A DNA stretch of 38,562 nt from Sphingobacteriaceae bacterium (GTDB taxonomy: Bacteria; Bacteroidota; Bacteroidia; Sphingobacteriales; Sphingobacteriaceae): contig CANHCS010000013.1 in the NCBI GenBank assembly GCA_947459195.1, positions 1-38,562 of the forward strand, written 5' to 3'. The notes beneath the pieces are model-generated. The model saw only the letters and a list, made by a program, of their open reading frames with translations, did not search any database and was not told the DNA's origin. A program made the translations under genes and the position numbers. The stretch's first letter is position 1, and each line of letters begins with the position of its first letter. This document shows positions 1 through 38,562 of the stretch, one piece after another.

Positions 1-320
1 TGTTGGAAGTCAGCATCAAAAGCTCTCAGTGCCACTAACACAATATCTGGATTTAGTCTATAAACCGGCTTGATTGTTTTAAGCGCTTCCAGCTGATCTT
101 TTTCAAGCTGTTCGGGCGTTTTTTGTATGGCAAATTCAAATGGTGAAATTAGATCAGACTGGGTCCAGACTTTGCCTTTTTCGTATTCGAATTTAAAACG
201 AGCCTGTTTAGGCAGAATGAAACAGATAAAGAGAATTGCAGTCAGGATCATCAAATATTTGATGAAAAGCTGGCTATCTTCAGAATTTTGATCGTGAAAG
301 CGTTTCTTTTTTTTTGCCAA
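1..320 (-). CDS. 7TM-HD family phosphohydrolase, N-terminal fragment (runs off the window)
   Basis: Reading the minus strand from a TTG at 320 gives about 106 residues that begin AKKKKRFHDQ. They contain one membrane segment (about residues 22-38, ending ICFILPKQ) and then an extracytoplasmic stretch with FKFEYEKGKVW and SPFEFAIQKTPEQL. This arrangement is that of the N-terminus of the large 7TM-HD (PgpH-like, HDIG) phosphohydrolases of Bacteroidota, which degrade cyclic di-AMP in the species studied. The HD domain itself lies outside the window. An in-frame TAG two codons upstream of the TTG means translation cannot start earlier, and no ATG occurs until about residue 24, inside the membrane segment, so TTG is the likely start. 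It diverges from the thiolase gene. The family call rests on the N-terminal region only. Confidence 0.7.
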   Translation of the reverse strand, partial: MAKKKKRFHDQNSEDSQLFIKYLMILTAILFICFILPKQARFKFEYEKGKVWTQSDLISPFEFAIQKTPEQLEKDQLEALKTIKPVYRLNPDIVLVALRAFDADFQ

Positions 321-464
321 GGCCTAAGGAATAAAACCAAATTTAATGAAATATTGTAAAGGCTTGATGTTAGAACTGAAAATCAATATGGGGCGACAAA
401 AAAGACATTCAGCTTATTTTTCAGTTTCGGCATTTTGGGCGAAAAACCTAAATTGCGTACATCT

Positions 465-472
465 TAAATTTG
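465..472 (+). promoter_or_regulatory. Putative -7 element before the thiolase
   Basis: TAAATTTG matches the Bacteroidota -7 consensus TAnnTTTG exactly and ends 11 bases before the ATG at 484. I did not find a well-spaced TTG -33 element, so the call is tentative. It supports starting the thiolase at 484 rather than further upstream. Confidence 0.4.
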
Positions 473-483
473 ATCAATTAACT

Positions 484-1662
484 ATGAAAGAAGTTGTAAT
501 TGTTGCTGCAGTAAGAACCCCCATCGGAAGCTTTGGAGGAAGTTTATCTTCGTTTTCAGCCTCACAGTTGGGTGCTATTGCCATCAAGGCAGCAGTGGAG
601 AAAGCAGGCATCGAACCTCAGCAGGTTCAGGAAGTTTACATGGGTAATGTATTATCAGCCAATTTGGGTCAGGCTCCCGCCACGCAGGCTGCAAAATTTG
701 CCGGATTGCCAGATCTACCCGCTACTACCATAAATAAAGTTTGTGCATCGGGTACCAAGGCCATTATGTTAGCTGCTCAGAGTATCGCCTTGGGAGAAAA
801 TGAAATTGTGGTTGCTGGTGGCATGGAAAGCATGAGTAATGTGCCATATTACCTCGATAAAGCAAGAAATGGTTACCGTTTGGGTAATGGAGAGCTAATT
901 GATGGTTTAGTAAAAGACGGCTTATGGGATGTTTACAATAATTATCACATGGGTAGTGCAGCAGAGCTTTGCGCCGCTACCTGCAATATTAGCCGCGAAG
1001 ATCAGGATGCTTATGCCATAGAGTCGTATACAAGAGCGCACAAAGCACAGGCTGAAGGTAAATTTGAGAACGAAATCATCCCGGTTGAGATCAAAGATCG
1101 TAAAGGTGAAGTTTCCTATATTACGGAAGATGAAGATGCGAAAAATGTGAAATTCGATAAAATACCAAGCCTTAAACCGGTTTTCAAAAAAGAAGGCACT
1201 ATAACGGCTGCCAATGCTTCTACCCTAAACGATGGAGCAGCTGCATTGGTTTTAATGAGCAAAGAGAAGGCCGATCAATTAGGCATTAAACCATTAGCGA
1301 AAATTTTGGCTTATGCCGATGCTCAACAAGCACCAGAATGGTTTACTACCTCCCCCTCTAAAGCCATTCCTCTTGCTTTGACAAAAGCTAAAATGAAAAC
1401 TGAGGATGTAGATTTCTTTGAAATTAATGAAGCATTTTCGGTGGTTTCCTTAGCCAATAATAGGGAATTGAAATTAGATGAGAACAAAGTGAATGTAAAC
1501 GGAGGAGCGGTGGCCATCGGACATCCGCTGGGTGCATCAGGAGCACGCATCGTGGTAACCTTAATTAATGTACTTCAACAAAATATGGGGAAAATCGGCG
1601 TAGCCGGAATTTGCAATGGTGGCGGTGGTGCCAGCGCCCTTGTCATTGAGCGACTCAACTAA
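484..1662 (+). CDS. Acetyl-CoA C-acetyltransferase (thiolase)
   Basis: A 392-residue thiolase that condenses two acetyl-CoA to acetoacetyl-CoA or cleaves 3-ketoacyl-CoA. The family landmarks are present: nucleophilic Cys87 in NKVCASGTKA, NEAFSVV, His347 in GGAVAIGHPLGASGAR, and Cys377 in GICNGGGGASALV near the C-terminus. The frame is open upstream to 346, but those 46 residues do not resemble a thiolase N-terminus. The ATG at 484 gives MKEVVIVAAVRTPIG, the classic start, the usual family length, and a position just after a -7 box. The gene stands alone, followed by a terminator. Sequence alone does not separate a biosynthetic (AtoB/PhaA-like) from a degradative role; the length and sequence favour the acetoacetyl-CoA thiolase type. 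Confidence 0.93.
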   Translation: MKEVVIVAAVRTPIGSFGGSLSSFSASQLGAIAIKAAVEKAGIEPQQVQEVYMGNVLSANLGQAPATQAAKFAGLPDLPATTINKVCASGTKAIMLAAQSIALGENEIVVAGGMESMSNVPYYLDKARNGYRLGNGELIDGLVKDGLWDVYNNYHMGSAAELCAATCNISREDQDAYAIESYTRAHKAQAEGKFENEIIPVEIKDRKGEVSYITEDEDAKNVKFDKIPSLKPVFKKEGTITAANASTLNDGAAALVLMSKEKADQLGIKPLAKILAYADAQQAPEWFTTSPSKAIPLALTKAKMKTEDVDFFEINEAFSVVSLANNRELKLDENKVNVNGGAVAIGHPLGASGARIVVTLINVLQQNMGKIGVAGICNGGGGASALVIERLN

Positions 1663-1682
1663 CTCCCATTGCTATAAAATAG

Positions 1683-1712
1683 ACCCCGGCCCCATCAGGC
1701 TGGGGTTTTTTA
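1683..1712 (+). terminator. Rho-independent terminator of the thiolase gene
   Basis: ACCCCGGCC and GGCTGGGGT pair over 9 bp with one G-U around the loop CCATCA, followed by a T-run. It lies 20 bases after the thiolase stop codon. Confidence 0.85.
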
Positions 1713-1832
1713 TTTAAAAATTTATTAGATCACTATGTTTTAGTTGAGATATTGTTTACTTTGGAATGCTTCTTTTGAGAGGAATAATTCTGAACTAAGA
1801 AGTGAACTAATCGTATAAAATAGAAAACTCAA

Positions 1833-4013
1833 ATGAAAAAAATCACCCTATTATTCATTTTGATCAGCACTGCTGTATTTGCTCAAACCAAAAAAGAATA
1901 TACCCTGGAGGATATCTTCAAAAAGGGTACATTCAGTACCAGGAGTGTTCGCGGACTTCGCTCCATGCAAGATGGCAAAACATATGTCTCTATCGAAACA
2001 GATGAGCAAAGCAAATTGAGATATGTTGCAAAGAATAATTTTAGTGATGGTAAATTGAACACTGTACTTTACCGTGAAAGTGATCTGATTTTTAAGGGAG
2101 ATACCTTGCCCGTTAGTACCGATTTCAGTGATGATGAAACCAAAGTATTGATTGCCGTTGACCAGGAGGCACTTTATCGCAGATCTTTCAAGGCCAATTA
2201 TTTTGTTTTCGATCTTAAAACCAAAAAGATTAGCCAGGTGTCTGAAAATGGCAAACAATTATTCGCCAGCTTTTCTCCCGATGGTACTAAAGTGGCATTC
2301 GTGAGAGACAATAATTTATTCATAAAAGACCTGCTGACTGGTAGCGAAACTCAAATTACCCGTGACGGCAAGAACAACCAAATCATCAATGGCCAATCAG
2401 ATTGGGTTTATGAAGAAGAATTTTCATTTGCACAGGCATTTTTCTGGAGCCCGGATGGTAAAAAAATTGCTTATTACAAGTTTGATGAGTCGGCTGTACC
2501 AGAATTTTCCATGACGCTTTTTCAGGGCCTCTACCCTGCCGAATATCGCTATAAATACCCCAAAGCAGGTGAAAAAAACTCGGTGGTAAGTATGCATATT
2601 TATCAGCTAGAAAATAAAGAAAGTAAAGAAGTTGAAATTGGAAATCAAACAGATCAATACATTCCTCGTGTACGTTGGACCCAAGATGCGAACACCCTTT
2701 GTGTATTGCGCATGAACCGTCACCAAAACAAACTGGACTACCTGCTAGCCGATGCAGCCAGCGGCAAAACCCGTTTATTGATGAGCGAAGAGGATAAGTA
2801 TTACATTGATATTGAAAAAGAGCAGCTGACCTTTCTGGCCAATGGCAAGCAGTTCATTAACGTGAGTGAGCGTGATGGCTTTAACCATATCTACCTGTAT
2901 GATATGAACGGTAAAATAGTAAAGCAGATCACCAAAGGTAACTGGGAAGTGAGCGACACTTACGGTATAGATCAGAAAAAAGGCTTGATTTACTACCAGT
3001 CTACTGAACCCTCACCTTCACAGCGTGATGTATATGTGATTGGTTTAAATGGAAATGGTAAACGTAAGATCAGTACTGTTAGCGGCACCAACTCGGCCAG
3101 CTTTAGTAGCGATTTTAGTTATTATATCCTGAGCAACAGCAACTCCAAATCGCCTTTATTCGTTAGTCTGCATGGCAATGATGGCAAACTGATCCGGGTA
3201 CTGGAAGACAATGCCAAGGCCAAGGCACGCATTGCAGAATATCAGCTCAGCCCAACTGAATTTTTCAGCTTCACCACTTCTGAGGGTGTAAGTTTGAATG
3301 GATATATGATCAAACCTGCCAATTTCGACCCGAACAAAAAATATCCTGTTTTCATGTATGTCTATGGCGGTCCGGGCAGCCAGAACGTAGCCGACAGCTG
3401 GGGCAGCGGCCGCAACATGTGGTTCAACTACCTGGCTCAAAAAGGCTACATCGTTGCCTGCGTGGATAACCGCGGAACAGGTGCCAGAGGTGCAGAATTT
3501 AAGAAAATGACCTACCTGAATTTGGGTAAATATGAAACCATCGATCAAATAGAAGCCGCAAATTGGTTTGCCAAACAGCCTTATGTGGATGGAAATCGCA
3601 TTGGTATTTGGGGATGGAGCTATGGTGGTTACATGTCTTCTCTGTGTATAACCAAAGGTGCAGATGTATTCAAAATGGCCATCGCGGTGGCTCCCGTTAC
3701 CACTTGGAGATATTATGACAGCATTTATACCGAGCGCTATTTAAGGACCCCACAAGAAAATGCTCAAGGATACGATGAAAATTCTCCCATCAACTTTGCC
3801 GATAAACTGAAAGGTAAATTCTTGTTGATACACGGTACAGCCGATGATAATGTTCATTTTCAAAACAGTGTAATGTTCTCCGAGGCACTCATTCAAGCCA
3901 ATAAAGATTTTGAACAAGCCTATTATCCCAATAAAAATCACGGGATTGCTGGTGGCAATACCACCCTTCAGTTATATCGCAAAATGACTGATTTCATATT
4001 AAACAACTTATAA
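1833..4013 (+). CDS. Dipeptidyl-peptidase IV family serine peptidase (S9B)
   Basis: A 726-residue exported prolyl peptidase that removes X-Pro or X-Ala dipeptides from peptide N-termini. Residues 1-17 form a signal peptide ending VFAQ. An N-terminal beta-propeller (about 30-470) carries the substrate-amine binding motif DWVYEEEF, and the alpha/beta hydrolase domain follows from about 490. The catalytic triad is visible as Ser596 (GWSYGGY), Asp671 (GTADDNVHF) and His703 (NKNHGIAGG). Length and order match the DPP IV family. It lies 24 bp upstream of a POT peptide transporter on the same strand, so co-transcription is likely: the peptidase would release di- and tripeptides in the periplasm and the transporter would import them. 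That coupling is inferred from context. Confidence 0.93.
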   Translation: MKKITLLFILISTAVFAQTKKEYTLEDIFKKGTFSTRSVRGLRSMQDGKTYVSIETDEQSKLRYVAKNNFSDGKLNTVLYRESDLIFKGDTLPVSTDFSDDETKVLIAVDQEALYRRSFKANYFVFDLKTKKISQVSENGKQLFASFSPDGTKVAFVRDNNLFIKDLLTGSETQITRDGKNNQIINGQSDWVYEEEFSFAQAFFWSPDGKKIAYYKFDESAVPEFSMTLFQGLYPAEYRYKYPKAGEKNSVVSMHIYQLENKESKEVEIGNQTDQYIPRVRWTQDANTLCVLRMNRHQNKLDYLLADAASGKTRLLMSEEDKYYIDIEKEQLTFLANGKQFINVSERDGFNHIYLYDMNGKIVKQITKGNWEVSDTYGIDQKKGLIYYQSTEPSPSQRDVYVIGLNGNGKRKISTVSGTNSASFSSDFSYYILSNSNSKSPLFVSLHGNDGKLIRVLEDNAKAKARIAEYQLSPTEFFSFTTSEGVSLNGYMIKPANFDPNKKYPVFMYVYGGPGSQNVADSWGSGRNMWFNYLAQKGYIVACVDNRGTGARGAEFKKMTYLNLGKYETIDQIEAANWFAKQPYVDGNRIGIWGWSYGGYMSSLCITKGADVFKMAIAVAPVTTWRYYDSIYTERYLRTPQENAQGYDENSPINFADKLKGKFLLIHGTADDNVHFQNSVMFSEALIQANKDFEQAYYPNKNHGIAGGNTTLQLYRKMTDFILNNL

Positions 4014-4037
4014 TTCAGCTTAACCAATTTAAAAAAC

Positions 4038-5558
4038 ATGAGCACACAAAACTCATCTGCACAGCAGGGACATCCGAAAGGCCTGTATGTTTTATTCGCC
4101 ACCGAAATGTGGGAACGTTTCAGTTATTATGGCATGCGTGCCATCCTGATCTTGTTCATGACCAAAGCCCTTCTTTATGATAAAGTTTTGGCTTCTAACC
4201 TTTATGGTAGTTATACCGGACTGGTATACCTCACCCCATTGGTTGGTGGTTATATTGCCGACCGCTATTGGGGGAACCAGCGTTCCATTATCACTGGTGG
4301 CTTATTGATGGCTTTAGGACAATTTATCCTTTTCTTTTGCGGCAGTACTTATCAAAGTTCCCCGGAATTATCCACCGCATTATTCTTTGCAGGATTGGGC
4401 TTCCTAATTGCCGGAAATGGTTTCTTCAAACCCAATATCTCCTCCATGGTAGGTCAATTATATGGTGCCGGAGATAAACGAGTAGATGCTGCTTATACCA
4501 TATTTTATATGGGTATTAACATGGGTGGAGCCTTAGGACCGATTGTTTGCGGGCTAGTGGGCGATACCGGTAATCCTGCAGATTTCCGCTGGGGCTTCCT
4601 TGCAGCCGGGATCGGAATGTTATTGAGTGTATGGATCTTCAAACAGTTGAAAGACAAGTATCTTGTGGATCCGGAAGGTAAAATCTTAGGCTTGGTACCA
4701 GAAGGAAAAAAGGAAGTTAAAACATCACAAATACTGGTCTATGGTGCTCTGTTTGCATTTGCGTTATCGGTAATAGGTTTATTATATGCCGATGCTCAAT
4801 TTGGTATCCTCTCCTATTTACTCATTTTTTCAGTATTAGGCATTGGATTCATGATCATCTCTGACAAAGGCTTATCCAGCATCGAGAAACAAAGAATTTC
4901 TGTGATCTTCATCGTTTCCTTCTTTGTGATCTTTTTCTGGAGTGCATTTGAACAGGCCGGTGCTTCACTAACTTTCTTTGCTTCTGAGCAAACGCAACGC
5001 GATTTAGGTTTCTTAACAGTTCCTGCCAGTATTTTTCAATCGCTTAACTCCATATTCGTGATCACGTTCGCTCCGATACTTGCCTGGGTTTGGATCAAGC
5101 TGGGCAACCGAAATGCTGAACCTGGTTCACCTACCAAAATGGCATTGGGTTTATTCTTACTGGCAGTGGGCTACCTTATAATTGCCTATGGCGTTAAAGG
5201 TGTGCAGCCGGGCGTTAAAGTAAGCATGATGTGGCTCATCAGTATGTATGCCTTCCATACCTTGGGAGAATTATGCCTATCACCTATTGGCTTATCATTG
5301 GTTAACAAATTGGCACCCTTCCGCTTTGCCTCCTTATTAATGGCTGTTTGGTTCCTGGCCAATGCCGCCGCTAATAAATTTGCCGGTGTACTAAGTGCCC
5401 TTTATCCTGAGGCTGGACGAACACCTAACTTTTTAGGCTACCAAATAACTGGACTGTATGAATTTTTCATGTTGTTTGTTGGCATGGCTGGTATAGCTTC
5501 GCTCATTCTGTTTGTATTGACCCGCTACCTGCAAAAAATGATGCATGGTGTGCAATAG
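4038..5558 (+). CDS. POT/PTR2 family proton-coupled oligopeptide transporter
   Basis: A 506-residue inner-membrane proton symporter for di- and tripeptides. Helix 1 contains the family signature ExxERFxYYG (Glu23, Glu26, Arg27, Tyr30, Tyr31). The second PTR signature region follows (FFKPNISSMVGQLY ... DAAYTIFYMGINMG), and the later FWSAFEQAGASL and ELCLSPIGLSLVNKLAP segments are also typical. About 14 hydrophobic helices can be counted, as in bacterial POT proteins. It is the second gene of a likely operon with the DPP IV peptidase and is closed by a strong terminator. Exact substrate range cannot be read from the sequence. Confidence 0.93.
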   Translation: MSTQNSSAQQGHPKGLYVLFATEMWERFSYYGMRAILILFMTKALLYDKVLASNLYGSYTGLVYLTPLVGGYIADRYWGNQRSIITGGLLMALGQFILFFCGSTYQSSPELSTALFFAGLGFLIAGNGFFKPNISSMVGQLYGAGDKRVDAAYTIFYMGINMGGALGPIVCGLVGDTGNPADFRWGFLAAGIGMLLSVWIFKQLKDKYLVDPEGKILGLVPEGKKEVKTSQILVYGALFAFALSVIGLLYADAQFGILSYLLIFSVLGIGFMIISDKGLSSIEKQRISVIFIVSFFVIFFWSAFEQAGASLTFFASEQTQRDLGFLTVPASIFQSLNSIFVITFAPILAWVWIKLGNRNAEPGSPTKMALGLFLLAVGYLIIAYGVKGVQPGVKVSMMWLISMYAFHTLGELCLSPIGLSLVNKLAPFRFASLLMAVWFLANAAANKFAGVLSALYPEAGRTPNFLGYQITGLYEFFMLFVGMAGIASLILFVLTRYLQKMMHGVQ

Positions 5559-5579
5559 GTCGATCTAATTTTTATCGAA

Positions 5580-5610
5580 AACCCCTGAAGCAATGCTCAG
5601 GGGTTTTTTT
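5580..5610 (+). terminator. Rho-independent terminator after the POT transporter
   Basis: AACCCCTGA pairs perfectly with TCAGGGGTT across an 8-base loop and is followed by a T-run. It closes the peptidase-transporter unit. Confidence 0.88.
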
Positions 5611-5653
5611 GTTATCTGATTTTAAAAACTATTTTTGAAGATATTTTACACCC

Positions 5654-6397
5654 GTGAGTTCAGACAGTCTCGTCATCATCCCTACCTACAACGAAAAGGA
5701 AAACATCGAAAAGATCATCCGGAAGGTTTTTTCGTTAGATATTCCTTTCCATGTGTTGATCGTGGACGATGGTTCTCCTGATGGCACCGCCGAAATTGTG
5801 CAGCATTTGCAGCAGGAATTTCCGGAGCAATTACACCTGGAACAGCGTAAGGGTAAACAAGGATTAGGTACAGCTTATATCCATGGCTTCAAATGGGCCT
5901 TAAAACACCATTATGATTTTATTTTCGAGATGGACGCTGATTTTTCGCACAATCCCGAAGACCTACCCCGCTTACGTGAAGCCTGCTTACAGGGTGCCGA
6001 TATGGCCATTGGTTCCCGCTATATCAAAGGTGTAAATGTGGTGAACTGGCCGATGGGCCGGGTGCTGATGTCGTATTTTGCCTCGGTGTATGTGCGCCTC
6101 ATTACCGGCATCCACATCCAAGATGCCACGGCAGGTTTCAAATGCTACCGCAGCATTGTTTTAAAAACCATCCAACTGAATAAAATTCGTTTTGTAGGCT
6201 ATGCCTTCCAGATCGAGATGAAATTCACGGCCATTCAACATGGCTTTAATGTAGTAGAAATTCCCATCATCTTTACCGACCGCACAGAAGGCACCTCCAA
6301 AATGAGTCCCCGAATTTTCCGGGAAGCTTTCTTGGGTGTCATCCAGATGAAAGTTTGCTCTTGGTTTAGGAAATATCCGAATGCAAAGAATCACTGA
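5654..6397 (+). CDS. Polyprenol monophosphomannose synthase-like GT2 glycosyltransferase
   Basis: A 247-residue soluble family 2 glycosyltransferase of the dolichol-phosphate mannose synthase type, which moves a sugar from a nucleotide sugar to polyprenyl phosphate at the inner face of the membrane. It shows the opening IIPTYNEKENI, nucleotide-binding VDDGSPDGT (Asp38-Asp39), metal-binding DAD (Asp94-Asp96 in EMDADFSHNPEDL), GSRYIKG, and the C-terminal EIPIIFTDRTEGTSKMS. It lacks the C-terminal membrane helices of the GtrB type. The start is GTG at 5654, which places the GT2 fold at the very N-terminus. Its stop codon directly abuts the stop of the convergent LamG lipoprotein gene. Sugar specificity (mannose or another hexose) is not established by the sequence. 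Confidence 0.88.
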   Translation: MSSDSLVIIPTYNEKENIEKIIRKVFSLDIPFHVLIVDDGSPDGTAEIVQHLQQEFPEQLHLEQRKGKQGLGTAYIHGFKWALKHHYDFIFEMDADFSHNPEDLPRLREACLQGADMAIGSRYIKGVNVVNWPMGRVLMSYFASVYVRLITGIHIQDATAGFKCYRSIVLKTIQLNKIRFVGYAFQIEMKFTAIQHGFNVVEIPIIFTDRTEGTSKMSPRIFREAFLGVIQMKVCSWFRKYPNAKNH

Positions 6398-7063
6398 TCA
6401 CATTTTATAGAGTGTATTGATTTCAGCTTCGCTCAACACCCTATTATAAATGAATAGCTCATCGATGCTGCCTTTCCAATAGGTACTGTTGTGAAATCCG
6501 AGGTTCATTCCTTGTGTCAAACCAGAGAAGGTACCTGCATGATTTAAAGTTTGCTTGAGGATACCATTTACATAAATTTTCAGAAAGCTATTCCCGTAAG
6601 TTACAACAAAATGAGTCCAGCCAGTAGAGCTGATGTTTGTGTTAATATTTGCGACCAATGGATTAGCAATCACAAAACCCATATTCGTATTTCCTGCTGT
6701 CATGAGCAAATTTTCTCCATTGTTTCCCGCCATATATAAAGGAGGTTTGGAATTAATATTGGGCTCTTCGGGTTTAATCCAACAAGCTATACTAATGGCT
6801 GTACCTGCTACCGCCGATTTTGGAATAAATGTAAGCCCCTGATCCACTCCATTGAAATAAATTGCTTTACCTGATTTTCCAGAGACATAGGTTGGTAGCC
6901 CTGTTTTGGTACCATCATTGGTATACGCCTGTTTATCTGAGAGGTTATTATCAAACGTGAAATAGGACATTAAGCCATCTTTAGGATAGTTAAAGACATG
7001 ATCTTTCTTACAAGAAGAAAACAAAATCAATAAGGCGGCAATAAAATAAATTGATGTTTTCAT
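6398..7063 (-). CDS. LamG-like domain lipoprotein
   Basis: A 221-residue lipoprotein. The N-terminus is a type II signal peptide with lipobox LFSSC (lipidated Cys18) followed by KKD. The rest (about 30-221) is a concanavalin A-like/LamG_3 domain, shown by [62 protein letters not shown] and [18 protein letters not shown]. Such domains bind glycans or act as surface adhesion modules; no catalytic residues are apparent. The frame is open upstream to 7225, but the ATG at 7063 gives the signal peptide and leaves a divergent spacer before ruvB. It ends exactly at the stop of the preceding glycosyltransferase. There is no SusC/SusD partner, so the ligand is unknown. Confidence 0.85.
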
Positions 7064-7117
7064 AAGGAATGTTTTATAGACAAAACGTCGAAAGCCAAGT
7101 TTTCGTATTTTAGCAAG

Positions 7118-8143
7118 ATGTTGAATGAAAACCTGGATCCGAATCCGGAGCATCTGAGTCCCGCTGAACGTGATATTGAAAAAGTATTGCGCCCGCAGGC
7201 TTTTGAAGACTTTACCGGGCAGCACAAGCTGCTGGAGAACCTGCGTATTTTCGTTCAGGCCGCTAAACAGCGTAACGAAGCTTTAGACCACGTATTGCTC
7301 CATGGCCCTCCAGGCTTAGGTAAAACTACCCTCTCGCACATCATTGCCAACGAAATGGGGGTAGGCATCAAGATCACCTCAGGCCCCGTACTGGATAAAC
7401 CCGGAGACCTGGCGGGTTTGCTTACCAATTTGGAAGAAGGCGACATCCTGTTTATTGATGAAATTCATCGTTTGAGTCCTTTGGTAGAAGAATACTTGTA
7501 TTCGGCCATGGAGGATTTCAAAATTGATATCATGCTCGAAACCGGCCCCAATGCCCGTTCGGTACAAATTTCTTTAAACCCCTTTACCCTGGTGGGTGCC
7601 ACTACCCGCTCAGGCTTGCTGACGGCTCCTTTAAGAGCACGTTTCGGTATCAATTCCCGTTTGGAATATTACGACGCCAAATTGCTCACCACTATTGTAT
7701 TGCGCTCGGCATCGATCTTAAAAACTCCCATCAGCGATGAAGGCGCTTTTGAAATTGCCCGCCGTAGCCGCGGCACTCCGCGTATTGCCAATGCACTGCT
7801 TCGCCGTACCCGCGATTTCGCCCAGATCAAAGGCGATGGCAATATTGATGTGGGCATCGCACAGATTGCGCTGCATGCCTTAAACGTTGATGAACACGGG
7901 CTGGATGAAATGGACAACAAGATATTGAGCACCATCATTGATAAGTTTAAAGGCGGACCGGTAGGCTTAAAAACTATTGCCACTGCTGTTGGCGAAGATG
8001 AAGGTACCATTGAAGAGGTGTACGAACCTTTCCTGATTCAGGAAGGCTACCTGATGCGTACTTCCCGCGGTCGCGAATGTACCGAACTGGCCTATCAGCA
8101 TCTCCGTAAAACCAAACCCGGCAGCCACCCTTCTTTGTTTTAA
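7118..8143 (+). CDS. ruvB: Holliday junction branch migration ATPase RuvB
   Basis: A 341-residue hexameric AAA+ motor that with RuvA drives branch migration of Holliday junctions. The N-terminal [12 protein letters not shown] motif precedes Walker A (GPPGLGKTT, residues 63-71) and Walker B (FIDEIHR, Asp114-Glu115). Sensor 1 is [18 protein letters not shown], sensor 2 lies at [15 protein letters not shown], and the C-terminal winged-helix domain ends with [15 protein letters not shown]. Length matches the family. It begins 54 bp from the divergent LamG lipoprotein start and lies 9 bp upstream of queG, so the two are probably co-transcribed. ruvA is not adjacent, as is common in Bacteroidota. 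Confidence 0.97.
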
Positions 8144-8152
8144 GAGCAAATC

Positions 8153-9085
8153 ATGCTCAGGCCAAAGGAAACATACAGCCGATTGATTAAAGATCTTGCC
8201 AAAGAGCAGGGTTTTCTATTCTGTGGCATTGCCCCTGCCGGATTTCTGGAAGCGGAAGCCCCAAAACTCGAAAACTGGTTAAAAGCAGGCCATCATGGGG
8301 AGATGGCTTATATGGAAAATCATTTTGATAAGCGATTGGATCCCCGTTTACTAGTGGATGGCGCCAAATCAGTGATCAGTTTGGGATTGAATTATTATAC
8401 CGAAGCACAGCAGAGCGATCCGGAAGCGCCCAAAATTTCGATGTATGCCTTAGGCGAAGATTACCATTCGGTGATCAAGGCCAAACTGAAGATTTTACTG
8501 GAGCGACTGCGTGAAGTAATTGGCGAGGTCAATGGCCGGGCTTTTGTAGATTCGGCACCGGTACTCGATAAAGCATGGGCACAAAAAGCCGGATTGGGCT
8601 GGATAGGTAAGCATACCAACCTGATCAGCAAACAAAAAGGTTCCTATTTTTTCTTAGCAGAATTGATCGTGGATGTGGAACTGGCTTATGATCTGCCAAT
8701 GCAAACCGATCATTGCGGCTCCTGCACCCGCTGCATCGATGCCTGCCCTACCGAAGCCATTGTGGCACCTTATCTGGTAGATGGCAGCCGCTGCATTTCT
8801 TACCTGACCATAGAATTAAAAAATGAAATCCCTGCTGAATTTCAGGGCAAAATGGACAACTGGATGTACGGATGTGATGTATGCCAACAGGTTTGCCCCT
8901 GGAATCGCTTTTCTATCCCTCATCAAGAAAGCGCATTTAAGCCTAATCCTGACCTACTCGGTATGAACAAAAAAGATTGGGAAGAAATTACGGAAGAAGT
9001 TTTCCAAAAGGTTTTCCCTAAATCGGCAGTTAAACGTACCAAGTTTGCGGGTTTGAAACGGAATATTGGCTTTTTGAATGGATAG
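8153..9085 (+). CDS. queG: Epoxyqueuosine reductase QueG
   Basis: A 310-residue iron-sulfur and cobalamin enzyme that reduces epoxyqueuosine to queuosine in the wobble position of GUN-anticodon tRNAs. It shows the family core [26 protein letters not shown] (Asp133 and Asp139 region). Ferredoxin-type cysteines follow: Cys188, Cys191, Cys194 and Cys198 in [12 protein letters not shown], Cys214, and Cys241, Cys244 and Cys248 in [10 protein letters not shown]. These supply ligands for two 4Fe-4S clusters. The C-terminal HEAT-like extension seen in longer relatives is absent, which is normal for the short form. It follows ruvB by 9 bp. Confidence 0.95.
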
Positions 9086-9131
9086 TAATGTTCATAGTAC
9101 TTGCTACATAGTATTGAGATAATAGATCATT

Positions 9132-9647
9132 ATGGAGATTAGCATCAGAAAAATAGACCAGGATGACTTGTTAGCCTTACAGCAAATTGGCAAGGAAACT
9201 TTCTTTGAAACTTTTGCACCGAGCAGCAAGCCTGAGAACATGGAGAAATACCTAAAAGAGGCCTTTTCTGAAGAACAACTGAGGGCTGAATTAATGAACC
9301 CTCATTCTGCTTTTTACTTTGCCGAATTAGAGGGAAAAGTAATTGGGTATTTAAAAATTAATACCGGGGCTGCGCAACATGAACTGCAGGATCAAAACAC
9401 AATGGAACTCCAGCGAATTTATGTTTTGGCAGCCTATCATGGCAAAGCAGCAGGCAAAATGTTAATGGATACCGCCATTACTTGTGCCTTGGAACAAGGG
9501 GTAGACTTTATTTGGCTGGGTGTTTGGGAAGAAAACCCAAGGGCTATCCGATTTTACGAAAAGAACGGCTTTATAGTGTTTGGTGAACATCAGTTCCAGT
9601 TTGGTGAAGAACTGGAAATGGATATCATGATGAAGATGGAATTGTAG
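9132..9647 (+). CDS. GNAT family N-acetyltransferase
   Basis: A 171-residue single-domain GNAT protein. It opens with ISIRKIDQDDLLALQQIGKETF and carries the acetyl-CoA binding motif A in the segment ELQRIYVLAAYHGKAAGKMLMD (the pyrophosphate loop is HGKAAGK). Motif B follows as FIWLGVWEENPRAIRFYEKNGF. The N-terminal FETFAPSSKPENMEKYL pattern resembles a subgroup of spermidine/polyamine- or ribosomal-protein-type acetyltransferases, but the acceptor cannot be inferred. It starts 46 bp after queG and may share its transcript. Downstream lies the 21-bp repeat array rather than an immediate terminator. Confidence 0.88.
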   Translation: MEISIRKIDQDDLLALQQIGKETFFETFAPSSKPENMEKYLKEAFSEEQLRAELMNPHSAFYFAELEGKVIGYLKINTGAAQHELQDQNTMELQRIYVLAAYHGKAAGKMLMDTAITCALEQGVDFIWLGVWEENPRAIRFYEKNGFIVFGEHQFQFGEELEMDIMMKMEL

Positions 9648-9676
9648 CAGGTGGGGTCTAAGTCCTGAGTTAGACT

Positions 9677-9949
9677 AGGGATTCTTTACCAATACTTCTG
9701 CGCTATTTATGAACTCTTATGCGCTCTTTATTTATGCAATTGCGCTCTTTAATTGAACATTTAAACTTTCTGAAAGAACAATTGCGCTCTTACATTGAAC
9801 CTCTGCGCTTTTTAAAAATAGGGTTGCGCTCTTTGATGATGTATATGCGCTCATTTAATGTGTGATTGCGCTCTCTAATCTTTACTTTGCGCTATTTAAA
9901 TAAGCTTTTGCGCTCTTTTATCAGGTCTTTGAACTTTCTATGATTCATT
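9677..9949. repeat. Phased 21-bp repeat array, 12-13 units
   Basis: A core of the form nTGCGCTCTTTA followed by about 9 variable bases recurs at an exact 21-bp period. GCGCT occurs at 9700, 9721, 9742, 9784, 9805, 9826, 9847, 9868, 9889 and 9910. Two in-phase variant units read AAACTTTCT (9763) and GAACTTTCT (9931). A weak first unit, GGATTCTTTA, sits in phase at 9679. No insertion or deletion breaks the phase over about 250 bp, although the spacers share no sequence. The array fills the spacer between the GNAT gene and the terminator of the convergent VPS10-like gene. It is not a CRISPR (cores about 11 bp, spacers about 9-10 bp). A period of 21 bp is two turns of B-DNA, which would put every core on the same helix face. 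Function is unknown. Confidence 0.9.
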
Positions 9950-9983
9950 AAAAAAGCCCCGAGGGTATCCTCGGGGCTTTTTT
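9950..9983. terminator. Bidirectional rho-independent terminator
   Basis: GCCCCGAGG and CCTCGGGGC form a perfect 9-bp stem with loop GTAT, extended by six A-T pairs to A/T runs on both sides. It can terminate the minus-strand VPS10-like gene and any plus-strand transcript crossing the repeat array. Confidence 0.88.
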
Positions 9984-9985
9984 GT

Positions 9986-12900
9986 TTAGTTAATGGGTTG
10001 ATAGTCTTTAAAAGGGTTCACCTTGATTTCTTCTGCTTTTTTGCGGAAGGCAGGCCATTCTTTCTCGAAATAAGCATTCACTTTGTCGATGAATTCTTTG
10101 GTGAGCTGCTCGGCCTGTTCAATCAGCTTGATTTCCTGTACACCAGGCTTGCTTGGCTTGTTAAGGATGCTGCCTTGTGCCTCATTGAGCTTTCCGGTTG
10201 CGGTGAGCTGGTAAGGTCGGCCATAGCCTTGTTTATCCAGGCGTTTACCTTGTAATACTTCCTTGATCTTCTTGATGCTGTCTTGCTGAGCTTTGGCTTG
10301 CTTGATCAAGTCTTTGGCTTGAGCATTTTCTAAACCGTTTAAGCCAGCGCTGATACGGGCAGCAATTTCATTGCTTTCGTCGAGGCGATCCATGGCTTCG
10401 GTGAGTTTCTGCACGCTGATGGCAATACGATCGATGTGTTTGCGCTTTTCGGCATAAATTTCTGCTGAGAAAGGAACTCGTGGATCGGCTAAGAAAGCAA
10501 CATTTACAGAATCTTTGAAACTACCGTATTGTACCACCGCTTTGTAGGTACCCGGAAATGCGGTTAACCCACCACGTTCATCAGATTTGTTTTTTGGTTT
10601 TGGACTACCCGGATAACGGATTCCTTTTTCCTCTAAGCCCCACTCAATAAAGTTCAAACCGGTATCTACCTGTGTTTGAGTAAGGGTGCGGATCAATTTA
10701 CCATCTAGGGTATAGATGCGGGTGATCAAACTATCCGTAGCAGTTTTGGTTTTGCTGTCTTTTTTATCAGCAGCTTTAGCAGGCGTTTTTACCAAGAATG
10801 GAATACGAGCCGAACCTGAAGCACGATTAGGGGCTTCGTAAGTGGCATCGGCAGCAAACTCTATTCCGATGGCTTTTAATCTACCTTGTACATCAACTGC
10901 CACTGCTGGTTCAAAAAGCATGTGGTCTTTTATTCCTTCGGCTGCTAATTTCCGCAATGGTTTGATGTCGTCTAAAATCCAGATACCACGACCGAAGGTG
11001 GCAATGGCCAGGTCGGCTTCTCTCTCTTGCAAGGCCAGATCCATGGTAGAAACGGATGGATAATCGTTTTTGAATTGGGTAAAGGTCTTACCTTCATCGA
11101 TACTAATCCAAAGTCCGTTTTCGGTTCCTGCAAATACCAGTTTAGGTTGTACCGGATCTTGCAATACGCAAAGAGCATAGCCTTTTACTTTTTTATCGTC
11201 TACTACCCGCTCCCAGGTTTTACCGAAGTCTTTGGTGCGGTAAATGTAGGGGGAAAAGTCGCCCTGACGGTAATTATTGGCCACTACCCAAGCTTCGGCA
11301 GCATTATAGCGTGAAGCCTGAATTTGCGGAATCCAGCTTTCTTTTGGCAAACCTTTGATGTTTGAGGTGAGGTTGGTCCAGGTTTTACCGCCATCGCGGC
11401 TCAACTGCACATTGCCATCGTCGGTACCTACCCAAAGCACCTGGTTGTTGATTTTGCTGGGGGCAATGGTCAAAATGGTATTGTGGTTTTCGGCAGCGGT
11501 AATGTCAATAGTCAAACCACCGCTTTGTTCCTGCTTTTGCTGCTCAGGGTTATTAAGGGTAAGGTCTGGTGAAATGATATCCCAGCTGATGCCCTTATTG
11601 GTGCTCTTGTGCACAAACTGGCTGCCATAGTAAATGGTATTGTTATTGGTAGGATCTTGTGCAAATGCGGCGTTCCAGTTGAAACGTAAACGGGTTTTCA
11701 AATCTGGGGCAGGTGGACGCAGGCTGTAAGTAAAGCCGCTTTGTTTATCGTAGCGGGCCAGAGCGCCTCCTTGCGACATGGCATAGCCATAACGGCTATC
11801 ATCCGGATCGGGGATTACATCAAATCCATCGCCACCTAAAACTGTTTGCCAGTAGGCATTGCGGATACCGGCATCACGCCAGATGTAAGCAGGTCCGGTC
11901 CAGGAGCCATTGTCTTGCAGACCGCCATATACATTATATGGCATTTCGTTATCTACATTGATGTGATAGAATTGACCTAATGGCAGTGATTCTATATAGG
12001 TCCATTTTTTTCCGCGGTCGCGAGAAATGGCAATACCGCCGTCGTTTCCATCAATGATGAAAGATGGATCTTTAGGATGGATCCACCAGGCATGGTGATC
12101 GGGGTGTACGCCTGAATAAGGAATGATCACCTCAAAAGATTTACCGCCATCTTCGCTCATTGCGATCATCTGGTAAATATTATACAAACGATTTTCGTTC
12201 TGCGGGTCTACCGCGATGTCCTGAAAATAGAAAGGACGGTTATTGGTGAATTGGGGGTCGTTATTCACCATTTCCCAATGGTAGCCACCATCATCAGAAC
12301 GGTACAATGCATTTTTAGATGATTCAATCATGGCATATACCCTGTCTGGTTGGCTGGGTGCAATGGCGATACCGATACGGCCCAGGTCGCCATCTGGGAT
12401 GCCGTTGTTTTTATCGAGTTTGGTCCAGTTTTTCCCGCCATCCAAAGTCATGTAAAAGCCCGAACCGGGACCGCCTGATTTGAAATCGTAAGCGGTACGG
12501 CGCATTTGCCACATATTCACAAATAGCTTATTTGGGTTGGTAGGGTCCATCACCATGTCGCCTACACCTGATGAGGCATTGGTATAGAGTATTTTGGTCC
12601 AGGTTTCGCCGCCGTCGGTGGTTTTGTATACGCCACGTTCGCTGTGTTCGGCAAATGGATTACCCATGGCACCTACATAAATGGTATTGGGGTGCTGGGG
12701 ATCGATCAAAATACGGTGGATGGTGATGGTTTTCTCCAGTCCCATCAATTTCCAGGTTCTTCCGCCATCTAAGCTTTTATAGATACCTTGCCCCAGGTTA
12801 ATGGAATTACGGGGGTTACCCTCACCGGTACCTACCCAAATGATATTGGGATTGTTTTGTTGTACGGCTATGGCACCAATATTAACGGTTGGGTTGGCAT

Positions 12901-13141
12901 CGAAAATGCTTTTCCAGGTGGTACCTCCGTTTTCGGTTTTCCATACACCTCCTGATGCGGCACCGATGTAAAAGATATCGGGATTGGCTTCTACGGGTGC
13001 AATGGCCGTTACGCGTCCGCTCATGCTTCCGGGCCCGATATTTCTTGGTTTCATAGCCTTGAGCAGACTAAAATCGATCTGCTGTGCCCATGCGGCTAAG
13101 GCGATATTGATTAAAAAAACGCTGGTAAGTATTTTTTTCAT
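9986..13141 (-). CDS. Secreted VPS10/sortilin-type BNR-repeat protein
   Basis: A 1051-residue exported protein with a signal peptide at residues 1-19 (ending AAWAQ). Residues of about 30-720 form beta-propellers marked by at least ten BNR/Asp-box repeats (for example TENGGTTW, SLDGGRTW, TTDGGETW, TLDGGKNW, SDDGGYHW, SRDGGKTW, TKDFGKTW). This is the arrangement annotated as VPS10/sortilin-like or WD40/YVTN/BNR-like in Bacteroidota. A later segment (IYTLDGKLIRTL ... GLNFIEWGLEEKG ... FPGTYKAVVQYG) resembles a FlgD-type Ig fold, and the C-terminus (about 910-1040) is charged and helical. No catalytic site of a sialidase can be assigned. It is a stand-alone gene closed by a bidirectional terminator. 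Substrate and role are unknown. Confidence 0.85.
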   Translation of the reverse strand: MKKILTSVFLINIALAAWAQQIDFSLLKAMKPRNIGPGSMSGRVTAIAPVEANPDIFYIGAASGGVWKTENGGTTWKSIFDANPTVNIGAIAVQQNNPNIIWVGTGEGNPRNSINLGQGIYKSLDGGRTWKLMGLEKTITIHRILIDPQHPNTIYVGAMGNPFAEHSERGVYKTTDGGETWTKILYTNASSGVGDMVMDPTNPNKLFVNMWQMRRTAYDFKSGGPGSGFYMTLDGGKNWTKLDKNNGIPDGDLGRIGIAIAPSQPDRVYAMIESSKNALYRSDDGGYHWEMVNNDPQFTNNRPFYFQDIAVDPQNENRLYNIYQMIAMSEDGGKSFEVIIPYSGVHPDHHAWWIHPKDPSFIIDGNDGGIAISRDRGKKWTYIESLPLGQFYHINVDNEMPYNVYGGLQDNGSWTGPAYIWRDAGIRNAYWQTVLGGDGFDVIPDPDDSRYGYAMSQGGALARYDKQSGFTYSLRPPAPDLKTRLRFNWNAAFAQDPTNNNTIYYGSQFVHKSTNKGISWDIISPDLTLNNPEQQKQEQSGGLTIDITAAENHNTILTIAPSKINNQVLWVGTDDGNVQLSRDGGKTWTNLTSNIKGLPKESWIPQIQASRYNAAEAWVVANNYRQGDFSPYIYRTKDFGKTWERVVDDKKVKGYALCVLQDPVQPKLVFAGTENGLWISIDEGKTFTQFKNDYPSVSTMDLALQEREADLAIATFGRGIWILDDIKPLRKLAAEGIKDHMLFEPAVAVDVQGRLKAIGIEFAADATYEAPNRASGSARIPFLVKTPAKAADKKDSKTKTATDSLITRIYTLDGKLIRTLTQTQVDTGLNFIEWGLEEKGIRYPGSPKPKNKSDERGGLTAFPGTYKAVVQYGSFKDSVNVAFLADPRVPFSAEIYAEKRKHIDRIAISVQKLTEAMDRLDESNEIAARISAGLNGLENAQAKDLIKQAKAQQDSIKKIKEVLQGKRLDKQGYGRPYQLTATGKLNEAQGSILNKPSKPGVQEIKLIEQAEQLTKEFIDKVNAYFEKEWPAFRKKAEEIKVNPFKDYQPIN

Positions 13142-13239
13142 TGTGTAAGGTTGATTATTGGTGTGGTTTGAAATTCGGGATTATCTGCGACTTAAACAAT
13201 AAGGGTGTTATTTTATCACGGGCTTGTTACAAATCTTAA

Positions 13240-13345
13240 CGTCATTTCGAGGATGGAATCAAGGAGTCGGCTAAAAAGTTTGGAGTCCTCAGTTAGCAGT
13301 TCGGATCCTTCGACAAGCTCAGGATGACAAACAGCTAAGGAGGAA
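13240..13345. repeat. Mosaic of dispersed-element fragments upstream of the VPS10-like gene
   Basis: CGTCATTTCGA (13240-13250) is identical to the terminal repeat of the palindromic element at 37933. It is followed by GGAGTCCTCAGTTAGCAG and, near 13307-13328, CCTTCGACAAGCTCAGGATGACA in pieces. Similar words recur at 28960-29070 (GTCATTCC, GTCATCCAGAG, TACAAGCTCAAGGTGAC). The region contains no open reading frame of note and looks like decayed mobile palindromic sequence. Confidence 0.5.
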
Positions 13346-13352
13346 TCTCCAT

Positions 13353-13387
13353 ACTCACTACTCACTACTTAATACTCAATACTAAAC
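13353..13387. repeat. Heptamer tandem repeat (five units)
   Basis: Five consecutive 7-base units ACTCACT, ACTCACT, ACTTAAT, ACTCAAT and ACTAAAC sit directly before the stop codon of the exonuclease gene. Units keep the ACT start while the last bases drift. Confidence 0.6.
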
Positions 13388-13388
13388 C

Positions 13389-14303
13389 CTACTCTTTCCC
13401 AAATTTCTTCTGGAGTTTATTCAGCATGTCGTTATCGATGGGCTTTTCGGGTTTTGCTGCGCCCAAATCGAGTTTAGATTGCTCGCCCACCGCATTTTTT
13501 TGCTGTTGAAATCGGTCCCAGATCTGCGAGAGTTTCTTTTTGGTGGTGAGGGCAAAATCTCCTTGCATCATCCAAGCATAATAACTGGGCTCGGTTTTGA
13601 ACACCTCCACGCAGGTTCGGCCTTTATGTTTGCCAAAGTTGAATATTTCATTGCCCTTATCGTCATACACCAATCTTCCCGCCAAATCGGCCCATTTGTT
13701 TTGGCTGGTGAAGGCATGCAAGGCCGGCACATCGTTCTGTACGGGTTTGCTTTTATTGCCCCGGCGATCTTCCCATTCCTTGTTCTCGTAGCGTTCCACC
13801 TGTGCCAGAAGTACTTCATAGGTAGCCCGGATATCGGCTTCGGCAGAGTGGGCATTTTCGAGCGTTTTGCCACAATAAAACTGGTAAGCAGCTTTGAGCG
13901 TACGCTGTTCCATCTGGTGGAAAATGTTTTGCACGTCTACAAAATGACGGTTATCGACCTCAAAATCGACGCCGGCACGGAGAAATTCTTCTACCAGCAT
14001 CGGGATATCAAATTTATTGGAATTGTATCCCGCCAGGTCGCAATCGTCGAGGAAACGGGACAGCTCCTCGCCTACCTGTTTGAAAGTGGGTTCGTGGGCC
14101 ACATCTTCATCATAAATACCATGCACCAGCGAAGCCTCCAGCGGTATGGGCATTTCGGGATTGATGCGCAGGGTTTTTACCTGTTCGGTACCATCGGGCA
14201 TGGCCTTTAAAATTGAAATTTCTACAATCCGGTCGGAAGAGACATTGATGCCGGTGCTTTCGATATCGAAAAAGGCCAGCGGGCGCTTTAAGTTCAGTTT
14301 CAT
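13389..14303 (-). CDS. DnaQ-like DEDDh 3'-5' exonuclease with ExoX-like C-terminal domain
   Basis: A 304-residue protein with an N-terminal DEDDh exonuclease domain (about 8-175). Motif I has Asp13 and Glu15 (FFDIESTG), motif II Asp99 (YNSNKFDIPML), and motif III His152 and Asp157 (AHSAEADIRATY). These are the residues that bind two metal ions in proofreading-type exonucleases. A C-terminal module (about 212-265) with IFNFGKHKGRTCVEVFKTEPSYYAWMMQGDF matches the ExoX-like C-terminal domain. It lies 3 bp downstream of mutS on the same strand, so co-transcription is very likely. This suggests, but does not prove, a role in DNA repair or excision rather than as the replicative epsilon subunit. 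Confidence 0.9.
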   Translation of the reverse strand: MKLNLKRPLAFFDIESTGINVSSDRIVEISILKAMPDGTEQVKTLRINPEMPIPLEASLVHGIYDEDVAHEPTFKQVGEELSRFLDDCDLAGYNSNKFDIPMLVEEFLRAGVDFEVDNRHFVDVQNIFHQMEQRTLKAAYQFYCGKTLENAHSAEADIRATYEVLLAQVERYENKEWEDRRGNKSKPVQNDVPALHAFTSQNKWADLAGRLVYDDKGNEIFNFGKHKGRTCVEVFKTEPSYYAWMMQGDFALTTKKKLSQIWDRFQQQKNAVGEQSKLDLGAAKPEKPIDNDMLNKLQKKFGKE

Positions 14304-14306
14304 AAT

Positions 14307-16916
14307 TTATTGTTTAAGGATGCGCTGTATCTCATCCAGTTTCATTAAGGCCTCTACAGGGGTCAGGGTATTCACATCGAGGTTTTGGAGCATGTCGCGA
14401 ATTTCCACCAAAATGGGATCTTCAATAGAGAACATTTGCAGCTGATAGGCTTGCTGTTGTACTTTCTTGATGCTTTCCTTGATGTGCTCGCCGCCGGTAC
14501 GCTCCTGCTCCAGTCGTTTTAAGATCTCGTTGGCACGACCTACCAGTTTAGGCGGCATACCCGCCATTTTGGCTACATGGATACCAAAACTATGTTCAGA
14601 ACCGCCTGGCACCAGCTTACGGAGGAAAATGACCTTATTGCCAACTTCCTTCACCGAAACATTGTAATTCTTGATCCGAGGGAAGGAATTAGTCAGTTCA
14701 TTGAGCTCGTGGTAATGGGTGGCAAATAAAGTTTTCGCTTTTGCGGATGGGTGGTTGTGCAGGAACTCGGCAATGGCCCAGGCGATGGAAATACCATCGT
14801 AGGTGCTGGTACCACGGCCAATTTCATCCAATAAGATCAGACTGCGGTCTGATAAATTGTTCATGATGCTGGCCGTTTCGTTCATCTCCACCATGAAAGT
14901 CGATTCACCGGAAGACAAATTATCAGAAGCGCCTACCCGGGTAAAGATCTTATCGACCAAACCCACCTGTGCTTCCTTGGCAGGAACGAAACAGCCCATC
15001 TGGGCCATCAGCACGATCAATCCGGTTTGACGCAGCAAGGCAGATTTACCCGCCATATTGGGCCCGGTAATGATGATGATTTGCTGCGACTGATTGTCGA
15101 GGTACACATCGTTGGTGATGTAAGCTTCGCCGGTGGGCAAATTCTTTTCTATCACCGGATGGCGTCCGCCTTTGATGTCTAAAATATGGTCGGTATCAAT
15201 CTGCGGACGGACATAATAGTTTTTGATAGCGATGTTCGCGAAATTGAGCAATACATCGAGCTGGGCCAGTAATTGGGCATTCAACTGGATGGGCTTGATG
15301 TATTCGGCCAGCGCAAAGAGCAACTGATTGTACAATTGCGTTTCGAGGGCCAGGATCTTCTCCTCTGCTCCCAAAATCTGCTCTTCGTATTCTTTTAATT
15401 CGGGGGTAATGTAGCGCTCAGCATTCACCAGGGTCTGTTTGCGCAGCCAGGTCTCGGGCACTTTATCCTTATGGGTATGCGTTACTTCCAAATAATAGCC
15501 AAATACATTATTGAAGGCTATTTTAAGGGATGGAATGCCCGTAGCTTCGGCTTCCCGTTTTTGCAGTTCGATGAGGTAATCTTTTCCGCCGAAGGCGATT
15601 TTACGCAAACGGTCCAGTTCTTCATTCACCCCCTCCGCAATGACCGAACCTTTGATTAATTGCACCGGCGGGTCGGCCTGTAATTCCTTATCGATGCGCT
15701 CCCGCATCAACAGGCAGGGATTCAGTTGTTCGGCAATGACCTGTAAAGCCGGACTTTCGGCCTTTTCGCAAAGGCTTTTGATCTCAGCGGTAGCGATCAG
15801 GGCCCGCTTCAGTTGTATAATTTCGCGTGGATTGGCTCTTTGAAGGCCAATTTTAGAAATGAGTCGCTCCAGATCACCGATCTGGTGGAGCTGCTCTTCC
15901 AATTGCTCCCGCAATGCTTCCGACTGGATGAGGTAATCTACCACATTCAGGCGGTCTTCAATGGGTTGTTTGTCCTTGAGCGGCATCACGATCCAGCGGC
16001 GCAACAAACGGGCGCCCATTGGGGTGAGTGTATGATCCAGCACATCGACCAGGGTGATGGCATTTTCATTGGCTGAACCAATGAGTTCGAGGTTACGGAT
16101 GGTAAAGCGGTCGAGCCATAAATAGCGGTCTTCCTCAATGCGTGAAATGCCAGAGATGTGCCCTAGATTGCGGTGTTCGGTCTCATTGAGGTAATGAAGT
16201 GCCACACCTGCCGCGATAATAGCCAATCCCATGCGATCGATGCCGAACCCTTTCATGGAACTGACTTCGAAGTGCTTCTGCAGGGTTTCGTTTGCAAAAT
16301 CGCTGGTGTATGGCCAATCTTCGAGTCCGTAGGTATAATAGCGGTCGCCGAAGGTTTCGGTGAATTCCTTGTTCTTCGCCCTCGGAAAGATCACTTCACT
16401 CGGCTTGAAGCTTTGTAGTAGTTTATCGATATAGCCTGCATTGCCCTGTGCCACGAGAAATTCGCCGGTAGAAATATCTAAAAAGGAAATGCCGTATTGG
16501 TTTTTCTCTTCGTAGATGGAAGCCAGGTAGTTGTTCGATTTCTGATTTAAAATGTTGTCGTTGGTGGCTACTCCGGGTGTGACCAATTCGGTTACACCAC
16601 GTTTCACGATGGTTTTCACGGTTTTGGGATCCTCCAGCTGATCGCAAATGGCCACCCGCTGCCCGGCACGTACCAGTTTAGGCAGATAAGTCTCCAAAGA
16701 ATGGTGCGGAAATCCGGCCAGTTCAATATGCGATGCGGCTCCGTTGGCCCTTTTGGTGAGCACAATGCCGAGGATATTAGCCGCCTTCACGGCATCCTGT
16801 CCGAAGGTTTCGTAAAAGTCGCCTACCCTAAACAACAATAAGGCACCAGGATACTTTGCCTTGATGGCATTGTATTGCTGCATTAATGGGGTTTCTTTGG
16901 TTGCGACTTTTGCCAA
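14307..16916 (-). CDS. mutS: DNA mismatch repair protein MutS
   Basis: An 869-residue mismatch recognition ATPase. The N-terminal mismatch-binding motif is Phe34-x-Glu36 in GDFYETFG. Connector, lever and clamp domains follow, then the ABC-type ATPase with Walker A GPNMAGKS (618-625), the signature region [12 protein letters not shown], Walker [14 protein letters not shown] (Asp697, Glu698) and ATHYHEL. The C-terminal tail ([14 protein letters not shown]) matches the MutS dimer/tetramer region. Length is typical of MutS1. It is preceded 68 bp upstream by galM and followed after 3 bp by a DEDDh exonuclease, all on the minus strand. Confidence 0.97.
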
Positions 16917-16984
16917 AATTTCGTTTTGAGAATCGTAAAAATACTAAATCGGGCAAAACCTGACCGCTTTGTGGAAAGAATTTA

Positions 16985-18019
16985 CTAAGTGGAGAATTTA
17001 TAAGTAGTAGCGTGCAAATAATGCTCCCCAGGACGCAAAATCACCGAAGGAAAATGAGGCGTATTGACGGCATTGGGATGTACCTGAGTTTCTAAACACA
17101 GACCGGAAAATGCCCGATAGGTTTGGTTTCGTTTGCCTTTTAGCGGCCCTAGGTGCTGAGCGGTGTAGCACTGAATGGCCGGTTGGTTGGTGTAGAGCTC
17201 CATCCGAATGCCTGTTTTGGCTGAATAAAGAATTGCCGAACGATGTGAAATATCCGGTTGATTGAGGACAAATGCCTGATCGTATCCGTTGAAATCACTG
17301 GCAGGTTTAACCTTCCTGCTACTGATGAAATCTTTATCGGTTTGTTTTACCGGAAGGAGCGCTCCATTGGTAAGCATATCGGGGTATTGACCGAGATAAT
17401 GGTCTGCATCGATGCTTAATTCATGTTCGAGGATGCTGCTTCCATCTCCATTCAGGTTAAAATAGCCGTGGTGGGTCAGGTCAACCGGGGTAGGCTGATC
17501 AGTTCGGGCGCTAAATTCGGTTTTCAGTTCGTTATCGGCAGTCAGCATAAACTTAAGTTCCAGTTCGAGATTTCCCGGAAAACCTTCATCCCCATCCGGA
17601 CTCAAATAAGTTAAAACCAGTTCGGGTTCGGGTGTTTTGGTCAAGCTTTTAATGGTCCATACCTTTTTATCGAAGCCTTCCAGGCCCCCATGCAACTGAT
17701 GTGGCGGGGTATTGGCCGAAACCTTAAACGTTTTACCATCCAAGTCAAATTGCGCATGACCAATACGGTTGGCACAACGGCCCACGATGGTGCCCATATA
17801 GGGATAGGCAGCTAAATAGGTCTCAGAAAAGTAATCGGAAAGGTTATCAAAACCGAGGACCACATCAGTCGGTTGTCCATTTTTATCCGGAACCACCAGC
17901 GATTTGATCAATCCTCCATAATTACTCAATTCTACTTGCATACCGGTAGCATTGGTCAACCTAATGAGGTAAACCTGCTGCTCCTGATGTATTAAAATAG
18001 GAATTGATCTGGCTTCCAT
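16985..18019 (-). CDS. galM: Aldose 1-epimerase (galactose mutarotase)
   Basis: A 344-residue mutarotase that interconverts alpha and beta anomers of galactose or glucose. It shows the N-terminal MQVELSNYGGLIKSLVVPDKNG and LGFDNLSDY, substrate-binding GRCANRIGHAQFDLDGK with the HQLHGG motif, catalytic-acid His in LTHHGYFNLNG, and the C-terminal catalytic-base Glu in GLCLETQVHPNAVN. There is no signal peptide, so it should be cytoplasmic. Length matches the family. It is the first gene of a possible galM-mutS-exonuclease transcript and is divergent from the SpoU methyltransferase. Confidence 0.93.
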   Translation of the reverse strand: MEARSIPILIHQEQQVYLIRLTNATGMQVELSNYGGLIKSLVVPDKNGQPTDVVLGFDNLSDYFSETYLAAYPYMGTIVGRCANRIGHAQFDLDGKTFKVSANTPPHQLHGGLEGFDKKVWTIKSLTKTPEPELVLTYLSPDGDEGFPGNLELELKFMLTADNELKTEFSARTDQPTPVDLTHHGYFNLNGDGSSILEHELSIDADHYLGQYPDMLTNGALLPVKQTDKDFISSRKVKPASDFNGYDQAFVLNQPDISHRSAILYSAKTGIRMELYTNQPAIQCYTAQHLGPLKGKRNQTYRAFSGLCLETQVHPNAVNTPHFPSVILRPGEHYLHATTYKFST

Positions 18020-18105
18020 TTTGTGTATTAATTAGGCTAAATCTATTAATAAATTCATCGAGATTTAAAATTCTGAATAATTGTTACATTAATCTGAGGC
18101 TTGTT

Positions 18106-18113
18106 TATTTTTG
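18106..18113 (+). promoter_or_regulatory. -7 promoter element of the SpoU/TrmH methyltransferase
   Basis: TATTTTTG matches TAnnTTTG exactly. A TTG lies 22 bp upstream (18081-18083) as a possible -33 element. If transcription starts four bases after the box, as the SRP RNA promoter in this window suggests, the message would begin at the A of the ATG at 18117 and be leaderless. Confidence 0.5.
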
Positions 18114-18116
18114 TGC

Positions 18117-18662
18117 ATGGCCAAACTGAAACTGGAAGAATTGAATCGCGTGAGCGTGGAAGAATTTAAAGAACAAGAAAAACTACCCGTGGTGGTGGTT
18201 TTGGATGAAGTACGCAGCATGCACAATGTGGGTTCTATCTTCCGCACTTCGGATGGTTTTGCCGTGGAGGCCATTTATTTATGCGGCATTACCGGTCAGC
18301 CACCCCACCGTGAGATTGAGAAAACGGCTTTAGGCGCTACGCAATCGGTGGACTGGACCTATTTTCCCAGCACTCTGGATGCCATTTTTGAACTAAAAAA
18401 GCGAGGCTACCAGATCATTGCCATTGAACAGGCCAGTGAAAGCATGTCTTTGCATGAGTTTGTACCTCAAGCGGGTAAAAAGTATGCACTGATCTTCGGA
18501 AATGAGGTAAACGGCGTAAACGAAACGGTGATGCAAGAGATTGATGCCTGCATCGAAATTCCACAATTTGGCACCAAACACTCTTTTAACGTGGTGGTTT
18601 CAGCAGGGATTGTTATGTGGGATTTCTTCGCTAAACTAAACCTATCCCCAAAAAATAAATAG
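18117..18662 (+). CDS. SpoU/TrmH family RNA 2'-O-methyltransferase
   Basis: A 181-residue SPOUT-class methyltransferase that transfers a methyl group from S-adenosylmethionine to a ribose 2'-OH of tRNA or rRNA. The three family motifs are present: VRSMHNVGSIFRTSDGF (motif 1), KYALIFGNEVNGVNE (motif 2) and HSFNVVVSAGIVMWDFF (motif 3). Together they form the trefoil-knot cofactor site. A TTG two codons upstream is possible, but the ATG at 18117 is better because it lies immediately after a canonical -7 box. It converges with talC; the stops are separated by 3 bp. Target nucleotide is unknown. It lacks the N-terminal substrate-binding domain of RlmB-type enzymes. Confidence 0.9.
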   Translation: MAKLKLEELNRVSVEEFKEQEKLPVVVVLDEVRSMHNVGSIFRTSDGFAVEAIYLCGITGQPPHREIEKTALGATQSVDWTYFPSTLDAIFELKKRGYQIIAIEQASESMSLHEFVPQAGKKYALIFGNEVNGVNETVMQEIDACIEIPQFGTKHSFNVVVSAGIVMWDFFAKLNLSPKNK

Positions 18663-18665
18663 CAA

Positions 18666-19325
18666 TTATTTACCCGCTGCCTTGGCGTGGTCGGCCAAGA
18701 ATTGGGCCAGTCCGCTGTCGGTTAAAGGATGCTTCAATAAAGCCAGAATCGCCGATAAAGGTCCAGTCATCACATCGGCACCCATTTTGGCACATTCGAT
18801 GATGTGCATCGGGTGACGTACAGAAGCGGCCAAAATCTGGGTTTCGTAACCGTAGTTATCGTAAATCAAACGGATATCTTCGATCAAAGCCAAGCCATCG
18901 GTAGAGATATCATCTAAACGGCCTACAAATGGAGAAACATAGGTGGCACCAGCTTTGGCAGCCAATAGCGCTTGTCCTGATGAAAATACTAAGGTACAGT
19001 TGGTTTTGATTCCTTTTGAAGAGAAGTATTTGATGGCTTTTACGCCGTCTTTGATCATCGGTACTTTCACCACGATTTTGGGATTGAGGGCAGCTAAGGC
19101 CTCTCCTTCCTTCACCATGTTATCGAAATCGGTAGCGATCACCTCGGCGCTCACGTCACCATCCACAATGTCGCAAATGGCTTTGTAATGCGCAATCACA
19201 TTGGCATCGCCTGAGATCCCTTCTTTAGCCATCAGGCTGGGATTGGTGGTTACGCCGTCTAAAATGCCTAAGTCTTGGGCTTCTTTAATTTGAGCGAGGT
19301 TCGCTGTGTCGATAAAAAATTTCAT
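18666..19325 (-). CDS. TalC-type transaldolase (fructose-6-phosphate aldolase family)
   Basis: A 219-residue class I aldolase of the pentose phosphate pathway. [20 protein letters not shown] is the typical start, GVTTNPSLM follows, and the Schiff-base lysine is Lys87 in PKIVVKVPM. Later motifs are [32 protein letters not shown] and AASVRHPMH. At the position where E. coli fructose-6-phosphate aldolase has a Gln (FAQVMA), this protein has Glu61 (SAEVIA), as in true TalC transaldolases. Transfer of dihydroxyacetone is therefore the more likely reaction. The frame is open upstream to 19487, but that extension overlaps the SRP RNA; the ATG at 19325 gives the family N-terminus. It lies 19 bp downstream of the SRP RNA gene and may be read from the same promoter. 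Confidence 0.92.
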
Positions 19326-19344
19326 ATTTCGAAAAGAAAAAAAT

Positions 19345-19441
19345 GGGCAAGCACCTTCTATCGCACCGCTACAACCTCCTACCCTTGCTGTGTTCCCACC
19401 CTGGGGGAGTTCAGAGGGAGCTGGTCGTAAAAGACTTGCCC
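19345..19441 (-). ncRNA. ffs: Signal recognition particle RNA (small bacterial type)
   Basis: Read on the minus strand, the segment starts GGGCAAG and ends CTTGCCC, giving a terminal helix. The middle contains the SRP domain IV signature CAGGGTGGGAACACAGCAAGGGT, given here in parts: CAGGGTGGGAA, CACAGCAAGGGT. That is the GGAA tetraloop flanked by the asymmetric internal loop that binds Ffh. The length of about 97 nt fits the short 4.5S-type RNA without an Alu domain. The promoter boxes upstream put the transcription start at about 19442, matching the mature 5' end. It directs Ffh to nascent membrane proteins. Confidence 0.9.
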
Positions 19442-19445
19442 GGCA

Positions 19446-19476
19446 CAAAGGTGTGAAAATTTTCAGGAAAGCACAA
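19446..19476 (-). promoter_or_regulatory. Promoter of the SRP RNA (and possibly talC)
   Basis: On the minus strand, TTG (19476-19474) is followed after exactly 20 bp by CACCTTTG (19453-19446). This matches the Bacteroidota -33/-7 pattern TTG-N(19-21)-TAnnTTTG except for C in place of the first T. The predicted start, four bases downstream, coincides with the 5' end of the SRP RNA. Confidence 0.7.
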
Positions 19477-19576
19477 TCATAAGCCAATAAATTCTGGGGT
19501 GGAAGCTAGTGTGGATAAAATTTAGCTACGGTAAATAAAGCCTTATTTTATCTTTAGTAATTACAAAGCAATAACC

Positions 19577-21616
19577 ATGTCAAAAAAAGAATTCAAACCC
19601 TATGTATCGGCCGATAGTCAGGTAGCCGAGTTTACCGTAAAATCTATCCTTTTGGGCGCCTTATTCGGCGTTATTTTCGGAGCGGCTACCGTTTATTTGG
19701 CCTTAAAAGCGGGCTTAACCGTATCGGCCTCCATTCCTATCGCTGTTTTGGCCATATCCATTGGTCGTAAATTTTTCAAGACCACCATTCTGGAGAACAA
19801 TATCATCCAGACCACCGGTTCTGCAGGCGAATCTATTGCTGCAGGGGTGGTATTTACCCTCCCGGGATTCTTATTCCTATCGGCAGGCAGCCAGGGCGAA
19901 AGTTTCTTTTCTTACTGGCCGATCTTCTTCCTGGCCGCATTGGGTGGCATATTGGGAACGTTGATGATGGTACCCCTGCGTAAATCGCTGATTGTGGATG
20001 AGCACGACAACCTGCCTTATCCAGAAGGTACCGCTTGTGCCTCGGTGCTGATTGCCGGTGAAAAAGGCGGTGATTTTGCGAAAACGGCTTATCAGGGATT
20101 GGGCTTTGCCTTCTTGTATGCCATCCTGCAAAAGGTTTTCCATGTGATCGCTGAAACGCCTAAATGGGCGACAGAGCAAAGCAATAAGTTCTTCCCTTCG
20201 GCTACAGTTAATGGAGAAATTACCCCTGAATATATGGGGGTTGGTTATATCATCGGTCCGAAAATTGCCGGCGTATTGGTAGCTGGCGGTGTTTTGGCCT
20301 GGTTGGGCTTGATTCCCTTACTGGCCTCCATTGTTCCAGGCGATACAATTGCTTTACAGCTGGTTAAGCTCGGTTATCTGAAAGATCTTTTAACTCCGGG
20401 AGGACCTGGTGGCTGGGATCCGGCAACACATAGTTTTGCCGATACGGCATCGGCAGTGTACCGTGCTTATGTGCGACAAATTGGTGCGGGTGCGGTGGCT
20501 GCCGGTGGTTTCATTACGCTGATCAAAACCATCCCGACCATTATTTCTTCGTTTAAATCGAGCCTGGCCTCCATCAGAAATAAGGATGGTAAAACGGTAG
20601 AAGTGAAACGTACCGATCGCGACCTTTCCTTTACGACTGTTTTATGGGGAAGTTTAGCGCTCATCGTTCTGATGGCTGTATTGCCACAAATTCCGGGTGA
20701 TTCTTTGATCAATAAATTACTGATCGGTGTACTGGTGGTGATCTTTGGTTTCTTCTTCGTGACGGTTTCGAGCCGTATTGTGGGATTAATTGGTTCTTCT
20801 TCCAACCCCATTTCCGGAATGACCATTGCTACCCTGATGGGTACTTGTTTGGTGTTCATCAGCGTGGGCTGGACCGGAAAGTTGTTTGAACCGATGGCTT
20901 TGGTGGTGGGCAGTATGATCTGTATTGCGGCAGCCAATGCGGGTGCCACTTCCCAAGATCTGAAAACGGGATATATCGTAGGTGCCACACCAAAGTACCA
21001 ACAATTGGCCTTGTTTGTAGGTGCGGTAGTTTCTGCGGTGGTAATTGGCCTAACCTTGTCGATATTGGATCGTCCTACACCGGAAATGGCCGCTCAGGGA
21101 ATACAGCATGCCATTGGCACCGATTTGTATCCCGCCCCTCAGGGCACCTTGATGGCTACCTTAATTAAAGGTTTGTTATCGTTCAACCTCGACTGGCAAT
21201 TTGTGCTGGTGGGCGTATTTTTGGCCATTACCATGGAATTGTGCGGTGTCAAATCGCTTTCTTTTGCGGTGGGTGCATATTTACCGCTCTCTACTACCCT
21301 GCCAATTTTTGCGGGTGGTGCCATTAAAGGCCTGGTAGACTGGAAAACAAAGGATGTAAAAAAATCTGCTGAAGAGGAAGAATTGGGCAAAGGCAGTTTA
21401 TTTGCCACGGGTTTGGTGGCTGGGGGTGCATTAATGGGTGTGATCTATGCTTTTTTGATGGCTTTCCAATCTACGGCCATCCCGGTAGGTAATTTAAACA
21501 TGGAACCCGCTATTGAACATGCACTGGGATCAGCAGGGTATCAATTACTCGGATTCGGATTTTTTGTATTAATGGGCTATATCCTCTATCGGATTGCTGT
21601 TTCGAAAGAGAAATAA
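19577..21616 (+). CDS. OPT family oligopeptide transporter
   Basis: A 679-residue integral membrane protein of the oligopeptide transporter (OPT) superfamily, with roughly 15-16 hydrophobic segments. Typical prokaryotic OPT features are EFTVKSILLGALFGVIFGAATVYLALK-type sequence in helix 1, TTGSAGESIAAGVVFTLPGF, and VPLRKSLIVDEHDNLPYPEGTACASVL with the NLPYPEG signature. Later come GVGYIIGPKIAGVL, SSSNPISGMTIATLMGT and QDLKTGYIVGATPKYQQLA. Bacterial members import peptides or metal-chelate complexes; the substrate cannot be told from sequence. It is monocistronic and shares a bidirectional terminator with the convergent DUF502 gene. Confidence 0.93.
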   Translation: MSKKEFKPYVSADSQVAEFTVKSILLGALFGVIFGAATVYLALKAGLTVSASIPIAVLAISIGRKFFKTTILENNIIQTTGSAGESIAAGVVFTLPGFLFLSAGSQGESFFSYWPIFFLAALGGILGTLMMVPLRKSLIVDEHDNLPYPEGTACASVLIAGEKGGDFAKTAYQGLGFAFLYAILQKVFHVIAETPKWATEQSNKFFPSATVNGEITPEYMGVGYIIGPKIAGVLVAGGVLAWLGLIPLLASIVPGDTIALQLVKLGYLKDLLTPGGPGGWDPATHSFADTASAVYRAYVRQIGAGAVAAGGFITLIKTIPTIISSFKSSLASIRNKDGKTVEVKRTDRDLSFTTVLWGSLALIVLMAVLPQIPGDSLINKLLIGVLVVIFGFFFVTVSSRIVGLIGSSSNPISGMTIATLMGTCLVFISVGWTGKLFEPMALVVGSMICIAAANAGATSQDLKTGYIVGATPKYQQLALFVGAVVSAVVIGLTLSILDRPTPEMAAQGIQHAIGTDLYPAPQGTLMATLIKGLLSFNLDWQFVLVGVFLAITMELCGVKSLSFAVGAYLPLSTTLPIFAGGAIKGLVDWKTKDVKKSAEEEELGKGSLFATGLVAGGALMGVIYAFLMAFQSTAIPVGNLNMEPAIEHALGSAGYQLLGFGFFVLMGYILYRIAVSKEK

Positions 21617-21618
21617 AA

Positions 21619-21653
21619 CAAAAAAGCCTCCCAAAATTCGGGAGGCTTTTTTA
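21619..21653. terminator. Bidirectional terminator between OPT and DUF502 genes
   Basis: GCCTCCC pairs with GGGAGGC around a 7-base loop, flanked by A-run and T-run. It sits exactly between the two convergent stop codons and can serve both. Confidence 0.87.
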
Positions 21654-22247
21654 TTAAAGCTGACTTACCCCACCAGAAACGGCGAATTTCATGGCATCGC
21701 TGGCTTTCATTTTGAGCGGCTGTACTTTCTCTGCCGGTACGATGTACAACTGACCGGCGAAGGAATAAGAAAAAGGTACATAAACGGCTACTTCGCCGGG
21801 TAAACCTATTTTTTTCAGGTCTTTTTGGGTGAGAAAGCCTACTTTCTTCACTCCGTTATCATTCATTTCAATCAAAACCGGCTTGTCGAATTTTTTCTCA
21901 TCACCCACAAAGGCTTCGGTAAAATCTTTGATGGAACCGTAGATAAAACTAAATACTGGAAAGCGTTTCAACCAACGTTCCAGCCAATTATAGATCGGAC
22001 GGGTAATGAAAGAGGTGACGAATAAACCGGCCAGCATGATCACCACCAAAACCGTCAATAAACCCAGACCTGGAATGTGTATAGAAGCGCCAGTTTTAGG
22101 ATCGGTCAAGAAGAAATTACTCAGATTCAGACTGGTATCGATGGTAGTTACTGCCCAAATCACAAAGTAGATCGTCAATCCTACGGGAATGACCACCAAG
22201 AGGCCTCTTACAAAGTAATTGACCATCGCTTTTAAAATTCTGTTCAT
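21654..22247 (-). CDS. DUF502 family membrane protein
   Basis: A 197-residue protein of the widespread DUF502 family. Two N-terminal membrane helices are visible (about 9-32, LLVVIPVGLTIYFVIWAV, and about 58-82, GLLTVLVVIMLAGLFVTSF). They are followed by a conserved cytoplasmic part with RPIYNWLERWLKRFPVFSFIYGSIKDFTEAF, FDKPVLIEMNDNGVKKVGFLT and VAVYVPFSYSFAGQLYIVP. No enzymatic motif is apparent and no function is established that I can rely on. It starts 1 bp after murF-alr ends, so the two are almost certainly co-transcribed, which hints at a role at the cell envelope. Confidence 0.9.
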   Translation of the reverse strand: MNRILKAMVNYFVRGLLVVIPVGLTIYFVIWAVTTIDTSLNLSNFFLTDPKTGASIHIPGLGLLTVLVVIMLAGLFVTSFITRPIYNWLERWLKRFPVFSFIYGSIKDFTEAFVGDEKKFDKPVLIEMNDNGVKKVGFLTQKDLKKIGLPGEVAVYVPFSYSFAGQLYIVPAEKVQPLKMKASDAMKFAVSGGVSQL

Positions 22248-22248
22248 C

Positions 22249-24708
22249 TTATTCGTAATAATAAACTCGTTTTACCCGTTGGGAAATGCCGGTGAGTACT
22301 TCATAAGGTATGGTGTGCATGGTTTTGGCCAATTCTTCTACCCTGATTTCTTGATTGAAAACAATTACTTCATCGCCTTCGTTGATCTCTAAGCCGGAAA
22401 CATCCAACATACACATATCCATACAAATGCTTCCAATTGTGGGTACAAGGTGGCCATTGATGAGCATTTTGCCCTTGCCTTCGCCCAAGAGTCGGCTATA
22501 ACCATCGGCATAACCAATTTTGACGGTGGCAATTTGTCCTCCTTTGGGCAAAACTCCTTTTCTGTTGTAACCAATGGTTTCACGGGGTTTAATTTGCTTC
22601 ACCTGTGAAACAGTGGTTTTGAGTTGGGTAACTGTTTGAAGGGCCTTCGAATTGCTTGCTGATTTATCGATTCCGTAAAGACCGATTCCCAAGCGTACCA
22701 TTTCAAACTGCGCATTAGGCCAACGGCTGATGCCAGAGGTATTGGCTAAATGTCGGATAATTGGATAAGGTAGTACCTGCTGAATCTGATGACTCAGTTC
22801 TGTAAATAAATCAATTTGCGAGCGGGTAAATTCGTCTTCTTTAGGATCTTCAGCGGCAGCTAAATGAGAGAAAACAGATTTTATCCTAAAGTTTGGCGTG
22901 TTTTTTAAGTCGCTGATGAGTTGTGGAAGATCTGTAGCTGAAAAACCCAATCGCTTCATCCCGGTGTCGAGTTTCAAGTGCACCGGATAACTTTCCTTGC
23001 CATGGCGTTTTAAACTCGATTCAAAGGCCTTGAAAATGCGAAAACTATGAATTTCGGGTTCTAATTGATGGGCGATAATGGCATCGATGGCCATGATATC
23101 GGGGCTCATCACCATGATTGGTAAGGTAATTCCAGCCTGACGCAAAGCGACTCCCTCATCGGCATAGGCTACCGCTAAATAGTCTACTTTGTTAAACTGT
23201 AGCAGATTGGCAATTTCAAAGCTTCCACTACCATAGGAAAAAGCTTTTACCATTACCATTAAGCCTACACCCGGATCTAATTTAGATCGATAATGATTCA
23301 GGTTATGTTCGAGTGCATTGAGATTGATCTCTAAAACGGTTTCGTGTACTTTTTGTACCAGCAATTTGCTAATGTGCTCGAATTGAAAAGACCGGGCTCC
23401 TTTGATCAGGATGGCCTCGTCTTCAAAATTCAAGGTGGATAAATTAGTCAGAAAATCTTGCGTAGAGTTATAGAAAAGCGAATTTGCAGAGAAATGATCT
23501 GCATGTTTGCTCAACTCTGGCCCGATACCGATCAATTGGTCTACTTTTTTCTGATCGATTAGTTTTGCTACCTGTTGATACAACTGATCGGGCATGGTAC
23601 CCGATTCCGGAATGTCTGACAAAATCAATGTCCGCTTGTTGTGCTGATTTTGTTGCTTCAAAAAATCGAGTGCGATACTCAAAGAAGAAATATCACAGCT
23701 GTAAGAGTCGTCGATGATTGAGCAATTATTGATCCCCTTTTTCAATTCCAAACGCATTTGAATGGGGTGCAATTCTGCTAAACGAGGACTTAAATCTGTT
23801 GTTTCTTTACCCAAAGCCAGTAAAGTAGCCCAGCAGGTGATGGCATTGGCAATGGAGGCTTCATCTTTAAAAGGAATCTGTATACTCAGCTCCTTTTGTT
23901 GATATTTTGCCGTGATGGCAGCTCCATTTTCTGTATGTTGAATTTTCTTAATTTGAAAATCAGCACCACTTTCTCCCCATGAAAAGGTTGATTTTGCATT
24001 TAAATCAGGATGAGCACCCAATAAACTTTCTTTGGGATAGATCAGCCAATCAACACTGGAAAAGAGTTGTAATTTTTCTTGTAGTTTTTCTGCTTTTGAT
24101 GCAAAGCCTTCATCGTGTGCGGCACCGATGTGGGTAATAATACCGATGTTTGGACGAATCATCTGAGCCAGTGACTCCATCTCTCCTCTTTGAGAAATTC
24201 CTGCTTCTATGATGGCCATATCATGTTCATCTGTCATTTCCCATAAGGATAGTGCCACCCCGATTTGTGAATTGTAGCTTTTAGGACTACGAATGATTTT
24301 ATATTTAGCAGATAAAACCTCAAATAGCCACTCTTTGACAATGGTTTTGCCGTTTGAACCGGTGATTCCGATGACCGGATAATTGAATTTATTACGATGA
24401 TGGGCTGCTAATTGCTGTAAGGCAGTGAGCGTATTAATCACCAGAAAGAAGTTGGCTTCAGGATAGGCAGACCTGTCGAAATTAGGGTCTGAAATTACGA
24501 AAGAACGAACTCCTGAACGGTAAGCTTCCGGAATAAAATCATGCCCGTCTCTTCGCTGAATCAAGGCGAAGAACAAACCATAGGCAGCATCGGATAACTT
24601 ACGGCTATCAGTCAGCAAGGTACGGATACCCGCATCAGGCTTGTTGATAAAAGCCTGGGCCTGCATTGCCTGTTTTAATTCGTTAACCGAGTAAATCAAA
24701 TGATTCAT
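22249..24708 (-). CDS. Bifunctional MurF ligase / alanine racemase
   Basis: An 819-residue fusion of two consecutive peptidoglycan-precursor activities. The N-terminal MurF half (about 1-450) adds D-Ala-D-Ala to UDP-MurNAc-tripeptide. It shows the ATP loop GSNGKT (117-122), IIEAGISQRGEMESLA, NAITCWA and DDSYSCD. The C-terminal half (about 460-819) is a PLP-dependent alanine racemase with Lys488 (VMVKAFSYGSG) as the Schiff-base lysine, Tyr714 (ETIGYNRKG) as the second catalytic residue, HLANTSGI and GSICMDMCMLDV. The racemase therefore supplies D-Ala for the ligase substrate. Such MurF-Alr fusions are known in Bacteroidota. It is first in an operon with DUF502 and divergent from recX. Confidence 0.95.
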   Translation of the reverse strand: MNHLIYSVNELKQAMQAQAFINKPDAGIRTLLTDSRKLSDAAYGLFFALIQRRDGHDFIPEAYRSGVRSFVISDPNFDRSAYPEANFFLVINTLTALQQLAAHHRNKFNYPVIGITGSNGKTIVKEWLFEVLSAKYKIIRSPKSYNSQIGVALSLWEMTDEHDMAIIEAGISQRGEMESLAQMIRPNIGIITHIGAAHDEGFASKAEKLQEKLQLFSSVDWLIYPKESLLGAHPDLNAKSTFSWGESGADFQIKKIQHTENGAAITAKYQQKELSIQIPFKDEASIANAITCWATLLALGKETTDLSPRLAELHPIQMRLELKKGINNCSIIDDSYSCDISSLSIALDFLKQQNQHNKRTLILSDIPESGTMPDQLYQQVAKLIDQKKVDQLIGIGPELSKHADHFSANSLFYNSTQDFLTNLSTLNFEDEAILIKGARSFQFEHISKLLVQKVHETVLEINLNALEHNLNHYRSKLDPGVGLMVMVKAFSYGSGSFEIANLLQFNKVDYLAVAYADEGVALRQAGITLPIMVMSPDIMAIDAIIAHQLEPEIHSFRIFKAFESSLKRHGKESYPVHLKLDTGMKRLGFSATDLPQLISDLKNTPNFRIKSVFSHLAAAEDPKEDEFTRSQIDLFTELSHQIQQVLPYPIIRHLANTSGISRWPNAQFEMVRLGIGLYGIDKSASNSKALQTVTQLKTTVSQVKQIKPRETIGYNRKGVLPKGGQIATVKIGYADGYSRLLGEGKGKMLINGHLVPTIGSICMDMCMLDVSGLEINEGDEVIVFNQEIRVEELAKTMHTIPYEVLTGISQRVKRVYYYE

Positions 24709-24765
24709 TTCACCACGAATTTCATCAAAATTTTAACAATCTGCTATTATTTGCGAATTTTAACC

Positions 24766-25260
24766 ATGGATATGGATCAGGATCAGCCTAAGCGTCGGAA
24801 TTACACCCCACATCAAGCCCGATTAAAGGCTGAGTCTTATTGTGCTTATCAGGAACGATCGCAGAAGGAAATACGTGATAATTTATATGAATGGGGACTT
24901 TTCTCGAAAGATGTAGAGGAAATCATCTCTGAACTAATTCAAAACAATTTTTTGAACGAAGAGCGCTTTGCGATGATGTATGCTCAGGGTAAATTTAGAA
25001 TCAAGGGCTGGGGTAAGTACAAAATCAAACAGGGGCTGAAACTGAAACAGGTACCCGAAAAGTTGATTCAGAAAGCACTAAAAAACCTCGATATGGATGA
25101 ATATTTGGCCAAGTTGGAACGGATTATCATCCAGAAATCGGAATTATTGACTGAGAAAGACAGCTTTAAAAGACGAATGAAGCTGCAACAGTTCGCGCAG
25201 ATGCGTGGATTTGAATCTGACCTCATCACAGAAATACTGAAAAACAGGGGCTTATCCTGA
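24766..25260 (+). CDS. recX: RecX family regulatory protein
   Basis: A 164-residue RecX-like protein made of three-helix repeats, a family that binds and inhibits RecA filaments. Diagnostic segments are ARLKAESYCAYQERSQKEIRDNLYEWG (read in parts), ISELIQNNFLNEERFAMMYAQGKFRIKGWGKYKIKQGLK and the C-terminal KLQQFAQMRGFESDLITEIL. The frame is open upstream to 24700, but that would overlap the murF-alr start and add a hydrophobic N-terminus. The ATG at 24766 (MDMDQDQPKRRNYTP), or the one six bases later, is preferred. recA is not adjacent. Acidic and basic composition fits the family. Confidence 0.87.
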   Translation: MDMDQDQPKRRNYTPHQARLKAESYCAYQERSQKEIRDNLYEWGLFSKDVEEIISELIQNNFLNEERFAMMYAQGKFRIKGWGKYKIKQGLKLKQVPEKLIQKALKNLDMDEYLAKLERIIIQKSELLTEKDSFKRRMKLQQFAQMRGFESDLITEILKNRGLS

Positions 25261-25283
25261 TTTTGAAAAAATTAAAAATTTTC

Positions 25284-25313
25284 TTGACGAGATGCCAATT
25301 CTCTCTATATTTG
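25284..25313 (+). promoter_or_regulatory. Promoter of tRNA-Gly
   Basis: TTGAC at 25284-25288 (-33) and TATATTTG at 25306-25313 (-7, perfect TAnnTTTG) are separated by 19 bp. The predicted start lies about 10 bases before the mature tRNA-Gly. Confidence 0.8.
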
Positions 25314-25326
25314 CACTCACCAAAAC

Positions 25327-25399
25327 GCGAAAGTAGCTCAGTTGGTAGAGCACAACCTTGCCAAGGTTGGGGTCGCGAGTTCGAATCTCGTCTTTCGCT
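25327..25399 (+). tRNA. tRNA-Gly (anticodon GCC)
   Basis: A 73-nt cloverleaf: acceptor GCGAAAG/CTTTCGC, D-arm GCTCAGTTGGTAGAGC, anticodon stem CAACC/GGTTG with loop TTGCCAA (anticodon GCC at 25360-25362), T-arm with GTTCGAATC, and discriminator T. CCA is not encoded. Confidence 0.96.
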
Positions 25400-25404
25400 C
25401 TAAT

Positions 25405-25434
25405 CCCTTCCCTTCTTGGAAGGGTTAATTTTTT
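25405..25434 (+). terminator. Probable terminator after tRNA-Gly
   Basis: CCCTTCC and GGAAGGG form a 7-bp stem with a 6-base loop, followed by TTAATTTTTT. It would separate tRNA-Gly from the tRNA-Leu tandem, for which I see no clear promoter of its own. Confidence 0.55.
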
Positions 25435-25449
25435 AAAGGTCAATCACCT

Positions 25450-25530
25450 GCCTGGGTGGTGGAACTGGTAGACACGTACCGATAAATCGGGATTCGCCTA
25501 CTGCGAGTGCGGACTCGATAAAAACCTATT
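25450..25530 (+). pseudogene. Decayed tRNA-Leu copy 1
   Basis: Identical to the intact tRNA-Leu from GCCTGGG through the D-arm (GGTGGTGGAACTGGTAGACACG). It keeps the variable-arm stem (TTCGCC...GCGAGTGCGG), but its anticodon arm is replaced by TACCG-ATAAAT-CGGGA with a mismatch and a 6-base loop. The T-stem is lost (GCGGA against AAAAC), as is the 3' acceptor strand. It cannot fold as a tRNA. It starts 91 bp before copy 2. Confidence 0.85.
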
Positions 25531-25540
25531 TTAATCACCT

Positions 25541-25621
25541 GCCTGGGTGGTGGAACTGGTAGACACGTCCCGATAAATCGGGATTCGCCTACTGCGAGTG
25601 CGGACTCGATAAAAACCTAAT
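25541..25621 (+). pseudogene. Decayed tRNA-Leu copy 2
   Basis: Nearly identical to copy 1 and exactly 91 bp downstream. The anticodon arm is TCCCG-ATAAAT-CGGGA with a perfect 5-bp stem but a 6-base loop, so no normal anticodon exists. T-stem and 3' acceptor strand are degenerate in the same way as copy 1, so the decay happened before the duplication. Confidence 0.85.
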
Positions 25622-25631
25622 TTAATCACCT

Positions 25632-25717
25632 GCCTGGGTGGTGGAACTGGTAGACACGCAGGACTTAAAATCCTGTTCGCCTTAAAGCGAGTGCGGGTTC
25701 GATTCCCGCCCCAGGTA
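25632..25717 (+). tRNA. tRNA-Leu (anticodon UAA)
   Basis: An 86-nt class II tRNA: acceptor GCCTGGG/CCCAGGT (position 1-72 is G-U), D-arm GTGGTGGAACTGGTAGACAC, anticodon stem CAGGA/TCCTG with loop CTTAAAA (anticodon TAA), and long variable arm TCGCCTTAAAGCGA. The T-arm is GCGGGTTCGATTCCCGC and the discriminator is A. CCA is not encoded. It is the third and only intact member of a 91-bp-period tandem. Confidence 0.95.
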
Positions 25718-25718
25718 C

Positions 25719-25747
25719 AAAAGCTGAACGAAAGTTCGGCTTTTGTT
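25719..25747 (+). terminator. Terminator after tRNA-Leu
   Basis: AAAAGCTGAAC pairs with GTTCGGCTTTT (one G-U) around GAAA and ends in a T-run, two bases after the tRNA. Confidence 0.82.
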
Positions 25748-25778
25748 GTTTCTTACCCTTACCTTTTTGAATTTAATT

Positions 25779-25815
25779 TTGACAATTAAATTCTATTTAT
25801 CGTATATTTACGATA
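25779..25815 (+). promoter_or_regulatory. ars promoter with overlapping palindromic operator
   Basis: TTGACA (25779-25784) and TATATTTA (25803-25810, one mismatch to TAnnTTTG) are 21 bp apart, counted from TTG. A perfect 7-bp inverted repeat TATCGTA-TATT-TACGATA (25798-25815) covers the -7 element. The size and AT-rich core resemble ArsR/SmtB operators, so binding by the adjacent ArsR would block polymerase until arsenite is bound. Confidence 0.75.
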
Positions 25816-25829
25816 TTAAATTAATTAAC

Positions 25830-26165
25830 ATGGCACAAAATAAAAAAGCAGACTTTTCTGAAATAGATCAAGAGATGGCAAATTTTGCAAAGGCTCTTTC
25901 ACACCCGGCCAGGGTAGCAATTATCAAAATCTTAGCAGCGCAGAGTAGCTGTATTTGCGGTGAAATTGTTGAAGTGCTCCCACTAGCACAATCTACTGTA
26001 TCACAACATTTAAAGGAGCTACAACTTGCTGGCCTGGTAAAAGGTACAATTGATGGGAATAAATCTTGTTATTGCATCAATTGGGAAACAATGCAGCAAG
26101 CTATCCAACAGTTTAACGGGCTCCTGAATACTTTAAATGATCGAAAAACTTTTAGTTGTTGCTAA
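25830..26165 (+). CDS. arsR: ArsR family metalloid-responsive repressor
   Basis: A 111-residue winged-helix repressor. The recognition helix region is VLPLAQSTVSQHLKELQLAGLV (46-70, in parts), typical of ArsR/SmtB proteins. Candidate As(III) ligands are Cys41 and Cys43 (SSCICGEIV, at the start of the DNA-binding region), Cys80 and Cys82 (KSCYCINW) and the terminal pair Cys110-Cys111. The arrangement is not the canonical CVCDLC of E. coli ArsR. The frame is open upstream to 25743, but the ATG at 25830 removes a hydrophobic extension that would cover the promoter. A palindromic operator lies 15 bp upstream. It heads arsR-acr3-arsC. Confidence 0.93.
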   Translation: MAQNKKADFSEIDQEMANFAKALSHPARVAIIKILAAQSSCICGEIVEVLPLAQSTVSQHLKELQLAGLVKGTIDGNKSCYCINWETMQQAIQQFNGLLNTLNDRKTFSCC

Positions 26166-26174
26166 TTAGACCCT

Positions 26175-27206
26175 ATGAAACCAAAACTTTCCTTTTTAGA
26201 CCGTTACCTTACCCTATGGATATTTTCTGCTATGGCCATAGGCGTGACATTAGGGTACTTGATACCGGAAACACCTGCATTTATTTACCAATTTCAATCG
26301 GGAAGCACGAACATTCCGATCGCGATTGGCTTGATCTTGATGATGTATCCGCCGCTGGCTAAAGTTAAATTTGAAGAATTGCCCGGAGTGTTTAAAAATC
26401 TAAAAGTCTTGGGCCTGTCCTTGCTCCAAAACTGGGTAATTGGGCCTTTATTCATGTTTTTGCTGGCCGTCATTTTTCTGGCAGATTATCCTGAATACAT
26501 GATCGGCTTGATTCTGATCGGGATTGCCCGATGCATTGCCATGGTGATTGTGTGGAATGATCTGGCTAAGGGCGACCGCATTTACACTGCCGGACTGGTC
26601 GCTTTTAACTCCATTTTCCAGGTAGTTTTTTACAGCGTGTATGCCTGGTTTTTCATTACCATATTACCTCCCTTGTTCGGACTAAAGGGCTTTGAAGTGG
26701 CAATTACCATCGGCCAGGTGGCCGAAAGTGTTTTTATTTATTTAGGGATTCCTTTCTTGGCGGGATGGCTTTCGAGGGTGATACTGATTAAAATTAAGGG
26801 CAAAGAATGGTTCGAAAAGGTGTACCTGCCCAAAATAAGCCCGATTACCTTGATCGCTCTTTTGTTTACCATTTTGGTAATGTTTAGTTTAAAAGGACAA
26901 TTGATTGTTCAAATTCCGATGGATGTATTGCGCATCGCCTTCCCCCTGACGATTTATTTCGCCATCATGTTCTTCAGCGCTTTCTACCTATCTAAAAAAG
27001 CTGGTATTAACTATTCGAGATCCACCTCTCTTGCCTTCACTGCCGCTGGAAACAATTTCGAATTGGGCATTGCGGTAGCTATAGCCGTATTTGGGGTAAA
27101 TTCGGGTGCAGCATTTGCTGCCGTCATCGGTCCACTGATAGAGGTACCGGTTTTGATCTTACTGGTGAATTGGGCCTTGAAACAGGAACAAAAATTTAAA
27201 GCATGA
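26175..27206 (+). CDS. ACR3 family arsenite efflux permease
   Basis: A 343-residue inner-membrane As(III) exporter with ten predicted helices. Family marks are [20 protein letters not shown] at the N-terminus, [25 protein letters not shown], the conserved cysteine in [20 protein letters not shown] (helix 4), [15 protein letters not shown] and the C-terminal [26 protein letters not shown]3 carriers extrude arsenite using the proton gradient. It begins 9 bp after arsR and overlaps arsC by 4 bases (ATGA), so the three are one transcript. The protein is often called arsB in annotation although it is unrelated to E. coli ArsB. Confidence 0.95.
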
Positions 27207-27589
27207 AAAAGACTTTTCTATTTGTGTGCATTGAGAATAGTAACCGTAGCCAGATGGCGCAAGCCTTTGCCAACATTTGGGGCGGCGAAGCGGTGGAAGC
27301 TTATAGTGCGGGTTCTAAACCCTCCGGAAAAATAAACCCGAAAGCCATTGCGGCCATGGCCGAATTGGGTTATGACTTAGCAAAACATCAGTCTAAATCG
27401 TTGAATGAGATCCCCCCTATTACTTTTGATTATGTGGTAACGATGGGGTGCGGCGATGCCTGCCCCTGGGTACCGGCAAAACACCGGATAGATTGGCAAA
27501 TACCAGATCCCAGAGAAATGGAAGCCAAAGCATTTAATCAAGTGCGTGACCTGATTGCTGAGAAAGTTAAATCACTGATTGATTGTTAA
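27203..27589 (+). CDS. arsC: Arsenate reductase, LMW-phosphatase (thioredoxin-coupled) type
   Basis: A 128-residue cytoplasmic enzyme that reduces As(V) to As(III), the substrate of the upstream ACR3 pump. The phosphatase-like loop is Cys9-IENSN-Arg15-Ser near the N-terminus. The redox cascade cysteines are Cys83 and Cys87 in [14 protein letters not shown], and the DP motif lies in IPDPREME. These are the marks of the S. aureus pI258 ArsC class, not of glutaredoxin-coupled ArsC. Its start overlaps the acr3 stop by ATGA. It converges on the minus-strand TPP riboswitch terminator directly after its stop. Confidence 0.94.
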
Positions 27590-27590
27590 A

Positions 27591-27627
27591 AAACAAGGGC
27601 TTTGGCATTCGCCAAAAACCCTTGTTT
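27591..27627 (-). terminator. Terminator hairpin following the TPP aptamer
   Basis: AAACAAGGG pairs with CCCTTGTTT, with an inner TTTGGC/GCCAAA helix. On the minus strand it ends in six T, while on the plus strand the tail is TTTATCTTC. The U-tract therefore fits minus-strand termination best, one base after the riboswitch aptamer. It may also stop the ars transcript. Confidence 0.8.
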
Positions 27628-27628
27628 A

Positions 27629-27717
27629 TCTTCTTTGAATCCCTACGCTGGCATTATCCAGATCAGGTTCGATGAGTATATTCTCAGATTCCTAAGAACC
27701 ACCCCCTCCAAAGAAGA
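27629..27717 (-). promoter_or_regulatory. TPP (THI-box) riboswitch, orphan
   Basis: On the minus strand all hallmarks of the thiamine pyrophosphate aptamer appear in order. A perfect 9-bp P1 is TCTTCTTTG with CAAAGAAGA. Then come GGGGGTGG, P3 GGTTC-TTAG-GAATC, the invariant CTGAGA, CGAACCTGATCTGG, ATAATGCCAG and CGTAGGGA. A terminator hairpin follows at once. Such elements normally switch off thiamine biosynthesis or uptake genes when TPP is plentiful. Here the downstream minus-strand DNA holds only the oppositely oriented ars operon, so no regulated gene is present. Confidence 0.9.
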
Positions 27718-27839
27718 TTTAATTAAACAACATGATTCGGGAGGATTGGTTTTGAAAAATATTTTTTCTCTTTCATTTTTCTTGGCATGCAAATTACCTG
27801 GCACTGACCGTATACAAGTTAAAAAGCACTTAAAAACGG

Positions 27840-27847
27840 TATATTTG
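27840..27847 (+). promoter_or_regulatory. -7 promoter element of mnmA
   Basis: TATATTTG is a perfect TAnnTTTG box ending 7 bases before the mnmA ATG. The -33 region is weak (TTA at 27819-27821, 18 bp spacing). The predicted leader is about four bases. Confidence 0.55.
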
Positions 27848-27854
27848 CAGCAGA

Positions 27855-28943
27855 ATGAGCAAACACGGTAGAATTTTGGTGGCCATGAGTGGCGGCGTGG
27901 ATAGTTCGGTGGCATCGGTGATGTTGCATGAGCAGGGCTATGAAGTGATCGGCTTGACCATGAAAACCTGGGATTATGCATCAGCAGGTGGTTCTTCTAA
28001 AGAAACCGGATGTTGCAGCTTAGACAGTATCAACGATGCCCGTTCGCTGGCGGTTGCTTACGGTTTTCCGCATTATATTCTGGATATCCGCGATGAGTTT
28101 GGAGATTTTGTGATCGATAATTTTGTGGATGAATACTTGGCCGGACGTACGCCAAACCCATGTGTATTGTGCAATACGCACATTAAATGGGAAGCCTTAC
28201 TCAAACGAGCCGATAAACTGGATTGTGAGTTTATTGCCACCGGTCATTATGCGAATATTCGTTTACAGGATAATGGCCGCTATGTGATTTCTAAGGGTAA
28301 AGATGAGCACAAAGACCAGAGCTATGTGCTTTGGGGCGTTTCGCAAGATAATTTGGCACGCACCAAATTCCCGCTGGGTAGTTTTGCCAAATCAGAAATA
28401 CGGCAGATGGCGCTGGATATGGGACAGGTGGAACTGGCCAACAAATCAGAGAGCTACGAAATTTGTTTTGTGCCTGATAATGATTACCGTGCCTTTTTAC
28501 GTCATAAGGTGGAAGACCTGGATGAGCGCATTGGACCGGGTAATTTTGTCTTGAGCAATGGAAAAGTGGTGGGTCAACACCAGGGTTACCCTTATTATAC
28601 CATCGGGCAGCGCAAAGGTTTGGGCATTGCTTTGGGCCAACCGATGTTTGTAACACGCATTTTGCCTGAAAGTAATACAGTAATGCTGGGTACTGAAGAT
28701 GAATTGCAACAAAGCAGCGCCAGGGTGAGAAATTTGAACCTGGTGAAATATGAAAGCATCCAAGACCCCCTGGAAGCGATTACCAAGATCAGGTATAAGG
28801 ATGCGGGTACCATGAGCAGCATTGTGCAAGAAGGTAATGAAATGCGTATTGATTTTCATCATGCGGTTTCTGGTGTGGCTCCGGGGCAGTCGGCTGTGTT
28901 TTACGAGGACAGTGATCTATTGGGTGGTGGGTTCTTGATGTAA
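27855..28943 (+). CDS. mnmA: tRNA 2-thiouridylase MnmA
   Basis: A 362-residue PP-loop enzyme that installs the 2-thio group on wobble U34 of Lys, Glu and Gln tRNAs. The ATP pyrophosphatase loop is SGGVDSS (12-18). The catalytic cysteines are Cys106 (NPCVLCNTHIKW) and Cys204 (ESYEICFVPDNDY). FIATGHYA, DQSYVLWGV, the central beta domain starting VVGQHQGYPYYTIGQRKGLGI, and a C-terminal barrel (SAVFYEDSDLLGGG) complete the family pattern. Length is normal. It is monocistronic with a promoter almost touching the start codon. Confidence 0.96.
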   Translation: MSKHGRILVAMSGGVDSSVASVMLHEQGYEVIGLTMKTWDYASAGGSSKETGCCSLDSINDARSLAVAYGFPHYILDIRDEFGDFVIDNFVDEYLAGRTPNPCVLCNTHIKWEALLKRADKLDCEFIATGHYANIRLQDNGRYVISKGKDEHKDQSYVLWGVSQDNLARTKFPLGSFAKSEIRQMALDMGQVELANKSESYEICFVPDNDYRAFLRHKVEDLDERIGPGNFVLSNGKVVGQHQGYPYYTIGQRKGLGIALGQPMFVTRILPESNTVMLGTEDELQQSSARVRNLNLVKYESIQDPLEAITKIRYKDAGTMSSIVQEGNEMRIDFHHAVSGVAPGQSAVFYEDSDLLGGGFLM

Positions 28944-29206
28944 GTCGGAAGTTAAGAGTTCTCAGTTGGGAGACGTCATTCCGGCATTCTTTTTTTACTT
29001 ACCCTTTTTTGTCATCCAGAGCCTTTTAAAGGATTGCGTCTACCTTTCTACAAGCTCAAGGTGACTCAAGCCCTGAAAAATAAACCCGATTGGAGCGGTT
29101 TCCCGCTTTAGCGGGATTGAGCGGAAAGCGGGACTGCGAGTGTAAATTTTATTTTCTTTTAGTTTTCAAAAACATCTGTAAAATTCGGTCGTTAAATGTG
29201 ACATAT
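28944..29206. other. Spacer with dispersed palindromic element fragments
   Basis: No credible gene. The segment contains AGTTGGGAGACGTCATTCC, GTCATCCAGAG and CAAGCTCAAGGTGAC, which resemble words in the spacers at 13240 and 37900. A perfect hairpin TCCCGC-TTTA-GCGGGA (29101-29116) follows, then GGAAAGCGGGACTGCGAGTG. The last part shares CGGGATT and CTGCGAGTG with the decayed tRNA-Leu copies. It is best seen as dispersed non-coding repeats. Confidence 0.6.
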
Positions 29207-29237
29207 TTGGCAATCCTTATTTTAATCCCTTTATTTG
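29207..29237 (+). promoter_or_regulatory. Promoter of topA
   Basis: TTG (29207-29209), 20-bp spacer, then TTTATTTG (29230-29237), one mismatch to TAnnTTTG. The predicted leader is about 16 bases. Confidence 0.6.
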
Positions 29238-29256
29238 CACAAAATTCATCTGCTGC

Positions 29257-31605
29257 ATGGCAAAAAATCTACTGATAGTTGAGTCGCCGGCGAAAGCCAA
29301 AACCATTGAGGGGTATCTGGGCAAAGATTTCCTGGTGAAATCGAGTTATGGCCATATCCGTGATTTGGTGAAAACGGACGATGCCATTGATATTAAGCAT
29401 GGGTTTACGCAAAAATATGAGGTTCCGGCTGATAAGAAGGCGGTGGTGAGTGAGTTGAAGAAATTGGCTAAGGAAGCGGAAATGGTATGGCTGGCATCGG
29501 ATGAGGACCGAGAAGGGGAAGCCATTTCGTGGCATTTGTTTGAGACTTTAGACCTGAAAGCGGATAAGACGAAACGGATTGTTTTTCATGAGATTACGAA
29601 GCCGGCAATTATTAAAGCGATTGAGAATCCGCGACAGATAGATTATAATTTAGTGAATGCTCAACAAGCCCGCAGGGTTTTAGACCGTTTGGTGGGTTTT
29701 GAGCTTTCGCCGGTATTGTGGAAAAAGGTTAAACCCTCCTTATCTGCCGGCCGTGTACAATCGGTGGCGGTGCGTTTGATTGTAGACCGTGAGCGGGAAA
29801 TTAACCAATTTAAACCGGAGGCTGCTTTTAAAGTGGTAGCCATTTTTAGTACCGGAAAAGCTAAAGAGCTATTTAAGGCAGAATTGCTGCAGCGTTTTGC
29901 TGAGCAAGCAGCGGCTGCACAATTTTTGAATGACTGCCTGAGTGCTGCTTTTAGTGTAAACAGTTTGGAGACCAAACCTGCTAAGCGTAGTCCGGCGGCC
30001 CCTTTTACCACCTCTACTTTACAGCAGGAAGCCAGCCGTAAACTGGGTTTTTCGGTTTCGAGAACCATGTCGGTGGCGCAAAAATTATACGAAGCGGGTA
30101 AGATCACGTACATGCGTACGGATTCGGTGAACTTATCGGATACGGCACTGGATGCTGCAGCTAAGGAGATCCGTTCGGCTTATGGTGAGCAATACCATCA
30201 GCTGCGTAAGTTTAAAACTAAATCTGCCGGTGCTCAAGAGGCACACGAAGCCATCAGACCTACTTATTTTGATGTGCATACCTTGACTGGCGATGCGGCA
30301 GAGAAACGTTTGTATGAATTGATATGGAAGCGTGCCATTGCTTCGCAGATGTCGGAAGCAGCGTTTGAGAAAACGACGGCGAAAATTGGTATTTCTACTC
30401 GTGCTGAGGAACTGGTTGCGCAGGGTGAGGTCATGAAGTTTGATGGTTTCTTGAAAGTATATATGGAGAGCAGCGATGAGGAAGAAGATAATGAAGTAAA
30501 CCTGGAGGATAGCAACGATCAGGCTATTTTGCCACCCTTGAGTAAGGGGCAGGCGCTTGAATTGCGTGAAATGCATGCTACGGAACGTTATTCACGCCCA
30601 CCGGCACGTTATACTGAAGCCAGTTTGGTTAAAAAACTGGAGGAATTGGGCATTGGGCGCCCGTCTACTTATGCGCCAACGATCTCTACGGTACAAAACC
30701 GTGGTTATGTGGTAAAAGAAGATCGTGAGGGTAAAGTAAGGAATTATCAATTTTTGAGCCTGAGAGAATGCCAAATAGTTACAGAAACAAAAACGGAGAA
30801 TACGGGTGCTGAAAAGGCCAAGCTCTTCCCTACTGATATTGGTGCCATTGTGAATGATTTTTTGGTGGAGCATTTTAAAGGGATTGTAGATTTCCATTTT
30901 ACTGCCAAGGTGGAGAAGGAATTTGATGAGATTGCCCAAGGTCTGAAAGACTGGACGAAAATGCTGGAAGGCTTTTACGGTCCATTCCACTCTGAAGTGG
31001 AAAACACACTGCAAAACGCTGAACGTGCTAATGGTGGACGTGAACTGGGTATCGACCCGGCAAGCGGGAAGAAAATATCGGTCCGTATTGGCCGCTTTGG
31101 ACCTTTTGTGCAGATTGGTGATGCGGAGGATGAAGAAAAACCACGTTATGCCAGCTTGAGAAGCGGACAGATGTTGGAGAGCATTAGTCTGGAGGAGGCA
31201 CTGGATTTATTTAAGCTGCCTAAAAAAGTAGGTTCATTTGAAGATCTGGATATGACGGTTGCCATCGGTAAATTTGGTCCTTACATCCGCCATAATAACG
31301 CTTTCTATTCTTTACCAAAAGAAGTAGATCCTTTTGATGTGGATGAAGCTCAGGCTATTGAGATCATTGCGGATAAGCGCAAGCGTGATGCGGAAAAACT
31401 GATCAAGGTATTTGAGGAAAATCCGGAAGCCCGCATTGAGAATGGCCGCTGGGGCCCTTATATTAAATTTGGGAAATTGAATATCAAGATCCCGAAAGAT
31501 AAAACGCCTGAGGGCCTAACTTATGCAGAAGTTGCTGAATTGGCTGCTGCTGCCGAAAAAGAAGGCCCTAAGACCGGTGCCCGTCGTTTTGCCCGTAAGA
31601 AATAA
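29257..31605 (+). CDS. topA: DNA topoisomerase I
   Basis: A 782-residue type IA topoisomerase that relaxes negative supercoils. The TOPRIM domain shows Glu9 (LLIVESPAKAKTI) and Asp82, Asp84 and Glu86 (SDEDREGEAISWH). The active-site tyrosine is Tyr285 in KITYMRTDSVNLS, with KFKTKSAGAQEAHEAIRPT, ARYTEASLVKKLEELGIGRPSTYAPTI (in parts) and the closing domain around them. The C-terminus lacks four-Cys zinc fingers. It instead has repeated GRFGPFVQIG, GKFGPYIRHN and GRWGPYIKFGK modules and a basic tail (GARRFARKK). This topoisomerase C-terminal repeat layout is usual in Bacteroidota. The small downstream gene begins 8 bp later, probably in the same transcript. Confidence 0.97.
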   Translation: MAKNLLIVESPAKAKTIEGYLGKDFLVKSSYGHIRDLVKTDDAIDIKHGFTQKYEVPADKKAVVSELKKLAKEAEMVWLASDEDREGEAISWHLFETLDLKADKTKRIVFHEITKPAIIKAIENPRQIDYNLVNAQQARRVLDRLVGFELSPVLWKKVKPSLSAGRVQSVAVRLIVDREREINQFKPEAAFKVVAIFSTGKAKELFKAELLQRFAEQAAAAQFLNDCLSAAFSVNSLETKPAKRSPAAPFTTSTLQQEASRKLGFSVSRTMSVAQKLYEAGKITYMRTDSVNLSDTALDAAAKEIRSAYGEQYHQLRKFKTKSAGAQEAHEAIRPTYFDVHTLTGDAAEKRLYELIWKRAIASQMSEAAFEKTTAKIGISTRAEELVAQGEVMKFDGFLKVYMESSDEEEDNEVNLEDSNDQAILPPLSKGQALELREMHATERYSRPPARYTEASLVKKLEELGIGRPSTYAPTISTVQNRGYVVKEDREGKVRNYQFLSLRECQIVTETKTENTGAEKAKLFPTDIGAIVNDFLVEHFKGIVDFHFTAKVEKEFDEIAQGLKDWTKMLEGFYGPFHSEVENTLQNAERANGGRELGIDPASGKKISVRIGRFGPFVQIGDAEDEEKPRYASLRSGQMLESISLEEALDLFKLPKKVGSFEDLDMTVAIGKFGPYIRHNNAFYSLPKEVDPFDVDEAQAIEIIADKRKRDAEKLIKVFEENPEARIENGRWGPYIKFGKLNIKIPKDKTPEGLTYAEVAELAAAAEKEGPKTGARRFARKK

Positions 31606-31613
31606 TTCATTTC

Positions 31614-32021
31614 ATGAAGAAAGACATCCTACAGCCTGTTGTGGAAGGCATTTCTATTGCCGTGGTATTGGAGAGTGAAGATCCGGTGAGCAGACATTGG
31701 AATGTGTATTTGGTCAATCACCGTACAGAAAAGATTGAAAATGTTTTGGTGAGCTCGAAAGGATATGGAACGAAGGACGATAAAGAAGTGAAAACTTCTA
31801 CCCTACGCCATTCGATGGGCAGTTTGGAAGGACAAAGTTTTAGCACCATTGAAGCCATTGATGAGCAGGTTTTTGGCTTAACTAATGAGTATTGGTTGAG
31901 TTTTTATATTGGTGGTCAGTTATACGATAAGAAATTCATCTTCCTTCCCGAAAGCATTATCGACAGTAATTTGATCCGCATCCCGCTGGTGAACAAACCA
32001 GGTGTGATGATTGGGCAATAA
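31614..32021 (+). CDS. Uncharacterised small protein downstream of topA
   Basis: A 135-residue soluble protein that I do not recognise as a functionally defined family, though I believe similar short proteins occur in other Bacteroidota. It has no signal peptide or membrane segment. It reads as mainly beta: GISIAVVLESEDPVSRHWNVYLVN, IENVLVSSKGYG, WLSFYIGGQLYDKKFIFLPESI. A conserved-looking central stretch is STLRHSMGSLEGQSFSTIEAID. No cysteine, histidine cluster or nucleotide motif suggests catalysis. It lies 8 bp after topA and 39 bp before a PolB-type exonuclease, so it may share their transcript. The codon usage and frame are clean, supporting a real gene. Confidence 0.8.
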   Translation: MKKDILQPVVEGISIAVVLESEDPVSRHWNVYLVNHRTEKIENVLVSSKGYGTKDDKEVKTSTLRHSMGSLEGQSFSTIEAIDEQVFGLTNEYWLSFYIGGQLYDKKFIFLPESIIDSNLIRIPLVNKPGVMIGQ

Positions 32022-32060
32022 TTTAGCCGCCTTTACGTATAATCTCTTAATTTTACAGAG

Positions 32061-32771
32061 ATGCTCAGTCAGGTAGATTTACAACAAGTTTTGGTATTGG
32101 ATGTGGAAACCGCCCCTCAATATGCTTCGGCGGATGAGGTGCCGGCTGCCATCATGGATCTTTGGGCGCAAAAAACACAATATCAGCGTCGTGAAGGCGA
32201 AAGTCCGGAAGAGTATTATCATCGGGCCGGGATCTGGGCTGAGTTTGGAAAGATCGTTTGTATTTCTTTCGGCGGGTTTATCCGTAAGCAAGGTGAATAT
32301 GGTTTCAGGATCAAGTCTATCGCATCGGATGATGAGGTGGAAGTTTTACAAGGCTTCATCGATATTTTAAATAAACAGCCCAAAGAGCTGGTGTTATGTG
32401 CGCATAACGGGAAAGAGTTTGATTTCCCTTATTTGTGCAGACGCATGCTCATTAATGGTTTAAGCATCCCCAAACAATTACAGATTGCTGGTAAAAAGCC
32501 CTGGGAAATTAATCACCTGGATACCATGGAGCTCTGGAAGTTCGGGGATTTTAAGAATTATACTTCTCTTAATCTATTAGCTACTGTTTTGGGCATTCCC
32601 AATCCGAAAGATGATATCCAGGGTAGTGATGTACATTGGGTGTATTGGCAAGAAAAAGACTTAAAGCGTATTCAAACCTATTGCCAGAAAGATGTGCTGA
32701 CCACCGCACAGATCCTCATGAAATTTAAAGGCATGCCCTCCCTCTCTGAGGAATTGATCTCTTACGTTTAA
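32061..32771 (+). CDS. Predicted PolB-like 3'-5' exonuclease
   Basis: A 236-residue stand-alone ribonuclease H-like exonuclease. Motif I is VLDVETAP (Asp and Glu), motif II lies in LCAHNGKEFDFPYLCRRM (Asp) and motif III in YCQKDVLTTAQILMKF (Asp, with Tyr). These match the DEDDy proofreading fold of B-family polymerases and the family of free-standing PolB-like exonucleases. IWAEFGKIVCISFG and HLDTMELWKFGDFKNYTSLNLLATVLGIP are family-typical. No polymerase domain is attached. The role is likely DNA or RNA trimming; the substrate is unknown. It converges with the kinase-like gene, overlapping by 4 bases. Confidence 0.87.
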   Translation: MLSQVDLQQVLVLDVETAPQYASADEVPAAIMDLWAQKTQYQRREGESPEEYYHRAGIWAEFGKIVCISFGGFIRKQGEYGFRIKSIASDDEVEVLQGFIDILNKQPKELVLCAHNGKEFDFPYLCRRMLINGLSIPKQLQIAGKKPWEINHLDTMELWKFGDFKNYTSLNLLATVLGIPNPKDDIQGSDVHWVYWQEKDLKRIQTYCQKDVLTTAQILMKFKGMPSLSEELISYV

Positions 32772-33496
32772 AAAATCAGGTAATGTAATACGCCGGCAGC
32801 CGTCAGCTGGATGGTCAGGTTATCCAGGCCATGGCTACTGATGGATTCTACGAAAGCTGCAGCCAGTCCACAGATCAAACCCATAGTTATCGCGTAAGCC
32901 AGGCTAAAATCTCCCAATTGAAGCACAAAAATGAAGGCGATGATGCTGCTGACCAAAACCACGGCTGCGGATCCTTCCCAGCTCCGGCTGGCCCTTACAC
33001 CAAAAAGTGTAGGTACCGTATAGCGGTGTTTTCCCCACAGGGTACCTACGGGCTCTCCTACGGCATCCCCCCATCCACCCACGAAGTAGCCAATAAAAGC
33101 CGTTTGAGGGAAGAAAATATTGGACAAAATCCCTCCTGTCGCAGTAGCCAATAAGGGCAAAATGATGAATTTTTTCTGGTGTGGGGCATCTGTTTCGCGG
33201 GCCAGGGCCTGATAGAACCAGGTGCGATCGCCGAGTATGACAGCTAACAAAACCATGATGAACACAAAACCACCCAACAGACTCACGGCTTGTAAGCCGT
33301 ATTTGAACTGTAAATATCCCGCCAGCGAAAAAACAATGAAATGGAATGTTTTTCGGGTATAGGGTATTCTCAGCCCTTTTTTTACCCTCAGCCATCCGGA
33401 AAAAGCTGCTGCTGACAGCGCAATGATCATGATTGGCCACAGCAAACGAATGCTGAGTTCTGCTGGCGGTAAAAAGGGTTTAATTAGTTCGAACAT
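32768..33496 (-). CDS. Polyprenol/phytol/diacylglycerol kinase-like membrane protein
   Basis: A 242-residue protein with about seven membrane helices. It carries the CTP-dependent lipid kinase signatures RKTFHF (48-53), GDAVGEPVG (143-151), GKHR (155-158), RSWEGS (171-176) and ESISSHGLDN near 217-226. This layout is that of dolichol kinase, phytol kinase and yeast diacylglycerol kinase-type enzymes, which phosphorylate a membrane alcohol with CTP. Its start lies inside the 3' end of the upstream phosphatase-like gene (17-bp overlap), so translation is probably coupled. The pairing of a lipid kinase with a membrane phosphatase-like protein suggests opposing or sequential action on a lipid phosphate. 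That is inference. Confidence 0.8.
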   Translation of the reverse strand: MFELIKPFLPPAELSIRLLWPIMIIALSAAAFSGWLRVKKGLRIPYTRKTFHFIVFSLAGYLQFKYGLQAVSLLGGFVFIMVLLAVILGDRTWFYQALARETDAPHQKKFIILPLLATATGGILSNIFFPQTAFIGYFVGGWGDAVGEPVGTLWGKHRYTVPTLFGVRASRSWEGSAAVVLVSSIIAFIFVLQLGDFSLAYAITMGLICGLAAAFVESISSHGLDNLTIQLTAAGVLHYLIF

Positions 33497-34616
33497 GGGC
33501 TTGATTCAGGTTGATGGGTTTAGAATGAGTTTGCTTTTCAAATTGCTGGATGAAAAATTTTGCTTCCGGACAAATGGTATTCCAATGGTGGATGACCATT
33601 GGTTTGGGTGATTTTTCAATTATCGTCAAAATGTTGTTCATCTCCCCCTTCAGGTTGGTATGAGCCAAATTAAGAATATGGTTTTCAAAGTTGATGTCGC
33701 TATTTACAAAAATTTCACGCTCTTCTTTGATTCTTTTTTGATGCTCGAGATTGGTCGAATCCATGATATTGATCACTGTTTTCAATTCTGAGGCTAAGAA
33801 AAATGCTAATAATTCTTCTTTGGTAGGATATGGTGTAAAATAAACGCCGGGTGCCAGTCGGTATACTTCGCCGCGTTCTAATCTCTTCTTTTCTTCGAAA
33901 GTCCGGTTGGCGCTTAGTTTTTCTACCTTAATAGCCTCTTCTCCGGCTAGGCGAACTAAGAGGTTTTTAACTAAGTTAACCCGATCTTTTCCTAAATAAC
34001 AATGCACAAAATAACGCTCTTGTTTGTTTTTAGCCAAGTTTTCAATGAGATTTAAAGCGCTTTCATTATCACTCAACCAGGGTAACATGGAAGCTTCAAT
34101 CAATCGTATTTCATATTTCTTTGCGAGTTCTTCTTCTTGCAACATTAAAGTAGGTTCGAAGGGAACCACCGCCGGATGAAGCAAGGAAATGATAGCAGTA
34201 TAACCCTCTGCTTTTAATTCTTTTATCTTTTCTTCGCTTGGATAAGGTCCGATGGTGAATTGTTCAGAAACACGGTTTTGTTCGGTATCCTTATTGATCA
34301 GATCGGGTTGCATCAACAGTGCCAGCGCAGCAAGGGCTAGCAAAAAAGGAATGATGCTACTGAGAAGTGTATAGGTTTGCTGAACTTGTTTTTGTTGCCA
34401 ACGAAAAATAAGACGGCTCAGCCAAATTGAAACCGTAATCAATAGCAGAATAAGGAAGATAACTCCTGTTTTCTCCTGAAAGTTAGATAAGTTCTGTTTG
34501 CGGGCCAGGTCAACCCACCAACGTAAGGGCCAAAGTAAAGTGAGTGTGCCCAATGTAAACCCAGTACAGAGCCAAATGAAAAGGAATAAAATGAGGTTTT
34601 TATAAGATAATTTCAT
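33480..34616 (-). CDS. Membrane protein with tandem dual-specificity-phosphatase-like domains, second one inactive
   Basis: A 378-residue protein. Three membrane helices lie near the N-terminus (about 8-30, 51-70, 84-103). Domain 1 (about 120-225) has GPYPSEEKIKELKAEGYTAIISLL and the phosphatase loop His205-Cys206-YLGKD-Arg212, a clean CX5R site. Domain 2 (about 255-362) repeats the same order (FTPYPTKEELLAF, KTVINIMDS, then HHWNTICP at 343-350). The cysteine is replaced by His344 and the arginine by Pro350, so it should be catalytically dead. Its stop overlaps the start of the lipid kinase-like gene. Substrate may be phosphoprotein or lipid phosphate. I do not know a characterised homologue. 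Confidence 0.78.
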   Translation of the reverse strand: MKLSYKNLILFLFIWLCTGFTLGTLTLLWPLRWWVDLARKQNLSNFQEKTGVIFLILLLITVSIWLSRLIFRWQQKQVQQTYTLLSSIIPFLLALAALALLMQPDLINKDTEQNRVSEQFTIGPYPSEEKIKELKAEGYTAIISLLHPAVVPFEPTLMLQEEELAKKYEIRLIEASMLPWLSDNESALNLIENLAKNKQERYFVHCYLGKDRVNLVKNLLVRLAGEEAIKVEKLSANRTFEEKKRLERGEVYRLAPGVYFTPYPTKEELLAFFLASELKTVINIMDSTNLEHQKRIKEEREIFVNSDINFENHILNLAHTNLKGEMNNILTIIEKSPKPMVIHHWNTICPEAKFFIQQFEKQTHSKPINLNQAHVRTN

Positions 34617-34734
34617 AGGTATTGAATTATCAAATTAGTGTAAAATATAATCAGATATCATTTATATGGTTAAACGGATAATTGTCTTCCGGATGTATAA
34701 ATTGATTAAATAATTGTTAAATAGCGGCTAAATG

Positions 34735-34747
34735 GCCTTAATAAGGC
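34735..34747. promoter_or_regulatory. Small palindrome upstream of rnr
   Basis: GCCTTA-A-TAAGGC is a perfect 6-bp inverted repeat with one central base, 24 bp before the RNase R start. It could be an operator or chance; no promoter match could be placed with confidence. Confidence 0.3.
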
Positions 34748-34771
34748 AATATAATCTTATCTTAGTTAACA

Positions 34772-36910
34772 ATGACTAAAAAGACCAATCATTTTAAAGA
34801 AGTACTTAGCCGCTTGGTATTAGAGATTTTTCACAAATCGGCCAAGCAGGCGTTCAATCATAAACAAGTAGCTGCTAAACTTAAATTAAACGATCCGGAA
34901 GCCCGCGATACCATTCTTCAAATATTAAGAGAGGAAACTTTTAAAGGAACGCTTCGGGAGCCGGAAAGAGGCAAATTCCAGTTAAAAGAACTTAAAACAT
35001 TTGTTACCGGAAAAGTTGATATGACCGCCGATGGATCGGCCTTTGTGGTGAGTGAAGATGAGTTTGAACCGGATATTTTCATTGCTCCCCGTAAGCTGCG
35101 CAATGCCCTCCATGGCGATACGGTAAAGGTTTATGTTTACGGAAAGCAAAAAGGTGGCCGTAAAAAGGATGGCGAAGTGGTAGAGATCCTGGAAAGGGCT
35201 AAAATGGAATTTACCGGTATTGTTAAATTATCCGATCGTTTCGCTTTTTTTGTGCCCGACGACCGGAAAATGCTCCATGATATTTTCATCCCCCTCTCCG
35301 AACTTAATGGGGCGAAGGATAATGAAAAAGCCATTGCCCGAATTACAGAATGGCCAGATGGTGCTAAAAATCCCATTGGGAGCATCAAACACGTTTTAGG
35401 TAAACAAGGTGAAAATAATACCGAAATGAACGCCATTCTGGCTGATTTCGGTTTTCCTTTGGCATTTCCCGGCGAAGTAGAGCATGAGGCAAATGCCATC
35501 GCTGAAGAAATACCTAAAGCTGAAATAGCCAAACGCCGTGATTTCAGAAAGATCCTCACTTTTACCATCGATCCTTTTGATGCGAAAGATTTTGACGATG
35601 CCATCTCCTTCCAAACATTGCCTAATGGGAATTTTGAGATTGGCGTTCATATTGCCGACGTTTCACATTATGTAAAACCCGGCTCTCCCTTAGATAGAGA
35701 AGCCTTTGATCGTGGGACTTCAGTTTATCTAGTTGACCGTGTGATTCCAATGCTGCCCGAACGCTTATCTAACGGTTTGTGTTCTTTGAGACCTAATGAG
35801 GATAAATTGTGTTTTTCGGCCGTATTCGAGCTCGATGCGCATGCGCATATCCAAAACGAATGGTTTGGAAAGACCATCATCCATTCTGACAGACGATTCA
35901 GTTATGAGGAGGCCCAAGAAGTAATTGAGGGCAAACGAACCGATTACAGCAAAGAAATTTTGACTCTGAACAATTTGGCTCATCTACTGCGTGAACGCAA
36001 GTTTAAGCAAGGTGCCATCAGTTTCGAATCGGCAGAAGTTAAATTCAAGCTGGATGAAGCCGGCCGGCCTGTGGGCGTTTACGTCAAGGAACGCAAGGAT
36101 GCTCATAAATTAATTGAAGATTTTATGTTGCTGGCCAACCGAAGGGTGGCTGAATTCATTGCCAAAAAAGGCAAAGGCAAACAGAAATATACCTTTGTTT
36201 ACCGTTCTCACGATGCACCAAATGAACAAACCTTATTGGGTTTTGCTCAATTTGCAGCAAAATTTGGTTATCAGATCAACACCCAAAGCGATCGAGCCAT
36301 TGCCAGCTCTCTGAATATGCTTTTGGAAGATGTAGAAGGAAAAAAAGAACAGAACGTGTTGACGCAGCTGGCCATCAGATCGATGGCTAAAGCGATCTAT
36401 ACTACCAAAAAATCAAGTCACTATGGTTTGGCATTTGATTTTTATACGCATTTCACCTCTCCTATCCGGCGTTATCCGGATGTAATGGTGCATCGATTAC
36501 TGGAGCATTACTTGGAGGGCGGAAAATCGGCCAATGCCGATGATTACGAAAAATTATGTCTGCATTCTTCTCAGATGGAGAAAAAAGCAGCAGATGCGGA
36601 ACGGGCATCGGTGAAATATAAACAAGCCGAATACCTGAAAGATAATGTGGGAAAAACTTACGAAGGTGTGATATCGGGCGTAACCGAATGGGGCATGTAT
36701 GTAGAAATTATTGAAAATAAGTGTGAAGGAATGGTCCGTTTACGCGATATTAGTGATGATTTCTATATCCTCGATGAGAAGAATTATTGCATCATCGGGC
36801 AACGTAAAAAGAAAAAATACCAACTGGGCGATACCGTTATGATACGAGTAAAAAAAGTAGATCTTGCCAAAAGGCAGATCGATTTCAGCCTGGTGAATAG
36901 CGAAGAATAG
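34772..36910 (+). CDS. rnr: Ribonuclease R
   Basis: A 712-residue 3'-5' exoribonuclease of the RNB (RNase II) family that degrades structured RNA. It has an N-terminal helix-turn-helix-like region (FNHKQVAAKLKLNDPEARDTIL), cold-shock domains (about 70-240), and the RNB core. Catalytic aspartates lie in TIDPFDAKDFDDAISF (about 264-279). The signatures RGTSVYLVDRVIPMLPERLSNGLCSL, YRSHDAPNE and HFTSPIRRYPDVMVHRLLEHYL are present. A C-terminal S1 domain (GKTYEGVISGVTEWGMYVEI) ends the protein. It lacks the long Lys-rich tail of E. coli RNase R. It is followed after 7 bp by the prenyl synthase, so the two probably form an operon. Confidence 0.96.
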   Translation: MTKKTNHFKEVLSRLVLEIFHKSAKQAFNHKQVAAKLKLNDPEARDTILQILREETFKGTLREPERGKFQLKELKTFVTGKVDMTADGSAFVVSEDEFEPDIFIAPRKLRNALHGDTVKVYVYGKQKGGRKKDGEVVEILERAKMEFTGIVKLSDRFAFFVPDDRKMLHDIFIPLSELNGAKDNEKAIARITEWPDGAKNPIGSIKHVLGKQGENNTEMNAILADFGFPLAFPGEVEHEANAIAEEIPKAEIAKRRDFRKILTFTIDPFDAKDFDDAISFQTLPNGNFEIGVHIADVSHYVKPGSPLDREAFDRGTSVYLVDRVIPMLPERLSNGLCSLRPNEDKLCFSAVFELDAHAHIQNEWFGKTIIHSDRRFSYEEAQEVIEGKRTDYSKEILTLNNLAHLLRERKFKQGAISFESAEVKFKLDEAGRPVGVYVKERKDAHKLIEDFMLLANRRVAEFIAKKGKGKQKYTFVYRSHDAPNEQTLLGFAQFAAKFGYQINTQSDRAIASSLNMLLEDVEGKKEQNVLTQLAIRSMAKAIYTTKKSSHYGLAFDFYTHFTSPIRRYPDVMVHRLLEHYLEGGKSANADDYEKLCLHSSQMEKKAADAERASVKYKQAEYLKDNVGKTYEGVISGVTEWGMYVEIIENKCEGMVRLRDISDDFYILDEKNYCIIGQRKKKKYQLGDTVMIRVKKVDLAKRQIDFSLVNSEE

Positions 36911-36917
36911 CCGATCC

Positions 36918-37892
36918 ATGCACAGCATTAAAGAATTACAATCTATCCTGGCACAAGCCGTAAAAGACCAAGCCTATCCAGCCCATCCGGCCGAGCTATA
37001 TGAACCCATTACCTATTTAATGGATCTGGGTGGCAAACGGATGCGTCCGGTATTGCTGTTAATGTCGACAGAAATGTTTGGCGGATCGGTAAAGAAGGCA
37101 CTTGATGCGGCGATGGCCATAGAGGTGTTTCACAATTTTACGCTCATGCACGACGACATCATGGACAAAGCGCCACTGCGTCGTGGTAAGGCCACCGTTC
37201 ATGAAAAATGGAATGCCAACGTAGCCATTCTTTCTGGTGATGTGATGTTGGTGGAGGGTTATAAATTATTGAGTAATCTGGATGCATCTCTACTTAAACC
37301 TGTGCTAAAAGTGTTTAACGAGACTGCTGTTGGGGTTTGTGAAGGCCAGCAAATAGACATGAATTTTGAGAGCAGAGCCCATGTACCGGTAGCAGAATAC
37401 CTCGAAATGATCAGACTCAAAACAGCTGTATTATTAGGTGGAGCCTTAAAAATTGGTGCACTCATTGCCGGAGCAAAGCCAGAGGATGCAGACCGAATTG
37501 GTGAATTTGGCGAAAACCTGGGGATTGCCTTCCAATTACAAGATGACATTTTGGATGTATACGGTGATCCTGATAAGTTTGGAAAGCAAGTAGGTGGCGA
37601 CATATTGGCCAATAAAAAGACCTTTTTACTCATCAAAGCACAGGAATTGGCAAATAACTCAGTCGCTGAAGGCTTATCGAAATGGATAAAAGCGACTGAT
37701 TTCAAAGCCGAAGAAAAAGTGCAGGCTGTTACTGCAATCTATAATCAACTCGGTATCCGTGGCCTGGCTGAACAGGCCATGCAAAGCTATGCTGAGAAAG
37801 CATTGAATCAATTGGAAGCCATTCAAGTATCCGAAGATCGCAAAACTGCCTTGCGTGAGTTTGCAGAGCAATTATTAGTGAGAGAACATTGA
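36918..37892 (+). CDS. Polyprenyl diphosphate synthase
   Basis: A 324-residue trans-isoprenyl diphosphate synthase. The first Asp-rich motif is DDIMD (Asp79, Asp80, Asp83) in LMHDDIMDKAPLRRG and the second is DDILD (Asp209, Asp210, Asp213) in FQLQDDILDVYGD. GGKRMRPVLLLMS binds the homoallylic substrate diphosphate. The residue five positions before the first motif is Phe74; bulky aromatics there usually limit product length to about C15-C20, whereas octaprenyl-type enzymes carry Ala. A short-chain product (farnesyl or geranylgeranyl diphosphate) is therefore more likely, though this is inference. It follows rnr by 7 bp. Confidence 0.9.
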   Translation: MHSIKELQSILAQAVKDQAYPAHPAELYEPITYLMDLGGKRMRPVLLLMSTEMFGGSVKKALDAAMAIEVFHNFTLMHDDIMDKAPLRRGKATVHEKWNANVAILSGDVMLVEGYKLLSNLDASLLKPVLKVFNETAVGVCEGQQIDMNFESRAHVPVAEYLEMIRLKTAVLLGGALKIGALIAGAKPEDADRIGEFGENLGIAFQLQDDILDVYGDPDKFGKQVGGDILANKKTFLLIKAQELANNSVAEGLSKWIKATDFKAEEKVQAVTAIYNQLGIRGLAEQAMQSYAEKALNQLEAIQVSEDRKTALREFAEQLLVREH

Positions 37893-37932
37893 TTAGTTGG
37901 GAGTCGTCAGTCTTTAGAACTTCCATTTCTTT

Positions 37933-38015
37933 CGTCATTTCGAATCCCTGGCAAGGGGTGAGAAATCTCTCATAAAAAATCTCAAGAGAGATTTCTCGCT
38001 TCGCTCGAAATGACG
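37933..38015. repeat. MITE-like palindromic element with nested inverted repeats
   Basis: An 83-bp element bounded by perfect 11-bp inverted repeats CGTCATTTCGA (37933-37943) and TCGAAATGACG (38005-38015). Inside lies a second perfect 12-bp inverted repeat GAGAAATCTCTC (37960-37971) and GAGAGATTTCTC (37986-37997). It has no coding capacity. The terminal repeat also occurs singly at 13240. It lies between the prenyl synthase and the rpmA terminator. Confidence 0.75.
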
Positions 38016-38028
38016 AACTCTAAAAACA

Positions 38029-38060
38029 AAAAAGCCCCGAGGATACTCTCGGGGCTTTTT
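38029..38060. terminator. Terminator of rpmA (bidirectional)
   Basis: GCCCCGAG (38034-38041) and CTCGGGGC (38048-38055) form a perfect stem with loop GATACT and flanking A-run and T-run. The stem is almost identical to the terminator at 9956-9977. Confidence 0.85.
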
Positions 38061-38078
38061 AATGAAGTAAAACTCCAC

Positions 38079-38525
38079 TTATTTTTTTGCAGCCGGCTTC
38101 TTAGCTGGTGCTTTTTTCTCGGCAGCAGCCTTAGGTGCAGCAGCTTTCTTAGGTGCAGCGGCCTTTTTTGCAGGTGCTTCCGCAACCGGAGCAGCTTCAA
38201 CAGCTACTTCAGCAACAACTGGCTCTGCCTTTTTAGGTGCAGCGGCTTTTTTAGAAGCAGCTACTTTAGCTTCTGTAGGCAATACCGATACGTATGATTT
38301 GTTGTTTGCTTTCTTACGGAAAACAACGGTACCATCAATTAATGCAAACAAAGTATGGTCTTTACCCAAACCTACGTTTTTATCTGGATGGTGCTGGGTA
38401 CCACGCTGACGTACAATGATGTTTCCGGCAATCGCTTCCTGACCACCGAAAATTTTGATACCTAAACGTTTACTATGCGATTCGCGACCGTTCTTGGAAC
38501 TACCGGCCCCTTTCTTATGTGCCAT
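38079..38525 (-). CDS. rpmA: 50S ribosomal protein L27 with a long Ala/Lys/Pro tail
   Basis: A 148-residue L27. Residues 1-84 are a standard L27: [20 protein letters not shown] with the flexible basic N-terminal arm that reaches the peptidyl transferase centre, [37 protein letters not shown] and VVFRKK. Residues of about 86-148 are a low-complexity extension of KKAAAPKKA, an acidic/Val insert ([16 protein letters not shown]) and [11 protein letters not shown] ending PAAKK. The tail resembles histone H1/Hc1-like tails and is not part of the usual 85-90 residue protein. No N-terminal processed leader of the Firmicutes type is present. rplU would be expected upstream, beyond the window. Confidence 0.95.
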
Positions 38526-38562
38526 TTTCTTTTATTTTTTAAGAATTGAAACCAATTCTGAA

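Follow-up and report, generated by a model that had tools for sequence, protein, structure and literature searches.

Several families of short, regularly spaced direct repeats have been described in bacterial genomes, and four of them bear on the element reported here. At ori2 of Vibrio cholerae, the RctB 12-mers are 12-bp sites arranged head to tail with 10-11 bp between them, which results in a period of 22-23 bp (PMC6090056). In Porphyromonas gingivalis, the BrickBuilt elements consist of near-uniform units of 23 nt with small indels, and are accompanied by a leader, a tail and IS5-type terminal inverted repeats (PMC4596501). The TAACTGA heptamers, present also in some Bacteroidetes, are contiguous 7-bp intergenic direct repeats, located mostly just upstream of start codons (PMC4679880). 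Finally, the REP/BIME-2 repeats are palindromic intergenic sequences, often found near convergent gene ends.

In this work, we characterized an intergenic array in a stretch of 38,562 nucleotides (hereafter, the window) from a draft genome of Sphingobacteriaceae composed of 82 contigs (G000), and compared it with sister genomes of the genus (G001 to G005). The array and its surroundings are organized as follows:

7118-9085, forward strand: ruvB and queG, the upstream neighbours of the GNAT gene
9132-9647, forward strand: GNAT acetyltransferase gene, upstream of the array
9656-9675, forward strand: short inverted repeat (GTCTAA...TTAGAC) lying 3' of the GNAT stop codon and 5' of the array, read from the sequence
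9677-9697, forward strand: possible decayed first unit (AGGGATTCTTTACCAATACTT), in phase, with a TTCTTTA-like remnant only
9698-9949, forward strand: array of 12 direct units, core TTGCGCTCTTTA
9949-9984, forward strand: intrinsic terminator-like hairpin directly 3' of the last unit, with an A-run and a T-run
9986-13141, reverse strand: gene for a Sortilin/VPS10-BNR repeat protein, in convergent orientation to the GNAT gene

The reality of the array is confirmed: each of its 12 units spans exactly 21 bp with zero phase slips, in agreement with a preliminary description that had counted 12-13 phased units at 9677-9949 and had set the start one unit too early. TGCGCT is found in 10 of the 12 units, with diverged units at 9761 (TTAAACTTTCTG) and 9929 (TTGAACTTTCTA); written with its flanks, the core reads (Y)TGCGCTNTTT(A), and about 10-11 bases per unit are near random. 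Mean identity reaches 0.79 at columns 2-11 and 0.34 at columns 13-21, the latter close to the 0.30 expected from composition only; the spacers, which the preliminary description had called unrelated, are near random. A position-weight scan of positions 9300-10300 recovered the units in phase 0 alone, plus two weak off-phase matches. Over the whole window, the longest fixed-period run of TGCRC comprised 7 occurrences at period 21, whereas the other periods from 15 to 30 gave runs of at most 2, which excludes chance as the origin of the array. Tandem Repeats Finder reported just 2.7 copies, an undercount due to the divergence of the spacers. The array fills the gap from the GNAT stop codon to the hairpin, which adjoins the stop codon of the VPS10/BNR gene and, judging from its A-run and T-run, possibly acts as a bidirectional terminator.

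The array resembles RctB iterons in having a core of about 12 bp followed by about 9 bp, in direct orientation and in helical register, as is characteristic of iterons, whose repeats measure about 12-22 bp. However, unlike RctB iterons, the arrays were seen without a neighbouring origin or initiator, their core carries no GATC, and several of them occur per chromosome at unrelated loci, with about 10-22 direct sites each instead of 6, and with locus-specific cores. No replication initiator gene is present beside the window array, whose neighbours are GNAT, VPS10-BNR, ruvB and queG, and, at the level of ORF prediction, none of the ORFs beside the other arrays was recognized as an initiator. As neither an initiator nor a partition gene was recognized beside the arrays, membership in the iteron family is not claimed; the parR/parM and tubR/tubZ genes of plasmid-type centromeres (parC/tubC) are also absent beside the window array.

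Likewise, BrickBuilt belongs to a member of Bacteroidota, is exclusively intergenic, and consists of head-to-tail units of nearly two helical turns in which one half is better conserved than the other (PMC4596501), all of which is shared by the arrays studied here. Unlike BrickBuilt (23 nt, consensus AGAYCATARTATCCTCTCRTRTG), the window unit measures 21 bp, is built of TTGCGCTCTTTA plus a spacer, is unrelated in sequence and keeps an exact phase. In the flanks of the window array, of an array on contig C8 of G000 and of the G003 arrays, inspected by eye, no leader, tail or terminal inverted repeats were noticed, just the GTCTAA/TTAGAC pair at 9656-9675. The arrays share with REP/BIME-2 their repeated and intergenic nature and, often, a place near convergent gene ends; in contrast to the palindromic REPs, their units are direct repeats without hairpins, defined by their period. 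The TAACTGA heptamers are also intergenic direct repeats, but lack variable spacers. A CRISPR array, already discarded by the preliminary description for its much longer repeats, was rejected as well: CRISPR repeats measure about 23-55 bp and alternate with unique spacers of comparable size, versus a 12-bp core and a 9-bp spacer here, and no cas gene lies among the neighbours.

Further arrays were found both in this genome and in its relatives, where the preliminary description had proposed to look for them and had regarded their absence as evidence against its reading. Pattern searches recovered a second G000 array with a core as in the window (C8:3447-3698) and a third with a different core (C36:about 11984-12298). 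To avoid favouring a preset core and a 21-bp period, a sequence-blind scan for any period from 7 to 80 was carried out on 827 kb of G000 (46%). All five intergenic arrays in the scanned sequence showed a period of 21, 42 or 63; the window, C8 and C36 had been sampled as already known from the 21-bp pattern searches, so the unbiased part of this count is two of two new arrays (C3:about 20302-20637 and C7:23311-23667), both with a core different from that of the window. A universal TGCRC core was therefore rejected as pattern-biased, since the arrays found blindly, at loci D and E, carry another core. The cores of the other arrays are unrelated and have just the 21-bp period in common, a result not foreseen by the earlier reader. 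The sole other match of the blind scan, with period 18 at window positions 38083-38268, looks coding, coding calls being rough as they rest on ORFs. Apart from these arrays, a 91-bp unit with tRNA-Leu-like sequence is repeated at window positions 25442-25718 (2.4 copies, 98% identity), where ARAGORN detected a single tRNA-Leu (25632-25718); this is a recent tandem duplication in a tRNA-Leu gene region.

Regarding the sister species, whose contigs were picked because of their 21-bp matches, pattern matches of this period were obtained in 6/6 genomes of the genus, although the single-match cases (G002 and part of G004) may be due to chance. At four G000 loci (A, B, D and E), 21-bp arrays with drifted sequence occupy orthologous positions. 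The loci are distributed as follows:

Locus A (GNAT/VPS10, the window array): arrays in G000, G005 and G003
Locus B: arrays in G000 and G003
Locus C (next to a FeoB-like gene): arrays in G005 and G001
Locus D (preceding a 122-aa gene that contains helix-turn-helix-like sequence): arrays in G000 and G005
Locus E: arrays in G000, G005 and G003, none in G001 and G004
Locus rfbC: array in G000 only, none at this position in the four other genomes with rfbC

At locus A, the order of ruvB, queG and GNAT is conserved beside the orthologous arrays, the 3' end of the VPS10/BNR gene adjoins the arrays of G005 and G003 too, and the G003 array is likewise followed by a terminator-like hairpin. The genes flanking loci A, C, E and rfbC are convergent, and those flanking loci B and D are not; overall, the contexts include convergent 3' ends, co-directional gene pairs and, once, divergent genes, and because they differ no common regulatory logic is visible. 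In G001, a hairpin-rich element (GGCAGAACGATGCTTCTGCCC...GGCCCGCCGTTCTGCCGGGCC) is common to L148 (about 1354-1437), L169 (about 1340-1420) and L177 (about 1370-1440); it precedes two 21-bp arrays and recurs on a third contig, and may be a dispersed element associated with the arrays of this species. Separately, one G004 array (L155, G004:C1:175322-175594) contains two unit families, CGCCATGGTGAGGTGCTACTG and TTGCATTGCTTCGGATGGATG, in one 21-bp phase.

The phase is kept while the sequence drifts. In G000 and G003, the 52 diverged units of loci A and B display 0 slips and fit a common column profile, (Y)TGCRCTNTTT(A), with column 8 free and columns 13-21 near random; the single slip known lies at the edge of G005 locus A, whose first units are out of phase. 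The full indel test was carried out at locus E only, as one-to-one pairing of units has been lost at A, B and D. There, G000 and G005 are homologous unit by unit (score 68, against a maximum of 40 in 200 shuffles); 17 units form pairs, with an identity of 63%, and G000 has an additional complete unit of 21 bp. At base level, the alignment holds 118 substitutions (put overall at about 120-130) and one 21-bp gap with the net phase unchanged; three further gaps, of 1, 1 and 2 bp, compensate one another. As controls, 72 orthologous intergenic regions elsewhere in these two genomes contained 94 gaps for 1,088 substitutions, a rate at which about 10 indels would be expected at locus E; the probability of observing none is about 4e-5, and rises to 0.009 should the three short gaps be genuine and not misalignments. 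This indel deficit is the main evidence for constrained spacing, and on the strength of these alignments a constraint on array phase can be regarded as well supported, since the controls predict about 10 indels at this locus. The proposal of the preliminary description that spacing itself is constrained is supported by the drifted orthologous arrays with intact phase as well as by the deficit relative to the 72 controls.

The main rival to a functional reading is neutral minisatellite turnover, in which the arrays would be selfish or functionless products of mutational 21-bp tandem duplication, their phase being kept by in-register unequal exchange; we consider it rather unlikely. The uniform array at the rfbC locus (match 0.9), as expected of a young array, is exclusive to G000, the 63-bp repeats of three units at G005 locus A show continuing in-register amplification, and P. 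gingivalis offers the precedent of a 23-nt intergenic minisatellite inside a MITE (PMC4596501). Nevertheless, neutral drift should blur core and spacer equally, whereas identity across the arrays is 0.63-0.79 in core columns versus 0.31-0.35 in spacers, a contrast that is strong for unit family I only; old arrays have kept about 10 core columns, with the remaining columns near random. Furthermore, the units of locus E correspond one to one between species and so have not been homogenized, and no net phase-changing indel has been fixed. Neutral turnover explains how arrays are born and amplified in register, yet leaves both the core/spacer contrast and the indel deficit unaccounted for.

Unit families were delimited by comparison of column profiles, at all shifts and on both strands. 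Loci A and B formed one cluster (G000, G003 and G005) and loci D and E another (same species), such that unit families recur at unrelated loci; in addition, the profile of set C resembles one G004 array, and two G001 arrays are near-identical. The cores of A and B are more alike within a genome (0.81 and 0.88) than are the orthologues of G000 and G003 (0.72 and 0.76), the pattern that a shared factor or gene conversion would produce by maintaining their likeness; loci D and E showed no such within-genome excess over orthologues.

A function at the RNA level, with the array as a modular 3' UTR or a small RNA whose units bind an RNA-binding protein or an sRNA, appears improbable. The position of the window array, 3' of the GNAT stop codon and 5' of an intrinsic terminator, by which it may be the 3' UTR of a ruvB-queG-GNAT transcript, is in its favour, as is the same succession of stop codon, array and terminator at loci E and rfbC. 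On the other hand, the window array has no stable fold (z -0.05 and -1.6), and Rfam gave no match above threshold, just sub-threshold ones of terminator type; consequently, the structured regulatory RNA contemplated by the preliminary description was not supported, and its reading holds in part, for the spacing constraint. The other arrays lack a consistent fold signal, with z -3.3 and -2.5 for the strands of G003 locus A under a crude shuffle; besides, at loci B and D the arrays are situated either between co-directional genes, their core being on the opposite strand, or in front of a gene, and single-stranded RNA sites need no spacing of +/-0 bp.

The differing cores under one period would be accounted for if the arrays were bend-phased DNA of loose sequence, serving a nucleoid protein or a wrapping enzyme, for instance gyrase, and absorbing supercoils between convergent genes, which is the context of loci A, C, E and rfbC. 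For E. coli gyrase, which cleaves BIME-2 repeats, the motif is degenerate and its GC flanks show a 10.75-bp periodicity (PMC6379681). A similar GC periodicity of 10.5 bp was striking in the raw spectra of the arrays, but vanished against permuted 21-bp units (combined P 0.27) and was rejected as a signal; predicted curvature was ordinary, with no excess, and loci B and D are not convergent, so we regard this possibility as quite improbable, slightly more so than an RNA function. Finally, since 21 bp equal seven codons, the arrays could be remnants of genes for proteins with seven-residue repeats, and some of them are open in one frame (e.g., those of locus A in G005 and G003). This is highly improbable: the window array contains stops in 6/6 frames, the stop counts of all arrays equal the column-shuffled expectation, and the 22-bp arrays with a similar core elsewhere in the phylum cannot code for heptads.

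Beyond the genus, arrays with a TGCRC core at 21 and 22 bp occur sporadically in other Bacteroidota. A phylum-wide pattern search at 21 bp retrieved 27 of 395 genomes, many of the matches looking coding or like 7-bp microsatellites, and at 22 bp it retrieved 4 genomes, at least three with real arrays. Intergenic-looking 22-bp arrays with TTGCAC-type units were observed in G122 (L297 and L291), G438 (L293) and G396 (L294); the two arrays of G122 differ in unit sequence and both have 22 bp, hinting at lineage-specific periods. In a database-wide scan, most 21-bp TGCGCT matches outside Bacteroidota were coding and were set aside. At the family level, the VPS10 gene sought for synteny was not found in the sampled genomes outside the genus, and a control of 330 kb, a small sample including three very short contigs, contained no intergenic array. 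No description of such 21-bp arrays was found in the literature searched, from which subscription journals were mostly absent.

Two turns of B-DNA comprise 21 bp. A conserved core, a near-random spacer and an exact two-turn period point to an iteron-like architecture of direct sites, and the best explanation of the arrays, to which we give somewhat less than an even chance, is that they are helically phased, iteron-like sites for a candidate DNA-binding factor. The window array would then be one of a family of intergenic elements of the genus, with direct sites placed every 21 bp on one face of the helix. A trans-acting protein may occupy the cores side by side, cooperating along that face, such that base changes in the spacer would be tolerated and indels selected against; this combination of one-face binding and purifying selection on indels is the most economical mechanism, and one-face protein binding, as proposed by the preliminary description, is compatible with all results. 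Arrays were probably born as uniform 21-bp tandem repeats, like that of the rfbC locus, whose spacers would subsequently drift while core and phase stay. Candidate roles of the resulting nucleoprotein include local topology or insulation, titration of the factor, and anchoring. Against a single binder, the cores differ between families, so one sequence-specific protein could not serve them all, unless its specificity is loose or paralogues exist. More tentatively, and with doubt prevailing, the arrays may represent a genus-wide class of elements that conserves helical spacing and not sequence, each locus with its own core family, every array with a 21-bp period and a dedicated factor assembling on one face, and other Bacteroidota may operate the same system at 22 bp.

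Intergenic minisatellites of bacteria are usually dismissed as products of slippage. In these arrays, the spacing is apparently retained between species despite rapid sequence change, and such a pattern is difficult to account for unless something reads the helical phase. A simple route to more such arrays is to look for a constant period rather than a constant sequence, and, if true, the reading proposed here points to an undescribed DNA-binding or chromosome-organizing system in Bacteroidota.
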